DNA of 64,000 nucleotides from Rhodopseudomonas palustris (GTDB taxonomy: Bacteria > Pseudomonadota > Alphaproteobacteria > Rhizobiales > Xanthobacteraceae), in assembly GCF_007005445.1 (NCBI RefSeq), contig NZ_CP041387.1:3373001-3437000 (forward strand), in the 5' to 3' direction. The notes under the pieces are model-generated. The model saw only the letters and a program-made list of their open reading frames with translations, made no database searches and was not told the DNA's origin. The translations under genes were made by a program, and so were the position numbers. Below, piece by piece: positions 1-64,000 of this stretch (position 1 is its first letter; the number at the start of each line of letters is the position of its first letter).

Positions 1-1651
1 GGAGGATCGCGCAGTCTCGCTGAACTTGGTTCCGACCGGAATCTATGATCGGGGCAAGAGCCGGACCAATCGCGAAGAGGCTCGCGCGATCGCCGCCGAC
101 ATCCGCATCAAGCTGAAGAGCTGGCTCGCCTTGCCGGAGGCCGAGCGCCCGACCATAGGAGTGATTACGTTCAATGCCCAACAACAGGCGCTGATTCAGG
201 ATCTGCTCGACGAAGTTTGCCGCGCGGAGCCCGACCTCGAATGGTTCTTCTCTGATGACCGGATTGAGCCGGTGATCGTCAAGAACCTCGAGAACATCCA
301 AGGCGACGAGCGCGACGTGATCTACTTCTCGATCACCTTCTGCCGCGATGCGGCCGGAAAGCTGCCGATGAATTTCGGTGCGATCAACAACGACGGCGGC
401 GAGCGGCGGCTGAACGTCGCGGTCACACGCGCGCGAACCGAACTGAGAGTATTCTCCGGCATCCGTGCCGACGACATCGATCTCGATCGCAGCAAGGCGG
501 TCGGTGTACGTCACCTCAAGGCGTTTCTAGACTACGCGTCGCGCGGTGCGATCGCCCTGCCCGCTCAGGATGAGGGATCGCTCGGCGGCGTCGAGTCTCC
601 GTTCGAGCAAGCGGTGGCAACCGCGCTTCAAGCGCGCGGCTGGCAGGTGGCGACGCAGGTCGGCGTCTCCGGATTCCGTATCGACCTCGGCATCCGCCAT
701 CCCGATCACGCCGGGCTGTATCTCGCCGGCATCGAATGCGACGGCGCCACCTATCATAGTTCAGCCACCGCCCGCGATCGCGACAAGGTGCGCGAGCAGG
801 TGCTGCGCGGTTTGGGCTGGAATATCCTGCGGATCTGGTCGACCGACTGGTGGTTCAGCGCTGCCGATGCGATCGAGCGTATCCATGCGGCCTTGAACGA
901 TCTTTTGGCGGCAAGCCGTTCCGATGGCGCAGCGACCGCAAACTCCGACAATTCGGAGAGCGAGACGGAGACCGATTTCCCGGAAGGTATCGACCTTGTT
1001 GCGAGCACCCCGGCCCCGCAGCAAGCTGGCAGTCCGGCGGACGGTGACAACGAGGCCTCCGGCGGAACCGAGAGCCCTGTGCCTCGACCGCCGGCGGGGT
1101 CAGCGGGCGAGGTACGGATTGCCTCGCTTGCCCCCTTCCCCGAGGTGCGCGCGACGTTTCGTATCGTCGACCTGTCAGGCTTCAAGGCAGAGGCGGAACG
1201 GTTTTTCGAATTCTCGTACCGACCGACGATCGAGGCGATGATCGACGCGGTGATGGCCGCCGAAGCTCCGGTGCGGGAGGACGTGCTGGCGCAGCGAATC
1301 GCAAGGGCGCACGGCTGGTCGCGGACGGGCGCACGAATTCGCGATCAGGTGTCACGTCACCTTGAGAACTACCATCGGACGGACGAAACGCCCGGTTCGT
1401 TTTTGTGGCTGCCCGGCACGGTGGCCGAGCGTCTCGCGTTTCGAAGACCTCACGGGCCGGATCACCGCCGACCTCTGGCCGAAATCGCGCTGGCGGAGCT
1501 GGTCGATTTTATCCTGACGCACGCGCACGCCCTCGATGAAGACGACCCGCCGCTGGTCTATGCCCGGCTTCTCGACATCGAGCGGCTGGCGGCTCCATCG
1601 CGAGAGCGTCTTCAGGAGGCTATCGAGAACGCGCGAGCCTCGAGCTTGTGA
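1..1651 (+). CDS. Large helicase-nuclease, DUF3320 type, C-terminal part (5' truncated by window edge)
   Basis: The reading frame is open to base 2 of the window, so only the C-terminal part is present. In order it shows a superfamily-1 helicase C-terminal half, with GDERDV near 302-319 and NVAVTRAR near 413-436. It is followed by a Vsr/MTES_1575-like nuclease fold at about 600-870 (conserved FRIDLGIRHP and GIECDGATYH). A low-complexity Ser/Glu/Pro linker runs at about 900-1110, and a DUF3320-type domain lies at about 1200-1420. Family knowledge: DUF4011-helicase-Vsr-DUF3320 proteins are usually 1,500-2,000 residues, and related architectures have been reported among anti-phage genes. A defence role here is inference. 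The 3' end overlaps the convergent GGDEF gene by 32 bases. Confidence 0.8.
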   Translation, partial: EDRAVSLNLVPTGIYDRGKSRTNREEARAIAADIRIKLKSWLALPEAERPTIGVITFNAQQQALIQDLLDEVCRAEPDLEWFFSDDRIEPVIVKNLENIQGDERDVIYFSITFCRDAAGKLPMNFGAINNDGGERRLNVAVTRARTELRVFSGIRADDIDLDRSKAVGVRHLKAFLDYASRGAIALPAQDEGSLGGVESPFEQAVATALQARGWQVATQVGVSGFRIDLGIRHPDHAGLYLAGIECDGATYHSSATARDRDKVREQVLRGLGWNILRIWSTDWWFSAADAIERIHAALNDLLAASRSDGAATANSDNSESETETDFPEGIDLVASTPAPQQAGSPADGDNEASGGTESPVPRPPAGSAGEVRIASLAPFPEVRATFRIVDLSGFKAEAERFFEFSYRPTIEAMIDAVMAAEAPVREDVLAQRIARAHGWSRTGARIRDQVSRHLENYHRTDETPGSFLWLPGTVAERLAFRRPHGPDHRRPLAEIALAELVDFILTHAHALDEDDPPLVYARLLDIERLAAPSRERLQEAIENARASSL

Positions 1652-2702
1652 CAATGTCGCCGTTCCCGGTCACCGGCGGCCGGCAGTGAGCTGGAAGGTC
1701 CGGCACCAGGCTCGGTGCGGCGTCGTGCGCGGCGCGGCAGATGACGCGGTTGCGGCCAGCATGTTTGGCGTCGTACAGCGCCTGGTCGGCGGCCTTCATC
1801 AGCTCGGAGACGTCGTCCATCCCCGGCAGCGCGGTGGCGACGCCGATGCTGACGGTGGCCGGAATGCTGCGCGACGCCACCACCAGCGCGTTGGCGGCGA
1901 CCTCGCGGCGCAGGCGCTCGGCCACAACCTGGGCCTGCGCCAGATCAGTCTCCGGCAGCAGCAGCGCGAACTCCTCGCCGCCGAGCCGCGCCAGCACGTC
2001 GCAATCCCGCTTGCAGTCGCGCGCCAGCCTGGCGAGGTGAACGATCATTTCGTCGCCGACCTGATGGCCGAAGCCGTCGTTGATCGCCTTGAAGTAATCG
2101 ATGTCGATCATCAGAAACGACATCGGCCGCTGGTAGCGGCGGGCGCGCGCCCATTCGCGGTCGGCCAGCGTCAGGAAATGGCGGCGGTTGTAAACCCCTG
2201 TCATGCCGTCGGTTGTCGCCAGCCGTTCCAGCTCCTCGGCGTTGCGGACGATGTCGGTGACGTCGCTGTAGATCAGCATCCGGCCGCCGCTCGGCAGCAC
2301 CGCGAGATGGCAGCGCAGCGCTTTGCCGTCGGTCATCGCCAGATCCATCGGCTTCGGATCGCCGGACTGCACCCAGGCCAGCCGCCGCGACACGTAGTCG
2401 TCGAGATCGACCGCCACCGCCTGTGCGGACGCCGCCAGCATCTCGGCATAGAGCGGCCGGTTCTGCCGGATTTCCTCGGCGCTGTTGGCCCTGAACATCA
2501 CGTGCAGCACCGGATTGCTGTAAACCGCACGCAGTTCTTCGTTCAGGATCAAGAGGCCTGCGTCGACATTGTCGAGCGCGGCGTACAGAGTCTCCAGCGC
2601 TTGCCTGGCCTCGGCCAGCTCGCGCTGTAGCTGTGCGCTCTCCCCCGGATCATCCGGCGGTCCCGCGCAGGGGTACGTTTCCTCGGTTCGTCTCTTGTGC
2701 AT
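1620..2702 (-). CDS. PAS-GGDEF diguanylate cyclase
   Basis: Predicted to make cyclic di-GMP from two GTP. A short coiled-coil-like segment (about residues 24-45 counted from the GTG at 2708) leads into a PAS-like sensor domain (about 40-155), then a GGDEF domain (about 162-325). The active-site motif is GGEEF, and the inhibitory I-site RDCD lies exactly five residues before it, so the enzyme should be active and product-inhibited. No EAL domain and no membrane segment are seen, so it is probably cytosolic. The ATG at 2702 is chosen because GGAG lies eight bases upstream; a GTG six bases earlier (2708) is the alternative. The signal sensed by the PAS domain cannot be told from sequence. Confidence 0.9.
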   Translation of the reverse strand: MHKRRTEETYPCAGPPDDPGESAQLQRELAEARQALETLYAALDNVDAGLLILNEELRAVYSNPVLHVMFRANSAEEIRQNRPLYAEMLAASAQAVAVDLDDYVSRRLAWVQSGDPKPMDLAMTDGKALRCHLAVLPSGGRMLIYSDVTDIVRNAEELERLATTDGMTGVYNRRHFLTLADREWARARRYQRPMSFLMIDIDYFKAINDGFGHQVGDEMIVHLARLARDCKRDCDVLARLGGEEFALLLPETDLAQAQVVAERLRREVAANALVVASRSIPATVSIGVATALPGMDDVSELMKAADQALYDAKHAGRNRVICRAAHDAAPSLVPDLPAHCRPPVTGNGDIVTSSRLARSR

Positions 2703-3004
2703 TGTCACGATCTCCGCGACGCGCCAGCGACTGAATTACACCATGAGTTGCACAGCGGCAGACAACAACTCCTGAATGCCCCCAGGGCAATTACGGGGTG
2801 TCGTTAACGCCCCGTAAACGTCGCAGCGGGCGCGGCAAGTCTCCACCCGCACGAAAGATTGGCGCTTTGGCCCGGCATGGCTTAAAGCGTGCCGGTCTCC
2901 CGTCATTGCCCGCCGCGCGCGGCGGCGCATCGTTCGAAGGCTCAAACAGAAGAGCCAGGACGGGATTTTCCCATTCGGCGTGATCGCCCAGAAGGTCGTC
3001 GTTC

Positions 3005-5110
3005 GTGACATTCCCGACCAGTCCCCCGCCGCTCGCCCGAGCTCTGGCGGAGCGCAATTATCTCCAGGCGACGCCGGTGCAGAGCGCGGTGCTGGCGCCT
3101 GACACGGTTGGCCGCGACCTGTTGGTGTCGGCGCAGACCGGCTCCGGCAAGACCGTGGCCTATGGCCTCGCAATCGCGCGCGATCTTCTCGGCGATGCCG
3201 AACAGTTCGAGCCCGCCGCGGCGCCGCTGGCGCTGATCGTGGCGCCGACGCGCGAACTGGCGTTGCAGGTGCACCGCGAGCTGAGCTGGCTGTATCGCCA
3301 CGCCGGCGCCCGCATCGTCTCCTGCGTCGGCGGCATGGACCCGCGTCGCGAGCAGCGCGAGCTGGCGGAGGGCGCCCACATCGTGGTCGGCACGCCGGGG
3401 CGGCTGTGCGACCATCTGCGCCGCAACCGGCTCGACGTTTCGCAGCTCAAGGCCGTGGTGCTCGACGAGGCCGACGAGATGCTCGATCTCGGCTTCCGCG
3501 AGGACATGGAGTTCATCCTCGAGACCACGCCCGAGACCCGCCGCACGCTGCTGTTCTCCGCGACGCTGCCGCGCGGCATCATCGCGCTGGCCAAGACCTA
3601 TCAGCACGACGCGATGCGGATCGAGGTCGAGGGCGCCGAGGGCGGCCACGCCGACATCGAGTATCGCGCCATCCGCATTGCGCCGGGCGACGTCGAGCAC
3701 GCCGTCGTCAACGTGCTGCGCTACGTCGAATCCCCGACCGCGATCGTGTTCTGCAACACCCGGAGCGCGGTGAACCATCTGCAGACCGCGCTGCTGGAGC
3801 GCGGCTTCGCCGTGGTGTCGCTGTCCGGCGAACTCACCCAGAATGAACGTACCGGCGCGCTGAATGCGCTGCGCGACGGCCGCGCCCGGGTCTGCGTCGC
3901 CACCGACGTCGCGGCGCGCGGCATCGATCTGCCGAACCTCGGCCTGGTTATTCACGCCGAGCTGCCGAACGACGCCGAAGTGATGCAGCATCGCTCCGGC
4001 CGCACCGGGCGGGCCGGCAACAAGGGCATCAGCGTCCTGTTAGTTCCGCCGGCGCGGCGGCGACGCGCCGAGCTGCTGCTGCAGCTCGCCGGCATCGAAG
4101 CGAACTGGGGCACCGCGCCGCAGGCCGACGAGATCCGCAGCCTGGATCAACAGCGCATGCTGCAGGACCCGCTGTTCACCGAGGAGCCGACCGCCGAAGA
4201 TCAGGCACTGGCGCAGGCGCTGCTCGCCGAGCGCTCGCCCGAGCAGATCGCGGTGGCGCTGGCCAGGGTGGTGCGGGCGCGGATGCCGGCGCCGGAGGAC
4301 ATTCTCGATCCCGGCGAACGGCCGGCCCGCGGCCGCGACGAGCGCGGCGGCAAGGCGGTGCGCGAGCCGCGCGATCACGAGGCGCGCGACAAGGCACCGC
4401 GGAAGCGCTCGGCCAAGGCCGGCGAGAAGCACGCGATGGCGGGCGGCGTGTGGTTTCGCGCCGCGATCGGCAAGCGCAAGAACGCCGAGGCGCGCTGGCT
4501 GCTGCCGATGATCTGCCGCCGCGGCGGCATCACCCGGCAGGACATTGGCGCGATCCGCATCCTCGACACCACCACCGAGTTCGAGATCTCGCCCGCCGCC
4601 GCGGACGCCTTCGCGGCGCAGATCAAGCGGCCGGATCACGACGACAACATCCGGATCGAGCCGCTGATCGGCGCCAAGCCGATCCCGCCGCGCGAGGACA
4701 AGCGTCCGCCGCGGCCGGATGCGGACCGCAAGCCGGATCGCGAGGCGCGCCGCGCCAAGCGCCCCGACTCGTGGTCGCCGCTGTCCGGCGAACCGCTGCC
4801 CGATCCGCGCGAGCAGGACGCGCCGCGTCCGGGCAAGCGCGCGCCGCAGGACGAGGCTCCGCGCGGCGGCAAGCCGGCGCGGTTCAAGGACAAGGGATTC
4901 AAGGACAAGAGCTTCAGCGACAAGGGCTTCAAGCCGCGCGGCAAAGAGTCGTTCGAGGGCGATTTCAAAGCCAAGCCGTTCAAGAAAGACGGCTTCAAGG
5001 CGGGCAAGGCGAAGGGCGACAAGCCGGCTTACGTCAGCAAGGCCCGCCGCGCCGATCCGTCGGCCAAGAACCCGCCGTTCAAGAAGAAGGCGAAGAAGAA
5101 GTTTCGCTGA
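3005..5110 (+). CDS. DEAD-box ATP-dependent RNA helicase with DbpA-type C-terminal domain
   Basis: A 701-residue RNA helicase. The core has the Q-motif region (TPVQ near residue 24), Walker A AQTGSGKT (43-50), PTREL (81-85), DEAD (154-157), SAT (185-187) and HRSGRTGRAG (about 331-340). A DbpA-type RNA-binding domain (GGVWFRAAIGKR... to about 545) follows, then a long basic tail with repeated Lys-Asp-Lys-Gly-Phe-like units. The family remodels rRNA or mRNA, often in ribosome assembly or cold adaptation. The start is GTG at 3005, with AGAAGG nine bases upstream. The gene stands alone, convergent with the acyl-CoA dehydrogenase gene. The Lys-rich tail is longer than in E. coli DbpA and resembles alphaproteobacterial homologues. 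Confidence 0.93.
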   Translation: MTFPTSPPPLARALAERNYLQATPVQSAVLAPDTVGRDLLVSAQTGSGKTVAYGLAIARDLLGDAEQFEPAAAPLALIVAPTRELALQVHRELSWLYRHAGARIVSCVGGMDPRREQRELAEGAHIVVGTPGRLCDHLRRNRLDVSQLKAVVLDEADEMLDLGFREDMEFILETTPETRRTLLFSATLPRGIIALAKTYQHDAMRIEVEGAEGGHADIEYRAIRIAPGDVEHAVVNVLRYVESPTAIVFCNTRSAVNHLQTALLERGFAVVSLSGELTQNERTGALNALRDGRARVCVATDVAARGIDLPNLGLVIHAELPNDAEVMQHRSGRTGRAGNKGISVLLVPPARRRRAELLLQLAGIEANWGTAPQADEIRSLDQQRMLQDPLFTEEPTAEDQALAQALLAERSPEQIAVALARVVRARMPAPEDILDPGERPARGRDERGGKAVREPRDHEARDKAPRKRSAKAGEKHAMAGGVWFRAAIGKRKNAEARWLLPMICRRGGITRQDIGAIRILDTTTEFEISPAAADAFAAQIKRPDHDDNIRIEPLIGAKPIPPREDKRPPRPDADRKPDREARRAKRPDSWSPLSGEPLPDPREQDAPRPGKRAPQDEAPRGGKPARFKDKGFKDKSFSDKGFKPRGKESFEGDFKAKPFKKDGFKAGKAKGDKPAYVSKARRADPSAKNPPFKKKAKKKFR

Positions 5111-5213
5111 GGCGTGAGTTCGTCGTGACGCCGGCCTCGCGCCGCGCATCCCACAAATAACAAGGCCGGGGACAATGCCGCGGCCCTGATGTCGTTCAGC
5201 TGATAGCAGTGGC

Positions 5214-6485
5214 TTACAGCGTCAGCTCGTGGCGGCCGACCACCATCCAGTGCACTTCGTCCGGACCGTCGGCGAAGCGGAGGTGGCGGACGTCGGTGTA
5301 CATCTCGGCGAGCGGGGTCCACTGCGAGATGCCGGTGGCGCCGTGCATCTGGATCGCCTGGTCGATGATCTTACAGGCGCGCTCAGGCACCATCGCCTTG
5401 ACCATGCTGACCCAGACGCGCGCTTCCTTGTTGCCGAGCACGTCCATCGCCTTGGCGGCCTTCAGCACCATCAGGCGCATCGCCTCGATCTCGCAGCGCG
5501 CCTGCGCGATGATCTGCATGTTGCCGCCGAGATGCGCCAGCTTCTTGCCGAACGCCTCGCGGGTCAGGCCGCGCGCCACCATCAGGTCGAGCGCCTTCTC
5601 GGCCTTGCCGATGGTGCGCATGCAGTGATGGATGCGGCCGGGGCCGAGCCGAAGCTGCGAGATCTCGAAGCCGCGGCCTTCGCCGAGCAGGATGTTCTCC
5701 TTCGGCACCCGGACATTGTTGAAGCGCATATGCATGTGGCCGCGCGGCGCGTGGTCGTGGCCGAACACGTGCATCGGGCCGAGCACTTCGACGCCGGGGG
5801 TGTCGACCGGCACCAGGATCTGCGACTGCTGCTTGCTCGGCGCGGCGGTCGGATCGGTCTTGACCATCACGATCATGATCTTGCAGCGCGGATCGCCGAG
5901 ACCGGAGATGTAGTACTTCTCGCCGTTGATCACCCACTCGTTGCCGTCGAGCACGGCCGAGGTCGAGACGTTCTTGGCGTCGGATGAGGCGACGTTCGGC
6001 TCGGTCATCACATAGGCGGAGCGGATCTCGCCGTTCAACAATGGCTTGAGCCACTTCTCTTTCTGCTCAGGGGTGCCGACGCGCTCCAGCACTTCCATGT
6101 TGCCGGTGTCGGGCGCCGAGCAGTTCATCACTTCGGAGGCGAGCGGCGCCTTGCCGAGTTCGACCGCAATATAGGCGTAGTCGAGATTGCTGAGGCCTTC
6201 GCCGGTTTCGGCGTCGGGCAGGAAGAAGTTCCACAGCCCCTCTTCCTTGGCCTTGGCCTTGGCCTTGCCGAGCAGATCGAGCTGCTCCTGGCTGAACGAC
6301 CAGCGGTTCGGATTCTTCGCTTCCGCGATATCGAACTCGTGCTGCATCGGCTCGACGGTCTCGGCGATGAACTTCTTCACATGGTCGTACAGCGGCCGGA
6401 CGGCCTCGCTCATCCGCAGATCGTTGAGCGCGTCTTCGGGCGTGAGCGTGTAAGGGGTCTGGCGGGGGACGTAGGCCGTCTGCAT
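5214..6485 (-). CDS. Acyl-CoA dehydrogenase (ACAD10/11-like)
   Basis: A 423-residue FAD-dependent acyl-CoA dehydrogenase, expected to introduce the alpha-beta double bond in an acyl-CoA thioester. The N-terminal helical domain is followed by the FAD-binding motif YVMTEPNVASSDA and a C-terminal helical domain with the QMHGATGISQWTPLAE segment. It ends with ADGPDEVH, the region that carries the base in related enzymes. The ATG at 6485 is chosen because GAGGAG lies about 10 bases upstream and homologues begin near here; the frame stays open upstream to 6689, but that extension looks non-coding. Substrate chain length cannot be told. No other beta-oxidation genes are adjacent. Confidence 0.93.
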   Translation of the reverse strand: MQTAYVPRQTPYTLTPEDALNDLRMSEAVRPLYDHVKKFIAETVEPMQHEFDIAEAKNPNRWSFSQEQLDLLGKAKAKAKEEGLWNFFLPDAETGEGLSNLDYAYIAVELGKAPLASEVMNCSAPDTGNMEVLERVGTPEQKEKWLKPLLNGEIRSAYVMTEPNVASSDAKNVSTSAVLDGNEWVINGEKYYISGLGDPRCKIMIVMVKTDPTAAPSKQQSQILVPVDTPGVEVLGPMHVFGHDHAPRGHMHMRFNNVRVPKENILLGEGRGFEISQLRLGPGRIHHCMRTIGKAEKALDLMVARGLTREAFGKKLAHLGGNMQIIAQARCEIEAMRLMVLKAAKAMDVLGNKEARVWVSMVKAMVPERACKIIDQAIQMHGATGISQWTPLAEMYTDVRHLRFADGPDEVHWMVVGRHELTL

Positions 6486-6868
6486 GCGGGCGTGCTCCTC
6501 GTGGCTTTTCTTGGTTGCGTTTCTTGGCGTCGTTGGCAGCCGTCCCGGGCGGACGGCCGCGCAAGGGTTATAGACACGAACCCGCCGGGTTGTCTTGATC
6601 GAACTGCGTTTAAAACAGAACGCGAACCTAATCCCGCATTGCGAAAAATCATCTCCGCCGTACGCCACGCGCGATAGTTGACGAGGCAATCATAACGATC
6701 CGCCGAACTCCACGTCGAACGGTTCCCCGCGTAGCAACGCGCACTCGCCCCGTGATCGTCCGGCGGGTCGTCGCGCTTGATGGCTGCTGTCCGAATGAGT
6801 GCTACCATCGCTCCGATCCAACCGCGTCAGCTACGCGGCGGCGCTCATCACCAAACGGAGAACGAGGC
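6486..6868. other. Divergent intergenic region
   Basis: This 383-base gap lies between two divergent genes and should hold both promoters. An A/T-richer stretch at about 6600-6665 is the most promoter-like part for the acyl-CoA dehydrogenase gene. I see no coding potential, no RNA gene and no convincing operator. Confidence 0.4.
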
Positions 6869-7420
6869 ATGGCGGACTTGATCAAGGCGAGCATCGTCTT
6901 CGTGTTGTCGAATTTTTCCCTGAGCTTCCTCGTCATCGGCCTGCTGTTCGCCCTGGTCGCGATCGCGCGCGCGCCGAAGCCGCTGCGATTCCCGGACGTG
7001 ATCGACCGGCTGCTGGCCTGGCACCTGTTCTGGTCGATCGGCGTCTGCTACTTCTACAACTTCGTGATGCACGGTTTCTTCGGCAAGATGTCGGCGGCGT
7101 TCATCGGATGGGCCGACAGTCCGTTTCAGTTCGAAGTCGCCACCGCGAGTCTCGGGTTCTCCGCCGTCGGCTTCCTCGCCGCCTTCCGCAGCTTCGACCT
7201 CCGCCTCGCTGCGATCGTCGGCCCCAGCCTGTTCACGCTCGGCGCCGCCGTTGGTCATATCAATCAGATGGTGACGCACCACAACTTCGCCCCGGGCAAC
7301 GCCGGCGTTGTGTTCTACACCGACATCATCATCCCGTTGTTCGGCGCGGCGCTGCTGTGGCTGCAACATCGCAGCCGGATCGATCGCGCCCCCGCGGCGC
7401 CGCGAAGTCGCGCCGCCTGA
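6869..7420 (+). CDS. Small integral membrane protein, DUF6790-like
   Basis: A 183-residue protein with about four to five hydrophobic segments, at roughly residues 8-33, 50-68, 88-108, 113-132 and 150-170. Histidines sit in likely loops (HINQMVTHHNF). It resembles proteins annotated DUF6790; no function is known to me. The start ATG at 6869 has GGAG eight bases upstream. A longer frame from 6752 lacks a ribosome-binding site and is not favoured. It is monocistronic, with a candidate ECF promoter separating it from the next gene. Confidence 0.7.
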   Translation: MADLIKASIVFVLSNFSLSFLVIGLLFALVAIARAPKPLRFPDVIDRLLAWHLFWSIGVCYFYNFVMHGFFGKMSAAFIGWADSPFQFEVATASLGFSAVGFLAAFRSFDLRLAAIVGPSLFTLGAAVGHINQMVTHHNFAPGNAGVVFYTDIIIPLFGAALLWLQHRSRIDRAPAAPRSRAA

Positions 7421-7531
7421 GCGCCGCTCGAGCCAGACATTGTTCATCGGCGCGCTGGCGCTGGTCGGCCGGTGGCGGTGAGCCGACGATAGCAGGCTGC
7501 CTCGTCCTCACGCGCTCGTGACCGAGACTTC

Positions 7532-7559
7532 GGGAATAACCGCCGCGCGGTGGCGTCTC
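7532..7559 (+). promoter_or_regulatory. Candidate ECF sigma factor promoter
   Basis: GGGAATAACC at 7532-7541 (-35-like) and CGTCTC at 7554-7559 (-10-like) are spaced as in ECF promoters of the GGAAT/CGTC type. The site sits 35 bases upstream of the first gene of the sigma/anti-sigma unit, so autoregulation is likely. This is inference from motif and position only. Confidence 0.45.
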
Positions 7560-7593
7560 TGCTTGCGGATCCACCCACCCCGAAGGAGGAAAC

Positions 7594-7974
7594 ATGATCC
7601 GCACGTTCACGCTGGTATCCGCTCTCGTGCTTGCCGCCGCCGCATTCGCGCAAGCGCCCGCACCTGCCAAGGTCGCCGACACCGCCAAAGGCAAGGCGCT
7701 GGTCGACGACAAGGGCATGACACTCTACACCTTCGACAAGGACGCCGGCGGCAAGTCGGCCTGCAACGGCCCGTGCGCCACCAACTGGCCGCCGCTGATG
7801 GCTGCGGCGAGCGCGCAGGCCTCCGGCGACTGGACCGTGATCACCCGCGACGACGGCGCCAAGCAGTGGGCCTACAAGGGCAAGCCGCTGTATGCCTGGA
7901 CCAAGGACACCAAGCCGGGCGACACCACCGGCGACGGCTTCCTCAACGGCGCCTGGCACATCGCCAAGCCCTGA
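7594..7974 (+). CDS. Secreted 'Lipoprotein_15' repeat-type protein (COG4315)
   Basis: A 126-residue secreted protein. It has a signal peptide (about residues 1-18, ending ALA/FAQA) and two copies of the short PF03640-type repeat. One is recognisable as GMTLYTFDKDAGGKSACNGPCATNWPP and the other as KQWAYKGKPLYAWTKDTKPGD. No lipobox Cys follows the signal peptide, so it is probably periplasmic rather than lipid-anchored. Two Cys in CNGPC could be redox- or metal-related. The ribosome-binding site AAGGAGGAAAC precedes the ATG. It lies 15 bases upstream of the ECF sigma gene and is probably co-transcribed. The biochemical role of the family is unknown. Confidence 0.85.
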   Translation: MIRTFTLVSALVLAAAAFAQAPAPAKVADTAKGKALVDDKGMTLYTFDKDAGGKSACNGPCATNWPPLMAAASAQASGDWTVITRDDGAKQWAYKGKPLYAWTKDTKPGDTTGDGFLNGAWHIAKP

Positions 7975-7989
7975 TCCCACGAGACCGCT

Positions 7990-8499
7990 TTGGACGAGAT
8001 CGCCGCCGAGATCGAGCCGCTGATACCGAGCCTGCGCCGCTACGCACGGGCGCTGCTGCACGATCGCGACGCCGCGGACGATCTCGTCCAGAGCACGCTG
8101 GAGCGGGCGCTGACGCGCTGGCGCTTGCGGCGGCAGGGCGGCGACCTGCGCGCCTGGCTGTTTGCGATCGAACGCAATCTCTATCTCGACCAGCGCCGCC
8201 GCGCGATCCGGCGCGGAAGCGCGGTCGATCTCGACTCGCGCAGCCCGATTCCCGACGGCGCCGCCGGCCCGGAGCGCAGCCTGATCGCGCGCGATGCGCT
8301 GGCGCGGCTCGACGATCTGCCGGAAGATCAGCGCTCGCTGCTGCTGCTGATCGGCGTCGAGGAATTGAGCTACGAGCAGGCCGCGCGGGTGTTCGACGTG
8401 CCGGTCGGCACCATCATGTCGCGGCTCAGCCGCGCCCGCGAGGCGCTGCGCCACAGCGTCGAGGCGGGCCGCACCACCATGTTGAGGAGAGTGAAATGA
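7990..8499 (+). CDS. ECF-type RNA polymerase sigma factor
   Basis: A 169-residue extracytoplasmic-function sigma factor. Region 2 covers about residues 8-75 (RYARALLHDRDAADDLVQSTLERAL, then LRAWLFAIERNLYLDQRRR). Region 4 covers about 108-160 (LPEDQRSLLLLIGVEELSYEQAARVFDVPVGTIMSRLSRAREAL). Region 3 is absent, as expected for ECF factors. The start is TTG at 7990, which is weak and may limit translation. Its stop overlaps the start of the anti-sigma gene (ATGA), which is the usual coupling of such pairs. It probably recognises the GGGAATAACC/CGTCTC promoter upstream of the operon. Confidence 0.93.
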   Translation: MDEIAAEIEPLIPSLRRYARALLHDRDAADDLVQSTLERALTRWRLRRQGGDLRAWLFAIERNLYLDQRRRAIRRGSAVDLDSRSPIPDGAAGPERSLIARDALARLDDLPEDQRSLLLLIGVEELSYEQAARVFDVPVGTIMSRLSRAREALRHSVEAGRTTMLRRVK

Positions 8500-9278
8500 C
8501 CGTCCGTCGCCCTCTCAGCGAGGACGATCTGCAGGCCTATGTCGACGGCCGGCTCGATGCCGCGCGGCGCGCCGAGGTCGAAGCCTATCTGGAGTCCGAC
8601 GCCGAGGCCGCCCGCCGCATCGCCGGCCAGATCGCCGATCGCGACGATCTGCGCGCCCGGCTGTCGGCGGTGGCCTCCGAGCCGATCCCGGCACGGCTCC
8701 GCATCGCGCATCTGCGCGGCGAGCGCCGCGCCTGGATCGGCCAGCGGTTCGGCGCGGTGGCGGCAGCGTTGGCGTGCCTGGTGATCGGCGGCGCCGGCGG
8801 CTGGCTGGCGTCCGAGCGCTGGCACCGCGTGCCCACGGTCGTCGCGGCCGCCCCCGTCGCCGACGCCGCGATGGTGGCGTGGCGGACCTATGCGGTCGAG
8901 GTCGCGCATCCGGTCGAGGTCGCGGCCGACCAGGAAGCCCATCTGGTGCAATGGCTGTCGCGCCGGCTCGGCCGAAAACTGACCGCGCCGAAGCTCGACG
9001 CGCTCGGGCTGAAGCTGATCGGCGGCCGGCTGCTGCCGGCCACCAACGGACCGGCGGCGCAGTTCATGTACGAGGACGCGCAGGGCCGCCGGGTCACGGT
9101 GTATGTGCGGCCGGGCGGCGACGCCGAGCCGAGTTCGTTCCGGTTCGAACGCGCCGGAGAATTGGCGGCGTTCTCCTGGATCGACGCCCAGCTGTCCTAC
9201 GCCGTGGTGGCGCAGACCGACCGCGACCACCTGCTCGGCATCGCCCGCGCGATCTATCAGCAATACGAAGCGCTGTAG
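8496..9278 (+). CDS. Membrane-bound anti-sigma factor
   Basis: A 260-residue protein. The cytoplasmic N-terminus (LSEDDLQAYVDGRLDAARRAEVEAYL) is typical of ECF anti-sigma factors. One transmembrane helix follows at about residues 88-108 (AAALACLVIGGAGGWLAS), then a periplasmic sensor domain of about 150 residues. No HxxxCxxC zinc motif is present, so it is not a classical ZAS protein. The start ATG overlaps the sigma stop codon by ATGA, and AGGAGA precedes it by about eight bases. Release of the sigma factor would depend on a periplasmic signal, which is not identifiable. The upstream frame to 7518 is non-coding overlap. Confidence 0.88.
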   Translation: MTVRRPLSEDDLQAYVDGRLDAARRAEVEAYLESDAEAARRIAGQIADRDDLRARLSAVASEPIPARLRIAHLRGERRAWIGQRFGAVAAALACLVIGGAGGWLASERWHRVPTVVAAAPVADAAMVAWRTYAVEVAHPVEVAADQEAHLVQWLSRRLGRKLTAPKLDALGLKLIGGRLLPATNGPAAQFMYEDAQGRRVTVYVRPGGDAEPSSFRFERAGELAAFSWIDAQLSYAVVAQTDRDHLLGIARAIYQQYEAL

Positions 9279-9304
9279 CGCCGGCGGCCGGATGATCGCG
9301 CATC

Positions 9305-10177
9305 TCACCCCGCCGGCCCAGACCGGCTTGCTCCCTCGGCCCGGTTGGTGCGCAGCATTCCGCGCTTCGGTGCGAACAGGAACGCCGCGCAGAACACCAG
9401 CGCCTGCGTCAGCACGATGCAGGCGCCCGTGGCGCCGTCGATGTGGAAGCTGACGAGCGTGCCGACCGCGGCCGAGCCGGTCGCGACCGCAGCGGCGATC
9501 AGCAGCATCCGCTCGAAGCTGTCGGTGAGCAGATGGGCGGTGGCGCCGGGCGCGATCAGCATCGCGACCACCAGGATGATGCCGACCGCCTTCAGCGACG
9601 CGACGATCGTCAACGCCAGCAGCACCAGCAGTCCGTAGTACAGCGCCCTCACCGGCAGGCCGATGGATCGGGCGTGGTGGGGGTCGAAGCAATACAGCAA
9701 GAGGTCGCGGCGTTTGAGCAGCACCGCCAGCAGCGTCCCACCGGCGACGATCGCGATTTCGATCAGGTCGCGCGGCGTGACGCCGAGCACGTTGCCGAAC
9801 AGGATGTGGTTGAGGTGCTGGTCGGTCTCGATCCTGGTGAACAGCACCAGGCCGAAGCCGAACATCCCGGAGAACACGATGCCCATCACCGTGTCTTCCT
9901 TGACGCGGCTGTTTTCCTTCAGATAGCCGGTGACCACCGCGCAGGACAGGCCGGCCACGAACGCCCCGGCCGCCAGCGGCAGGTTGAGCACATAGGCGAC
10001 CACGATGCCGGGCAGCACCGCGTGAGAGACGGCGTCGCCCATCAGCGACCAGCCCTTCAGCACCAGATAGCAGGACAGCACCGCGCAGACCGCAGCCACC
10101 ATCACGGACGCGATCAGCGCGCGCTGCATGAACGGGTAGGCCAGCGGCCCGGTGATCCAGTCGGCGACCTCGCTCAC
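9305..10177 (-). CDS. sitD: Metal ABC transporter permease (second)
   Basis: A 290-residue ABC-3 family permease with about eight membrane segments, including the family landmarks GWSLMGDAVSHAVLPG and VVAMLIAPGATAHLLTDSFERML. It is the last gene of a five-gene unit (outer-membrane protein, binding protein, ATPase, two permeases), the order known from sitABCD/yfeABCD. The start is GTG at 10177, overlapping the previous stop as GTGA. The frame continues upstream but is antisense or non-coding there. It would form the membrane channel with the neighbouring permease. Symbol by synteny and family. Confidence 0.87.
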   Translation of the reverse strand: MSEVADWITGPLAYPFMQRALIASVMVAAVCAVLSCYLVLKGWSLMGDAVSHAVLPGIVVAYVLNLPLAAGAFVAGLSCAVVTGYLKENSRVKEDTVMGIVFSGMFGFGLVLFTRIETDQHLNHILFGNVLGVTPRDLIEIAIVAGGTLLAVLLKRRDLLLYCFDPHHARSIGLPVRALYYGLLVLLALTIVASLKAVGIILVVAMLIAPGATAHLLTDSFERMLLIAAAVATGSAAVGTLVSFHIDGATGACIVLTQALVFCAAFLFAPKRGMLRTNRAEGASRSGPAG

Positions 10178-11049
10178 GGCGTCACCCCCGCCGCCGCATG
10201 CCGCCGCCGGCGCGCCGCGATCACCCCGTGCTTCGGCGCGAAGTAGAACGCCGCCAGAAACAGCAGGGTCTGCAGCGTGACGATCACGCCGCCGGTGGCA
10301 CCGTCGAGAAAATAGCTGAGATAGGCGCCGACGAAGCTGGTGACGGCGCCGAGCGCGACGCTGATCAGGATCAACCGGCCGAACCGATCGGTGAGCAGAT
10401 AGGCGGTGGCGCCGGGCGTCACCACCAGCGCGATCACCAGACAGGCGCCGACCGTCTGCAGCGCGGCGACCGTGCAGGCGCTGAGCAGGGTGAAGAACAC
10501 GATCTTGAGCCGCCGCGGATCGAGCCCGATGCTGCGGGCGTGGCTCTCGTCGAAGAACGTCACCATCAGATCCTTCCACTTCAGCGCCAGAATCGCCAGC
10601 GACACTGCGGAGATGATCGCCACCTGGACGACGTCGGCATCGGAGATCGCCAGGATGTTGCCGAGCACGATGGTCTGCACGCTCACCGACATCGGCCAGA
10701 TCGAGGCCATCAGCAGACCGAGCGCGAACAACGTGGTGAACACCAGCCCGATCACCGCGTCCTCGCGCAGCCGCGACTTCAGCTTGACGAACTGCATGCC
10801 GGCCGCCGCCAGGATGCCGGCGAAGAACGCGCCGAGCGCGAAGGGCGCGCCGAGGATATAGGCGGCGGCGACGCCCGGAACGATCGCGTGCCCGAGGGCG
10901 TCGCCCATCAGCGACCAGCCCTTCAGCATCAGATAGGCCGACAGAAAGGCGCACACGCCGCCGACCAGGGCGCTCACCCACATCGCCTTCAGCATGTAGC
11001 CGTAGGCGAACGGCACCAGCAGTTCGGCGAGCAGCGAACCCTCGGCCAT
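10174..11049 (-). CDS. sitC: Metal ABC transporter permease (first)
   Basis: A 291-residue ABC-3 family permease with about eight membrane helices. Landmarks are YLMLKGWSLMGDALGHAIVPGVA, FDESHARSIGLDPRRLK (the loop expected to contact the ATPase) and VVTPGATAYLLTDRFGRL. It starts with ATG at 11049, one base after the upstream ATPase stop, and AGGAGAG precedes it inside that gene. It should pair with the downstream permease to move Mn2+ (or Fe2+) across the inner membrane. It is clearly paralogous to the next gene. Confidence 0.88.
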   Translation of the reverse strand: MAEGSLLAELLVPFAYGYMLKAMWVSALVGGVCAFLSAYLMLKGWSLMGDALGHAIVPGVAAAYILGAPFALGAFFAGILAAAGMQFVKLKSRLREDAVIGLVFTTLFALGLLMASIWPMSVSVQTIVLGNILAISDADVVQVAIISAVSLAILALKWKDLMVTFFDESHARSIGLDPRRLKIVFFTLLSACTVAALQTVGACLVIALVVTPGATAYLLTDRFGRLILISVALGAVTSFVGAYLSYFLDGATGGVIVTLQTLLFLAAFYFAPKHGVIAARRRRHAAAGVTP

Positions 11050-11050
11050 C

Positions 11051-11947
11051 TCAGCTCTCCTGATCCTGCCGCTGGTTGGGCCGGGCGTCGTAGAACACCA
11101 GCGGCCGTTCGTCGTCGGTGATCACCGTCAGCCGGCGCTGATCGTCGTCGCTGTGCAGGTCGGCGCCGCCGAGCTGGAAGTTGCGCAGCACGCCGCCGAA
11201 GGCGAGCTCGAGATTGCGCTGGGTGAAGGTCTCGGCGGTCGGCCCGGCCGCCAGCACGGTGCGGTTGACGAGCACGACCTGGTCGCAGAACTGCGGAACG
11301 CTGCCGAGATCGTGGGTCGAGACCAGGATCAGTTGGCCGGCGTCGCGCAGCTCGCGCAGCAGATCGATGATCGCGGTTTCGGTCTTGACGTCGACGCCGG
11401 TGAACGGCTCGTCGAGCAGCACGATCCGGCCGCCCTGCGCCAGCGCGCGGGCGAGAAACACACGCTTCTTCTGGCCGCCGCTGAGCTCGCCGATCTGGCG
11501 GTCGCGATAGGCCGTCATGCCGACGCGTTCCAGGGCCTGGTCGACCGCGCGGCGGTCGGCCTGCGACGGAATCCGCAGGAAGTTCATGTGGCCGTAGCGG
11601 CCCATCATCACCACGGTCTCGACCAGCACCGGAAAATTCCAGTCGATGTCCTCGCTCTGCGGGACGTAGGCGACGATGTTGCGCTTCAGCGCCCGCGCGA
11701 CCGGCATCCCGCACAGCTCCACGCTGCCGGCCGACGGCCGCACGAACCCCATGATCGCCTTGAAGATCGTCGACTTGCCGCTGCCGTTGACGCCGACCAG
11801 CGCGCAGATCGTCCCGGCGCCGAGCGTGAACGAGGCGTCGCGCACGGCCGTGTAGCCGTTCGGATAGGTCACGTCGAGACCGCGCACCGCGATGCCGGGG
11901 ACCGCGTCGCCCGCTCCGCGGGCCTCGGCCGGGTCGAACCGGATCAT
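11051..11947 (-). CDS. sitB: Metal ABC transporter ATP-binding protein
   Basis: A 298-residue ABC ATPase. Walker A is GVNGSGKST (about residue 52), the Q-loop is VPQSEDIDW, the signature is LSGGQKKR, Walker B is [12 protein letters not shown], and the switch His is in STHDLGS. The C-terminal 45 residues extend beyond the usual domain ([15 protein letters not shown]... [12 protein letters not shown]) and are of unknown use. The start ATG at 11947 overlaps the binding-protein stop as ATGA. The motif [12 protein letters not shown] is typical of Mn/Fe-type family members. It energises the two permeases. Confidence 0.9.
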
Positions 11948-12861
11948 GTCCCGAACCCCTTGGCGATGGTTTCGACGGTCACCTTCAGGAGGTCCAGATA
12001 GGTCGGCACCGGACCGCCCGCCGCGCTGAGCGAATCGACATAGAGCACGCCGCCGTAGCGCGCGCCGCTCTCGCGGGCGACCTGCTTGGCGGCGCGGTCC
12101 GAGATCGTGCTCTCGCTGAACACCACCGGAATCTTGTTCTTGCGCATCAGGTCGATCACCTTGCGCACCTGCTGCGGCGTGCCCTGCTCGTCGGCATTGA
12201 TCGGCCAGAGGAACGCCTCCTTCATCTGGTAATCGCGCGTCAGGTAGCTGAACGCGCCTTCGCTCGACACCAGCCAGCGCTGGTCCTCGGGGATCGCGGC
12301 GAGCCGGCGCCGCAGCGGCTCGTCGAGCGCCTTGATCCTGGCCGCGTAGTCGGCGGCGTTCTGATCGTAGGCGGCCGCGTTGGCGGGGTCGTATTTCACC
12401 AGCGCCTTGCGGATGTTCTCGACATAGATCAGCGCGTTGGACGGCGACATCCAGGCGTGCGGATTGGGCTTGCCGCTGTACGGCCCCTGCGCGATCCCCA
12501 TCGGGGCGATGCCTTCGGTGACCACGACGCTCGGAACATCCTTCACATTCTCGAAGAACCGCTCGAACCAGCGTTCGAGATTGAAGCCGTTCCACAGCAC
12601 GAGATCGGCCGCCTGCGCCCGCACGATGTCGAGCGGGGTCGGCTGGTAGTCGTGGATCTCGGCGCCGGGCTTGGTGATCGATTCCACAACCGCCTTGTCG
12701 CCGGCGACGTTCTGGGCGATGTCCTGGATCACCGTGAAGGTCGTCACCACGCGAAACGGCTTGCGGGCCTGCGCCTGGCACGGGCCGGCGAGCAGCACGC
12801 CCGCGACTGCGGCCGCGACCACGCTGCGCACCCAGCCGCTGCCGATCTGTTTCAGTTTCAT
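11944..12861 (-). CDS. sitA: Periplasmic metal-binding protein, Mn/Fe type (cluster A-I)
   Basis: A 305-residue solute-binding protein with a signal peptide (hydrophobic [17 protein letters not shown], cleavage near AQA). The four predicted metal ligands are visible: His in [10 protein letters not shown], His in NPHAWMSP, Glu in SSEGAFSYL and Asp in LYVDSLS. His-His-Glu-Asp is the set found in PsaA/MntC/SitA proteins, and there is no His-rich loop as in ZnuA. Manganese (possibly ferrous iron) is therefore favoured over zinc. It lies between the outer-membrane protein gene (60-base gap) and the ATPase gene (ATGA overlap). Confidence 0.9.
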
Positions 12862-12921
12862 CCGTGTCCATCCTGATGCAGTCGCGCGCCGCGGCTCGGG
12901 TGTTCGTCGCGGGGCCCGTCG

Positions 12922-13926
12922 CTAGAAGTGCCAGTTGAGCCGGAGCATCGCCTGCTGGCGCTCGAACTGATCGAGGTTCAGCGGCCGCCGGTCGCCCAGG
13001 GCGCCGCCCGCGACCTGAAACTGCCAGGTGCCGGAGATGCCGAATGCCGGCGAGACGTTGTAGGAGAAGGTCGGCCCGAGATAGACGGCATCGCCGACGA
13101 AACGGTCGAGCCCGCCGCCGTCATAGGCGCGCAGGTAGCGGACATTGAGACCGGCGAGGAATCCGGGCACGAACGCGTAGGACAGGCCGCCGTGCAGTTG
13201 CAGTTCGGAGTCGTGCCCCCAGAGATTGGTCGCGCGCTCGCGGGTGGCGCCGGTGCCGTACCAGACGTTGAAGACGGCGAACAGCCGCTCGGCGATCAGC
13301 TCGCGGTCGAACAGCGCCGCGAACTCGCCGCCGTACTGCTCGATCCGGCCGCCTGTCGCCTCGTCGACGCGGGACCAGTTCGGCTGCGCGTGCAGCGTCA
13401 GCCCGAACGGCGCCGCCTTGCGATCGACCAGCTTGTAGCGGAACTCGAGCGCGGCACCGTTGAAGGTGAAGTGATGGCGGTCGTCGTGGCCGAACACGCC
13501 GTCGATCCGCTGCCCGCCGAACGACAGCCCCGGTGCGATGCGAATCCGATCGGTGAGTGTGTACTTGACCTGGGCCAGCGTCCCCAGCGTGGCGTAGCGG
13601 CCGTCGCGCTTGCCGAAGCCGCCGACGTTCTCCATCTCGACCTCGATCTCGCCCTTCTGGCCGATATCGGAGCCCATCGAAAAGCCGAAGATGTGCTCGG
13701 TGTCGACGCCTTCGGCGTGGTGCGTGCCCGGCACCGTCGCGGGGCGCTGCATCGCGAAGCTCAAGAGCGACGATGCGGGCAACGACAGCCAGGACGGCGC
13801 GTCCTCCGCGGCGGCCGGTGAGATCTCCGCGGCGGCACCGGCCGCGAATGCGGTCGCCACGACCATCCGCCCCCATGACGATGTCCGAGCCGGCGACCGC
13901 TTCGCCGTGTCGATCCGAAGTCTCAC
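12922..13926 (-). CDS. Outer-membrane beta-barrel protein of the Mn-uptake operon
   Basis: A 334-residue protein with a signal peptide (positively charged start, hydrophobic [13 protein letters not shown], likely cleavage after PAAA). Alternating strands follow, and the last residues are RLNWHF; a terminal Phe is the usual outer-membrane insertion signal. I do not recognise the family. The start GTG at 13926 is chosen because AAAGGA lies six bases upstream and the signal peptide begins properly there; an upstream GTG at 13980 is possible. It is the first gene of the metal-uptake operon and lies downstream of a palindromic operator. A role in passing Mn2+ across the outer membrane, as shown for MnoP in Bradyrhizobium, is inference from position. 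Confidence 0.75.
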
Positions 13927-14017
13927 CTGCGTTCCTTTACTTCCGAGCGCGGCCGAGCGGCGCGCAGTTTCATCCTGCACCGGCCGGCCTTGCGACGGTG
14001 GTGCACAATCCCGATAT

Positions 14018-14033
14018 TGTAGCCTTGGCTACA
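14018..14033. promoter_or_regulatory. Palindromic operator, site 1 (candidate MntR box)
   Basis: TGTAGCC-TT-GGCTACA is a perfect 7-bp inverted repeat with a 2-bp centre. It lies 92 bases upstream of the outer-membrane protein start. A near copy lies 51 bases to the right. Size and position fit a DtxR-family (MntR) operator for the uptake operon. Confidence 0.65.
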
Positions 14034-14068
14034 TCGTAGAGAACGAGTCGCAACTGTCAATGCCCGAT

Positions 14069-14084
14069 TGTTGCCTCGGCTACA
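14069..14084. promoter_or_regulatory. Palindromic operator, site 2 (candidate MntR box)
   Basis: TGTTGCC-TC-GGCTACA has one mismatch between its arms and matches site 1 at 14 of 16 positions. It lies 58 bases upstream of the mntR start, so it could give autoregulation. Confidence 0.6.
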
Positions 14085-14142
14085 TTTTGACGCCGACGAG
14101 AATTCGTGCTTTCCGGATCGCAGCAATCGCGAGCGTGAATCA

Positions 14143-14607
14143 ATGAGCCCTGCCGTCCCGCGGAAAGCCCAGCGCAACGACGCTCCCCCGGCCGATCTGC
14201 CGACCGAACTGGTGCAGGCCCGCCGCTTCGGCAAGGCCCGGTCGGCGCAGTCGACCGCGATCCTTGAGGACTATGTCGAACTGATCGCCGACCTGTTGGC
14301 CGGCACCGGCGAAGCGCGGCCGACCGACATTGCACGCCGCCTCGGCGTCTCGCACGCCACCGCGATCAAGACCATTTCGCGATTGAAGAAGGCCGGGCTG
14401 GCGACCTCGCGCCCCTATCGCGGCGTGTTTCTCACCGAGCAGGGCCAGGCGCTGGCGGAACGGTCCCACGCCCGCCATCGGCTGGTGGTCGATCTCTTGC
14501 GCGCCGTCGGCGTCCCGCCCGAAGCTGCGGAAGCCGACGCCGAGGGCATGGAGCACCACTGCTCGGAAACCACGCTGAAGGCGTTCGCGCAGTTTCTCCG
14601 GTCGTAG
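14143..14607 (+). CDS. mntR: Manganese-responsive regulator MntR (DtxR family)
   Basis: A 154-residue DtxR-family repressor. The winged helix covers about residues 38-100 (YVELIADLL... RPTDIARRLGVSHATAIKTISRLKKAGL). The metal-binding/dimerisation part carries HxxxH-like and MEHHCSETTLKAF motifs typical of MntR. The N-terminal 35 residues are an extension as in E. coli MntR. It is expected to repress the divergent uptake operon when Mn2+ is plentiful. The start ATG at 14143 has only a weak ribosome-binding site; the frame is open upstream to 14068 but would overlap operator 2. Confidence 0.9.
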   Translation: MSPAVPRKAQRNDAPPADLPTELVQARRFGKARSAQSTAILEDYVELIADLLAGTGEARPTDIARRLGVSHATAIKTISRLKKAGLATSRPYRGVFLTEQGQALAERSHARHRLVVDLLRAVGVPPEAAEADAEGMEHHCSETTLKAFAQFLRS

Positions 14608-14998
14608 ATTCGCGGGCCGCCGGACCGCCGGCGCCGTGGCAGGGCCGCGTCGGGATCGGTTTCGCCAAAAGCCAAGGTATCGCTGCGCGGCCCTGCCCCC
14701 TGCCGAGAGCTGCAATGTGACGACGCGGAGCGGCTTCTTGATGGCATCATCGGAGGCCGCATCGTCATCACCGCCATGACAGGACTCCATGGGTAGTGGC
14801 GGCTCAAGCTTTGCCGATTGGCACGACCGGCTGCGCGCTCATCGTGCCTGATGCACGAAATCGATGGATTGGCGGGCCTAACAGGCGCACGGTGCAGCGA
14901 CCGGCGCCGGGCGTGCTGCTTTGAGTCGCCCACGCGATGCCGCGCCTCCGCGCTGGCCACCAAGTCACTTCCGTATCCCCATCCAGCAGGAGACCACG
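14608..14998. other. Intergenic region without recognised gene
   Basis: This 391-base gap lies between mntR and a small basic protein. Short GC-rich inverted repeats occur near 14610-14640 (gccgccggaccgccggc) and may act as a terminator-like structure. I see no gene, RNA or repeat family here. Confidence 0.4.
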
Positions 14999-15136
14999 AT
15001 GGCCAAAGGCGAACAGAAGAGTAATCGCGAAGCCAAGAAACCCAAGAAGGAAAAGGTCAAGACCATCGCCGCCGCGCCGAGCCAGAAGACCGGCAATTGG
15101 CAGCCGACCCAAGGCGGGACCGGCAAGAAGAAGTAA
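14999..15136 (+). CDS. Small Lys-rich cytosolic protein (45 residues)
   Basis: A 45-residue, very basic protein (MAKGEQKSNREAKKPKKEK... ending GGTGKKK) with no membrane segment or Cys. Short proteins of this look, beginning MAKGxxxSNREAKKPKK, recur in Alphaproteobacteria and other Proteobacteria, to my knowledge without a function. AGGAG lies seven bases upstream of the ATG at 14999, which supports translation. Nucleic-acid or ribosome binding is plausible from composition but unproven. It has no obvious operon partner. Confidence 0.75.
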   Translation: MAKGEQKSNREAKKPKKEKVKTIAAAPSQKTGNWQPTQGGTGKKK

Positions 15137-15513
15137 CGCCGGCCGCAACCACCGCGGCCGCGAACCGTGCCGCTCGTTCGTCATTCCGGTTCGCGTCGGA
15201 TAGCGACACGAACCCGGAAAGCCATTACCGCCACGATCAAGACCGAGATCGCAACGCCGCTTCCCTGCAGCGATCCGTGACCTGAATGGCCGCGGCGACG
15301 TCCGGGCCGGCGGACCCTGCCCCTGAGACCTGGCTGCCACGCCACTCGCCCGCGCTCCGCGTCGCGCGCGCGCCGCGTTGAACTCCGGTGCCCCCGTGCT
15401 GGACAAAGTGGGAAGCTGACGGACGCCGCCGTAACCGGCTCCGCCCCCATTCTGATCATGCCGATGGGCCGCCGCGAGCTGCGCGGCGCTGCCCAGCAGC
15501 CGGGACGCGCCGC
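15137..15513. repeat. Intergenic region with a degenerate palindromic repeat (15180-15222)
   Basis: This 377-base gap contains one diverged copy (about 15180-15222) of the GTCATTCC / GAACCCGG palindrome that recurs across the window. The rest shows no convincing gene on either strand; the long open frames here overlap in several phases, as expected for high-GC DNA. Confidence 0.5.
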
Positions 15514-15900
15514 ATGCCCACCATCATGCTGATTGCCGTGATCGGCATCCTGTTTCTGCAAGCGACCGGCGCGATTCCGCCGAGCAGCGTCGGCGGGCCG
15601 ATGACGATCGCACTGGCCTTCCTGCTCGGCGCCTTGGCGGTCGGCATCCACGACGCCAAAACTAGGCAACGCGGCCCGCTCGGCTGGATCGTCAGCATCG
15701 CGGTCGCCCTCACCGGCGCCTTCCTCTCCGCCCCGCTCGGCGGCATGGCCGTGGCCATGCTGCTCGCCCCGTTCGTGCAGGGCTCGTCGTCCCTCGCCGC
15801 CGCCGGCGGCCCGGTGATGGCCATAGCGCTCGCGGGGACGATGATCGTCACGCTGGCGGGAGCATGGGGGGCGATCTGGGTGGTGAACAGGTGGCGGTGA
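15514..15900 (+). CDS. Small hypothetical membrane protein
   Basis: A 128-residue, very hydrophobic protein with about four membrane segments, at roughly residues 2-22, 28-45, 56-88 and 96-122. Gly/Ala-rich helices (ALTGAFLSAPLGGMAVAMLL) and a C-terminal NRWR follow. I do not recognise a family. The start ATG at 15514 begins exactly where the hydrophobic segment starts; the ribosome-binding site is weak and an upstream start at 15388 would add a non-membrane, low-quality extension. A palindromic repeat follows 42 bases after the stop. A real but uncharacterised gene is likely, not certain. Confidence 0.6.
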   Translation: MPTIMLIAVIGILFLQATGAIPPSSVGGPMTIALAFLLGALAVGIHDAKTRQRGPLGWIVSIAVALTGAFLSAPLGGMAVAMLLAPFVQGSSSLAAAGGPVMAIALAGTMIVTLAGAWGAIWVVNRWR

Positions 15901-15942
15901 GATTGGCGACGGCTTGGCCGCATCGCGCCCCGCCCCCCCTTT

Positions 15943-15979
15943 GTCATTCCGGGGCGCGCACAGCGCGAACCCGGAATCC
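15943..15979. repeat. Palindromic repeat, family A (single unit)
   Basis: GTCATTCCGGGGCGCG, short loop, then CGCGAACCCGGAATCC. It is one unit of a dispersed palindrome with further copies at 25124, 28614, 29897 and 34538. Confidence 0.85.
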
Positions 15980-16104
15980 ATAACGACCGGCGCCGATGGC
16001 TGAATTGCGGTCTCACGATGGGCGGTCGTCACACACGGCGATCGCATCGCAGCCCGCAGGACTAGAATCCTTTTCGACAACTTGTCGAGGTGCCCGCTTG
16101 TCAA

Positions 16105-16962
16105 TCAACCGCGCACGGCCTGCTTGTAGGCAGCGGCGAGCGCCGCGACAGCGTCGCGGCCGGGACTGGTCTTGACGCGGCTGTGCAGCACGATCGGCAA
16201 AAGCGGCAGCTCGGGCAGCCCGAGCTTTGGCCCGACATCGACCGCGTCCATCGGCAGCATGCGCGGCGACAGCGCCGCGATACCGAGGCCGGCCATCGCC
16301 GCAGCCGCCACCGCCAGCACGCCGCCGCCAACGAAGACTTCGGCATAGGCCGCGCCGTGGCGCTCGAGCAGCTGCACCGCCAGCGCCCGCACACCGCAGG
16401 GCTCGCCCATCGTCACGATCGGCAGCGGCGCGCTGGCGCGGGGCTGCCAGGCGGGCGCGGCGAACCAGCCGAACCGCTCGCGCGCCACCACCTTGCCGTC
16501 GCGGCGCTCGCTGTGCAGGCGCAGCAGCACGGCGTCGAGCTCGCGCCGGTCGAAGCTCTGCAGCAGCTCGCCCGACGAGCCGACGCGCACGGCGATCGCC
16601 TGCGCCGGATCGCGCGCGTTCATCCGGGCGATCAGGCCGGGCAGCTCCGGCCCGGCGACATGATCGCTGATCCCAAGTGCGAGGCGCTGCGGCGCCGCGC
16701 CGAAGGCCTGCATCGCCCGGTCGTGCGCCTCCAAGAGCGCGCGGGCGTGGCCGAGAAAATCGGCACCGTGCGCGGACAGCTGCACCGAGCGCGGCGTCCG
16801 CTCCACCAGCCGTCGGCCGAGCCGCGTTTCGAGGCGCTTCAGCTTCAGGCTGACAGCGGCCTGCGTGGTCTCCAGCGCCTCGGCGGCGCGCGTGAAGCTG
16901 CCGTGCTCGACGATGAGCACGAACGCCCGGACGGCATCGAGATCGAGAGCCGCGCTCATCAT
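16105..16962 (-). CDS. LysR family transcriptional regulator
   Basis: A 285-residue LysR-type regulator. The N-terminal winged helix-turn-helix covers about residues 6-65 (DAVRAFVLIVEHGSFTRAAEALETTQAAVSLKLKRLE). A periplasmic-binding-protein-like effector domain follows (about 90-285). The gene is divergent from a tautomerase gene 100 bases away, which is the usual geometry for a LysR regulator and its target. An inverted repeat overlaps its start. Either of two adjacent ATG codons (16962 or 16959) can start it. The effector is unknown. Confidence 0.9.
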   Translation of the reverse strand: MMSAALDLDAVRAFVLIVEHGSFTRAAEALETTQAAVSLKLKRLETRLGRRLVERTPRSVQLSAHGADFLGHARALLEAHDRAMQAFGAAPQRLALGISDHVAGPELPGLIARMNARDPAQAIAVRVGSSGELLQSFDRRELDAVLLRLHSERRDGKVVARERFGWFAAPAWQPRASAPLPIVTMGEPCGVRALAVQLLERHGAAYAEVFVGGGVLAVAAAAMAGLGIAALSPRMLPMDAVDVGPKLGLPELPLLPIVLHSRVKTSPGRDAVAALAAAYKQAVRG

Positions 16963-16984
16963 TTCAAACCGTTATCGCTGAAAT
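16961..16984. promoter_or_regulatory. Candidate LysR-type inverted repeat
   Basis: ATTTCA-N12-TGAAAT is a perfect 6-bp inverted repeat between the divergent LysR and tautomerase genes. It overlaps the LysR start codon, so it could serve in autorepression. It is short, so chance is possible. Confidence 0.3.
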
Positions 16985-17062
16985 GTCCGACAACTGCTTT
17001 CCAGAATAGATCGGCGCCGGATAGCGTCAAGCCCGCCACAGCCCTCGCCCCCGGAGCCCGCC

Positions 17063-17440
17063 ATGCCGCGCCTCACCGTCTCGATGCTCGCCGGAAAGCC
17101 CGACGCCTATCGCACCGCCATCCTGGACAATCTCTACCGCGCACTACGCGAGACGCTGGGCGTGCCCGACGACGATCAGTTCATCACCCTGACCGAACAC
17201 GCCCCCGCAAACTTCCGCTTCGGCAACGCCTATGGCGTCGCCCGCAGCGCCGATCTCGTCTACATCCAGATCACCGTCTTCGACACCCGCACGCCCGAGC
17301 AGAAAAAGGCGCTGTATCGGCGGATCGCGGAGCTACTCGCGGAGAGCCCGGGACTGCGGCCGGAGGATGTGTTCATCAATGTGTATGATGCGCCGGGGGT
17401 GAATTGGTCGGTGGGAGGGGGCGTGGCGCAGTTTGGGTGA
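17063..17440 (+). CDS. Tautomerase superfamily protein
   Basis: A 125-residue protein beginning Met-Pro-Arg-Leu; removal of Met exposes Pro1, the catalytic base of the 4-oxalocrotonate tautomerase superfamily. The length and the motif YIQITVFDTRTPEQKKALYRRI fit the longer Tautomerase_2-type group, which contains two fused beta-alpha-beta units. GGAG lies seven bases before the ATG. The substrate is unknown. The divergent LysR gene probably controls it, an inference from geometry. Confidence 0.85.
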   Translation: MPRLTVSMLAGKPDAYRTAILDNLYRALRETLGVPDDDQFITLTEHAPANFRFGNAYGVARSADLVYIQITVFDTRTPEQKKALYRRIAELLAESPGLRPEDVFINVYDAPGVNWSVGGGVAQFG

Positions 17441-17507
17441 GCGGACGAACGAACTTGATGTCCTTCCGTCAAAGACTAACCTGCACCCATCGACGATGGA
17501 GGCGACC

Positions 17508-17648
17508 ATGGCGGTGCTGCCGATCCGCAACATCGACGACGCCATGGAAAGGCGGCTTCGCCTCCGCGCAGCCGTCAATGGCCGCTCGGTGGAGGACGAG
17601 GCGCGGGACATTCTCCGGTCTAACAGCCGCCGGCTTGTCTTTGTGTAG
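17508..17648 (+). pseudogene. Truncated FitA-like (ribbon-helix-helix) antitoxin
   Basis: A 46-residue frame, MAVLPIRNIDDAMERRLRLRAAVNGRSVEDEARDIL..., matches the N-terminal DNA-binding half of FitA/VapB antitoxins. Those are usually about 75-85 residues, so the toxin-binding C-terminus is missing. No PIN-domain (FitB/VapC) toxin follows. The stop TAG abuts a hairpin repeat (17650-17675), which may mark the breakpoint. GGAGG at 17498-17502 supports translation from ATG 17508, so a short DNA-binding peptide could still be made. I treat it as a remnant of a toxin-antitoxin pair. Confidence 0.6.
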
Positions 17649-17649
17649 C

Positions 17650-17675
17650 GGCGGATTACGCTGCGCTAATCCGCC
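17650..17675. repeat. Hairpin repeat GGCGGATTA...TAATCCGCC
   Basis: A 9-bp perfect inverted repeat around CGCTGCGC. It is a common dispersed hairpin type in Proteobacteria and follows directly the stop codon of the truncated antitoxin. Confidence 0.7.
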
Positions 17676-17746
17676 CTACGAGCTGCCCCCGTAAGTCGGG
17701 ACACTTCGGACTGAGGGAGTGGCGGAATATCGCCACATAAAGCGAG

Positions 17747-17778
17747 GCCCCGGAGCGTCGCTCCGGGGCTTCGTTGTT
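17747..17778. terminator. Likely bidirectional rho-independent terminator
   Basis: A perfect 10-bp stem (GCCCCGGAGC) with a GTC loop is followed on the plus strand by TTCGTTGTT. It lies downstream of ahcY (minus strand), where CTCGCTTTAT follows the stem. Confidence 0.6.
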
Positions 17779-17785
17779 CCGATGG

Positions 17786-17811
17786 ATGGCCGGGTCAAGC
17801 CCGGCCATGAC
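17786..17811. repeat. Palindromic repeat, family C (single unit)
   Basis: ATGGCCGGG-TCAAG-CCCGGCCAT followed by GAC. Related copies lie at 29959-29981 and 50493-50576. Confidence 0.75.
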
Positions 17812-17861
17812 AGCCTGAGCAGATAGCAGCGGCCGCATAACGCGACCGCCGCCTCCTCCCA

Positions 17862-19271
17862 TCAATACCGATAATGATCCGCCTTGAACGGCCCCTCGAC
17901 CTTGACGCCGATGTAGTCGGCCTGGTCCTTGCGCAGCTCGGTGAGCTTGACGCCGATCTTGGCGAGGTGCAGGCGGGCGACCTTTTCGTCCAGCGTCTTC
18001 GGCAGCACGTAGACCTTCTTGTCGTACTTGCCCTGGTTCTGGAACAGCTCGATCTGCGCCAGCGTCTGGTTGGTGAACGACGCCGACATCACGAAGCTCG
18101 GGTGCCCCATCGCGTTGCCGAGGTTCACCAGGCGCCCTTCCGACAGCAGGATCATCCGCTTGCCGTCCGGGAAGGTGATCTCGTCGACCTGCGGCTTGAT
18201 GTTGTCCCACTTCATGTTCTTCAGGGTGGCGACCTGAATCTCGTTGTCGAAGTGGCCGATGTTGCAGACGATGGCGCGATCCTTCATCGCGCGCATGTGG
18301 TCGATGGTGATGATGTCCTTGTTGCCGGTGGCGGTGACGAAGATGTCGGCGATCGGCGCCGCGTCTTCCATGGTCACCACCTGATAGCCTTCCATCGCCG
18401 CCTGCAGCGCGCAGATCGGATCGACTTCCGACACCATCACGCGGCAGCCGGCCTGGCGCAGCGAAGCGGCCGAACCCTTGCCGACGTCGCCGAAGCCGGC
18501 GACCATCGCGACCTTGCCCGACAGCATCACGTCGGTGCCGCGGCGGATGCCGTCGACCAGCGATTCACGGCAGCCATAGAGGTTGTCGAACTTCGACTTG
18601 GTCACCGAGTCGTTGACGTTGATTGCCGGGAACAGCAGCTTGCCGGCCTTCTCCATGTCGTACAGACGATGCACGCCCGTGGTGGTCTCTTCCGACACGC
18701 CCTTGATGTTCTTGGCGAGCGTGGCGAAGTAGCCCTTCGGCTTCTCTTTCAGGATGCGCTTGATCAGCGCGAAGAAGATCTCTTCTTCTTCCGAATTGTG
18801 CTGATCGAGGAACATGGTGTCGCCGTTCTCGGCGCGCAGGCCCTGATGCACGAACATGGTGGCGTCGCCGCCGTCGTCGAGGATCATGTTCGGGGTGCCG
18901 CCGTCCGACCAGTCGAACAGCTTGGCGGTGTAGTCCCAGTAGTCCTTCAGGCTCTCGCCCTTGACGGCGAACACCGGAATGCCGGCAGCGGCGATCGCGG
19001 CGGCGGCGTGGTCCTGGGTCGAGTAGATGTTGCACGACACCCAGCGCACATCGGCCCCGAGCGCCACCAGCGTCTCGATCAGCACCGCGGTCTGGATCGT
19101 CATGTGCAGCGAGCCGGCGATCCGCGCGCCCTTCAGCGGCTGCTTGGGGCCGTATTCCTCGCGGGTCGCCATCAGGCCGGGCATTTCGGTCTCGGCCAGC
19201 GAGATCTCCTTGCGGCCGAACTCGGCGAGGCCGATGTCCTTGACGATGTAATCGGTGAACTTGGCGGTCAT
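17862..19271 (-). CDS. ahcY: Adenosylhomocysteinase
   Basis: A 469-residue S-adenosylhomocysteine hydrolase that splits SAH into adenosine and homocysteine, relieving inhibition of methyltransferases. Visible features are [14 protein letters not shown], the NAD-binding [10 protein letters not shown] (around residue 260), catalytic-region [19 protein letters not shown], and the C-terminal KADHYRY that reaches the neighbouring NAD site in the tetramer. Length fits the bacterial form with its extra internal segment. The ATG at 19271 is chosen by homology, with AGGAAA upstream; the frame runs on through a repeat and is not coding there. It is downstream of metK on the same strand, separated by a repeat. 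Confidence 0.97.
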
Positions 19272-19352
19272 GCGGATGGGTTTCCTGATGTCTGTGTCAG
19301 TCGAACTGAGCACTACGAACTGAATCGGGCAGTTTGAGGCAGTGCATCGGCG

Positions 19353-19501
19353 CTCCCTCTCCCCGCTCGCGGGGAGAGGGCCGGGGTGAGGGGGCGTCGC
19401 CGCGAGGCCGGGAGGCTCGGCTGCGCTGAAGCGCCCCCTCACCCGGCCCGACTTCGCTGCGCTTCGCCGGGCCGACCTCTCCCCGCGTGCGGGGAGAGGT
19501 G
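19353..19501. repeat. Long inverted repeat, family B
   Basis: CCCTCTCCCC-GCTC-GCGGGGAGAGGG plus GGGTGAGGGGGCG at the left is matched by GCGCCCCCTCACCC and CCTCTCCCCGC...GCGGGGAGAGG at the right, a nested palindrome of about 150 bases. Related copies lie at 39884-40026 and 50657-50786. Here it separates metK from ahcY. Confidence 0.8.
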
Positions 19502-19531
19502 AAGGCGCCGGCTGTGGGCTTACTTTCTCAC

Positions 19532-20728
19532 TTACACCGCACGCTTCATGGCGTCGGCAAGATCGGTCTTCTCCCAGGAGAAGCCGCCATCGGCGTCCGG
19601 GGTGCGGCCGAAATGGCCGTAGGACGAGGTCCGGGCGTAGATCGGCTTGTTGAGATCGAGATGGGTGCGGATGCCGCGCGGGGTCAGGTCCATCACCTCG
19701 GCCACGATGGTCTCGAGCTTGTCCTCGGCGACCTTTCCGGTGCCGTGGGTGTCGATGTAGATCGACAGCGGGCGCGCCACGCCGATCGCGTAGGCGAGCT
19801 GCAGGGTGCACTTGTCGGCGAGGCCGGCGGCGACGACGTTCTTGGCGAGGTAGCGCGCCGCGTAAGCCGCCGAGCGGTCGACCTTGGTCGGATCCTTGCC
19901 GGAGAACGCACCGCCGCCATGCGGGGCCGCGCCGCCGTAAGTATCGACGATGATCTTGCGGCCGGTGAGACCGGTGTCGCCGTCCGGACCGCCGATGTAG
20001 AACTTACCGGTCGGGTTGATGTGCCAGATCGTCTTGTCGGTGATCCAGCCGGCGGGCAGCGCCTGGCGCACATAGGGCTCGACGCAGTCGCGGATCTGGT
20101 TGGAGCTCAGGTCCTCGATCAGGTGCTGATGCGACACCACGATCTCGCGGACGTATTGCGGCTTGCCGTTCTCGTACTGGATCGTCACCTGGCTCTTGCT
20201 GTCCGGGCCGAGCACCTTCTCCTTGCCGGAGTGACGGGCTTCCGAGATCAGCCGCAGGATCTTGTGGGCGTAGAAGATCGGCGCCGGCATCAGGTCGGGG
20301 GTCTCGTTGGTGGCGTAGCCGAACATGATGCCCTGGTCGCCGGCGCCCTCTTCCTTGTTGGTGCCGGGCTGCAGCGCGTCGACGCCCTGCGCGATGTCGG
20401 CCGACTGCGGATGCAGCAGGATTTCGATATCGCAGGTCTTCCAGTGGAAGCCGTCCTGCTCGTAGCCGATGTCCTTGATGGCTTCGCGGACGACGTGCTC
20501 GATCTGCTCGTTGGTGACCGAGGCCGGGCCGCGGGTCTCACCGGCGATCACCACCTTGTTGGTGGTCGCGAGCGTTTCGCAGGCGGCACGGATCGCCCAC
20601 GGATCGATCCCGGCCTTCGGCCCTTCGCGGTAGAACAGATCGACGATCTCGTCGGAAATCCGGTCGCAGACCTTGTCCGGATGGCCTTCGGACACGGACT
20701 CACTCGTGAACATATAAGACGCGCGCAT
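19532..20728 (-). CDS. metK: S-adenosylmethionine synthetase
   Basis: A 398-residue methionine adenosyltransferase making SAM from methionine and ATP. Motifs are [16 protein letters not shown] (N-terminal ATP-site His), [12 protein letters not shown] (methionine-site loop) and [19 protein letters not shown] (P-loop region). The ATG at 20728 is chosen because AAGGGG lies six bases upstream; in-frame GTG and TTG codons directly precede it. A GC-rich hairpin (about 20741-20760) lies in the leader. No SAM riboswitch consensus was recognised there. It sits between a methyltransferase gene and ahcY on one strand. Confidence 0.97.
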
Positions 20729-20792
20729 CACCAACCCCTTGTCCGCCGGACCCCGGCGGTGTTTTCGTGAAAGATACCTATCCTGAGAGATG

Positions 20793-22145
20793 TCAGTCGC
20801 GCCTGCGCGAGATGACGTAGGATTCGTCGTTGAACCAGAGACCGCTGTGCTTGCGCAGAACTTCTCTGGTGGCTTCCAAGTACTGGCCGTCCCGGGTCAC
20901 TTCCGTGAGCCGGTCGTCCTCGATCTGCGCGACATACACCGCGGCATTCCATGCTGCAAAGGCCGTCGAATTGCCGATCGGTCCGGTGACCTCATTGGGC
21001 AAAGCCTCCATATCGTAGCGAAAGATCGAGCGGTTATCGGCGTAGGCATTGAAGTTCAGGTCTCTACCAGCCGAGCCGAGCTCGTATTTGACCGCGCGCA
21101 ACAATTCGTGGCGGCTGACCGAGAACGGGTTCTCGTCCGGCCAGATCGATTGGACGATTTCCAATCCGGGATCGTCGCCGTGCGAGTGGATGCCGATCAG
21201 CCGGCCGCCGGGGCGCAGCGCCCGGGCCAGCGGCGCGATGATCCGCTTGGCCCGGAAGTTGACGGATGATTTCGCGCGGTAGGGCTGCGAGGCGATGATC
21301 AGGTCGAAATTGGCCTCAGTGCGGCCGGCGCGCGGGATCACCGCGTCGAGCAGGAAGCGGTGGTCCTCGCGGTACAGCACGATCGCGACCGGGCGCTCGT
21401 ACACCGGCATCCCGGTACGCGGGCTGACATTGGCGCGCCAATTGTCCTGCAGGAACGGCGCCAGCTCGGCGATCTGGGTTTCGAATTCGCCCGAAGAGCC
21501 GCCGCGCAGCGCCACCTCGTGCCAGATCATCCCGGCGGCGGCGGCCGACGAGGCCGGCGTCAGCCACGGCGCCTCGGCGTAGTTCATGTTGGTGAACACG
21601 AACACCGAGGCCGGGTGCTCGAACAGCCGGTCCGGCACCTTGTCGAGCGTCAGCCGCAGATCCTCGACGCTGAGCTCCTTGCCGGAGACGTAGAACGGTA
21701 TCTGGGGGAACCGCCCATGCATCGCGCGCAACACGCGCGCCAAAACCGTACCGTCCCCGCACCCCGCATCGAACACGCGCAGCGCGGGCGGGCGCGGGTG
21801 GATGTTGGCGAGCTCCAGCGCGACGCGGTCCGCCACCACCCGCTTTTCCCCGCAAGTGTGGACGAACAATAGATATTTCTGGCGGTTCTCGAAGAACCGG
21901 AAGTTGCTGCGCGGGTCCCGCCGCTCCAGCGGCACCACCAGCCCCCGCGGCGGCGGCGCAACGCCCAGCCCAGCAGCAACAAACGCCTCGATCCGCTCCA
22001 GCGTATCCAGCGTGATCCGCTTCCCCTCGCGCAGCCGGTACACCAACTTGCCGTCGTTCACCGCCCGCCGGCCGAACGTCGTCTCGGCCATCCCGGCCTG
22101 ACGGCAATAGTCCGATATCCGGTTGAGAAGCTGGTCGTTATTCAT
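20793..22145 (-). CDS. HTH-domain / SAM-dependent methyltransferase fusion
   Basis: A 450-residue protein. Residues about 1-65 ([48 protein letters not shown]) look like the small HTH protein often found near metK in Rhizobiales. The rest is a class I SAM-binding domain with motif [17 protein letters not shown] (about residue 120) and a second Rossmann-like patch [24 protein letters not shown]. The methyl acceptor is unknown. The start ATG at 22145 fits the HTH beginning. It lies 64 bases upstream of metK, co-oriented with metK and ahcY, so it may both use SAM and regulate its supply; the regulatory part is inference. Confidence 0.8.
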
Positions 22146-22350
22146 GCGGGCGGGTGGGCAATTCCGGATTGATGAAGCCCCATAACACGGATTTCCCACC
22201 TCCGGAAGCGCAACGATCGGACGAATACCACAGATAAATGGCTACAAACTCCAGTGCGCAGCCACGTAACTGTCATTGGGAAACAGCACTCGATCTGCTA
22301 AGAGGCGCGCGAGTCCGGCGAGTCCGGGCGGCTTACAGGACGGTCGAGCG

Positions 22351-23661
22351 ATGCGTATCACGATGATCGGGACGGGTTATGTGGGGCTGGTGTCCGGGGC
22401 GTGCTTTGCGGACTTCGGCCATCAGGTGACCTGCGTCGACAAGGACGAGGCCAAGATTGCGGCCCTGCATCGGGGCGAAATTCCGATTTACGAACCGGGG
22501 CTTGACGAACTGGTCGCGGCCAACGTCAAGGCCGGACGGCTCGACTTCACCACCGACCTGACCGCCCCGGTGGGCGAAGCGGATGCGGTGTTCATCGCGG
22601 TCGGGACCCCGTCGCGGCGCGGCGACGGCCATGCGGACCTGTCCTATGTGTATGCGGCCGCGAAGGAAATCGCCGCTGCCCTAAAGGGCTTCACGGTCGT
22701 GGTGACCAAGTCGACGGTGCCGGTCGGCACCGGCGACGAGGTCGAGCGGCTGATCCGCGAGACCAATCCGGCGGCCGATGCGGCGGTCGCCTCGAATCCG
22801 GAGTTCCTGCGCGAGGGCGCGGCAATCCGCGATTTCAAGTTCCCCGACCGGATCGTGATCGGCACGGCCGACGAGCGCGCCCGCAAGGTGATGGGCGAGA
22901 TCTACCGCCCGCTGTCGCTGAATCAGGGCCCGCTGATGTACACCGCGCGGCGCACCGCCGAGCTGATCAAATACGCCGCCAACGCGTTCCTGGCGACCAA
23001 GATCACCTTCATCAACGAGATGGCGGACCTCGCCGAAAAGGTTGGCGCCGACGTCCAGGACGTCGCCCGCGGCATCGGAATGGACAACCGGATCGGCGCC
23101 AAATTCCTGCACGCCGGCCCGGGCTTCGGCGGCTCGTGCTTCCCCAAGGACACCCGCGCCCTGGTGAAGATCGGCCTCGATTACGAGGCGCCGCTGCGTA
23201 TCGTCGAGGCGGTGATGGCGGTCAACGACAACCGCAAGCGCGCGATGGCCCGCAAGGTATCGGCGGCGCTCGGCGGCAACATGCGCGGCAAGACCGTCGC
23301 GGTGCTCGGCCTCACCTTCAAGCCGGACACCGACGACATGCGCGAGGCGCCGTCGATCCCGCTGGTGACCAGCCTCACCGACATGGGCGCCAAGGTGAAA
23401 GCATTCGATCCCGCCGGCATGGACCACGCCAAGTCCGAACTTCCGGACATCACCTATTGCGAAGATGCTTACGACTGCGCCAAGGGCGCGGACGCGCTGG
23501 TGATCGTCACCGAATGGGTGCAATTCCGCGCGCTCGACCTGCCGCGGCTGAAGGCCGCGATGGCGCAGCCGATCGTGGTCGACCTGCGCAACATCTACCG
23601 CCCCGCCGAAATGGCCGAGCATGGCTTCAGCTATCACAGCGTCGGCCGCGGCGACGCGTAG
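22351..23661 (+). CDS. ugd: UDP-glucose 6-dehydrogenase
   Basis: A 436-residue NAD-dependent enzyme that oxidises UDP-glucose to UDP-glucuronate in two steps. Features are the Rossmann motif IGTGYVGLVSG at the N-terminus, EYxPGLDELV substrate loop, catalytic Cys in GPGFGGSCFPKD (about residue 263), and the C-terminal VLGLTFKPDTDDMREAPS. The start ATG at 22351 begins directly at the Rossmann strand; the longer frame from 22276 is not conserved-looking. It supplies a precursor for acidic surface polysaccharides, though the polysaccharide locus in this window is 32 kb away. Confidence 0.95.
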   Translation: MRITMIGTGYVGLVSGACFADFGHQVTCVDKDEAKIAALHRGEIPIYEPGLDELVAANVKAGRLDFTTDLTAPVGEADAVFIAVGTPSRRGDGHADLSYVYAAAKEIAAALKGFTVVVTKSTVPVGTGDEVERLIRETNPAADAAVASNPEFLREGAAIRDFKFPDRIVIGTADERARKVMGEIYRPLSLNQGPLMYTARRTAELIKYAANAFLATKITFINEMADLAEKVGADVQDVARGIGMDNRIGAKFLHAGPGFGGSCFPKDTRALVKIGLDYEAPLRIVEAVMAVNDNRKRAMARKVSAALGGNMRGKTVAVLGLTFKPDTDDMREAPSIPLVTSLTDMGAKVKAFDPAGMDHAKSELPDITYCEDAYDCAKGADALVIVTEWVQFRALDLPRLKAAMAQPIVVDLRNIYRPAEMAEHGFSYHSVGRGDA

Positions 23662-23788
23662 TTGCCCGCCGGCGCTGCTGATTTCGTAGCGCCGGTCGCC
23701 GCCGCAAGGCCCCGCTCTCCGATCTCTATCCTGCTTGCCGATCGCGCCGCACCAGCGGCCGCGATCGCGCGCCTGCGCAACACTATTG

Positions 23789-23802
23789 ACCGACCGTTCG
23801 GT
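23789..23802. promoter_or_regulatory. Candidate TetR-family operator
   Basis: ACCGACCGTTCGGT, arms ACCGA/TCGGT around CCGT, resembles operators of TetR regulators of acyl- or aromatic-CoA genes. It lies 129 bases upstream of the transporter I binding-protein gene. No tetR gene is adjacent. Confidence 0.3.
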
Positions 23803-23930
23803 TAAGCATTACGATCAGCAGAAAGCATAAGGTGCGATCGGCGCGGTCGGCGTCGTATAAGGCACCGGGATTGGATCAGGCCGAAGACGCTCGGAAGAAG
23901 CGCGCGGCCTGCAACGGAGGAAACGGATTC

Positions 23931-25112
23931 ATGGCTCACTATACGCATGTCCTGCGCAGCGTCGCCGTCGGTGCGACGGCCCTGGCGCTGTCCAGCTTTT
24001 CGCTGATGCACACCGCTTTGGCCGCCTCGACCATCAAGCTCGGTTCGGTGTTGTCGATCACCGGCCCGGCGTCGTTTCTCGGCGATCCCGAGGACAAGAC
24101 GCTGAAAATGTACGTCGACAAGCTCAACGCCGCGGGCGGCGTCGACGGCAAGAAGATCGAGCTCGTCGTCTATGACGACGGCGGCGACGCCAACAAGGCA
24201 CGCACCTTCGCCACCCGCCTGGTCGAAGACGACAAGGTGGTGGCGATGATCGGCGGCTCCACCACCGGCACCACGATGGCGATGATCCCGGTGTTCGAGG
24301 AAGCGCAGATCCCGTTCATCTCCTTCGCAGGCGCGGTCGAGATCATCGAGCCGGTGCGCAAATACGTGTTCAAGACCCCGCACACCGACAAGATGGCGTG
24401 CGAAAAGATCTTCGAGAACATCAAGGCGCGCAAATTCACCAAGGTGGCGATGATCTCCGGCACCGACGGCTTCGGCTCGTCGATGCGGGCGCAGTGCCTG
24501 AAGGTCGCCCCGGCCTACGGCGTCAGCATCGTGGCCGAGGAAACCTACGGGCCGCGCGACAGCGACATGACCGCCCAGCTCACCAAGATCAAGGCCGCCC
24601 CCGGCGTCGAAGCGGTGGTCAATCCCGGCTTCGGCCAGGGCCCGGCGATCGTCACCCGCAACTACGCCCAGCTCGGCATGTCGTCGACGCCGCTGTACCA
24701 GAGCCACGGCGTCGCCTCGAAGAGCTTCATCGAGCTCGCCGGCCCGGCGGCGGAAGGCGTGCGGCTGCCGGCCGCGGCATTGCTCGTCGCCGACAAGCTG
24801 CCCGACAACGATCCGCAGAAGAAGGTCGTGACCGAGTACAAGAAGACCTACGAGGACACCACCAAGCAGCCGGTCTCGACCTTCGGCGGCCACGCCTATG
24901 ACGGCCTCACCATCCTGGTCGAGGCGATGCAGCGGGCGAAGTCGACCGATCCGAAGAAGGTCCGCGACGAGATCGAAAAGACCAAGGGCTTCGTCGGCAC
25001 CGGCGGCATCGTCACGATGTCACCGACCGATCACCTCGGCCTCGACCTGTCGGCGTTCAAGATGCTGGAAGTCAAGAACGGCGACTGGACGCTGGTGCAG
25101 CCGGGAAGCTGA
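23931..25112 (+). CDS. Liv-type ABC transporter substrate-binding protein (set I)
   Basis: A 393-residue periplasmic binding protein of the Leu/Ile/Val receptor family. A Sec signal peptide (about residues 1-31, ending TALAA) is followed by STIKLGSVLSITGPASFLGDPE and the KKIELVVYDDGGDANKA segment of lobe 1. GGAGG lies 10 bases upstream of the ATG at 23931. It is the first gene of transporter set I and is followed by a palindromic repeat pair and then permease genes. In these bacteria such proteins often bind aromatic or other carboxylic acids, so the ligand is open. It shares only modest similarity with the other three binding proteins here. Confidence 0.92.
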   Translation: MAHYTHVLRSVAVGATALALSSFSLMHTALAASTIKLGSVLSITGPASFLGDPEDKTLKMYVDKLNAAGGVDGKKIELVVYDDGGDANKARTFATRLVEDDKVVAMIGGSTTGTTMAMIPVFEEAQIPFISFAGAVEIIEPVRKYVFKTPHTDKMACEKIFENIKARKFTKVAMISGTDGFGSSMRAQCLKVAPAYGVSIVAEETYGPRDSDMTAQLTKIKAAPGVEAVVNPGFGQGPAIVTRNYAQLGMSSTPLYQSHGVASKSFIELAGPAAEGVRLPAAALLVADKLPDNDPQKKVVTEYKKTYEDTTKQPVSTFGGHAYDGLTILVEAMQRAKSTDPKKVRDEIEKTKGFVGTGGIVTMSPTDHLGLDLSAFKMLEVKNGDWTLVQPGS

Positions 25113-25123
25113 GCAAGTCGGGA

Positions 25124-25222
25124 GTCATTCCGGGGCGCGGGCACCAGCCCGCGAACCCGGAATCTAGACCTGACAACTTCTAGATTCCGGGTTCGCGCGT
25201 TTCACGCGCGCCCCGGAATGAC
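25124..25222. repeat. Palindromic repeat pair, family A (intact double unit)
   Basis: Two head-to-head units, GTCATTCCGGGG...AACCCGGAATC and GATTCCGGGTTCG...CCCCGGAATGAC, joined by about 20 bases. The unit lies between the binding-protein and permease genes of set I. It may shield the upstream mRNA and uncouple binding-protein from permease expression. Confidence 0.85.
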
Positions 25223-25278
25223 GAGTGTCCTGAGCGGTCTGCCGCGCGTTCAATCGATCTGAAAGTCACTCCGGCACC

Positions 25279-26151
25279 ATGTCCGAACTGCTGCAATTCT
25301 TGATCTCGGGGCTGACGGTCGGGGCGGTGTATGCGCTGGTCGCGCTCGGCTTCACGCTGGTCTATCACGCTGCCGACGTCGTCAATTTCGCCCAGGGCGA
25401 ATTCGTCATGCTCGGCGGCATGGTCACGGTGTTCGCCTATGCGGCCGGCGTGCCGCTGCCGCTGGCGGCCTTGCTGGCGGTGATCGTCGCGGTCGTGGTC
25501 GGATTGTTGCTGTATTGGCTGGCCATCGCGCCGGCCCGCGGCGCCTCGGCGGTGTCGCTGATCATCATCACCATCGGCGCTTCGATCCTGCTGCGCGGCG
25601 CGGCGCAGATCGTGTTCGACAAGCAATTCCACAAGCTGCCGGCGTTCTCCGGCGATACGCCGATCCACCTGCTCGGCGCGGTGATCCAGCCGCAGAGCCT
25701 GTGGGTACTCGGCGGCGCCGCACTGGTGGTGCTGACGCTGTACTATGTGATGGAGCGCACCCTGATCGGCAAAGCGGTGGTCGCGACCGCCGCCAATCGC
25801 CTGGCGGCGCGGCTGGTCGGCGTCAACGTCACCACCGTGATGGCGCTGGCATTCGGCGGCTCGGCGGCGATCGGCGCGATCGCCGGCATTCTGATCACCC
25901 CGATCACCCTGACCAGCTACGACGTCGGCACGCTGCTGGCGCTGAAAGGCTTTGCGGCCGCGATGCTCGGCGGCATGGGCAATCCGCTCGGCGCAGTGAT
26001 CGGCGGGCTGCTGCTCGGCCTGCTGGAGTCGTTCGGCGCCGGCTATGTGTCGTCGACCTACAAGGACGCCATCGCCTTCATCGTCATCCTCGCCGTGCTG
26101 TTCGTCGCGCCGCAGGGGCTGGTCGGCCGTCGCACCGTCGAGCGGGTCTGA
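25279..26151 (+). CDS. Liv-type ABC permease, LivH family (set I)
   Basis: A 290-residue inner-membrane permease with about eight helices. It begins with the family signature GLTVGAVYALVALGFTLVYHAADVVNFAQGEFVMLGG and ends with the conserved FVAPQGLVGRR. The ATPase-contact region KGFAAAMLGGMGNPLGAVIGG is present. It pairs with the LivM-type permease encoded four bases downstream. No strong ribosome-binding site is seen close to the ATG. Substrate unknown. Confidence 0.92.
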   Translation: MSELLQFLISGLTVGAVYALVALGFTLVYHAADVVNFAQGEFVMLGGMVTVFAYAAGVPLPLAALLAVIVAVVVGLLLYWLAIAPARGASAVSLIIITIGASILLRGAAQIVFDKQFHKLPAFSGDTPIHLLGAVIQPQSLWVLGGAALVVLTLYYVMERTLIGKAVVATAANRLAARLVGVNVTTVMALAFGGSAAIGAIAGILITPITLTSYDVGTLLALKGFAAAMLGGMGNPLGAVIGGLLLGLLESFGAGYVSSTYKDAIAFIVILAVLFVAPQGLVGRRTVERV

Positions 26152-26154
26152 GTG

Positions 26155-27099
26155 ATGCTGAACCTGCTCGGCCGACGGTCCGCCATTCTGATCGCGCTCG
26201 CCGTGGTGATGGCGGTGCTGCCGCTGCTGTTTCCATCGAGCTACTACTTCCGCGTCGCGGCCCTGGTGTGGGTCTCGGCGCTGGCGGCGATCGGGCTGAA
26301 CATCCTGATGGGCAAGGCCGGCCAGGTCAGCCTCGGCCATGCCGGCTTCTTCGGCATCGGCGCTTATGCAGTGGCGATCGGGCCGGCGCATTTCGGGCTG
26401 CATGCCCTGCTCGCGGTGCTGGTCGGCGCCCTTCTCTCCGCTATGCTCGCCTTTCTGGTCGGCCGGCCGATTCTGCGGCTGAAGGGACACTATCTGGCGA
26501 TCGCCACCCTCGGGCTCGGCGTGCTGGTGGCAATGGTGATCACCACCGAGAGCGGCTGGACCGGCGGCCCGGACGGCATGCCGGTGCCGAAGCTCAGCCT
26601 GTTCGGCTGGCGCGTCTCCGGCTCGACCACCTGGTACTGGATCACGGCGGGACTGCTGCTGATCGGCACCTGGTTCGCGCTCAACCTCGACGACACGCCC
26701 ACCGGACGCGCCTTCCGGGCGCTGCACGACAGCGAGATCGCCGCGCGCACCGCGGGCGTGCATGTCGAGCGCTTCAAGCTGCAGGCGTTCGTCATCGCCG
26801 CGGTGTACGCCTCGATCGCCGGCTCGGCGCTGGCGATGATGAACGGCTTCGTCAATCCGGATCAGGCCGGATTCCTGCATTCGGTCGAACTGGTGACGAT
26901 GGTGGTGCTCGGCGGCCTCGGCTCGATCGTCGGCAGTATCGTCGGCGCCGCAGTGCTGGTGGTGCTGCCGCAATTGCTGACGGTGTTTCAGGACTACGAG
27001 CATTTTCTGCTCGGTCTGATCATCATCGTGTCGATGATCTTCATGCGCGACGGCATGGTGCCGATGCTGGCAAAGCTGACCATGAGGGCGCGGCGATGA
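26155..27099 (+). CDS. Liv-type ABC permease, LivM family (set I)
   Basis: A 314-residue permease with about nine to ten helices. Landmarks are GLNILMGKAGQVSLGHAGFFGIGAYA, RLKGHYLAIATLGLG, ALHDSEIAARTAGVHVERFKLQAF and VLGGLGSIVGSIVGA. ATG 26155 is preferred over GTG 26152 directly before it; both follow the livH stop immediately. Its end overlaps the ATPase start as ATGA. It forms the channel with the LivH partner. Confidence 0.92.
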   Translation: MLNLLGRRSAILIALAVVMAVLPLLFPSSYYFRVAALVWVSALAAIGLNILMGKAGQVSLGHAGFFGIGAYAVAIGPAHFGLHALLAVLVGALLSAMLAFLVGRPILRLKGHYLAIATLGLGVLVAMVITTESGWTGGPDGMPVPKLSLFGWRVSGSTTWYWITAGLLLIGTWFALNLDDTPTGRAFRALHDSEIAARTAGVHVERFKLQAFVIAAVYASIAGSALAMMNGFVNPDQAGFLHSVELVTMVVLGGLGSIVGSIVGAAVLVVLPQLLTVFQDYEHFLLGLIIIVSMIFMRDGMVPMLAKLTMRARR

Positions 27100-27870
27100 C
27101 GCTTCTGAAGGTCAGCGATGTCGGCATCTCGTTCGGCGGCGTCAAGGCGATCGACGGCGTCGGGTTCTCGGTAGCGCCGAGCGAAATCCTATCGATCATC
27201 GGCCCCAACGGCGCCGGCAAGACAACGCTGTTCAACGTCGTCTCCGGGATGTACGCCGCCGACCACGGCCGGATCGAACTCGACGGCAACGACGTCACCG
27301 GCCTGCCGCCCGACGAGCTCGCTGCGCGCGGGCTGTCGCGGACCTTCCAGAACCTGCAGATCTTCCACCGCATGACCGCTGCCGAAAACGTCATGGTCGG
27401 TCGGCACCTGCAGGAGCGCTGCAGCCTGTTCGCCGACCTGCTGCGCCTGCCCTCGGTGACGCGCCAGAACCGTGCCACCCGCGCGGCCGCGCTGACGCTG
27501 CTCGATCAGGTCGGCCTCCGCGACGTCGCCGACGTCGCCGCCGGATCGCTGTCCTACGGCGCAAGCAAGCGGCTGGAGATCGCCCGCGCGCTCGCCGCCG
27601 AGCCGCGGGTGCTGCTGCTCGACGAGCCGGCCGCCGGGTGCAATTCGGTCGAGACCGAAGAGATCGACCGGCTGATCTGCCGCGTCGCCGACCAGGGCAT
27701 CGCGGTGGTGCTGGTCGAACACGACATGAAGCTGGTGATGAAGATCTCGCATCGCATCCTGGTGCTCAATCAGGGCCGGATGCTGGTCGAAGGCACGCCC
27801 GACGAGGTGCGGCACAATCCGCTGGTGGCGGAAGCCTATCTGGGCCGTCACGGCGCGCGGGAGGCGGCGC

Positions 27871-27878
<8 letters not shown>
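27096..27878 (+). CDS. Liv-type ABC ATPase, LivG family (set I)
   Basis: A 260-residue ATPase. Walker A is GPNGAGKTT, the Q-loop region is SRTFQNLQIF, the signature is degenerate (LSYGASKRLEIAR, typical of LivG), Walker B is VLLLDEPAAG and the switch is VEHDMKLV. ATG 27096 overlaps the livM stop (ATGA); the open frame upstream to 25515 is antisense-like overlap within the permease genes. It pairs with the LivF-type ATPase whose gene overlaps it by eight bases. Confidence 0.93.
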
Positions 27879-28575
<697 letters not shown>

Positions 28576-28613
28576 AGGCGATCGATCAGGGACGCCTCAT
28601 TCCACCCTACACC

Positions 28614-28655
28614 GTCATTCCGGGGCGCGAGCGCCAGCTCGTGAACCCGGAATCT
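28614..28655. repeat. Palindromic repeat, family A, left half split by IS110
   Basis: GTCATTCCGGGGCGCG...GAACCCGGAATCT. The matching right unit lies at 29897-29937, on the far side of the IS110 element. In intact copies (25124-25222, 34538-34634) the two units are separated by only about 20 bases. Confidence 0.85.
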
Positions 28656-28668
28656 ACCGTGTCTCCTG

Positions 28669-29649
28669 TCAAGTCAGTGATGCGCCTTTCCAGGGCTGTC
28701 CGGACCTCAGAACAGCATTGGCGAACACGACGAGCCGGCGGAGCACAGCGATGAGTGCAACCTTCACTGGCTTGCCGTCGGCGATCAGGCGTTCGTAGAA
28801 CGGTCGCAGGATTTTATTGTGCCGGCTGGCGGCGACGGCCGCCATGTAGAGGATGTGTCGGACGGCCGCACGGCCGCCGCGGATGCGGGCCGGAGCGGTC
28901 ATCGTACCGCTTTGGCGAACGAACGGCGCCACGCCGACCAGCGCTGCGGCGGCCTTGTTGTCGACGCGGCCGAGCTCGGGCACCATGGCGATCAGGGTCA
29001 TCGCCGAGGTGACGCCGATGCCTTTGATGGTGGTGAGCAGGCGTTGGGCCGCGACCAGGTCGGCGCTCTGGCGGAGCAGGGTCTGCATCCTCTGCTGGAG
29101 TGATTTGTCTTCGGCCCGAAGCATGTCGAGGTGCTGCTCGATCGCCTGCCGGATCTCGGCGAGCCGCGTCGTCGCCAGCCGGCAACTCTCGGCGTGGATC
29201 ATCTGTTTGAGCTGGTCGCGGCGGCTGGCGCATTCATGAAGCGCCTCCCGGACCGGATTTTCCTCGAGTTCGACGTGATCGGGCTTGCGGCCTCGGATTT
29301 CGTCGGGGCTCGCCGCATATGCCGCGAGCAGGCGCGCGTCCGACGTATCCGATTTGGCGTTCTGGCCGATCAGCGTGCGATAGGCTGCGAACCGCGACGT
29401 GTGCACGATCTCGACCGGCAGACCCGCTTGGCGCAGCGCCTTGACCAGCGGCTTCTCATAGCCGCCGGTCGGTTCGACCGCGATCCGCGTCAACTGCGGC
29501 CCGGCGCCAAGACGCTGAACCAGCTCTGAGATCGCGTCCGGGCGGTTCGCGTAATGAGCGCGACCGCCTCGATGCCATGCCACGTCGAGGCTCGCGCCGC
29601 CGACGTCGATGCCGATGAAGATGTTGTCCGACGAAGAGGAGGCTGTCAT
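28669..29649 (-). CDS. IS110 family transposase (DEDD recombinase)
   Basis: A 326-residue IS110-type recombinase. The N-terminal RuvC-like DEDD domain starts IFIGIDVGGASLDVAWH, with further acidic positions in VEPTGGYE and KSDTSDARLLAAYA. A coiled middle follows, then the C-terminal Transposase_20 domain (LTTIKGIGVTSAMTLIAMVPELG... ALVGVAPFVRQSG... GRAAVRHILYMAAVAASRHN) carrying the catalytic Ser region SGTM. ATG 29649 is chosen because homologues begin just before the GIDV motif; GGGAC lies upstream. The frame is intact, so the element may be active. Confidence 0.92.
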   Translation of the reverse strand: MTASSSSDNIFIGIDVGGASLDVAWHRGGRAHYANRPDAISELVQRLGAGPQLTRIAVEPTGGYEKPLVKALRQAGLPVEIVHTSRFAAYRTLIGQNAKSDTSDARLLAAYAASPDEIRGRKPDHVELEENPVREALHECASRRDQLKQMIHAESCRLATTRLAEIRQAIEQHLDMLRAEDKSLQQRMQTLLRQSADLVAAQRLLTTIKGIGVTSAMTLIAMVPELGRVDNKAAAALVGVAPFVRQSGTMTAPARIRGGRAAVRHILYMAAVAASRHNKILRPFYERLIADGKPVKVALIAVLRRLVVFANAVLRSGQPWKGASLT

Positions 29650-29885
29650 GATGTCCCTGCCTTGTTCCACGAGGCAAGGCCGGCGCCTGGATCGTCTATC
29701 GTGCGGCCAGCACTTACTACCGTCCGGGTGTCCGGCCTTTTCGACCAAACGAGGCGGGGAACGAGATTCCGACGGTCGCCAACGACCTTCCCGAGAACTC
29801 GTTACGCCCGCCCCGATGACCTCTTAGACTATCCCGAGGTCACCCGAGACTTACGATCCCGCGGTTGTGGTGCACCCGGTTCGCT
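29650..29885 (-). ncRNA. Candidate IS110 bridge RNA region (5' non-coding end)
   Basis: This 236-base stretch lies upstream of the transposase and has no coding potential. In IS621-type IS110 elements this end encodes the bridge RNA that pairs with target and donor DNA. A perfect -35-like TTGACA lies in the opposite end of the element (28667-28672, minus strand). It would point into this region in a circular form, as in the known mechanism; I could not identify a matching -10. Exact RNA limits and loops are not assigned. Confidence 0.4.
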
Positions 29886-29896
29886 TCAATATCTCC

Positions 29897-29937
29897 AGAT
29901 TCCGGGTTCGCTCGCTTCGCGAGCGCCCCGGAATGAC
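29897..29937. repeat. Palindromic repeat, family A, right half split by IS110
   Basis: AGATTCCGGGTTCG, CTCGCTTCGCGAG, CGCCCCGGAATGAC. It is the inverse partner of 28614-28655. Confidence 0.85.
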
Positions 29938-29958
29938 GGGGGCTCTTTTGATATGCAA

Positions 29959-29981
29959 ATGGCCGGGACGAGCCCGGCCAT
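29959..29981. repeat. Palindromic repeat, family C (single unit)
   Basis: ATGGCCGGG-ACGAG-CCCGGCCAT, 22 bases after the family A unit and 31 bases before the MetE-like stop codon. Confidence 0.7.
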
Positions 29982-30012
29982 CACGCAGATCCAACAAGCT
30001 CGAGCGAGGCGC

Positions 30013-31134
30013 TTACTTTCCCCAGACTTCCTGCGCCACTTCCACCGCGAGGCGCAGCTTGTCCCACTGCTCCTGCTCGGACAGGATGTTGCCCTCTTCG
30101 GTCGAGGCGAAGCCGCACTGCGGCGACAGCGCGAGCTGGTCGAGCGGCACGAATTTCGACGCCTCTTCGAGCCGGCGCTTGATCGCGTCCTTGCTCTCCA
30201 GTTCGCCGAACTTCGAGGTGATGACCCCGACCACCACAACCTTGTTGCCCTTGGGCAGGAACCGCAGCGGCTCAAAGCCACCGGCGCGCTCGGAATCGTA
30301 TTCCAGGAAATAGCCGTCGTAATTGATGCCGCCGAGCAGCGTCTCGGCGACCGGCTCGTAGCCGCCGGACGAAATCCAGGTCGAACGGAAGTTGCCGCGG
30401 CAGACGTGGGTGGTGATCACCATGTCGGCCGGACGATCGGCGATCGCGTAATTGATCACTCGCGCATAGATCTGCTGCAGATTGTCCGGATTGTCGCCGC
30501 GGTCGCGCGCCTTCTGTAATTCGTCCTGCGAGCACAGATACGCCCACACGGTGTCGTCGAACTGCAGATAGCGGCAGCCGGCGTCGTAGAATGCCTTCAC
30601 CGCCTTGCGATAAGTCTTGGCGAGATCCTGGAAGAAGCCGTCGAGATCCGGATAGACCTCGCTGGAGATAGCCTTGCGGCCGCCGCGGAAGTGCAGCACG
30701 GCCGGCGACGGAATCGTCATCTTCGGCGTCACATGTGCAATATCGGCGTGCTTCTTCAGGAAGCGGAAGTGATCGAGCATCGGATGATCGTCGGGGAAGT
30801 CGAGCTTGCCGATCACCCGGATCGAATCGTTGCGGGTCTGCACGCCGGCGAACTGAATGCCGGTGTCGGGATGGTAGAGCTCGCAGCCGGTGAGATGGCT
30901 CAGGAAGTCGAAGTGCCACCACGAGCGACGGAACTCGCCGTCGGTGGCGAGCTTCAGGCCGATCGCCGACTGCTTATGGACGACCTTCTCGATCTCCATG
31001 TCCTCGATTTCGCGTAAGTTGGCCGCGGTGATCTCGCCCTTCTCCAGCTTGGCGCGGGCTTCCTTGATCTTCTGAGGCCGCAGCAGGCTGCCGACCTCGT
31101 CGGCGCGGAACGGTGGCTTTGTCCTTTGCGTCAT
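30013..31134 (-). CDS. MetE C-terminal-like (cobalamin-independent) methyltransferase
   Basis: A 373-residue single-domain protein of the UROD/MetE-like superfamily, equivalent to the C-terminal half of methionine synthase MetE (about 750 residues). Zn-ligand-type residues are visible as His/Cys in TTHVCRGNF and Cys in LSPQCGFAS, with Glu in YFLEYDSE. Family members transfer methyl groups to thiols, not always homocysteine. AGTTG only weakly resembles a ribosome-binding site. It is 15 bases downstream of the livF of set II and co-oriented, so it is probably the last gene of that transporter operon. The true substrate is unknown. Confidence 0.85.
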   Translation of the reverse strand: MTQRTKPPFRADEVGSLLRPQKIKEARAKLEKGEITAANLREIEDMEIEKVVHKQSAIGLKLATDGEFRRSWWHFDFLSHLTGCELYHPDTGIQFAGVQTRNDSIRVIGKLDFPDDHPMLDHFRFLKKHADIAHVTPKMTIPSPAVLHFRGGRKAISSEVYPDLDGFFQDLAKTYRKAVKAFYDAGCRYLQFDDTVWAYLCSQDELQKARDRGDNPDNLQQIYARVINYAIADRPADMVITTHVCRGNFRSTWISSGGYEPVAETLLGGINYDGYFLEYDSERAGGFEPLRFLPKGNKVVVVGVITSKFGELESKDAIKRRLEEASKFVPLDQLALSPQCGFASTEEGNILSEQEQWDKLRLAVEVAQEVWGK

Positions 31135-31149
31135 TTCAACTCCCCAGGG

Positions 31150-31866
31150 TCAGCTCTTGGCTCCGCCGGAGACGCCCAGATAGCGCTCCAACGTCGCGGC
31201 ATCGTCCTTCAGCGCCGCGCTCGCCGCATCATGCACGATCGCGCCGCGTTCCAATATCACAACCCGATCGGCGAGCTGGAGGATTTTTCGCGCGTTCTGC
31301 TCGACGATGATCGAGCAGATGCCGCCGGAGCGGGTGATGGTGCCGAGCGCGGTTAGCAATTCGTCAACGATGATCGGCGCCAGCCCCTCGGTCGGCTCGT
31401 CGAGCAGCAGCACCTTGGGATTGAGGGTCAGCGCGCGGCCGATCGCCAGCATCTGCTGTTCGCCGCCGGAGAGCTGGTTGCCGAAATTGCTGCGCCGCTC
31501 CTCGAGCCGCGGAAACATCTCGTACACCCGCGCCACCGTCCACGGTCCCGGCTGCGCTACCGCAGTCAAGTTCTCCTCGACGGTGAGCGACTTGAAGATG
31601 TTGCGCTCCTGCGGCACCCAGCCGATACCGGCACGCGCCCGCTGATCAGGCCGCAGTGCGGTGACATCGACGCCGCCGACCGCGATCGTGCCGGAGAACC
31701 GGCGGGTAACGCCGACGATCGAGTTGATCAGCGTGGTCTTGCCGGTGCCGTTGCGGCCGAGCAGCGCCAGCACCTCGCCTTCGGTGAGGCGCAGCGACAT
31801 CTGGGGGATCACCACCGCCTCGCCGTAGCCGGCGCGGAGCTTGTCGATCGTCAGCAAGTCAGACAT
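31150..31866 (-). CDS. Liv-type ABC ATPase, LivF family (set II)
   Basis: A 238-residue ATPase. Walker A is GRNGTGKTT, the Q-loop region is WVPQERNIFKSLTV, the signature is LSGGEQQM, Walker B is VLLLDEPTEGLAP and VEQNA is the switch region. ATG 31866 lies nine bases after the livG stop; in-frame GTG 31872 and TTG 31878 (the latter overlapping the livG stop as TTGA) are alternative starts. It lies just upstream of the MetE-like gene. Confidence 0.92.
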   Translation of the reverse strand: MSDLLTIDKLRAGYGEAVVIPQMSLRLTEGEVLALLGRNGTGKTTLINSIVGVTRRFSGTIAVGGVDVTALRPDQRARAGIGWVPQERNIFKSLTVEENLTAVAQPGPWTVARVYEMFPRLEERRSNFGNQLSGGEQQMLAIGRALTLNPKVLLLDEPTEGLAPIIVDELLTALGTITRSGGICSIIVEQNARKILQLADRVVILERGAIVHDAASAALKDDAATLERYLGVSGGAKS

Positions 31867-31874
31867 TGACACGC

Positions 31875-32627
31875 TCAAACATGGGCATCCTCGCCGAGAT
31901 ACACCGCCTTGACCTGCGGGTCGCGCGCCACCTCTTCCGGCGTACCTTCTGTCAGCAGCGCACCGGAGACCAGCACCGAGATGCGGTCGGCGAACGAAAA
32001 CACCAGGTCCATGTCGTGCTCGATCAGCAGCACCGTCACCTCGCGCGGCAGGCCGGCGACCGCGGCGAGAATGTCATGGCGCTCGCTCTCCGGCACGCCG
32101 GCGGCCGGCTCGTCGAGCAGCAGCACGCGCGGCTTGGTGGCGATCGCCACCGCGATCTCCAAGAGGCGCTGCTTGCCATAGGGCAGCGTGCCGGTCGGCT
32201 CGTTCATCACGTCGAGCAGCTTGAAGCGCTCGAGGTTATCGGCGATCTCGGCATTGATGTCGGCGCGGGTGCCCATCCGCCGCCACCAGTCGCCGCCATG
32301 ACCGGAGCGTTCCGACACCGCAAGACCGATGGTCTCGAGCGGCGTCAGGTCGGCATAGAGCTGATTGATCTGGAAAGTACGCGACAACCCGCGCAGCACC
32401 CGCTTGTGGACCGGCATGTGGGTGATGTCGTTGCCTTCGAGCAGGATGCGGCCGCCGTTCGGCTTGAGCACACCGGTGAGCTGGTTGATCACCGTGGTCT
32501 TGCCGGCGCCGTTCGGACCGATCAACGCGTGGCGTGCGCCGGCTTCGACGCTCAGCGAGAGATTGCGGGTGACATTGAGCCCGCCGAAGTGCTTTTCCAG
32601 ACCGATGGTCTGCAGCGCAAACGTCAT
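31875..32627 (-). CDS. Liv-type ABC ATPase, LivG family (set II)
   Basis: A 250-residue ATPase. Walker A is GPNGAGKTT, the Q-loop region is SRTFQINQLYADLTP, the degenerate LivG-type signature is LPYGKQRLLEIA, Walker B is VLLLDEPAAGVPE and the switch is IEHDMDLVFSF. ATG 32627 overlaps the livM stop as ATGA. The insert SGHGGDWWRRMGTRADIN in the helical region is typical of LivG from aromatic-acid type transporters, though ligand assignment is inference. Confidence 0.92.
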   Translation of the reverse strand: MTFALQTIGLEKHFGGLNVTRNLSLSVEAGARHALIGPNGAGKTTVINQLTGVLKPNGGRILLEGNDITHMPVHKRVLRGLSRTFQINQLYADLTPLETIGLAVSERSGHGGDWWRRMGTRADINAEIADNLERFKLLDVMNEPTGTLPYGKQRLLEIAVAIATKPRVLLLDEPAAGVPESERHDILAAVAGLPREVTVLLIEHDMDLVFSFADRISVLVSGALLTEGTPEEVARDPQVKAVYLGEDAHV

Positions 32628-33652
32628 TCGGCGGCCCCCGCATTGGTGTTGCGCCCCCGCAGCGCGCGCATCACCGCACGCGGCAGGAAAAGCACCCAGC
32701 GATGCAGCCGCTCGCGGCCGATCATCACGATCACTACCAGCACCAGGCCGATCCAGAACAGCCAATATTGCGGCGTGAGGATCGAGAACGTCTCCTGAAG
32801 CAACTTGAACACCACCGCGCCGATCAGCCCGCCGTACAGATAGCCGGTGCCGCCCAGCACCAGCACCAGGATCAGATCGGCCGAGCGTTCGAACGAAAAC
32901 ACGTCCAGCGAGGCGAGCTGGGTGGTCTGGGTAAACAGCGCGCCGGCGATGCCGGCGTAGAACGCCGCGAAGGTGTAGATCGCGACCAGACGGGTGTTGA
33001 CCGGGATGCCCACCGCCGAGGCCCGCAGTGGATTGTTGCGGATTGCGCGCAACGACAGGCCGAACGGCGAATGCACCACCCGGCGCGCCAGCAGGAACAG
33101 CACGAACAGTACCGCGACGGTGTACCAGAACCCGACCTTGCCGAAGATGTCGAACTCGAAGATGCCGAGCAGCGGTTGCATCACGATGCCCTGCAGGCCG
33201 TCGGTGCCGCCGGTGATGTCGGAGAACCGCTCCGCCAGCGCTTCGAGCAGCAGCGCGATGCCGAGCGTCACCATCAGCCGGGTGAGGTCAACGCCGCGGA
33301 TCACGAGGAAGCTGGTGGCGAAGCCGAGCACCGCAGCGACGAGACCGGCGACCAGCAGCGCCAGCACTGGCTCGCCGACGATGCCATGCAGCGCCAGCAG
33401 GCCGGCACAATAAGCGCCGACGCCGAAGAACGCGGCGTGGCCGAGCGAGACGATGCCGGCATAGCCGAGGATCAGATCGAGCGACAGCGCGAACAGGCCG
33501 AGCCGGACGATCTCGGTCATGATCAGATAGCGCGACGGAAACAGCAGGCCGCAGCCGATCAGAACGGCCCAGAACACGAATTCGGCCCAGTGCCAGCGTG
33601 CGGTGCGGCGGGCGTGGAAGCCGACGATTTCGGGAGGAGTCGACATGGTCAT
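32624..33652 (-). CDS. Liv-type ABC permease, LivM family (set II)
   Basis: A 342-residue permease with about nine to ten helices. Landmarks are GYAGIVSLGHAAFFGVGAYCAG, SLRAIRNNPLRASAVGIPVNTRL and LVLVLGGTGYLYGGLIGA. It starts at ATG 33652, sharing one base with the livH stop, or ATG 33646 two codons later, where GGAGGAG-type sequence is not seen upstream. It forms a heterodimeric channel with the LivH partner. Confidence 0.92.
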   Translation of the reverse strand: MTMSTPPEIVGFHARRTARWHWAEFVFWAVLIGCGLLFPSRYLIMTEIVRLGLFALSLDLILGYAGIVSLGHAAFFGVGAYCAGLLALHGIVGEPVLALLVAGLVAAVLGFATSFLVIRGVDLTRLMVTLGIALLLEALAERFSDITGGTDGLQGIVMQPLLGIFEFDIFGKVGFWYTVAVLFVLFLLARRVVHSPFGLSLRAIRNNPLRASAVGIPVNTRLVAIYTFAAFYAGIAGALFTQTTQLASLDVFSFERSADLILVLVLGGTGYLYGGLIGAVVFKLLQETFSILTPQYWLFWIGLVLVVIVMIGRERLHRWVLFLPRAVMRALRGRNTNAGAAE

Positions 33653-34518
33653 CAGCGCGCCGCGGTGCGGCCGAACAGGCCGTTGGGTCGCCAGATCAGG
33701 ATCACGATCATGATGGTGTAGATCACGAACGGACCGAGCTTGGGCAGATAGTATTTGCCGGCGACGTCGCCGATGCCGAGCAGCAGCGAGGCGAGGAATG
33801 GCCCGGTGATCGACGACGAGCCGCCGACCGTGACCACGATCAGGAAGTAGATCATGAACTTCAGCGGAAAGTACGGATCGAGCCCGAGGATCTCGGCGCT
33901 CAGCGCGCCGCCGAAGCCGGCCAGCCCGCAGCCGAACGCGAAGGTCAGCGCGAATACCTGCGGCACGTTGATGCCGAGGCCGGATGCGACGCGCGGATCA
34001 TCGACCGCGGCGCGCAGCCGGCTGCCGAACCGCGTCTTCGCCAGGGTCAGTTGCAGGCCGACGGTCAGGAGACCGCAGATCACGATGATCATCAGTCGGT
34101 AGCGGCCGATGCCGACGCCGAACAGGTCGATCTGGCCCTGCAGCGCTTCCGGCAACTGCATGAACACCCGCGACGAGCCCATGATGTAATCGACCGCGGC
34201 GACCGACATGAACACCAGCCCGACGCTGAACAGCACCTGGTCGAGATGCGACCGGGCGTAGAGGTGCCGGTACAGCAGCCGCTCCAGCACCGCGCCGATC
34301 GCTGCGCTGGCGAGGAAGGCGAGCGGCAGCGCGGCGAGGAACGGCCAGCCGGCCTGATTGACCAGCACGGCGCAGACATAGCCGCCGGCCATCGCGAATG
34401 CGCCGTGCGCGAGATTGACGAAATTCATCAGCCCGAGCGTCACCGCAAGCCCGCACGCGAGCACGAACAGCAACATGCCGTAGGCGACACCGTCGAAAAG
34501 AATGGTGAGCAGGGTCAT
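33652..34518 (-). CDS. Liv-type ABC permease, LivH family (set II)
   Basis: A 288-residue permease with about eight helices. It begins LTILFDGVAYGMLLFVLACGLAVTLGLMNFVNLAHGAFAMAGGY, the conserved LivH opening. It carries RAAVDDPRVASGLGINVPQVFALTFAFG and VVTVGGSSSITGPF in the ATPase-contact region. A palindromic repeat pair separates it from the upstream binding-protein gene. Confidence 0.92.
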   Translation of the reverse strand: MTLLTILFDGVAYGMLLFVLACGLAVTLGLMNFVNLAHGAFAMAGGYVCAVLVNQAGWPFLAALPLAFLASAAIGAVLERLLYRHLYARSHLDQVLFSVGLVFMSVAAVDYIMGSSRVFMQLPEALQGQIDLFGVGIGRYRLMIIVICGLLTVGLQLTLAKTRFGSRLRAAVDDPRVASGLGINVPQVFALTFAFGCGLAGFGGALSAEILGLDPYFPLKFMIYFLIVVTVGGSSSITGPFLASLLLGIGDVAGKYYLPKLGPFVIYTIMIVILIWRPNGLFGRTAAR

Positions 34519-34537
34519 GGGCTCGCATCACTTCGCT

Positions 34538-34634
34538 GTCATCATTCCGGGGCGCTCGCGCCAGCGAGCGAACCCGAAATCCAGAGGTTGTTGAGCGAGA
34601 TTCCGGGCTCGCGCTGCGCGCGCCCCGGAATGAC
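34538..34634. repeat. Palindromic repeat pair, family A (intact double unit)
   Basis: Units GTCATCATTCCGGGG...GAACCCGAAATC and GATTCCGGGCTCG...CCCCGGAATGAC, head to head, with a loop of about 18 bases. As in set I, the pair sits exactly between the binding-protein gene and livH. Confidence 0.85.
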
Positions 34635-34661
34635 GAAAGCCAAATCGGAGCGCGCAGTCGC

Positions 34662-35840
34662 TTACTTCTTCGTCTTGCCCGGATCCTTCACCGCGTCGAC
34701 CTTGTCGAACTCGACGTTGTAGAGCTCGCCGTCGACCTTCTCGACCTTGCGGATGTAGACGTTCTGGACGATGTCACGGGTGTCGGGATCGATCGAGATC
34801 GGGCCGCGCGGGCTCTCCCAGGCCATACCCTTCATCGCGGCTACAAGCGAATCGCCGTCGGCCTTGCCGCCGGTCTTCTTCAGCGCTTCGTAGATCAGGT
34901 GGATGCCGTCATAGCCGCCGACCGCCATGAAGCCGGGACGCTGGCCGAATTCCTTCTTGTAGGCGGCGACGAACGCCTTGTTCTTCTCGGACGGATGCGC
35001 CGCCGAATAGATGTGCGCGGTGACCACGCCGATCGCGGCATCGCCCATGCTGTTCAACAGGTCGTCATCCATCACGTCGCCGGGACCGATCACCTTGATG
35101 CCGGATTTGTCGAGGCCGCGCTCGGCGAACTGCTTCATGAAGTTGCCGCCCTGCCCGGCCGGCACGAACACGAACATCGCATCCGGCTTGGAGTCCTTGG
35201 CGCGCTGCAGGAACGGGGCGAAGTCCGGGTTCGCCAGCGGCACCTTGACCTCCTCGACGATCTGGCCGCCGCCGGCGGTGAAGTGCTGCTTGAACGCCGC
35301 CAGCGCGTCGTTGCCGGGCGCGTAGTCGGAGGTCAGCGTCACCACTTTCTTGATGCCGTTCTTCGCCGCCCAGTCGCCGATCACGGTGGAGGACTGCGGC
35401 AGAGTGAACGAGGTGCGCACGATGTAGGGCGAACGCTCGGTAATGATCGAGGTGCCGGCCGCCATCACCACTTCGGGCACCTTCGCCTGGGTCGCCAGCG
35501 GCGCCGCGGCCAACGCCGCCGGGGTGATGCCGAAGCCGGCAATCACGCTCACCTTGTCGTTGACGATCAGTTCCTGCGCGAACCGCTTGGTGTTGTCGGG
35601 GACCGCGGCGTCGTCTTTCAGGATCACTTCGATCTTCTTGCCGGCGACGGTGTCGCCGTTCTGCTTGATGTACAGCTTGATGGCGTTGTCGATCTGCTTG
35701 CCGGTCGAGGCCTGCCCGCTGGTCATCGGCAAGATCAGGCCGATCTTCACGGTCTCCTGGGCGCCCGCCACCGTCATCGGCGCCGCGACCGCCACAGCGA
35801 TGCAGGCGGCCTGGATCAGCATTCTTCTGCGTATCCGCAT
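34662..35840 (-). CDS. Liv-type ABC transporter substrate-binding protein (set II)
   Basis: A 392-residue periplasmic binding protein. A twin-Arg-like basic start (MRIRRRMLIQAACIAVAVAAP) leads to cleavage near AGAQE. Lobe 1 begins TVKIGLILPMTSGQASTGKQIDNAIKLY. AAGGAAA lies just before ATG 35840. It is the first gene of set II (binding protein, livH, livM, livG, livF, MetE-like). The MetE-like partner hints at a methylated or one-carbon-related ligand, but this is only inference. Confidence 0.92.
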   Translation of the reverse strand: MRIRRRMLIQAACIAVAVAAPMTVAGAQETVKIGLILPMTSGQASTGKQIDNAIKLYIKQNGDTVAGKKIEVILKDDAAVPDNTKRFAQELIVNDKVSVIAGFGITPAALAAAPLATQAKVPEVVMAAGTSIITERSPYIVRTSFTLPQSSTVIGDWAAKNGIKKVVTLTSDYAPGNDALAAFKQHFTAGGGQIVEEVKVPLANPDFAPFLQRAKDSKPDAMFVFVPAGQGGNFMKQFAERGLDKSGIKVIGPGDVMDDDLLNSMGDAAIGVVTAHIYSAAHPSEKNKAFVAAYKKEFGQRPGFMAVGGYDGIHLIYEALKKTGGKADGDSLVAAMKGMAWESPRGPISIDPDTRDIVQNVYIRKVEKVDGELYNVEFDKVDAVKDPGKTKK

Positions 35841-36169
35841 GAACGTTTCCTTTTCCCTTGCCTCTTGGTCGAGGCTTATGGCCCGTCCTACGTTAGCGGG
35901 GCGGCGCCGCGCTGTCTCACGACAGGCGCGGAACGAACAAAGGTTCGGCAAGATTCCCGGGCGACGGCGGCGATCTTCGCCGACGATCCGACGCACCGAC
36001 CTCGGTTCCGTGGCAGGCTCGACCATATCATTGCCACGGAAACTGAAATGATGGTGCGATATCAGGTATGCTGTTATCCGATAGCGTCGCGGGTTTGGTG
36101 CGGTCGCCCGGATGCGGTAAACACCCGCTCCGGCGTCTTCTGCCGGTGGCGACGAAGCGAGATCTGTCG
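35841..36169. other. Divergent intergenic region
   Basis: This 329-base gap lies between the set II binding-protein gene and a small lipoprotein gene. It contains ATCATT-N14-AATGAT (36027-36052) and a GATATC palindrome (36058-36063), which may be operators, but both are short. No gene seen. Confidence 0.35.
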
Positions 36170-36466
36170 ATGCGAGTTTGGTTGGTTCGGGGGCTGCGGG
36201 TGGCGGGCGCGGTGGGGATGTTGGGCGCGCTGACGGGCTGCGGCAGCATCAACAGCGCATTGACCACAGGCATGGCCGACTATGTGCCGCAATGGGCAGG
36301 CGGCCTGCCGGCGGACGCCCCGCCGCGCCCCGGTACCGCCCGGTACGACGCCTACATGCAGGAGCAGGAACGGCTGCGGAAGATGCCGGCAGCCGAGCGG
36401 CAGAAGCTCGAAGCGGCGCGGGCGGCGGAGACCGGGCAGCCGGCCCCTGGCGGGCCGGCGCGTTAG
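36170..36466 (+). CDS. Small lipoprotein of unknown function
   Basis: A 98-residue protein with a lipoprotein signal: charged MRVWLVRGLR, hydrophobic VAGAVGMLGA, lipobox LTGC with Cys near residue 23. The mature part has a proline-rich stretch (PADAPPRPGTARYDAYMQ) and a charged helix (EQERLRKMPAAERQKLEAARAAE). Such small alphaproteobacterial lipoproteins are common and uncharacterised. ATG 36170 begins the signal sequence; an upstream start (36068) would bury it. It stands alone between the set II promoter region and purU. Confidence 0.8.
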   Translation: MRVWLVRGLRVAGAVGMLGALTGCGSINSALTTGMADYVPQWAGGLPADAPPRPGTARYDAYMQEQERLRKMPAAERQKLEAARAAETGQPAPGGPAR

Positions 36467-36524
36467 GCGGGAGCCGGACGAACCTGAAGCGCTGCGGCCG
36501 CCGGACGGAGCGCTGTGAGCGCGG

Positions 36525-37439
<915 letters not shown>

Positions 37440-37514
37440 CTAGCACCGCCGGGTCGCTTGCGCCAATCCCGCCCACCGGCGCAAGATGCCCCGACGAAGG
37501 ACGAATAGCGGAAC

Positions 37515-38372
37515 ATGGTGATGCCCGGTCGGCTCGATGGCACGCGGATTCTGATTTTGGAGACCCGCGAGGAGGCCCAGTTCGCCAGGCTGCTCGCCGA
37601 ACAGGGGGCGGACGTCCTGCAATGTCCGATGTTCGAGATCCGCGACGCGCCGGATCCCGCACCTGTCTCGGCCTGGATCGACCGGCTGATCGCTGCGCCG
37701 TTCGACGATCTGGTGCTGCTGACCGGGGAAGGGCTGCGCCGGCTGACCAGGCTCGCCCGCGCCACCGGGTGCGAGCAGGCCTTCGTCGCCGCGGTCGGTG
37801 AGGCGCGCACCTTCATTCGCGGTCCCAAGCCCGGCCGCGCGCTGCGCGAGATCGGACTCGAGCCGGCCGTGACCGCCGACGCACCGACCTCGGACGGCAT
37901 CGCCGCGACGCTGCGACGCTACGATCTCGCCGGTCGCCGCGTCGGCCTGCAGCTCTATCCCGAGCGCGATCACGCGGCGCTGATCGACGCCATCACGTCG
38001 CGCGGCGCGACGGTCGATGCGGTACTGCCCTACACCTACGACGCCGGCGCGGCCGAACAGACCGTGGTCAACGCGATCGACGAGATGGCGCAAGGCCGCG
38101 TCGATGCGCTGGCGCTCACCAGTTCCGGACAGGTGCGCCGGCTGTTCGACGTGGCGCGCGCCCACGGCTGCGAGCAGCGGCTGCGCGACGCTCTGCGCGC
38201 GACCCCGATCGCATCGGTGGGCCCGGTGGTCACCGACGAACTCGCCGCACACGGCTTCGCCCCGACGATCATGCCGGCGAACGATGCGTTCTTCATGAAG
38301 CCCCTGATCGTCGCGATGATCGGTGCGTTCGAACGACGACGCCAGGCGCGATGCGACTCCGGCGGCGTTTGA
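37515..38372 (+). CDS. Uroporphyrinogen-III synthase (HemD) family protein
   Basis: A 285-residue protein with the HemD two-domain pattern: TRILILETREEAQFARLLAEQGADVLQCPMFEI at the start, DDLVLLTGEGLRRL, later VDALALTSSGQVRRLFDVA and ASVGPVVTDELAAHGFAPTIMPA near the end. HemD closes the tetrapyrrole ring, but paralogues next to non-haem genes exist and their roles are unclear. No other hem or cob gene is nearby. ATG 37515 is used; an in-frame ATG follows two codons later. Function as a true HemD is uncertain. Confidence 0.75.
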   Translation: MVMPGRLDGTRILILETREEAQFARLLAEQGADVLQCPMFEIRDAPDPAPVSAWIDRLIAAPFDDLVLLTGEGLRRLTRLARATGCEQAFVAAVGEARTFIRGPKPGRALREIGLEPAVTADAPTSDGIAATLRRYDLAGRRVGLQLYPERDHAALIDAITSRGATVDAVLPYTYDAGAAEQTVVNAIDEMAQGRVDALALTSSGQVRRLFDVARAHGCEQRLRDALRATPIASVGPVVTDELAAHGFAPTIMPANDAFFMKPLIVAMIGAFERRRQARCDSGGV

Positions 38373-38477
38373 GTCCGGTGATGCGGAACCTGCTCGATGC
38401 GCGGACGACCTCCGAGCCCAACGCACCGAAGCAAACACCCGCAGATCATTCCATTTGACGGAATTGCGATCTGTCGA

Positions 38478-38503
38478 CGTCCGACATGCGGACGCGACGT
38501 CCG
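38478..38503. promoter_or_regulatory. Alternating half-sites CGTCCG / CGGACG / CGTCCG
   Basis: CGTCCG (38478-38483), CGGACG (38489-38494) and CGTCCG (38498-38503) can form two mutually exclusive hairpins. They lie about 140 bases upstream of the set III binding-protein gene. A regulator-binding site or leader structure is possible. Confidence 0.25.
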
Positions 38504-38639
38504 CACGACAGACGATCAGACTGCAAAGAAGTTCACCACATCCGAAGTAATCATCACACGGCGGTTGAAACGCGCATCTGATCTGCGCTAACACCATAGC
38601 AACAAACGATCCGGTCAAGGATTCAGGGAGGACTGATAT

Positions 38640-39869
38640 ATGCGTAAAGCACTTCTAGCGGCCGCACTCGTGCTGCCGATGTTCGGTTCCACAGCGATCG
38701 CGCAGGAGACCGTCAAGATCGGCTACATCGACCCGTTGTCGGGCGGCGGCGCCAGTGTCGGCGAAGGCGGACTCAAGACCTTCCAGTATCTCGCCGACGA
38801 GCTCAACGCCAAGGGCGGCATCCTCGGCAAGAAGGTCGAGATCGTTCCGCTCGACAACAAGACCAATCCGCAAGAGAGTCTGATCCAGGCGCAGAAGGCG
38901 ATCGACTCCGGCGTGCGCTACGTCACCCAGGGCAACGGCTCCTCGGTCGCCGGCGCGCTGTCGGACTTCCTCACCAAATACAACGAGCGCAACCCCGGCA
39001 AGGAAGTGCTGTACTTCAATTACGCCGCGGTCGATCCGGTGCTGACCAACGAAAAGTGCAGCTTCTGGCATTTCCGATGGGATGCGAACTCCGACATCAA
39101 GATGGAGGCGCTGACCAACTACATGAAGGATACGCCTGCGATCAAAAAGGTCTATCTGATCAACCAGGACTACTCCTTCGGCCAGTCGGTCCGCACCCAG
39201 GCCCGGGCGATGCTGTCCAAGAAGCGTCCGGACGTCGAGATCGTCGGTGACGAGCTGCATCCGCTGCTGAAGATCAGCGATTTCGCCCCCTACGTCGCTA
39301 AGATCAAGGCGTCGGGCGCCGACACCGTCGTCACCGGCAACTGGGGCCAGGACATCGCCCTGCTGCTGAAGGCCGCTGCCGACGCCGGCCTCAAGGTGAG
39401 CTGGTACACTTATTATGCCGGCGGCGCCGGCGGCCCGACCGCGATCAAGCAGACCGGGCTGAACCACCAGGTGTTCCAGGTCACCGAGGGCTTCGCCAAC
39501 GTCGACCACAAGCAGTCCCAGGACTTCGAAAAGGCGTTCCGCGCCAAGGTCGATCTCGGTCTGTGGTACCCGCGCGCCGTGAACGAGATGCGGATGTTCG
39601 CGGCCGCCGCCGAGAAGGCCAAGTCGCTCGATCCGGTGAAGGTCGCCCAGGCGCTCGAAGGCATGAAGTTCGAGGTGTTCAGCGGCGGCGAAGGCGAAAT
39701 GCGGAAGGACGATCACCAGTTCTTCCAGCCGATCTACATCTCCTCGTTCGGCGACATCGCTGCGGGTCAGTTCGACGAAGAGAAGACCGGCTGGGGCTGG
39801 AAGCAGGTCGCCAAGATCGAAACCGCCCAGACCATGCTGCCGACCACCTGCAAGATGGACCGGCCGTAA
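38640..39869 (+). CDS. Liv-type ABC transporter substrate-binding protein (set III)
   Basis: A 409-residue periplasmic binding protein. The signal peptide MRKALLAAALVLPMFGSTAIAQ is followed by ETVKIGYIDPLSGGGASVGEGG. GGAGGA lies before ATG 38640. It resembles receptors annotated as branched-chain amino-acid binding, with an unusual long C-terminal segment ending TMLPTTCKMDRP that holds one of its two Cys; the other (NEKCSFWHF) may pair with it. A family B repeat separates it from livH, the third case here of a repeat between the binding-protein and permease genes. Confidence 0.92.
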   Translation: MRKALLAAALVLPMFGSTAIAQETVKIGYIDPLSGGGASVGEGGLKTFQYLADELNAKGGILGKKVEIVPLDNKTNPQESLIQAQKAIDSGVRYVTQGNGSSVAGALSDFLTKYNERNPGKEVLYFNYAAVDPVLTNEKCSFWHFRWDANSDIKMEALTNYMKDTPAIKKVYLINQDYSFGQSVRTQARAMLSKKRPDVEIVGDELHPLLKISDFAPYVAKIKASGADTVVTGNWGQDIALLLKAAADAGLKVSWYTYYAGGAGGPTAIKQTGLNHQVFQVTEGFANVDHKQSQDFEKAFRAKVDLGLWYPRAVNEMRMFAAAAEKAKSLDPVKVAQALEGMKFEVFSGGEGEMRKDDHQFFQPIYISSFGDIAAGQFDEEKTGWGWKQVAKIETAQTMLPTTCKMDRP

Positions 39870-39883
39870 GCCGCGCTGCCGAC

Positions 39884-40026
39884 TTCTCCCTCTTCCCGCC
39901 TGCGGGGAGAGGGGATGGGGTAAGGGGGCGCCTTCCACAAGACGTGGAATCCGCGGTTCCGCCGAGACGCCCCCTCACCCGGATTGTTGCGCAATCCGAC
40001 CTCTCCCCGCAAGCGGGGAGAGGTGA
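39884..40026. repeat. Long inverted repeat, family B
   Basis: TCTTCCCGCCTGCGGGGAGAGG and GGGTAAGGGGGCG on the left pair with GCCCCCTCACCC and CCTCTCCCCGCAAGCGGGGAG on the right. Same family as 19353-19501. It may stop or slow transcription before the permease genes. Confidence 0.8.
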
Positions 40027-40061
40027 CGAGACGCCCTCCCCCTCAGTCGCAGGCAGTCACA

Positions 40062-41009
40062 GTGCTCGAACTGATCGTCATCTCCACCCTCAATGGTGTT
40101 CTGTACGGAATGCTGCTGTTTCTGATGGCGAGCGGTCTGACCGTCATCTTCAGCATGCTCGGCGTTCTGAATTTCGCCCATGCCAGCTTCTATATGCTCG
40201 GCGCGTTCTTCGGCTATCAGATCAGCCGCTGGACCGGATTCTGGCCGGCGTTGATCGTCGCACCGCTGCTTGCCGGCGCGATCGGCGCCGCCGTCGAACG
40301 CTTCGGCCTGCGCCGCGTCCACCGCAACGGCCACGTCGCCGAACTACTGTTCACCTTCGGCCTCGCCTTCGCGATCGAAGAGGTAGTGTCGATCATCTGG
40401 GGCAAGGTTCCGGTCGACTACCGCGTCCCGGCACTGCTCGACTTCCCGGCCTTCACGATCTTCTCGACCAACTATCCCGCCTACAAGATGTTCATGCTGG
40501 CGGTGTCGATCGTGATCTTCGTCGGCCTCCTGGTCGTGCTGAAAAAGACCCGGATCGGCCTGATCGTGCAGGCGGCGCTCACGCACCCGCATATGGTCGC
40601 GCATCTCGGCCATAACGTCGAACGCATCTTCATGCTGGTGTTCGGTGTCGGTACCGCACTCGCCGCCGTCGCCGGCGTGATCGCCGGACCGTCGCTGGTC
40701 ACGCAATCCAACATGGCTGCGCTGCTCGGCCCGATCCTGTTCGTCGTCGTCGTGGTCGGCGGCCTCGGCTCGCTCCCCGGTGCGTTCATCGCCTCGCTGT
40801 TGATCGGCCTGCTGCAGACTTTCGCGGTGTCGGTGAACGGCTCGCTCGCCTCGGTGTTCGGCCCGCTCGGTCCCGACCTGGCGCAAACCTGGCTCAGCGA
40901 CATTTGGAACGTCACGATCGCGCAGATCGCGCCGATCATGCCGTACCTGCTGCTGGTGCTGATCCTGATCTTCCGGCCGATGGGGCTGTTGGGAACCCGA
41001 GAAACATGA
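40062..41009 (+). CDS. Liv-type ABC permease, LivH family (set III)
   Basis: A 315-residue permease with about eight helices. It opens STLNGVLYGMLLFLMASGLTVIFSMLGVLNFAHASFYMLGAFFGY. The contact region is VVVVGGLGSLPGAFIASLLIG, and it ends RPMGLLGTRET. GTG 40062 is chosen because the conserved opening starts there; the frame upstream (to 39984) runs through the repeat. Its stop overlaps the livM start as ATGA. Confidence 0.9.
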   Translation: MLELIVISTLNGVLYGMLLFLMASGLTVIFSMLGVLNFAHASFYMLGAFFGYQISRWTGFWPALIVAPLLAGAIGAAVERFGLRRVHRNGHVAELLFTFGLAFAIEEVVSIIWGKVPVDYRVPALLDFPAFTIFSTNYPAYKMFMLAVSIVIFVGLLVVLKKTRIGLIVQAALTHPHMVAHLGHNVERIFMLVFGVGTALAAVAGVIAGPSLVTQSNMAALLGPILFVVVVVGGLGSLPGAFIASLLIGLLQTFAVSVNGSLASVFGPLGPDLAQTWLSDIWNVTIAQIAPIMPYLLLVLILIFRPMGLLGTRET

Positions 41010-42307
41010 CCGACCTCGCCTCCAGCGCCGCGCCGCCCCGGCCGACGCTGTCCGACCGTGCCAAATTTTACGCCATCTGGATCGCCACCGCGCTGGCGTT
41101 GCTGCTGTTGCCGAAGGTGTTTGCCTCCGGCGGCTCGCTGACGACGTTCAGCCTGGTCGGCATCTCGATCATCTTCGCGTTGTCCTACAACATCCTGCTC
41201 GGCCAGACCGGCATGCTGTCGTTCGGTCATGCGGTGTATTACGGTCTCGGCGGCTTCCTCGCGATCCACATCATCAACATCCTGGCCGGGAACAAATTCC
41301 CGATCCCGCTGCCGCTGGTGCCGCTGATCGGCGGCGTCGCCGGGTTGTTCTTCGCAGCCCTGATCGGCTGGGTGATGACGCAGCGCTCCGGCACCGCGTT
41401 CGCGATGATCTCGCTGGGTCTGGCCGAGCTGGTCGCATCCTCGGCGCTGATCCTGCGCAGCTTCTTCGGGGGCGAAGCCGGCATCTCGGCCAACCGCACC
41501 AAGCTGTTCAGGGTGTTTGACCTGTCGTTCGGCCCGCAGATCCAAATCTATTATCTGGTGGCCGCCTGGACCCTGATCGCGATCATCGCGATGTACGCGC
41601 TCACCCGTACCCCGCTGGGCCGGATGTGCAACGCGGTGCGCGACAATCCGGAGCGGGTGCAGTTCGTCGGTTACGATCCGCACGTGGTTCGCTACCTGGC
41701 GTTCTGTTTCTCCGGCTTCTTCGCCGGTATTGCGGGTGCGCTCGCCGCGATCAATTTCGAGATCGCCAACTCCGCTTATCTCGGCGCGGTGCAGTCCGGC
41801 ACGGTGCTGTTCGCGGCCTATATCGGCGGCATCGGCTTCTTCATCGGGCCGATCGTGGGGGCGATCTTCGTCACCGTGCTGTCGCTGGCGCTGAGCGACC
41901 TGACCCAGGTCTGGCAACTGTATTTCGGCCTGTTCTTCATCATCGTCGTGCTGTTCGCGCCCGGCGGGATCACCGGGGTGCTGATGATGCATCGGCCGCT
42001 GCTGCGCGCCGGAATGCTGATGCGGATGCTGCCGAGCTATCTGATTGCGGCACTGCCCACGCTGGCGCTTTTGATCGGCCTGATGCTGATGATCGAAACC
42101 ACCGTGCACTACACCGTCAACCCGCACGAGGATCCGAATCGGGTTGCGTTCGGTATCCCGTTCAATGCCGCCAGCCCGCTGACCTGGGCCGCCTCGGCGG
42201 TGCTGGTCGTCGTCGGCTTCATTCTCGCACGGATGGCTTGGAGCCGGGTCGCGCAGACCTGGGACGCCACGCTGACCGCTGCCCGCGCCAAGGTCCACGC
42301 CCTATGA
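41006..42307 (+). CDS. Liv-type ABC permease, LivM family, with C-terminal extension (set III)
   Basis: A 433-residue permease, about 90-100 residues longer than usual LivM. The core (about residues 25-325) has ALSYNILLGQTGMLSFGHAVYYGLGGFLA, RMCNAVRDNPERVQFVGYDPH and AYIGGIGFFIGPIVGA. The extension adds two more hydrophobic segments (YLIAALPTLALLIGLMLMIE and LTWAASAVLVVVGFILARM). Start and stop both overlap neighbours as ATGA. The extension's role is unknown; similar long LivM forms exist in related bacteria. Confidence 0.9.
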   Translation: MTDLASSAAPPRPTLSDRAKFYAIWIATALALLLLPKVFASGGSLTTFSLVGISIIFALSYNILLGQTGMLSFGHAVYYGLGGFLAIHIINILAGNKFPIPLPLVPLIGGVAGLFFAALIGWVMTQRSGTAFAMISLGLAELVASSALILRSFFGGEAGISANRTKLFRVFDLSFGPQIQIYYLVAAWTLIAIIAMYALTRTPLGRMCNAVRDNPERVQFVGYDPHVVRYLAFCFSGFFAGIAGALAAINFEIANSAYLGAVQSGTVLFAAYIGGIGFFIGPIVGAIFVTVLSLALSDLTQVWQLYFGLFFIIVVLFAPGGITGVLMMHRPLLRAGMLMRMLPSYLIAALPTLALLIGLMLMIETTVHYTVNPHEDPNRVAFGIPFNAASPLTWAASAVLVVVGFILARMAWSRVAQTWDATLTAARAKVHAL

Positions 42308-43053
42308 GCACCGCGATCGAACTCCGCGGCGTCGAAAAGAGCTTCGGCGTCACCAAGGTGATCCAGAACATCAACCTGACCATCGCCCAGGGCGAACGCC
42401 ACGCGCTGATCGGCCCTAACGGCGCCGGCAAGTCGACCACGTTCAACCTGATCAGCGGCTATATGCGCCCGACCACCGGCAGCATCCTGCTGCGCGGCGA
42501 GGAAATCGCCGGCATGAAGCCGTTCCAGATCAATCGCCGCGGGCTTTCGCGCTCGTTCCAGGTCACCAACGTGTTCGCCAACATGACGGTGTGGGAGAAT
42601 CTGCGCTGCGCGGTGCTGTGGGCGACCGGGCACCGCTACGCGTTCTGGAAGAACGTCGACAACCTGCCCGAGGTGCGCGAGCGCACCGCGCAGATCCTCG
42701 AGGACATCCACCTCACCTCGCGCCGCGACGTGCCGGCGGGGCTTCTCACCTACGCCGAGCAGCGGGCGCTGGAGATCGGCATCACCATCGCCGGAGGGGC
42801 CGACGTGATCCTGCTCGACGAGCCGACCGCAGGCATGAGCCACGCCGAGACCGAGCGCGCCGTGATGCTGATCCGCCGCCTCACCGAGGGCCGGACGTTG
42901 CTGATCGTCGAACACGACATGAGCGTGGTGTTCGGCCTCGCCGACCGCATTTCGGTGCTGGTGTACGGCCAGGTGATCGCCTCGGGCACGCCGGACGAAA
43001 TCCGCGGTAATCCGAAGGTCAAGGAAGCCTATCTCGGCGAGGAGGCGGCCTGA
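42304..43053 (+). CDS. Liv-type ABC ATPase, LivG family (set III)
   Basis: A 249-residue ATPase. Walker A is GPNGAGKSTT, the Q-loop region is SRSFQVTNVFANMTV, the degenerate signature is LLTYAEQRALEIG, Walker B is VILLDEPTAGMSH and the switch is VEHDMSVVFGLA. It is complete in all motifs, which matters because its LivF partner has a changed Walker A. The stop shares one base with the livF start. Confidence 0.92.
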   Translation: MSTAIELRGVEKSFGVTKVIQNINLTIAQGERHALIGPNGAGKSTTFNLISGYMRPTTGSILLRGEEIAGMKPFQINRRGLSRSFQVTNVFANMTVWENLRCAVLWATGHRYAFWKNVDNLPEVRERTAQILEDIHLTSRRDVPAGLLTYAEQRALEIGITIAGGADVILLDEPTAGMSHAETERAVMLIRRLTEGRTLLIVEHDMSVVFGLADRISVLVYGQVIASGTPDEIRGNPKVKEAYLGEEAA

Positions 43054-43748
43054 TGCTCGAGGTCAAGGATCTGCACGCCTATTACGGCAAGAGCCACATC
43101 CTGCAAGGCGTCGAGATGCAGATCGGCGCCGGCGAGGTGGTCAGCCTGCTCGGCCGCAACGGCGTCGGCCGCTCCACTACCGTCAAGGCGATCATGGGCG
43201 AGGTGCCGCCGCACGGCACCATCCTGTTCAAAGGCAAGAACATCGCCGGCCTGCCGAGCTACAAGATCGCGCATCTCGGACTCGGCTACGTGCCCGAGCA
43301 TCGCGATATCTTCCCCGGCCTGACCGTCCGGCAGAACTTGATGCTCGGCGTCAAGAACCCGCGCAACCCGGGCAAATGGCGGCTCGAGGACATGCTCGAC
43401 ATGTTCTCCAACCTGAAGGAACGCGCCGACACGCCGGCCGGCGTGCTGTCCGGCGGCGAGAAGCAGATGCTGACGATCTGCCGCACACTGATGGGCGATC
43501 CCGAGCTGGTGATGATCGACGAGCCGACCGAAGGGCTGGCGCCGCTGATCGTGCAGCAGGTCGGCGATCTGATCGCCGAAATCGCCCGCCGCGGCGTCGC
43601 CATCCTGCTGGTCGAGCAGAAGCTGTCGATCGCAATGCGGATCTCGCACCGGGTCTATGTGATGGGCCACGGCAAGATCGTATTCGAAGGCACTCCCGAC
43701 GACCTCAAGAGCAACGCCGCCGTCCGCAAGGAATGGCTGGAGGTGTGA
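43053..43748 (+). CDS. Liv-type ABC ATPase, LivF family, Walker A Lys replaced by Arg (set III)
   Basis: A 231-residue ATPase. Walker A reads GRNGVGRSTT, so the invariant Lys is Arg (codon cgc at about 43171-43173). The other motifs are normal: Q-loop region YVPEHRDIFPGLTV, signature LSGGEKQM, Walker B LVMIDEPTEGLAP, switch VEQKLSIAM. The other seven Liv ATPases in the window keep Lys. I recall GRNGVGRST variants in related bacterial LivF proteins, so this may be a stable subfamily feature rather than damage. ATP hydrolysis at this site may be weakened. Confidence 0.92.
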   Translation: MLEVKDLHAYYGKSHILQGVEMQIGAGEVVSLLGRNGVGRSTTVKAIMGEVPPHGTILFKGKNIAGLPSYKIAHLGLGYVPEHRDIFPGLTVRQNLMLGVKNPRNPGKWRLEDMLDMFSNLKERADTPAGVLSGGEKQMLTICRTLMGDPELVMIDEPTEGLAPLIVQQVGDLIAEIARRGVAILLVEQKLSIAMRISHRVYVMGHGKIVFEGTPDDLKSNAAVRKEWLEV

Positions 43749-43794
43749 GCCGCCGACCACCCCCGAGGCGCTGAATCTGCTCACGAGATCGCGC

Positions 43795-43825
43795 TTGACT
43801 TCGAGCGCGCTCTAACCTGTAGCAA
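43795..43825 (+). promoter_or_regulatory. MerR-type autoregulated promoter
   Basis: A -35-like TTGACT (43795-43800) is followed by the near-perfect inverted repeat TTCGAGCGCGCTCTAA (43800-43815) and a weak -10 near TGTAGC/TAGCAA. A dyad inside a long spacer is the hallmark of MerR-controlled promoters. It lies 29-59 bases upstream of the merR-like gene. Confidence 0.65.
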
Positions 43826-43853
43826 CAGGGCGTCGTGACGGACAGAGCAGGCC

Positions 43854-44288
43854 ATGAAGATCGGGGATCTCGCCAAGCGGACCGGACTGACGGCTCACAC
43901 GCTGCGCTATTACGAGCGCATCGGGCTGTTGCCGCGCGCATTGCGCGATACCTCGGGGCAGCGTGACTACGACGCCTCGATCCTGACATGGATCGCGTTT
44001 CTCGGTCGCCTGAAGACCACCGGGATGCCGATCCGGGATATGCTGCGCTACGCCAAACTCCGCTCCCGCGGGGCTGCCACCGAAGACGCGCGTCGCGTCC
44101 TGTTACAGCAGCACCGCGAAAAGGTGCAGGCGCATATCGCCGAACTTCAGGCCTGCCTGACCGTCCTCGACACCAAGATCGCCGGCTATGCGGCCGGCGC
44201 CAGCAAGGTGGAGATCGACGATGACGCAACAGCTATCCGACCCGCGCGAACGGTTCGAACGCGGCCTGCGCGCGCTCGCGGCAATTGA
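43854..44288 (+). CDS. MerR family transcriptional regulator
   Basis: A 144-residue MerR-family protein. The N-terminal HTH begins MKIGDLAKRTGLTAHTLRYYERIGLLPRA, followed by a second wing and a dimerisation coiled coil (about residues 78-118). No Cys is present, so it is not a mercury or redox (SoxR) type; it fits the NmlR/AdhR-like or small-molecule group. A MerR-type promoter lies just upstream. It overlaps the next gene by 68 bases in another frame, suggesting tight co-expression. Confidence 0.9.
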   Translation: MKIGDLAKRTGLTAHTLRYYERIGLLPRALRDTSGQRDYDASILTWIAFLGRLKTTGMPIRDMLRYAKLRSRGAATEDARRVLLQQHREKVQAHIAELQACLTVLDTKIAGYAAGASKVEIDDDATAIRPARTVRTRPARARGN

Positions 44289-44616
44289 CGGCGAGGCCGG
44301 CCACAAGGTGGTCGACGCTTTGGCCGACATCGCACCGGACTTCGCCAGGTACCTGATCGAGTTTCCGTTCGGCGACATCTACAGCCGCCCCGGCCTCGAC
44401 CTGCGCGCCCGAGAGATCGCAACCATCGCGGCGCTGACCGCCATGGGCAATGCCGTGCCACAACTCAAAGTCCACATCGAGGCCGGCCTGAATGTCGGGC
44501 TGAGCCGCGACGAGGTCACCGAGATCATCATGCAGATGGCGGTCTATGCCGGCTTTCCGGCCGCGCTGAACGGCCTGTTCGCCGCCAAGGAAGTGTTCGC
44601 CGCCCGCTCGCAGTAG
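44221..44616 (+). CDS. Carboxymuconolactone decarboxylase-like protein (no Cys)
   Basis: A 131-residue protein of the CMD/AhpD-like superfamily: DLRAREIATIAALTAMGNAVPQLKVHIEAGLNVGLSRDEVTEIIMQMAVYAGFPAALNGL. The CxxC of AhpD peroxidases is absent, so it is closer to gamma-carboxymuconolactone decarboxylase, though an adjacent pca cluster is missing. MerR plus CMD-like gene pairs are common. ATG 44221 lies inside the merR gene; AAGGTGGAGA upstream supports it. Target of the upstream MerR is likely. Confidence 0.85.
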   Translation: MTQQLSDPRERFERGLRALAAIDGEAGHKVVDALADIAPDFARYLIEFPFGDIYSRPGLDLRAREIATIAALTAMGNAVPQLKVHIEAGLNVGLSRDEVTEIIMQMAVYAGFPAALNGLFAAKEVFAARSQ

Positions 44617-44766
44617 CGGCGACTCGCCGCGAGCTGGCGGTGCGAGCTCGCAATCGGCCCTGCCCGAGGGACGGCTGCGCAGGGGCGTCATCCGCTTTCC
44701 AAAACGATCCTTTCCGGACTACGATCATGGAAGGCAAGCTACGCCATCCACCGACCGTGAGCCTGA

Positions 44767-45354
44767 ATGCTGCCCGCACCTTTGACGCGAAACACCGGCT
44801 GGTTTCGCGCCTATGCCGACAATCCCGATCCGCTCGCCGCTACCGGCAATCTGGTGGCGCTGGTTCTGGCCAGCAACGGGCCATTCTATCCGCTCTACGT
44901 CGCCCTCGTCGCCGGCAGCCGCGGGATGCCGTGGCTGTTGCTGACGCTGCTGTCGTTTCCGTGCTTCCTGGCGGTGCCGGCGCTCGCCCGCATCCACTCG
45001 CAGCTCGGTCGGATCACCTTGTCGCTGATCGCGACCGGGAACACGGTGTTCTGCACCTGGCTGCTCGGCGCTCCGTCCGGCGTCGAACTGTTTCTATTGC
45101 CGTGCGCCATGCTCGCCAGCGTACTGTTTCGTCCCAACGAGCGGCTGATCATGCTGCCGCTGGCCGGGCTTCCCGTCGCAGCCTACCTGCTGCTGCACGA
45201 CCGCTACGGCCCTCCACCGCACATCTATCAGGCCGCAGAATACGCCGGGCTGTTTTCGATGAACGCGTTCAGCGCCGCGATGATCTCGATTTTCATCGGC
45301 ATGGTGTTCGCGCGACTGTTCAGAGAACCGGCCACCTCGCCATCCGACGTTTGA
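44767..45354 (+). CDS. Hypothetical membrane protein (about six helices)
   Basis: A 195-residue integral membrane protein with hydrophobic segments at about residues 27-48, 55-72, 80-98, 104-118, 128-143 and 162-182. The layout resembles stand-alone membrane sensor domains (MASE-like), but no output domain follows and I do not recognise a family. ATG 44767 fits the first cytosolic stretch. It lies in a gap between the CMD-like gene and a glycosyltransferase-like membrane protein; no functional link is visible. Confidence 0.6.
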   Translation: MLPAPLTRNTGWFRAYADNPDPLAATGNLVALVLASNGPFYPLYVALVAGSRGMPWLLLTLLSFPCFLAVPALARIHSQLGRITLSLIATGNTVFCTWLLGAPSGVELFLLPCAMLASVLFRPNERLIMLPLAGLPVAAYLLLHDRYGPPPHIYQAAEYAGLFSMNAFSAAMISIFIGMVFARLFREPATSPSDV

Positions 45355-45482
45355 CGTCGCTCGATCGGTCGAGGAGACCGGAGGGACGTTTTGCCTTATC
45401 GCTGCCGGTGCGGCCATGCTATCGGGTGACCGAGGCGGTCGGGACTCGCTCGGATGACCACCAGACCTCGCTGGAGGTCTCG

Positions 45483-47432
45483 ATGATCGATGCCGTAGGG
45501 CAGAAACGGACAGCCGATCGCCCGGCGGCAATGCCGGGTCCGGACAACGCGCAGCCCCCTGCGCCCGGCAACGCCCCACGCGCCGGGCGCGACTGGCTGG
45601 ATATCGCGACGTTCCTGATCGTGCTGGCAGCGGCGGCCGGGATCGCCGCTCTGATGTTCGCGCAGTACTATTCGGCACCCGACCTGTTGTGGCGCGGCTT
45701 CCACCACGACCGCAATTCGCACTACAGCTTTGGGCTCGATCTGGCGCTGGCGGTCCGCAGCTTCGACCCGGCTTGGTTCTTCGGCGAGCTCGAAAAGGCC
45801 AAGGTGTGGCCACCGCTTCACGGCCTGGTGCTCAGCGCCGTCCTGCTGATCGGCGGCATCGACCACAGGCTCGGCATCGTGCCGAGCCTGATCGGCTGGG
45901 TCATGACGATCGCCTTCGTCTGGCTGATCGCGCGGCGGCTGTTCACCGACCGCACCAGCGGCTTGTTCGCCGCCATGATCGCGGCGATCTTCACCGCCGC
46001 CAGCCCGACGTTCCGCCTGATCAGTGCCGACGTCATGCTGGAGGGGCTGGGCGCCGGACTGTCTGCTGCCGGGCTTTGGGCGTATCTGCGCGCCGAGGCG
46101 AAGCCGGATTCGCGCGGGCGCTGGCGGCTGCTGGCGCTGATCCTGACTCTGCTGTTCTTTCACAAGGGCAATTACTGGGGACTGCTGATCGCACCGCTGG
46201 CGATCGCCTATGCCAGCGAGCATTGGTCGCGGATCGTCGCTGCGGCGCGGCCGGTCTGGGCGGCCACCCGCGGCCGGGCGGTGCTGAAGGCGACTGCCGG
46301 CTCGCCGCTGCTGATCCTCGCCGCGGCGGTCGCCGGCCTGGTGGCTTTCCTGTACGCCCGCGGGCCGACCACGCTGGAGCTGTTCGGCCGCTCGGTGTCG
46401 CTGTATCCGCCGGAGAATCTCCTCACCGCCGCCTATGCGCTGGTGTTCCTATGGTGGTCGCTCACCTGGTGGCGGCATCGCGCCGCGATCGACCGGACAC
46501 TCGGTGTGGCAGGGCGGGCGGTGCTGTACTGGCACCTGACACCGGTCGCGATCTCGTTCCTGCTGCCGCACAGGCTGTCGAAATTTCTGTGGTTCGTCGG
46601 CCCCGCCAACAACACCGATCCCAATTCCGGACCCTGGCAGGGTCTGCAATTCTACGCGACGGTGTTCGCCGACGGCTTCCATCAAGCGCACTGGCTCGCG
46701 GCCGTGGCCGTCGTGCTGGCGCTGGTCGGCACGATCGCGATTCCGAGGCTGACGCCCGGCACCCGTGCAGTGTTCCTGTTCGCGCTGCTGGCCTGGATCG
46801 GCGTCATCATCCATCCGCAGCACCAGGGACGGTTCATGTCGACCTGGGTTTTCGCAGTGTGGATCTGTGCCGGCGTCGGCGCGGGCGTGCTGCTGTCGCT
46901 GACCGGCCGCTGGCTGTCGCCGCTGCGGCGCGGTGCAATTGCGGCCGTGCTGACGATCGGGCTGCTGACCGTGCATCTGCTGACCCCGGTGCCGAAGGCC
47001 GGCGCGGCCTACGCGCTGCAGGACGCCGTCGGCCCCAGCGATCTCGAGCTGATCCGCCCCTACCTGGCCGAACTCGACGGCGCCCATGAGGTGGCGGTGT
47101 TCACCACTTTTGGAATGAGCAAGCTGTTCGCCTGGGTGCTGCGCGAGCGCTGCCGCTGCCACATGCTGGTGCCGGATCCTTTCCTGGCCGGCGTCGCCTC
47201 GCACGAAGCCGCCCGCGACGCGATGGCCGAACGGATCGCACAGTCGACCGCCGATGTCGTCGTGATCATCGATGCGCCCCGCAGCCGCGACGAAAGCCCG
47301 TCGTTCGGCTGGGTCCACGCCAAGATGGTCGGCATCGTCGACGCGATGGCCGACCAGACCCGCTACCTCCGCGGCAACAGCTACGCACTGCCGATCGGCG
47401 AAGCCACGGCGACGATCTGGCGCCGCCGCTGA
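45483..47432 (+). CDS. Glycosyltransferase 39-like (PMT/ArnT-type) membrane protein
   Basis: A 649-residue protein. A 45-residue hydrophilic N-terminus is followed by about ten to eleven membrane helices and a C-terminal soluble segment (about residues 515-649) with LIRPYLAELDGAHEVAVFTTFGMSKLFAWVLRERC. The first loop carries FHHDRNSHYSF and an Asp-rich start of the type seen in GT-C glycosyltransferases that use lipid-linked sugars. GGAGG lies six bases before ATG 45483. Assignment to GT39/GT83 is by overall architecture only. It could decorate cell-envelope glycans. The long upstream frame (to 44640) overlaps the previous gene in another phase. Confidence 0.65.
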   Translation: MIDAVGQKRTADRPAAMPGPDNAQPPAPGNAPRAGRDWLDIATFLIVLAAAAGIAALMFAQYYSAPDLLWRGFHHDRNSHYSFGLDLALAVRSFDPAWFFGELEKAKVWPPLHGLVLSAVLLIGGIDHRLGIVPSLIGWVMTIAFVWLIARRLFTDRTSGLFAAMIAAIFTAASPTFRLISADVMLEGLGAGLSAAGLWAYLRAEAKPDSRGRWRLLALILTLLFFHKGNYWGLLIAPLAIAYASEHWSRIVAAARPVWAATRGRAVLKATAGSPLLILAAAVAGLVAFLYARGPTTLELFGRSVSLYPPENLLTAAYALVFLWWSLTWWRHRAAIDRTLGVAGRAVLYWHLTPVAISFLLPHRLSKFLWFVGPANNTDPNSGPWQGLQFYATVFADGFHQAHWLAAVAVVLALVGTIAIPRLTPGTRAVFLFALLAWIGVIIHPQHQGRFMSTWVFAVWICAGVGAGVLLSLTGRWLSPLRRGAIAAVLTIGLLTVHLLTPVPKAGAAYALQDAVGPSDLELIRPYLAELDGAHEVAVFTTFGMSKLFAWVLRERCRCHMLVPDPFLAGVASHEAARDAMAERIAQSTADVVVIIDAPRSRDESPSFGWVHAKMVGIVDAMADQTRYLRGNSYALPIGEATATIWRRR

Positions 47433-47720
47433 GCCATCGCCGGATTGCTGCGGTGCGACAAGGATCGTCTCACAGCCGTCTCGGGCGACGGATCCGATCA
47501 GTTATCGGGCTCGCACGGTAACAATAGGCGGTTTTGTCCGCAGGCTTGCGTCAAGTCCCTCTTGCCAAACTCAAATAGTCGAATATCGTCGCTGTGCCGG
47601 CCAAGCTAGGCTTTGGCCAGCGGCAGCAACGCCTGACAACAAGGCGTGCCTCGAGGAACGCTACGGTATCTGGAATAGGCGCGAGCAACGCGCCGGCCGA
47701 TGCCGGGGAGGAAACCTGGC

Positions 47721-48548
47721 TTGGAACACGCATTAGAAGTGCGCAATGTCTCCTTGCGCTTCGGCGGCGTCCGCGCGCTGAGCGAGGTGAGCTTTGCGGT
47801 CAATCACGGCGAACTGTTCTCCATCATCGGACCGAACGGCGCCGGCAAGACCTCCGTGGTCAATTGCATCTCGGGCCGCTATCAGCCGAGCGAAGGCCAG
47901 CTCTTCTATCACGGCCGCGACATAACCGGCCTGAAGCCGAACGCCCGCGCGTCGCTCGGGATCGGGCGCACCTTCCAGAATCTCGCGCTGTTTCACCACA
48001 TGAGCGTGCTCGACAACATCATGGTCGGGCGCCACCACCTTCTGAAGAACAACTTCCTCACCGGCGCGCTGTACTGGTTCGGCGCCCGCCGCGAGGAGCT
48101 CGCGCACCGCGAAAAGGTCGAGGAGATCATCGACTTTCTCGACCTGCAGTCGGTGCGCAAGGCGACCGCCGGCACGCTCTCTTATGGCCTGCGCAAGCGC
48201 GTCGAGCTGGCCCGCGCGATGGCGCTGGAGCCGAAGCTGATCCTGCTCGACGAGCCGATGGCCGGCATGAACTTCGAAGAGAAGGAGGACATGGCCCGCT
48301 ACATCGTCGACCTCAACGAAGAGTTCGGCATGACGGTGGTGATGATCGAACACGACATGGGCGTGGTGATGGACATCTCCAACCGCGTCGTTGTGCTGGA
48401 TTTCGGCCGCAAGATCGCCGAGGGCGACCCCGCCGAGGTGCTGGCCGATCCGCACGTCAGGCGCGCCTATCTCGGCGAAGAAGACGAGGTGCTGGTCGAT
48501 CCCGACGACGCCCCGGACCATCCGCCTGCCAAGGAGCGCGTGGCATGA
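47721..48548 (+). CDS. Liv-type ABC ATPase, LivG family (set IV)
   Basis: A 275-residue ATPase. Walker A is GPNGAGKTS, the Q-loop region is GRTFQNLALFHHMSV, the degenerate signature is LSYGLRKRVELAR, Walker B is LILLDEPMAGMN and the switch is IEHDMGVVMD. An acidic tail (DEVLVDPDDAPDHPPAKE) extends beyond the usual end. TTG 47721 is chosen because GGAGG sits 10 bases upstream; ATG 47700 lacks such a site. It is the first gene of set IV and overlaps the acyl-CoA ligase start as ATGA. Confidence 0.92.
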   Translation: MEHALEVRNVSLRFGGVRALSEVSFAVNHGELFSIIGPNGAGKTSVVNCISGRYQPSEGQLFYHGRDITGLKPNARASLGIGRTFQNLALFHHMSVLDNIMVGRHHLLKNNFLTGALYWFGARREELAHREKVEEIIDFLDLQSVRKATAGTLSYGLRKRVELARAMALEPKLILLDEPMAGMNFEEKEDMARYIVDLNEEFGMTVVMIEHDMGVVMDISNRVVVLDFGRKIAEGDPAEVLADPHVRRAYLGEEDEVLVDPDDAPDHPPAKERVA

Positions 48549-50476
48549 TGGACTATGCCGGCCGCGTCGCTTCCGCCGACACCTTTCCGAAACTGCTCCG
48601 CCTCAACGCCCGCCAGTTCGGGGACGACATCGCGCTTCGCGAGAAGGATCTCGGGCTGTGGCGGGTGGTCACCTGGTCCGACTATCAGTCACGCGTCCAC
48701 GACTTCGCGCTCGGGATGGTCGAGCTCGGGCTCGGCCGCGGCGACGTGATCGGCATCATCGGCGACAACCGGCCCGACTGGGTCGCCGCCGAAATCGCCA
48801 GCCACGCGATCGGCGCGATGAGCCTCGGCCTGTATCGCGACGTGCTCGATGAAGAGGCAGAATACCTGCTCAACTACGGCGAGGCCAAGCTGGTGTTCGC
48901 CGAGGACGAGGAGCAGGTCGACAAACTGCTCGGCCTCGCCGACCGCGCGCCGCATCTGAAGCACATCGTCTATTCCGATCCGCGGGGAATGCGGAAATAC
49001 GACGATCCGCGACTGCTGTCGGCCGACAAGCTCGCCGAGCTGGGCCGCGACCGGGCCGGGCGCGAGCCCGGGCTGTACGACCGGCTGGTCGACTCCACCG
49101 AGGGCGAGGACGTCGCGATCCTGTGCACCACTTCGGGCACCACCGCGCATCCCAAGCTGGCGATGCTGGCGGCGGGCCGGGTGCTGAAGCACTGCGCGAC
49201 CTATCTGTCGTTCGACCCCAAGGGGCCGGACGACGAATACGTTTCGGTGCTGCCGCTGCCGTGGATCATGGAGCAGGTCTACGCGCTCGGCAAAGGGCTG
49301 CTGTGCCGGATGAAGGTCAACTTCGTCGAAGAGCCCGACACCATGATGAACGATTTCCGCGAAATCGCGCCGACCTTCGTGCTGTTCGCGCCGCGGGTGT
49401 GGGAAGGCATTGCGGCGGATGTGCGGGCGCGGGTGATGGACGCCTCGCCGCTGAAGCAGAAGCTCTACGAGGCCGGGATGAAAGCCGGCCTCGCGGCGCT
49501 GGAGAACGGCCGGCACTCGGCGTTCGCCGACGCCGTGCTGTTCCGCGCGCTGCGCGACCGGCTCGGCTTCACGCGGCTGCGCTCGGCCGCGACCGGCGGC
49601 GCCGCGCTGGGACCGGACACGTTCCGGTTCTTCCGCGCCATGGGCGTGCCGCTGCGCACGCTGTACGGCCAGACCGAGCTGCTCGGCGCCTACACGCTGC
49701 ACAGGCCGGATGCGGTCGATCCCGACACCACCGGCGTCCCGATGGGCGCGGAAATCGAGATCAAGATCGAGAACCCGGACGTCCAGGGCATCGGCGAAGT
49801 CGTGGTCCGCCACCCCAACATGTTCCTCGGCTACTACAAGAACCCGGAGGCCTCGACCGCCGACATCAAGAACGGATGGATGCAGTCCGGCGACGCCGGC
49901 TATTTCAACGCGAGCGGCCAGCTCGTCATCATCGACCGCATCAAGGACCTCGCCGAACTGTCGCATGGCGAGAGGTTCTCGCCGCAATACATCGAGAACA
50001 AGCTGAAGTTCTCACCCTACGTCGCCGAGGCGGTGATCCTCGGTGCCGGCCGCGACATGCTGGCGGCGATGATCTGCATCCGCTACTCGATCATCTCGAA
50101 ATGGGCGGAGAAGAAGCGGATCGCCTTCACCACCTATTCCGACCTCGCCTCCCGCCCCGAGGTGTACGAGCTGCTGCGCCGCGAGGTCGAAACCGTCAAC
50201 GCCACGCTGCCGCCGGCGCAGCGGATCGCCCGGTTCCTGCTGCTCTACAAGGAGCTCGACGCCGACGACGGCGAACTGACCCGCACCCGCAAGGTCCGCC
50301 GCAGCGTGATCAACGACAAATACGCCGACATCATCGACGGCATCTACGGCGGCAGGAGCGACATTCCGGTCGACACCACCATCCAGTTCCAGGACGGCAC
50401 GACGCAGCGCATCCGGACGTCGCTGAAGGTGGTGGATCTGGGCCACGCAACTGTGCATGCGGAGGCGGCGGAATGA
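48545..50476 (+). CDS. Long-chain acyl-CoA ligase family (AMP-forming) inside a Liv operon
   Basis: A 643-residue adenylate-forming enzyme. The P-loop motif is a variant, TTSGTTAHPKLAML in place of TSGTTGxPKG. The other motifs are good: ATGGAALG, LYGQTELLG, GWMQSGDAGY, IDRIKDLAELSHGERFSPQYIE and the C-terminal catalytic-Lys region LTRTRKVRRS. It should activate a carboxylic acid to its CoA thioester via an acyl-AMP. It starts within the livG stop and is followed, after repeats, by livH, livM, binding protein and livF, so it probably activates the acid that this transporter imports (vectorial acylation, inference). Acid identity unknown. Confidence 0.9.
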   Translation: MMDYAGRVASADTFPKLLRLNARQFGDDIALREKDLGLWRVVTWSDYQSRVHDFALGMVELGLGRGDVIGIIGDNRPDWVAAEIASHAIGAMSLGLYRDVLDEEAEYLLNYGEAKLVFAEDEEQVDKLLGLADRAPHLKHIVYSDPRGMRKYDDPRLLSADKLAELGRDRAGREPGLYDRLVDSTEGEDVAILCTTSGTTAHPKLAMLAAGRVLKHCATYLSFDPKGPDDEYVSVLPLPWIMEQVYALGKGLLCRMKVNFVEEPDTMMNDFREIAPTFVLFAPRVWEGIAADVRARVMDASPLKQKLYEAGMKAGLAALENGRHSAFADAVLFRALRDRLGFTRLRSAATGGAALGPDTFRFFRAMGVPLRTLYGQTELLGAYTLHRPDAVDPDTTGVPMGAEIEIKIENPDVQGIGEVVVRHPNMFLGYYKNPEASTADIKNGWMQSGDAGYFNASGQLVIIDRIKDLAELSHGERFSPQYIENKLKFSPYVAEAVILGAGRDMLAAMICIRYSIISKWAEKKRIAFTTYSDLASRPEVYELLRREVETVNATLPPAQRIARFLLLYKELDADDGELTRTRKVRRSVINDKYADIIDGIYGGRSDIPVDTTIQFQDGTTQRIRTSLKVVDLGHATVHAEAAE

Positions 50477-50492
50477 CACGCGCCCCCACCGC

Positions 50493-50576
50493 CGTCATGG
50501 CCGGGCTTGTCCCGGCCATCCACGCCTGGGCCGCGCAGCAAAACGTGGATACCCGGGACAAGCCCGGGCATGACGG
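50493..50576. repeat. Palindromic repeat pair, family C
   Basis: GTCATGGCCGGGCTTGTCCC...GGCCATCCACG and its inverse CGTGGATACCCGGGACAAGCCC...GGGCATGAC. It lies directly after the acyl-CoA ligase gene, inside the set IV unit. Confidence 0.8.
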
Positions 50577-50656
50577 GGTGAGGCCAGACCAAAAAGCCAG
50601 CGCGCGCTCTCGCAGCGCGATCATCGCTTCATTGCGGGCTGAGGCGCCCATAACTG

Positions 50657-50786
50657 CGCCCTCTCCCCTTGTGGGAGAGGGCAGCGCAGGCGCCCGCCAC
50701 ACGATCAGCCGGGTGAGGGATCGAGCGCAGTATCCCCTCACCCGCCCTCGCCGCGCTCGGGCACCCTCTCCCACAAGGGGACAGGG
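50657..50786. repeat. Long inverted repeat, family B (variant)
   Basis: GCCCTCTCCCCTTGTGGGAGAGGGC at the left mirrors CACCCTCTCCCACAAGGGGACAGGG at the right, with GGGTGAGGG/CCCTCACCC inside. Together with 50493-50576 it fills the 343-base gap (50477-50819), which has no gene. Confidence 0.8.
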
Positions 50787-50819
50787 AAAGATAGCATTCC
50801 TCGCTGGTGGTAACGCCGC

Positions 50820-51713
50820 ATGAACTCTCACCTCCTCATCCAGCTTCTCGTCAACGGTCTCGTCGTCGGCACGCTGTACGGCGTCGTCGCAATGAGCTTC
50901 GTGCTGATCTACAAGGCTACACAGGTGGTCAATTTCGCGCAGGGCGAACTCCTGCTGATCGGCGCCTGGGTGTGCTGGGCGCTGCTCGCCAAGTATCAGA
51001 TCCCGTTCTGGCTCGGCATGCCGCTGACGCTGGTATTCATGTTCGTGTTCGGCATCGCGATCCAGATCGTGGTGCTGCGGCCGATGATCGGCGAGCCGAT
51101 CATCTCGGTGATCATGGTGACGATCGCGCTGTCGACCGTGTTCCAGGCGGCGCTGAAATGGATCTTCGGCACCAGCCCGCAGCCGTTCCCGCAAGTGTTC
51201 ACCACCCAGTCGGTGTCGTTCGCCGGCTTCCAGTTGCAGACCGTTTATGTGATGAGCCTGGTGGTGTCGGTCGCGATGATGATCGGCATGGCGTGGTTCT
51301 TCAAAGTGTCGAAATACGGCCTGGCGATGCGCGCCACCGCGTTCAACCAGCAGGTCGCGCAATCGCTCGGCATCTCGGTCAAGAGCGTGTTCGCGATGGC
51401 CTGGGCGATCTCGGCGACGGTCTCGGCCGTCGCCGGCGTGGTGGTCGCCGTGGTCAACGGCGTGTCCTCGGGCCTGTCCGCCTACGGCATCAAGGTGTTT
51501 CCGGCGGCGATCCTCGGCGGGCTCGATTCGATCGGCGGCGCCGTGCTCGGCGGCATCATCATCGGCCTTCTGGAAAACATCGCCCAGTACATCGACAGCG
51601 AATATCTGCACTGGGGCAATCTCTACGAAATCGCGCCGTTCTACGTGCTGATCATCATCCTGATGATCAAGCCCTACGGCCTGTTCGGCACCAAGGACAT
51701 CGAGCGCATTTGA
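50820..51713 (+). CDS. Liv-type ABC permease, LivH family (set IV)
   Basis: A 297-residue permease with about eight helices. It opens QLLVNGLVVGTLYGVVAMSFVLIYKATQVVNFAQGELLLIG. The contact region is AILGGLDSIGGAVLGGIIIG, and the end KPYGLFGTKDIERI is typical. Its stop is followed directly by the livM start (51715). No clear ribosome-binding site is visible beyond GGTGG upstream. Confidence 0.92.
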   Translation: MNSHLLIQLLVNGLVVGTLYGVVAMSFVLIYKATQVVNFAQGELLLIGAWVCWALLAKYQIPFWLGMPLTLVFMFVFGIAIQIVVLRPMIGEPIISVIMVTIALSTVFQAALKWIFGTSPQPFPQVFTTQSVSFAGFQLQTVYVMSLVVSVAMMIGMAWFFKVSKYGLAMRATAFNQQVAQSLGISVKSVFAMAWAISATVSAVAGVVVAVVNGVSSGLSAYGIKVFPAAILGGLDSIGGAVLGGIIIGLLENIAQYIDSEYLHWGNLYEIAPFYVLIIILMIKPYGLFGTKDIERI

Positions 51714-51714
51714 C

Positions 51715-52788
51715 ATGGCAAGCCCGTCACTGATCCCCGCCGGCGATTTCCGCACCAGCTACGCGGCCGACACCACGATCTTCCCGACCCGCACCAGTCG
51801 CAACGCCGCGATCCTCGGCATCGTGCTGGTGTGTTTCGCGCCGTTCGTGCTGACCGGCTACTGGCTCAGCATTCTGATCCAGATCGGCATCTTCGGCATC
51901 GCCGCGCTCGGACTGAACATTCTGGTCGGATTCACCGGCCAGATCTCGATCGGCCACGCCGCGTTCTTCCTGCTCGGGGCCTACACCTCGGCGTATCTCA
52001 ACAACCACTTTCCGATTCCGGTGTTCTTCGCGATTCCGCTCGCCGGCGTGATCACCGCGCTGGTCGGCCTCGTCTTCGGCTTGCCGGCGGCCCGGCTGAA
52101 GGGGCTGTATCTCGTCATCGCGACGCTGGCGGCGCAATACATCCTGATCGACTTCTTCTCCCGCGCCGAATGGTTCACCGGCGGCTCGGTGCCGGCGATG
52201 GCCAATCCGTTCTCGCTGTTCGGCTACGAGCTGCGTGGCGACAAGCAGTATTTCTACGTCGTGCTGGCGTATCTGCTGGTCAGCTATATCCTGGTGACCA
52301 ATCTGATGCGCAGCCGCGACGGAAGAGCGCTGGTGGCGGTGCGCGACCACTATCTCTCGGCCGAGATCATGGGGATCAATCTCACCAAATATCGCACGCT
52401 GTCGTTCGGGCTGGCCGCGTTCTTCGCAGGGATCGGTGGCGCGCTGTACGGCCACTATCAGATGGTGGTGTCCAACGAAGGCTTCGGCATCGAACGCTCG
52501 ATTCTGTTCCTGGCGATGATCATCATCGGCGGCATCGGCTCGATCTCGGGCACGCTGATGGGCACCGCCTTCGTGGTGTTGTTGCCGGAGACGATGGAGT
52601 GGCTCAGCGAGGCGCTGAAAGGCGGCGCGATCGACCGCGCGCTGCAGCTCAACACCAACCTGACCTTCCTGCGCGAGATCGCGATCGGCCTGATCATCAT
52701 CGCGTTCCTGGTGTTCGAGCCCGATGGGCTGGCGCATCGCTGGCGGCAGATCAAGGCGTACTGGAAACTCTACCCCTTCTCGCATTGA
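51715..52788 (+). CDS. Liv-type ABC permease, LivM family (set IV)
   Basis: A 357-residue permease with about nine to ten helices. Its hydrophilic N-terminus (ASPSLIPAGDFRTSYAADTTIFPTR) is longer than usual. Landmarks are GLNILVGFTGQISIGHAAFFLLGAYTSA, RLKGLYLVIATLAAQ, DHYLSAEIMGINLTKYRTLSFG and IIGGIGSISGTLMG. It pairs with the LivH of set IV. Confidence 0.92.
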   Translation: MASPSLIPAGDFRTSYAADTTIFPTRTSRNAAILGIVLVCFAPFVLTGYWLSILIQIGIFGIAALGLNILVGFTGQISIGHAAFFLLGAYTSAYLNNHFPIPVFFAIPLAGVITALVGLVFGLPAARLKGLYLVIATLAAQYILIDFFSRAEWFTGGSVPAMANPFSLFGYELRGDKQYFYVVLAYLLVSYILVTNLMRSRDGRALVAVRDHYLSAEIMGINLTKYRTLSFGLAAFFAGIGGALYGHYQMVVSNEGFGIERSILFLAMIIIGGIGSISGTLMGTAFVVLLPETMEWLSEALKGGAIDRALQLNTNLTFLREIAIGLIIIAFLVFEPDGLAHRWRQIKAYWKLYPFSH

Positions 52789-52846
52789 GGTTGGCGCAGG
52801 GGAACAACAACAAGACCTCGACCAAAACGATCGGAGGACAACCAAG

Positions 52847-54127
52847 ATGAACATCAAGACACTGCTCGGCACCGCCTCGCTGGCGCTGATGCTCGCCGGA
52901 GCGTCTGCGACCGCCCAGGCGCAGATCGCGATCGGCCACCTCGCCGACTATTCCGGCGGCACTTCGGACGTCGGCACGCCCTACGGCCAGGCCGTCGCCG
53001 ACACCTTCGCCTGGGTCAACAAGAACGGTGGCATCGGCGGCAAGCAGCTCAATGTCGACACCAACGACTACGGATACCAGGTGCCGCGCGCGATCGCGCT
53101 CTACAAAAAGTGGTCCGGCGGCGACAAGGTCGCGGCGATCATGGGCTGGGGCACGGCCGATACCGAGGCGCTGACCGGCTTCCTCGCCAACGACAAGATC
53201 CCCGATATGTCCGGCTCCTACGCCGCGGCATTGACTGATCCCGAAGGCAGCAGCGGCAAGGCCAAACCGGCGCCCTACAACTTCTTCTACGGTCCGTCCT
53301 ACTCCGACGCGCTGCGCGCCGAGCTGATGTGGGCGGCGGAGGACTGGAAGGCCAAGGGTAAGCCGGGCGCACCGAAATTTGTCCATATGGGCGCCAATCA
53401 CCCCTACCCCAACGCCCCGAAGGCCGCCGGCGAAGCGATGGCCAAGGAGCTCGGTTTCGAAGTGCTGCCGCCGCTGGTGTTCGCGCTGGCGCCGGGCGAC
53501 TACAGCGCGCAGTGCCTATCCTTGAAGAGCTCGGGCGCCAACTACGCCTATCTCGGCAACACCGCGGCCTCCAACATCTCGGTGATGAAGGCCTGCAAGG
53601 CGGCCGGCGTCGACGTGCAGTTCATGAGCAACGTCTGGGGCATGGACGAGAACGCCGCCAAGACCGCAGGCGATGCCGCCGACGGCGTGATCTTCCCGCT
53701 GCGCACCGCTGTGGCCTGGGGCGGCAACGCGCCCGGCATGAAGACGGTCGAGGAGATCTCGAAGATGTCCGATCCGTCCGGCAACGTGTATCGGCCGGTG
53801 CACTACGTCGCGGCGGTGTGCTCGGCGATGTACATGAAGGAAGCGCTCGACTGGGCCGCCAAGAACGGCGGCGCCACCGGCGAGAACGTCGCCAAGGGCT
53901 TCTACCAGAAGAAGGACTGGGTGCCGGCCGGCATGGACGGTGTCTGCAACCCGTCGACCTGGACCGCAAAGGACCATCGCGGCACCATGAAGATCGACCT
54001 GTACCGCGCCAAGGTATCGGGCCCGACCGACGGCGACCTCAAGGACCTGATCGCCAAGGGGACCATCAAGCTCGAAAAGGTCAAGACCGTCGACCTGCCG
54101 CGCAAGCCGGAATGGGCCGGTTGGTGA
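52847..54127 (+). CDS. Liv-type ABC transporter substrate-binding protein (set IV)
   Basis: A 426-residue periplasmic binding protein. The signal peptide MNIKTLLGTASLALMLAGASATAQA is followed by QIAIGHLADYSGGTSDVGTPYGQ. CGGAGG lies 12 bases upstream of ATG 52847. It is longer than the average receptor (about 370-390) and has four Cys, likely two disulfides. It sits in a unit with an acyl-CoA ligase, so an organic acid ligand is more likely than an amino acid (inference). Confidence 0.92.
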   Translation: MNIKTLLGTASLALMLAGASATAQAQIAIGHLADYSGGTSDVGTPYGQAVADTFAWVNKNGGIGGKQLNVDTNDYGYQVPRAIALYKKWSGGDKVAAIMGWGTADTEALTGFLANDKIPDMSGSYAAALTDPEGSSGKAKPAPYNFFYGPSYSDALRAELMWAAEDWKAKGKPGAPKFVHMGANHPYPNAPKAAGEAMAKELGFEVLPPLVFALAPGDYSAQCLSLKSSGANYAYLGNTAASNISVMKACKAAGVDVQFMSNVWGMDENAAKTAGDAADGVIFPLRTAVAWGGNAPGMKTVEEISKMSDPSGNVYRPVHYVAAVCSAMYMKEALDWAAKNGGATGENVAKGFYQKKDWVPAGMDGVCNPSTWTAKDHRGTMKIDLYRAKVSGPTDGDLKDLIAKGTIKLEKVKTVDLPRKPEWAGW

Positions 54128-54214
54128 GCTGAAACCGCGCACGGCTGCCCTCAGCCGCGAGCGATTGGAGGCGCCGCATCCGCTTTGAGCCGCGGCGCCT
54201 CCGCTCCAAGGACC

Positions 54215-54311
54215 GTCATCCCCGCGCAGGCGGGGATCCAGTACGCCGCGGCGTCGCGATCGAGGTCTGGTGCACTGGAATACTGGATCACCCGCATACG
54301 CGGGTGATGAC
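54215..54311. repeat. Palindromic repeat pair, family D
   Basis: GTCATCCCCGCGCAGGCGGGGATCCAGTA and, about 40 bases on, TACTGGATCACCCGCATACGCGGGTGATGAC. A long imperfect inverted repeat between the set IV binding protein and livF genes. Confidence 0.8.
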
Positions 54312-54374
54312 GGCGGTGCGGGGCGATTTGTCCCCACGCCGGACGCAGCAGGTTCGACAACGTCAGGACGCTCC

Positions 54375-55217
54375 ATGACCGAAACCGCCGAACTCCATCG
54401 TCCGCACCCCGGCGCGTCGCCGGCTGCTGCCCCGCTGCTCAGCGTCCGCAACATCGAGGTCGTCTATGACGACGTCATCCTGGTGCTGCGCGGCCTCAGC
54501 CTCGAGGTGCCGCAGGGCGCGATCGTGGCGTTGCTCGGGGCCAACGGCGCCGGCAAGTCGACGACACTGAAGGCGATCTCCGGCCTGCTGAAGACCGAGG
54601 ATGGCGAGGTCACCCGCGGCGAGATCGTGTTCGACGGCGAACGCATCGACGGTGTCGATCCCGACAAGATCGTCCGCCGCGGCATCTTCCAGGTGATGGA
54701 GGGCCGTCGCATCGTCTCGGACATGACGTCGCTGGAAAACCTGCGGCTCGGCGCCTTCACCCGCAGCGACCGCGAGGTCGGTCGCGATATCGAGATGGTC
54801 TACGATTATTTCCCACGGCTGAAGGAGCGAACCGGGCTGGCCGGCTACCTGTCCGGCGGCGAGCAGCAGATGCTCGCGATCGGCCGCGCCCTGATGGCAC
54901 GGCCGAAGATGATCCTGATGGACGAGCCGTCGATGGGCCTGTCGCCGCTGCTCGTGAAGGAAGTGTTCTCGATCATTCAGAAGATCAATCGCGACCTCGG
55001 CGTCACCATTCTCCTGGTCGAACAGAACGCCCGCGCCGCCCTCTCGGTCGCCAGCCACGGCTACATTATGGAACAGGGCAAGGTCGTGCTCGACGGCACC
55101 GCCGACGAGCTGCGCGACAACGAGGACGTCAAGGAATTCTACCTCGGCGGTGCCGGCAACCAGAGGAAGAGCTTCAAGAACCTGAAGAGCTTCAAGCGGC
55201 GGAAACGGTGGCTGTGA
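54375..55217 (+). CDS. Liv-type ABC ATPase, LivF family (set IV)
   Basis: A 280-residue ATPase. A 20-residue Pro/Ala-rich N-terminus is followed by Walker A GANGAGKST, Q-loop region FQVMEGRRIVSDMTS, signature LSGGEQQM, Walker B MILMDEPSMGLSP and VEQNA switch. A basic tail (RKSFKNLKSFKRRKRW) is unusual and might contact membrane lipids or nucleic acid; this is speculation. It completes set IV and ends nine bases before the convergent glycosyltransferase stop. Confidence 0.92.
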   Translation: MTETAELHRPHPGASPAAAPLLSVRNIEVVYDDVILVLRGLSLEVPQGAIVALLGANGAGKSTTLKAISGLLKTEDGEVTRGEIVFDGERIDGVDPDKIVRRGIFQVMEGRRIVSDMTSLENLRLGAFTRSDREVGRDIEMVYDYFPRLKERTGLAGYLSGGEQQMLAIGRALMARPKMILMDEPSMGLSPLLVKEVFSIIQKINRDLGVTILLVEQNARAALSVASHGYIMEQGKVVLDGTADELRDNEDVKEFYLGGAGNQRKSFKNLKSFKRRKRWL

Positions 55218-55226
55218 CGGCCGGCG

Positions 55227-56204
55227 CTACGCTCCGCCGTGCCGGCGAGCGAGGTATTGCTCGATGTCCTCGATCAGCAGCGCCGTCGTCTGCGGTTGCA
55301 CCAGCCGCTGCTTGATGCGCTCGACCAGAGCGCCGCGCTTGCCGCTATCCAGGGCGGCAGACACCGCAGAAACAATCGCACCCGGCTCGGACGACGCCAC
55401 ATAGCTGATGTCGTCGCCGAGCAGCTCGCGCGACCAGGGATGATCGCGGAGCACGAGCGGCGCGCCGGCGAGGCCGGCCTCGATCGCCGAATGCCCGGGG
55501 AAATCCTCGCCGAGTTCGAGATACACCGAACAGCTCTGCATCGCCGAGCGGATGATGTCGGAGCCCGGCTGCAGGTAGGGCAGGAAACGCACCTTTTCCG
55601 ACGCCGTCGCTTTGCATTTGGCGTAGTAGGCGCGGTCATGATAGCCGCCGATGAAGATCAGCGGGACGTCGAGATCGTGTAGCGCCTCGATCGCCTGCAA
55701 TTGCTGCTTGGCCTCGTCGAGCACGCCGACCCAGAGCACGAAGCGGCCGACGCCGTAGGCGGAGCGAAACAGGTCATCCGGAACCGGGCGTGCGAACGCG
55801 GCGCTGATCCCCGGCGGCACCACCACGATCTTGTCGTGCGCGACTTGAAACAGAGTCTTGCACAATTCGGCTTCGACCTGCGTGCGCAGCACGATCACGT
55901 CCGCCAGATCGAAATGCTCCTGCACCACCGGCAGCGATCCGGCCGACGGGCTGAAGAAATTGTAGTTCGGAATCAGAATGATCGGCTTCCCCTGCTCGCG
56001 CACATGGCGCAGCAGGATCTGCCCGCCGCCGACGGCGGAGAAATGCACGATGGCATCGTAGTATCGCAGTGGCCGCGAGGCATGGCCGTAGAAATCGGCA
56101 CGAACGCCGTTCTCGTTCATGTACTCGGCGAGCTGCAGAAATTCGGTCTCGCCCCCACCCGGAGCCAGGAAGGCATGATGATAGGTGGTCAACAATAACC
56201 GCAT
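55227..56204 (-). CDS. Glycosyltransferase family 4-like
   Basis: A 325-residue GT-B glycosyltransferase. It starts MRLLLTTYHHAFLAPGGGETEFLQLAEYMN (acceptor domain) and contains VVPPGIS at the domain hinge. The sugar-nucleotide domain follows with VLWVGVLDEAKQQLQAIEAL and the donor-binding region YLELGEDFPGHSAIEAGLAGAPLVL (an ExxxxE-like element). No membrane segment. ATG 56204 fits the first beta strand; GGAATGAACAG lies just upstream. It is divergent from rfbA and probably part of the same surface-polysaccharide locus. Confidence 0.85.
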   Translation of the reverse strand: MRLLLTTYHHAFLAPGGGETEFLQLAEYMNENGVRADFYGHASRPLRYYDAIVHFSAVGGGQILLRHVREQGKPIILIPNYNFFSPSAGSLPVVQEHFDLADVIVLRTQVEAELCKTLFQVAHDKIVVVPPGISAAFARPVPDDLFRSAYGVGRFVLWVGVLDEAKQQLQAIEALHDLDVPLIFIGGYHDRAYYAKCKATASEKVRFLPYLQPGSDIIRSAMQSCSVYLELGEDFPGHSAIEAGLAGAPLVLRDHPWSRELLGDDISYVASSEPGAIVSAVSAALDSGKRGALVERIKQRLVQPQTTALLIEDIEQYLARRHGGA

Positions 56205-56460
56205 CTGTTCATTCCGTTGCTGCCTGTCGAGGTTAGACGGCTTTCCGGCCCACTGCCAAGAGACCGATTGACGATATACGGCAAAAAAGCCTAAGAGTTG
56301 CGGCGACTTCACCCTCATCGTCGCCGGCTCATGCGTCGTTCGCGGCCGGTGTCGGGTGACCCGCGAGTTTCGTGTCGCCTCCGAGCGCTTTCCTGCTCCG
56401 GAATTGCCGACACCGAGAAGCGGTTCTTCGGCGAGTTGCGGCATACCAACCGGACGGAAC

Positions 56461-57342
56461 ATGGCGAAACCTAAGTACAAGGGTATCATCCTGGCCGGTG
56501 GACGGGGAACTCGACTGTTTCCGGCGACGATTTCGATCAGCAAGCAGCTCATCCCGCTGTACGACAAGCCGATGGTCTACTATCCGCTGTCGACGCTGAT
56601 GCTGGCTGGCATCCGCGAAGTGATGATCATCTCCACGCCGAGCGCGCTGCCGCTGTATCAAGAACTGCTCGGCGACGGTCATCAGATCGGCATGGAATTC
56701 GAATATGCTGTGCAGGCCGAGGCGCGCGGCCTCGCCGAAGCTTTCATCATCGGCGAAAAATTCATCGGCCGCGCCAATGCGGCCCTGGCGCTCGGCGACA
56801 ACGTGTTTCACGGCTCTGGAGTCGGCGACGGCATCCGCAAGGCTTCGGCTCGCGAACGCGGGGCGTCGGTATTCGCCTATTGGGTTCACGATCCGGAACG
56901 CTACGGCGTGGTCGAGTTCGACGACAACGGCAAGTCGATCTCGATCGAGGAAAAGCCCGAGAAACCCAAGAGCAACTACGCAGTCACCGGGCTGTATTTC
57001 TACGACAACGACGTGGTCGAAATCGCCAAGGGCGTCCGCCCCTCGGAGCGAGGCGAACTCGAGATCACCGCCGTCAACAACACCTACCTGGCGAACGGCG
57101 CGCTCAATGTCGAGAAGCTCGGCCGTGGTGACGCCTGGCTCGACACCGGCACCCACGACACGCTGCTTGAGGCCAGCCATTTCGTCCAGACCATCGAGAA
57201 GCGGCAGGGCCAGAAGATCGCCTGCATCGAAGAGATTGCGTGGCGGATGGGGTTTATTGACGACGAGGAACTGGAGCAACTGGCGCATCCGTTGATCGCC
57301 AGCGGCTACGGCAAATACATCCTGAATCTGCTTCGGCATTGA
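56461..57342 (+). CDS. rfbA: Glucose-1-phosphate thymidylyltransferase
   Basis: A 293-residue nucleotidyltransferase joining glucose-1-phosphate and dTTP to dTDP-glucose. Motifs are [16 protein letters not shown] (nucleotide loop), [35 protein letters not shown] and [19 protein letters not shown]; length matches RfbA. dTDP-glucose leads to dTDP-rhamnose and other deoxysugars, but rfbB, rfbC and rfbD are not in this window. ATG 56461 begins the conserved start. Confidence 0.95.
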
Positions 57343-57419
57343 GAGCTGCCTGCCCTGCACAGCAGCCGCAAACGATACCGCCGGTCGACAGGCGATCGGC
57401 TTTGCCCGAGCGCACCACC

Positions 57420-58577
57420 ATGAACGTCCTGCACGCCTACAAGGTCTATCGCCCGGACGTCGACGGCGGTATCCCAGAGGTGATCGCCAAGCTGACCCGG
57501 CCGAACGCCAGCGGTGACAGGGCCGAGATTCTGGTCGCGCGCGACCGCGGTCTGCCACGCCGCTATGTGTTCGACGGCTGCGAGGTGCGCGCCGTCGGCT
57601 CGTTCGGCCAGATCTCGTCGATGCCGATCGCACCCGGCTTTCCGTTCGCGCTGCGTCGCGCTGCACGGCGGTTCGATGTGCTGGCGCTGCATTATCCGTT
57701 TCCGCTCAACGACCTCGGCGTCGCCTTGGGAATCCCCGACGAGGTCGCCGTCGTGGTGCACTGGCATGCCGACATCATCGGCCGCGGCGCTGTGATGCCG
57801 CTGCTGACCCCGCTGATCCGCCGTACCCTCGATCGCGCCGATCGGATCATCATCTCGCATCAGTCGATCTTCGACGGTTCGAGCCTGTTGCAGCCCTTCG
57901 CGGCCAAATGCGTGAGCATCCCGTTCGGCGTCGACACCAGCGAGTGGACCGATGTCGATGCCGCGCTCCAACGGCGGATCGAGGAGTTGAAGCAGCGCCA
58001 TCCGCGCCTGATCGTGGCGATGGGCCGTCTGGTTCCGTACAAGGGCTTCGCGGTCCTTCTGGAGGCCCTGACGCAGATCGACGGCGAACTGGTGATCATC
58101 GGCGAAGGCGCGGAGCGCGACAATCTTCAGCGTCTCGCCGCCCGGCTCGGCGTCTCGGACCGGTTGCAGCTCCCCGGCTTCCTGCCGCGCGACGAGGTCA
58201 AGGCTTACTTCCACGCCGCCAAGCTGTTCACGCTACCGTCGGTCACTATCGCTGAGGCATTCGGGCTGGTTCAGATCGAGGCGATGGCGGTCGGGCTTCC
58301 CGTCGTCAATACCGCGCTGCCGACCGCCGTGCCGACCATCGCCCGCGACGGGCAGGAAGGGCTGACGGTGCCAATACATGACGCTCCGCGACTGGCCGCA
58401 GCGATCAATCGCCTGCTCGACGACCCGGCGCTCGCCGGCGCGTTCGGCGAAGCCGGACGACGCCGCGTCGCGACCCACTACGAGCAATCCGTATTCCAAT
58501 CCTCCGTTCGGCAAGTCTATGAATTTGCGGTCGAATCAAGGCGAAACCGATCGCCGCGCGGGGAAACTAAGACTTGA
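57420..58577 (+). CDS. Glycosyltransferase family 4 (GT-B)
   Basis: A 385-residue GT-B enzyme. The N-terminus MNVLHAYKVYRPDVDGGIPEVIAKL (acceptor domain) is followed by CVSIPFGVDTSEW at the hinge. The Glycos_transf_1 domain has VAMGRLVPYKGFAVLLEAL, VIIGEGAERDNLQ and SVTIAEAFGLVQIEAMAVGLPVVNTALP (EAFGLVQIE, the donor-site ExxxxxxxE element). It lies 77 bases after rfbA on the same strand and upstream of the exporter genes. Sugar specificity cannot be told. Confidence 0.92.
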   Translation: MNVLHAYKVYRPDVDGGIPEVIAKLTRPNASGDRAEILVARDRGLPRRYVFDGCEVRAVGSFGQISSMPIAPGFPFALRRAARRFDVLALHYPFPLNDLGVALGIPDEVAVVVHWHADIIGRGAVMPLLTPLIRRTLDRADRIIISHQSIFDGSSLLQPFAAKCVSIPFGVDTSEWTDVDAALQRRIEELKQRHPRLIVAMGRLVPYKGFAVLLEALTQIDGELVIIGEGAERDNLQRLAARLGVSDRLQLPGFLPRDEVKAYFHAAKLFTLPSVTIAEAFGLVQIEAMAVGLPVVNTALPTAVPTIARDGQEGLTVPIHDAPRLAAAINRLLDDPALAGAFGEAGRRRVATHYEQSVFQSSVRQVYEFAVESRRNRSPRGETKT

Positions 58578-58691
58578 CTTGCGACGCCCAAAACGGACAT
58601 TGAATTTCGATAGGCTCCAGTATGCCGCCGGGCACGGGCCTTTCCGAGCGGCCACGTCCCGGCATCGCTCCAATCCCTCGCGCGGGCACCG

Positions 58692-59528
58692 ATGACCGAT
58701 TCCATTTCCAGCGCCGCAGCGCCGCTCCCGGGCGCGCCGAAACCCACCAGACATCTGCAACGCGGCTTCACGCTGAAGCAGTATCTCGACCTGATCCTGA
58801 CCCTCGCGCACAAGGAAGTGAAGGTCCGGTACAAGAACAACGTGCTCGGCTATCTGTGGTCGATCGCCAATCCGCTCGCCTCGGCGATGGTGTTCTACTT
58901 CGCCCTGCAAGTGATCATGCGGACCAATGTCGAGAACTATGTCGTGTTCCTGACCATCGGGCTGTTCGCCTGGCAATGGTTCAGCAACTATCTGATGGGG
59001 GCGTGCGGCATCTTCCTGGCGAACGGAAGCCTGATCAAGAAGTCGGTATTTCCGCGGTTCGTGCTGCCGATCGCGCTGAACCTTCAAGACACCTTCCACT
59101 ACGTGATGTCGGTGCCCGTGACGCTCGGGTTTCTGCTCGCCTACAGCCTGCCGGTCGGATGGGACATCATACCGGGAATGCTGCTGATCATTCCCGCGCA
59201 GTTCCTGCTGCTGCTCGGCCTGGGTCTGGCGATCTCCTCGGCGAATCTGTTCTTCCGCGACATGGAGCGGATTCTCGCGATCGGATTGAACATGATGTTC
59301 TATCTGTCGCCGGTGATCTACCCGATCGACCGCGTGCCGGATCAATATCGGCCGCTGCTGCATCTCAATCCGATGACGCCCCTGATCGAGGCGTGGCGCG
59401 CGCTGTTCATGAAGGGCATCATCGACTGGCACAATATCGGACTCGCCTATGTGTACGGGGCGGTCGCGATGGCGATCGGCGTGTTCGTGTATCGCCGGCT
59501 GGTCCACCGTTTCGCCGAAGTCATCTAG
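58692..59528 (+). CDS. wzm: Polysaccharide ABC-2 exporter permease (Wzm-like)
   Basis: A 278-residue ABC-2 permease with six hydrophobic segments. The family opening LTLAHKEVKVRYKNNVLGYLWSIANPLASAMVFYFALQ is present, as is the C-terminal FYLSPVIYPIDRVPDQYRPLLHLNPMTPLIEAWRALF. It forms the inner-membrane channel with the ATPase encoded 10 bases downstream, exporting lipid-linked polysaccharide. Symbol by family; KpsM/RfbD names are also used for such permeases. Confidence 0.9.
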   Translation: MTDSISSAAAPLPGAPKPTRHLQRGFTLKQYLDLILTLAHKEVKVRYKNNVLGYLWSIANPLASAMVFYFALQVIMRTNVENYVVFLTIGLFAWQWFSNYLMGACGIFLANGSLIKKSVFPRFVLPIALNLQDTFHYVMSVPVTLGFLLAYSLPVGWDIIPGMLLIIPAQFLLLLGLGLAISSANLFFRDMERILAIGLNMMFYLSPVIYPIDRVPDQYRPLLHLNPMTPLIEAWRALFMKGIIDWHNIGLAYVYGAVAMAIGVFVYRRLVHRFAEVI

Positions 59529-59538
59529 GTCGAGCGCC

Positions 59539-60300
59539 ATGAGCATCGCGATCAAGTTCGAACACGTCAGCAAGAGTTTTTCCGACCACACCTTCCTGAC
59601 CGGCGGACTGAAGAATTACATCCTGAACGGGTTTCAGGCTTCGAAATACAATCGCAGCCACCTCGTGCTCGACGACATCTCGTTCGAGGTCGAGCGCGGA
59701 TCGACCACCGGCTTCGTCGGCCGCAACGGCGCCGGCAAGAGTACCCTGCTCGGCCTGATCGCCGGGGTGATGAAGCCGAACAGCGGCAAGGTGACGGTCA
59801 ACGGCCGGGTCTCCTCGTTGCTCGAGCTCGGCGCCGGTTTCCATCCGGATCTGTCCGGCCGCGAGAACATCGAACTGTACGGCGTGGTGCTCGGCTTCTC
59901 GCGCCGCGACATCCGCAAGCGGCTCGACAGCATCATCGACTTCGCCGAGCTGGCCGAACACATCGACACGCCGATCCGGTTCTATTCGAGCGGTATGCTG
60001 GCCCGGCTCGGCTTCGCTGTGGTGTCGCAGCTCGATCCGGAGATCCTTCTGGTCGACGAAGTGCTCGCGGTCGGCGACTACAAATTTCAGGCGAAGTGCG
60101 GCGAGGTGATGAAGCGGTTCCGCGCCGACGGCGGCACCATCGTGCTGGTGTCGCACTCCGCCGGCGACGTCACCACGCTGTGCGACCAGGCCCACTTCAT
60201 CGAGAACCACCGCATCGTGTTCTCCGGCAAGCCCGCCGAGGTGATGGCGAAATATCAGCCCGACGTACCGCTGCCGACCGCGGTGCCGCCGGCGGCCTGA
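59539..60300 (+). CDS. wzt: Polysaccharide ABC exporter ATPase (Wzt/KpsT-like, no C-terminal binding domain)
   Basis: A 253-residue ATPase. Walker A is GRNGAGKST, the characteristic LLELGAGFHPDLSGRENI follows, the signature is YSSGMLARLGFA, Walker B is ILLVDEVLAVGD and the switch is VSHSAGD. It ends soon after the ATPase domain and lacks the roughly 180-residue carbohydrate-binding domain of O9a-type Wzt. Chain-length capping by Wzt is therefore unlikely, and it resembles KpsT or O-antigen exporters that act without it. It overlaps the convergent glycosyltransferase gene by 46 bases. Confidence 0.92.
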   Translation: MSIAIKFEHVSKSFSDHTFLTGGLKNYILNGFQASKYNRSHLVLDDISFEVERGSTTGFVGRNGAGKSTLLGLIAGVMKPNSGKVTVNGRVSSLLELGAGFHPDLSGRENIELYGVVLGFSRRDIRKRLDSIIDFAELAEHIDTPIRFYSSGMLARLGFAVVSQLDPEILLVDEVLAVGDYKFQAKCGEVMKRFRADGGTIVLVSHSAGDVTTLCDQAHFIENHRIVFSGKPAEVMAKYQPDVPLPTAVPPAA

Positions 60301-61460
60301 GTCCCGATCACGGCCAGCATCGCATCGAGCCGCGCGTCCCAGGTGTTGGCGCGCAGCGCCGGGTGATCCAGCGGCAACGGCCTGCGCCCGGCGTCGAGCG
60401 CGGCCTGGATTTCCGCCGCGAACGCATCGGCCCCGGAGGCGATGCGGTGCAGGCCGGCGGATTCAGCTAGCGCCGGCAGCGGCGTCGCCACCACACTCAG
60501 ACCGGCCGCGAGATACTCGAAGAACTTCATCGGAAACATCGAGCGGGTGTAGTCGTTGATGAGCTGCGGCAGCAGCGCGACTTCGCAGCCGCGCAAATAT
60601 GCAGGCAGCTCCGCATAGGCCCGCCACCCGAGGAAGTGCACGTTCGGCCGCTGCTTCAGCGCGGCGATCTCCTCGCTGTGCTGGCCCTCTCGCTCGTCGC
60701 CGATGAAGACGAGATGCCAATCCGGCCGCGTCGCGGCGACACGGCCGATCAGGCCGAAATCGATTTTGAAGTCCGACAGCGCGCCCACATAGATCATCCG
60801 CGGCGACGGGATCGCCGCCAGATCCGGCGGAAGCGGACCCGGCCCGCGCGCCTGCGCGAAATGCTCGATGTCGGCGACGTTGCCAAAATAGTGGGTTCGC
60901 GCGCCGCTGATCGGCACGCAGCGATCGTACAGCGCCCGACTCGTGACGAACACATGATCGGCGCGAGCCAGCAACTGCGCCTCGGCTCGGCCATAGGCGT
61001 CGTGATCGACGCCGGGAATCGCGCCGAGATCATCGACGGAATGATACACCAGCGCTGCGGGATCGAGCGCGGCGACCAGCGGCATCATGTAGGGATGATA
61101 GGTCCACAGCAGCGGTCGCGCGCTGCCGCGCCGCCGCAGCCAGCGCTGGATGCGGCTCTGCAACTGCCAGCGATTGAACTCGCCGACCAGCGCGTAGCGA
61201 TGCCCGAGCGGGATCGTCAGCGGCGACAACACCCAGACGTTGTCGGCCACCTCGCGGATCGGCGCCAACCCGCTGCGCAGCCGCGCCGCCATCCGGCCGA
61301 GATCGAGCGCGTTGAGTCCGGGCCGGCGGATGCCGACGCTCTCGACATAGAGCACGCGATAGCCGCGCGCGCCGAGCCGGCTCGCGGTGTGCTGCTTGTT
61401 GGTCCAGTAGCGGTCCTTCCAGTCAGCCGTGGACAGCATCACCACGTCGCGAGGCGTCAT
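60255..61460 (-). CDS. Glycosyltransferase (GT4-like)
   Basis: A 401-residue GT-B enzyme. The N-terminus DVVMLSTADWKDRYWTNKQHTASRLGARGYRVLYVES resembles glycosyltransferases of exopolysaccharide loci. The acceptor side has LLWTYHPYMMPLV and VYHSVDDLGAIPGV. The donor side has MIYVGALSDFKIDFGLIGRVA and DYTRSMFPMKFFEYLAAGLSVVATPLP (the ExxxxxxxE-like FEYLA region). ATG 61460 overlaps the stop of the epimerase gene as ATGA, so the two are co-transcribed. Its 3' end is antisense to the last 46 bases of wzt. Confidence 0.9.
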   Translation of the reverse strand: MTPRDVVMLSTADWKDRYWTNKQHTASRLGARGYRVLYVESVGIRRPGLNALDLGRMAARLRSGLAPIREVADNVWVLSPLTIPLGHRYALVGEFNRWQLQSRIQRWLRRRGSARPLLWTYHPYMMPLVAALDPAALVYHSVDDLGAIPGVDHDAYGRAEAQLLARADHVFVTSRALYDRCVPISGARTHYFGNVADIEHFAQARGPGPLPPDLAAIPSPRMIYVGALSDFKIDFGLIGRVAATRPDWHLVFIGDEREGQHSEEIAALKQRPNVHFLGWRAYAELPAYLRGCEVALLPQLINDYTRSMFPMKFFEYLAAGLSVVATPLPALAESAGLHRIASGADAFAAEIQAALDAGRRPLPLDHPALRANTWDARLDAMLAVIGTQAAGGTAVGSGTSG

Positions 61461-62581
61461 CGGGTGCGTTCCAGAATGTCCGCGATGGCGACAGCGGCTC
61501 GGCCGTCGCCATATGGATTGGTGCCGACAGGCAGCAGACCGGCCTCGCTGCCGAGCCGGAACGCCGCGCGTGCCACGATCAGGTTCTCATCGGCGCCGAC
61601 CAGTTCGGCGACGCCCGCGTCAACCCCTTCCGGCCGCTCGGTGGTCCGCCGCAGCACCAGCACCGGCACGCCGAACGACGGTGCCTCCTCCTGGATGCCG
61701 CCGGAATCCGACAGAACCAACGTGGCGCGCGACAGCAGATAGATCAGATCGTCATAGGCGACCGGCTCGCACAGCGCGACGTTGCCGAGCCCACTCAACA
61801 GCGGCATCACCTGCGCGCGGACGTTCGGGTTGAGATGCACCGGAAACACGATCAGGCAGTCCGGATGCGCCCTCGCGATCCGCGCCACGGCGCGACAGAT
61901 CGCGGCGAGATCGTCGCCGAAATTCTCGCGGCGGTGGCAGGTGACGAGCACCAGGCGGCGGCCGTCGGCGCCGAACGCCTTCACCGGCGCGGAAATCCGG
62001 TCGAGCCCGCCCGGCGTGTCGAGCCGCGCTTTCAGCAGATGCAGCGCATCGACGATCGTATTCCCGGTCAGGTGAATAGTCGCCTCGGCGATGCCTTCGC
62101 GGCGCAGCGCCTGAAAGGCGCGCTCGGTCGGCGCAAAATGCAGCTCGGCGAGCGAGGCGACTATGCGGCGGTTGATCTCCTCGGGAAACGGGTTGTAGCG
62201 ATCGCCGGAGCGAAGGCCGGCCTCGACATGAGCGACGGGGAGCCGCGCATAGTAGGCTGCCAGCGCCGCCGCAAACGCCGTTGTGGTGTCGCCCTGCACC
62301 ACCACGCGGTCGGGCTTTGCCTGCGCAATCGCAGCCGACAACGCCGTCAGCAGCGCGGCGGTCAGGCCCGGCAGCGTCTGGTTGGGCTGCATGACTCCGA
62401 GGTCGAGGTCGGTGACGAGGTCGAAGCTCGCCAGCGCCTGATCCAGCATCTCGCGGTGCTGGCCGGTCGAGCAGACGATGGTCGAAAAAGCCCCCGGCCG
62501 CCGGTTCAGTTCGGCCACCACCGGCGCCAGCTTGATGCATTCCGGCCGGGTGCCGAACACCACCATGACGCGTTCAGGCAT
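61457..62581 (-). CDS. wecB: UDP-N-acetylglucosamine 2-epimerase (non-hydrolysing)
   Basis: A 374-residue enzyme interconverting UDP-GlcNAc and UDP-ManNAc. Motifs are VMVVFGTRPECIKLAPVV, STGQHREMLDQAL, VVQGDTTTAFAAAL, HVEAGLRSGDRYNPFPEEINRR, VTCHRRENFG and LSDSGGIQEEAPSFGVPVLVLRRTTERPEGVDAG. All expected catalytic residues (Asp, Glu, His) are in place. ATG 62581 overlaps the upstream deacetylase gene by eight bases. It supplies ManNAc or ManNAcA units for the polysaccharide. Confidence 0.95.
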   Translation of the reverse strand: MPERVMVVFGTRPECIKLAPVVAELNRRPGAFSTIVCSTGQHREMLDQALASFDLVTDLDLGVMQPNQTLPGLTAALLTALSAAIAQAKPDRVVVQGDTTTAFAAALAAYYARLPVAHVEAGLRSGDRYNPFPEEINRRIVASLAELHFAPTERAFQALRREGIAEATIHLTGNTIVDALHLLKARLDTPGGLDRISAPVKAFGADGRRLVLVTCHRRENFGDDLAAICRAVARIARAHPDCLIVFPVHLNPNVRAQVMPLLSGLGNVALCEPVAYDDLIYLLSRATLVLSDSGGIQEEAPSFGVPVLVLRRTTERPEGVDAGVAELVGADENLIVARAAFRLGSEAGLLPVGTNPYGDGRAAVAIADILERTR

Positions 62582-64000
62582 GGTCGGCCGCCGCCTCGAT
62601 GCGTCCACGCCAGCCGACCGACAGCGGCAGGCCGGCAGCACTGCCCTGAGACACCGCGAAGGCGTCCCGCGTGGAATCGTAGTCGATCAGCGTCGTCGAT
62701 TTGGCGCGCATGAAGTCGAGGCAGGTCTCCTCGTTGACGAACAGGGTCGCCTCGCCGGCGCATTCGGCGGCGATGAAATCGAGATAGGCGGCGTGGATCG
62801 CGACCCGGTCGGCTTCGCTGGCCCAGCCATAGGCGTAGCGCGGCGAGAACGGGTGATCGAGATAGCCGAAGAACTGGCCGAACGCCTTGGCCTGCCGGAA
62901 CGCCTGCTTGTAGATCCGGGTCGGATCGTCGCCGGCGAGCAGGCAGTCGCCGTGCAGCATGCAGGCCTGGCTGTGCGAGACGAAGCCGGCGGGGCCGAAC
63001 GGCGCCGCGCCGCCGCGCGCCATCAGATATTCCGGATCGTTGGCGATGATGCCGCCGACGAAGCCGTCATAGCCGGCGCGCGCCAGCGCAGCCGGCACAT
63101 AGGTCGGGTTCTGGTGAAACGGCGACACCGCATAGCGCACATTCAGCCCGCGCACCCGGCTCTCCAGCCACGCCTTGGAGTCACGGGCCTCGCGCTCGGC
63201 GGCCTCGGCGGAGCCGCCCCAGTTCGGCGCATGCGTCACCGAATGCGACAGGATCGAGCCGCCGGCCTGATCGAGATCCGCCAGCAGAGCCAGATGCTCG
63301 GCGGTGTCCGGCTGATCGGTCTTGATCGCCACCGACAGCGGCAGGCCGCGGCCGCGATACAGTTCGAACAGCGGCCGCGACGAGGCGATGTCCTCGTCGC
63401 AGTCGAGCCGCATCGTCAGCGCCGCGGTGACGCCGTGTGGGATGTCGCGCAGATACGGCCGGCACGGCAGCTCCGCCGCGCGATGATCGGCGACGAAGCG
63501 CTCGACGATCGCCCAATCGGCGCCGTCGACCGGACCCACCGGCCGCGCGAACCACAGCACGGATGCGTGCGGCAGGTCGCGCAGCGTGACCACCGCGCCG
63601 GCGGACGCGTCCGGCCCGATCCGCAGTTCGCCGACTACGCCGGCATCGACCGGCCGCGCGGCCACGGCGATCGACCAGACCTCGTCGCAGATGCCGATGC
63701 GGCCGTAGCCGAGATTGTTCCATTCGTTGGTGAAGTCGAACCGGCACAGCGAGCGCTGCCGCAGCGGCGATGCGGCGCCGAGCCCCTGATCGGCATAGAC
63801 GATCCTCGCGGCACTCTCGGTCAGCCCATAGGTCGGCGCCGGATCGCAGGCCGCGGACGCAGCGGCAGGCTCGTCGAGGGGGGTGACCGTGATGCCGGCG
63901 AGACCGGCGATGCGCGGACCGATGGTGCCGAGGAGCACCAGCTTCACCGGCCGTCGCAGCAGCGGCTCGATCCAGTCCGCATCCTGCTCCCGCGGCGCGA
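62574..64000 (-). CDS. NodB-like polysaccharide deacetylase-fold protein (5' part beyond window)
   Basis: The frame stays open to the right window edge with protein-like sequence (DADWIEPLLRRPVKLVLLGT), so the true start probably lies beyond 64000. A GTG at 63947 is an internal alternative. A NodB-type core begins with ALTMRLDCDED, a substitute for the usual TFDDG, and is followed by SHSVTHAPNWGG, the His-containing motif 2. FHQNPTYV and TRIYKQAFRQAKAFGQFFGYLDHPFSPRYAYGW follow. CE4 enzymes remove acetyl groups from GlcNAc polymers. It overlaps wecB by eight bases. Catalysis is likely but not proven, as motif 1 deviates. Confidence 0.75.
   Translation of the reverse strand, partial: APREQDADWIEPLLRRPVKLVLLGTIGPRIAGLAGITVTPLDEPAAASAACDPAPTYGLTESAARIVYADQGLGAASPLRQRSLCRFDFTNEWNNLGYGRIGICDEVWSIAVAARPVDAGVVGELRIGPDASAGAVVTLRDLPHASVLWFARPVGPVDGADWAIVERFVADHRAAELPCRPYLRDIPHGVTAALTMRLDCDEDIASSRPLFELYRGRGLPLSVAIKTDQPDTAEHLALLADLDQAGGSILSHSVTHAPNWGGSAEAAEREARDSKAWLESRVRGLNVRYAVSPFHQNPTYVPAALARAGYDGFVGGIIANDPEYLMARGGAAPFGPAGFVSHSQACMLHGDCLLAGDDPTRIYKQAFRQAKAFGQFFGYLDHPFSPRYAYGWASEADRVAIHAAYLDFIAAECAGEATLFVNEETCLDFMRAKSTTLIDYDSTRDAFAVSQGSAAGLPLSVGWRGRIEAAADHA

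Follow-up and report, generated by a model that had tools for sequence, protein, structure and literature searches.

The closest described system to the element reported here is IS621 of Escherichia coli, which uses a bridge RNA, targets a REP palindrome and carries a promoter split between its two ends (PMC11208160, PMC11208158). That bridge RNAs exist and covary with their targets is already known (PMC11208160), and seekRNA has been reported as well (PMC11187229). The core of IS621 and related orthologues is CT, with a nearly invariant T in the second position. As described in the seekRNA report, the IS1111 group has subterminal inverted repeats and an RNA region downstream of the transposase (PMC11187229). 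Insertion into REP sequences has been recorded for ISRm19 of Sinorhizobium meliloti, an IS110-family element (4 of 4 copies), for ISPpu9 and ISPpu10 of Pseudomonas putida, which share one common REP family (7 of 7 copies each), and for ISPa11 (6 of 6 copies) (PMC1525189). In alphaproteobacteria, CGTC-tagged REPs form inverse dimers and have been reported in R. palustris (PMC3733652).

We analysed a 64,000-nucleotide stretch of a Rhodopseudomonas palustris genome (the window), which holds an intact IS110 element of 1201 bp, or 1204 bp when one copy of the overlap is counted, with its transposase on the minus strand and situated between two converging genes. As the initial annotation had described, two inverse palindrome units flank this element of about 1.2 kb; we place them at 28613-28654 and 29897-29938. 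The features of the insertion are as follows.

28655..29855, minus strand: IS110 element proper, 1201 bp, from copy comparison and loci without the element
28652..28654, minus strand: 3-bp overlap GAT (ATC on the plus strand) at the right end of the element, containing the core dinucleotide
29856..29858, minus strand: 3-bp overlap GAT (ATC on the plus strand) at the left end of the element, from copy comparison and loci without the element
28613..28654, plus strand: left palindrome (REP) unit, its inner edge being the target, from sequence and family counts
29859..29896, no strand: host spacer between the two units, resembling the spacer of orthologues that lack the element
29897..29938, minus strand: partner palindrome unit in inverse orientation, from sequence
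28669..29649, minus strand: transposase/recombinase, 326 aa, from Pfam PF01548 and PF02371 and IS621 homology

The transposase matched PF01548 with E 6.3e-14 and PF02371 with E 2.4e-18. The IS621 recombinase structure (8wt6_A) was matched with E 5e-30 over query residues 10-320, and ISCro4 was the next structure match (E 8.9e-30). Alignment to IS621 placed the DEDD residues at D15, E59, D101 and D104 and a serine, S247, in the Tnp domain; the protein has the IS110-family combination of a DEDD RuvC-like domain with a Transposase_20 domain bearing the conserved serine. A protein search scored 7999 candidates, 436 of which were relatives at E 1e-60; these relatives are protein records without DNA. 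The organisation of the element is also that of the IS110 family: a long non-coding left end of 206 bp precedes the ATG of the transposase, a short right end of 14 bp follows the stop, and insertion is site-specific with a short shared core, the overlap being GAT and the site the same in all five complete copies. The IS1111 group was ruled out, since the RNA region lies upstream of the transposase and only 14 bp follow it. Among the best 25 of 34 inverted repeats, none was a terminal inverted repeat of the element; those located at its ends are host palindromes.

The overlap GAT was obtained by aligning the window copy with a second copy and with loci that lack the element. The same alignments ruled out the CT dinucleotides that had been proposed as junctions. 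They also moved the boundary previously placed at 29884-29894 to 29855-29858, as 29859-29896 is host spacer in orthologues without the element; the insertion separates this spacer from the left palindrome unit. The distance of about 20 bases given for the units of a pair needs revision as well: it is about 38 bp at the window locus, and intact pairs elsewhere, searched with a pattern that allowed 5 to 60 bp between units, vary widely.

Among 391 genomes drawn from the family, the element was found by DNA in four: this genome (two copies), G108 (two), G231 (one) and G230 (one, cut by a contig end). The second copy in this genome, at G000:4516889-4518211, is identical to the window copy over 1203 bp and differs outside the element. 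These two are the full-length copies in this genome among the matches listed, which included no further stretch of the element body. The two G108 copies are mutually identical over 1202 bp. Identity of copies within each of these two genomes indicates recent movement. All five complete copies lie at one base of the palindrome in a single orientation, at distinct loci with distinct flanks, as the initial annotation had anticipated for further copies. In each, the right end abuts GATTCCGGGTTC and the left end follows CGG, with CGGGA to the left of the insertion and GATTCC to its right, and the sequence beyond differs. The flanks of the G231 copy match those of L057 (labelled Rhodopseudomonas palustris). 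On contig 47 of G231 (L052), a near-identical repeated stretch lies on both sides of the palindrome module that surrounds the element, as if this module had undergone tandem duplication. An order-level search at E 1e-70 gave hits in one of 397 genomes, namely this one, and no relatives were detected among plasmids (E 1e-60) or viral contigs. Matches to query 1267-1350 (for example G000:3691063) were considered as left-end remnants and rejected, as L004 and L027 show inter-palindrome spacers instead.

The left flank of the window element was present in 10 of 16 same-genus genomes searched, one being this genome. In five of the nine others (L066-L070) the palindrome pair is present with point changes and the element is absent. 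The target edge is intact in L067, L068 and L069, has one base changed in L066 (GGACTC) and has diverged in L070; the partner units at loci without the element also bear point changes. L067 reads ...CCCGGAATC/CCGCG..., and L068 and L069 read ...CCCGGAATCT/CG.... The last two have A, not G, before GATTCC (CGAGATTCC), which leaves the base present at the window locus before insertion uncertain. In L071-L074 the match covers the gene only, and no palindrome was found within 160 bases after the flank match. The five orthologous loci with the pair indicate that both units were adjacent before insertion, which agrees with the empty site that had been expected.

The palindrome is abundant in the 5.04-Mb genome. 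We counted 276 edges of the form RGATTCCGGG (142 forward and 134 reverse; the pattern read backwards gave 0) and, by a strict pattern, 216 whole units (110 and 106; control 0). Both copies in this genome occupy the same base of such an edge, more than chance would give. The unit begins with CGTC followed by AT and makes inverse dimers, which fits the text on CGTC REPs; the likeness lies in that start, the inverse dimers and the occurrence in R. palustris (PMC3733652). The CGTC-3 sub-family was compared by text only, and the present loop seems to exceed the 5 bp reported in that account of CGTC REPs (PMC3733652).

The left end of the element is predicted to specify a bridge RNA. Its fold gave z-scores of -4.02 and -3.82, with 0 of 200 shuffles as good in each case, and a consensus fold of five sequences shows a 5' stem-loop followed by target and donor loops; its RNA covariation is slight (6 of 58 pairs, term +0.56). 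Rfam searched at the gathering threshold over the whole window returned no match. The predicted features are listed below.

29676..29842, minus strand: predicted bridge RNA (5' stem-loop, target loop, donor loop), from the fold, ends approximate
29751..29814, minus strand: predicted target-binding loop and stem, from the consensus fold
29789..29797, minus strand: putative left target guide TTCTCGGGA, from the guide-target match
29765..29771, minus strand: putative right target guide CGGAATC, from the guide-target match
29717..29724, minus strand: putative left donor guide GACGGTAG, placed by eye, 7/8 to the right end CACGGTAG, layout after PMC11208158
29690..29698, minus strand: putative right donor guide TAGACGATC, placed by eye, layout after PMC11208158
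29848..29853, minus strand: TAAGTC, candidate -10 half of the joint promoter, from the 17-bp spacing in the circle
28667..28672, minus strand: other half of the candidate joint promoter TTGACA-17-TAAGTC, from sequence

The target loop carries TTCTCGGGA on its 5' arm and CGGAATC on its 3' arm, and under the IS621 rule these guides would address TTCTCGG-GA-TTCCG (PMC11208160, PMC11208158). The five sites read ACCGCGG, ATCTCGG, AGCGCGG, ATCTCGG and TCTTCGG, each followed by GA-TTCCG, and the guides scored 13, 15, 13, 15 and 14 of 16 at them, respectively; the left guide matches the window's own site at 6 of 9 positions. When the position is left free, scores of at least 13, 14 and 15 are reached by 3.2%, 0.32% and 0.025% of window 14-mers. 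Such scores are not rare, and the weight of the match comes from the use of the same place in the RNA by all lineages. The guide-derived 13-mer TCTCGGGATTCCG occurs genome-wide 15 times exactly and 66 times in total at no more than one mismatch (control, 1). Over the 64-kb window, the best palindrome edge for the composite guide (a single one) has 3 mismatches and a non-palindrome site has 2; the reversed control reached 3 mismatches at best, at two sites. For the donor side, TAGACGATC would pair discontiguously, nine-for-seven as in IS621, with GATCGTA of the left end, as read by eye. Joining the two ends creates TTGACA-17 bp-TAAGTC, a candidate promoter by its sequence, of which the -10 poorly matches TATAAT; the 17-bp spacing was also read by eye at the joints of OWN2, G775, G893 and G886. 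The predicted left-end RNA has two loops, one for the target and one for the donor, each with a guide on either arm. These data bear out two expectations of the initial annotation: the element appears to target the dispersed palindrome, as all five complete copies lie at the same position and the guides spell the palindrome edge, and its RNA is predicted to hold the corresponding guide, with TTCTCGGGA and CGGAATC in a loop placed as in IS621.

The overlap GAT permits a core of GA, without the T, or of AT, in which the T is kept. GA is favoured and AT is possible, whereas CT is excluded by the sequence of the ends. GA agrees with the register of both target guides. AT agrees with the 13-bp core-to-TTGACA position in four other lineages (read by eye) and with the reported preference of IS621 for T in second place. 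The right donor guide fits GA better in the window copy and AT better in the Tardiphaga and Bradyrhizobium copies.

Compared with IS621, the window element has a recombinase that aligns over residues 10-320 with the DEDD residues and serine in place, a predicted left-end RNA in which a 5' stem-loop is likewise followed by target and donor loops, a target guide on either arm, a nine-for-seven right donor guide, a candidate split promoter and a REP target. It differs in its core (GA or AT here, CT in IS621), in its right target guide, which matches 7 bases here and is given as 4 for IS621, and in its target, the edge of an alphaproteobacterial palindrome. ISRm19 resembles it, by description only, as an alphaproteobacterial IS110 element in REPs (PMC1525189).

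Like ISPpu9 and ISPpu10, two IS110-family elements of one genome on one REP family, a second IS110 lineage shares the palindrome in this genome; those two insert at the same position, whereas the two lineages here lie 3-4 bp apart and have different cores. The genome has eight Transposase_20 loci, of which two are the window element and three are one other IS110. The copies of this second lineage, at 3000210, 3638084 and 1627448 (L138, L139 and L140; G000:2999200-3001400, 3637000-3639400 and 1626500-1628800), are all inside the same palindrome, 3-4 bp deeper, with the left end after AGATTCC, the right end before GGGTTC and CC as the core. Their guides, GTAGATTCC and AACCCGG, match 14 of 16 positions at each of the three sites. 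The composite guide of this lineage, GTAGATTCCGGGTT, has zero mismatches at window 28644-28657 (minus strand), the joint between the element's right end and the palindrome. This match is probably chance (two bases); if used, it would invite nested insertion. The genome also has three single IS110-type loci by the Transposase_20 profile: L141, L142 and L143 (G000:3192400-3194800, 2235400-2237800 and 974400-976700).

Relatives at 72-84% protein identity come from Tardiphaga (L058) and Bradyrhizobium Ec3.3 (L059-L061 and L063). Another right guide, CGGGATC, was read in L058 and L063; because the sequences of L059-L061 start within the element, the L063 guide was assumed for them. GATCCCG is present in 4 of 4 right flanks (L058-L061), three of which are palindromes and one of which, L061, is not. 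At this non-palindromic end site (L061:1-700), one frame stays open for 48 codons past the joint, and the right guide matches 7/7. The left guides of these relatives differ too (TTACGGGA and TTTATGGGA). The one long left flank, from L063 at a contig end with Ns, ends in GGTTATGGG, one base out of register.

Multi-copy IS110s at about 32-41% identity, together with the window lineage and the second lineage of this genome, made up 20 lineages. In a fixed-window test of nine lineages, the own guide averaged 13.3 of 16 and other guides 5.7, with off-diagonal pairs that include some lineages with a common target; the window guides averaged 14.0 against their own targets and never exceeded 3 against those of another lineage. 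One of 200000 permutations, possibly the true order itself, reached the observed sum, a figure that is optimistic because guide windows were picked by eye to match their own target. The spacing of the two guide windows, which was not chosen, was 26 in 7 of 9 lineages and 27 and 28 in the others. The left window of the G849/G774/G189 group is possibly one base out of register, and the G140 targets were located imperfectly (10.8/16). Left out of the test were G886 and G349 (near G893), G910, G307 and G805 (near G849), G155 (left boundary unclear), G122 (two candidate cores and a low swap-test score), G789, G816, G360 and G330, and loci L155, L156 and L157. In an unconstrained swap test of 16 lineages, the own RNA came first in 6, two of them tied; this test is weak, as the free position search inflates all scores and the true right end of OWN2 lay outside its range. 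The fixed-window test, which followed it, suggests that guides and targets change together in nine IS110 lineages, with the guide windows set by eye. Two groups of sites were seen besides. Bradyrhizobium-genus (g25) lineages G775, G893, G886 and G349 (L144-L154 and L158-L165) lie in a repeated site CCTCATC-CT-GAGG, which the guides of G775 and G893 match. Other IS110 lineages (L170-L185, L209-L211 and L215-L217) lie at TGGGTCC sites, where the right guides GAGCCGG and GATCCGG tend to accompany the targets GGCTC and GGATC, respectively, as if a slight alteration of the guide had tracked the target.

The window therefore very probably holds an intact, recently moved element of the IS110 group, with a guide-RNA region upstream of its transposase and addressed to the REP edge. 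This reading is sequence-based and draws on the exact site, the same site in five complete copies, the guide-target match, the IS621-like fold and the donor guides. By homology with IS621, the element would leave as a circle whose joined ends would form a promoter, and its left end would be transcribed into the bridge RNA. The target loop would pair with the inner edge of the REP unit (TCTCGG-GA-TTCCG), the donor loop would pair with the circle joint, and strand exchange by the DEDD/serine recombinase would take place at a dinucleotide inside GAT. Many landing sites would be available, the address being that of a high-copy repeat.

It is very improbable, in our judgement, that the palindrome is recognised directly by the transposase through its hairpin or cruciform shape, with the guide match as a by-product. 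All five complete copies do lie in palindromes, and palindrome-targeting elements are reported in other families, namely ISPsy8 (IS3) and ISRm22 (IS4) (PMC1525189). However, CGGGA/GATTCC recurs in 5 of 5 insertions although just 57 of 276 edges, counted in this one genome, read CGGGATTCCGGG, which supports guided targeting; one of three Ec3.3 right flanks, that of L061, is non-palindromic and yet matches the Ec3.3 right guide 7/7, and targets change together with guides across lineages. Spread of copies by homologous recombination between palindromes, without guided insertion, would profit from repeats that are high-copy and similar, but the five sites have no more than CGGGAT in common at the left end, the flanks beyond differ in 5 of 5 and the joint is found again in other genomes, and we regard this route as very improbable. 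Least credible of all is that the palindromes belong to the element as its ends and travel with it as long inverted repeats, in a REPtron-like unit. Inverse units flank the element in the manner of terminal repeats; against this, the element is identical between copies of one genome whereas the flanking palindromes and spacers differ, and the five orthologous loci that keep both units without the element nearly refute it.

We found no description of the window element in the open papers searched. REP targeting by IS110s and bridge RNAs are known already, and what the sequences appear to add is the window element and good natural evidence for guide re-addressing. The addressed insertion at the REP edge, our preferred reading, would test the bridge-RNA rule cleanly and in nature beyond its enterobacterial case, with orthologous loci that lack the element, recent copies that are identical, and relatives in which guide and target vary in parallel. 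The lineages supply pairs of guide and target ready for use, together with recombinases that seem able to use non-CT cores, and these bear on the reach of bridge-recombinase re-programming. For the family as a whole, we put forward tentatively, as a possibility falling a little short of even, that its IS110s form a guild whose bridge RNAs have repeatedly been re-addressed by point changes in the guides to the most numerous host palindrome; lineages in one genome may split registers, at the GA/AT edge and at CC 3-4 bp deeper, with the core re-written along with the guides.
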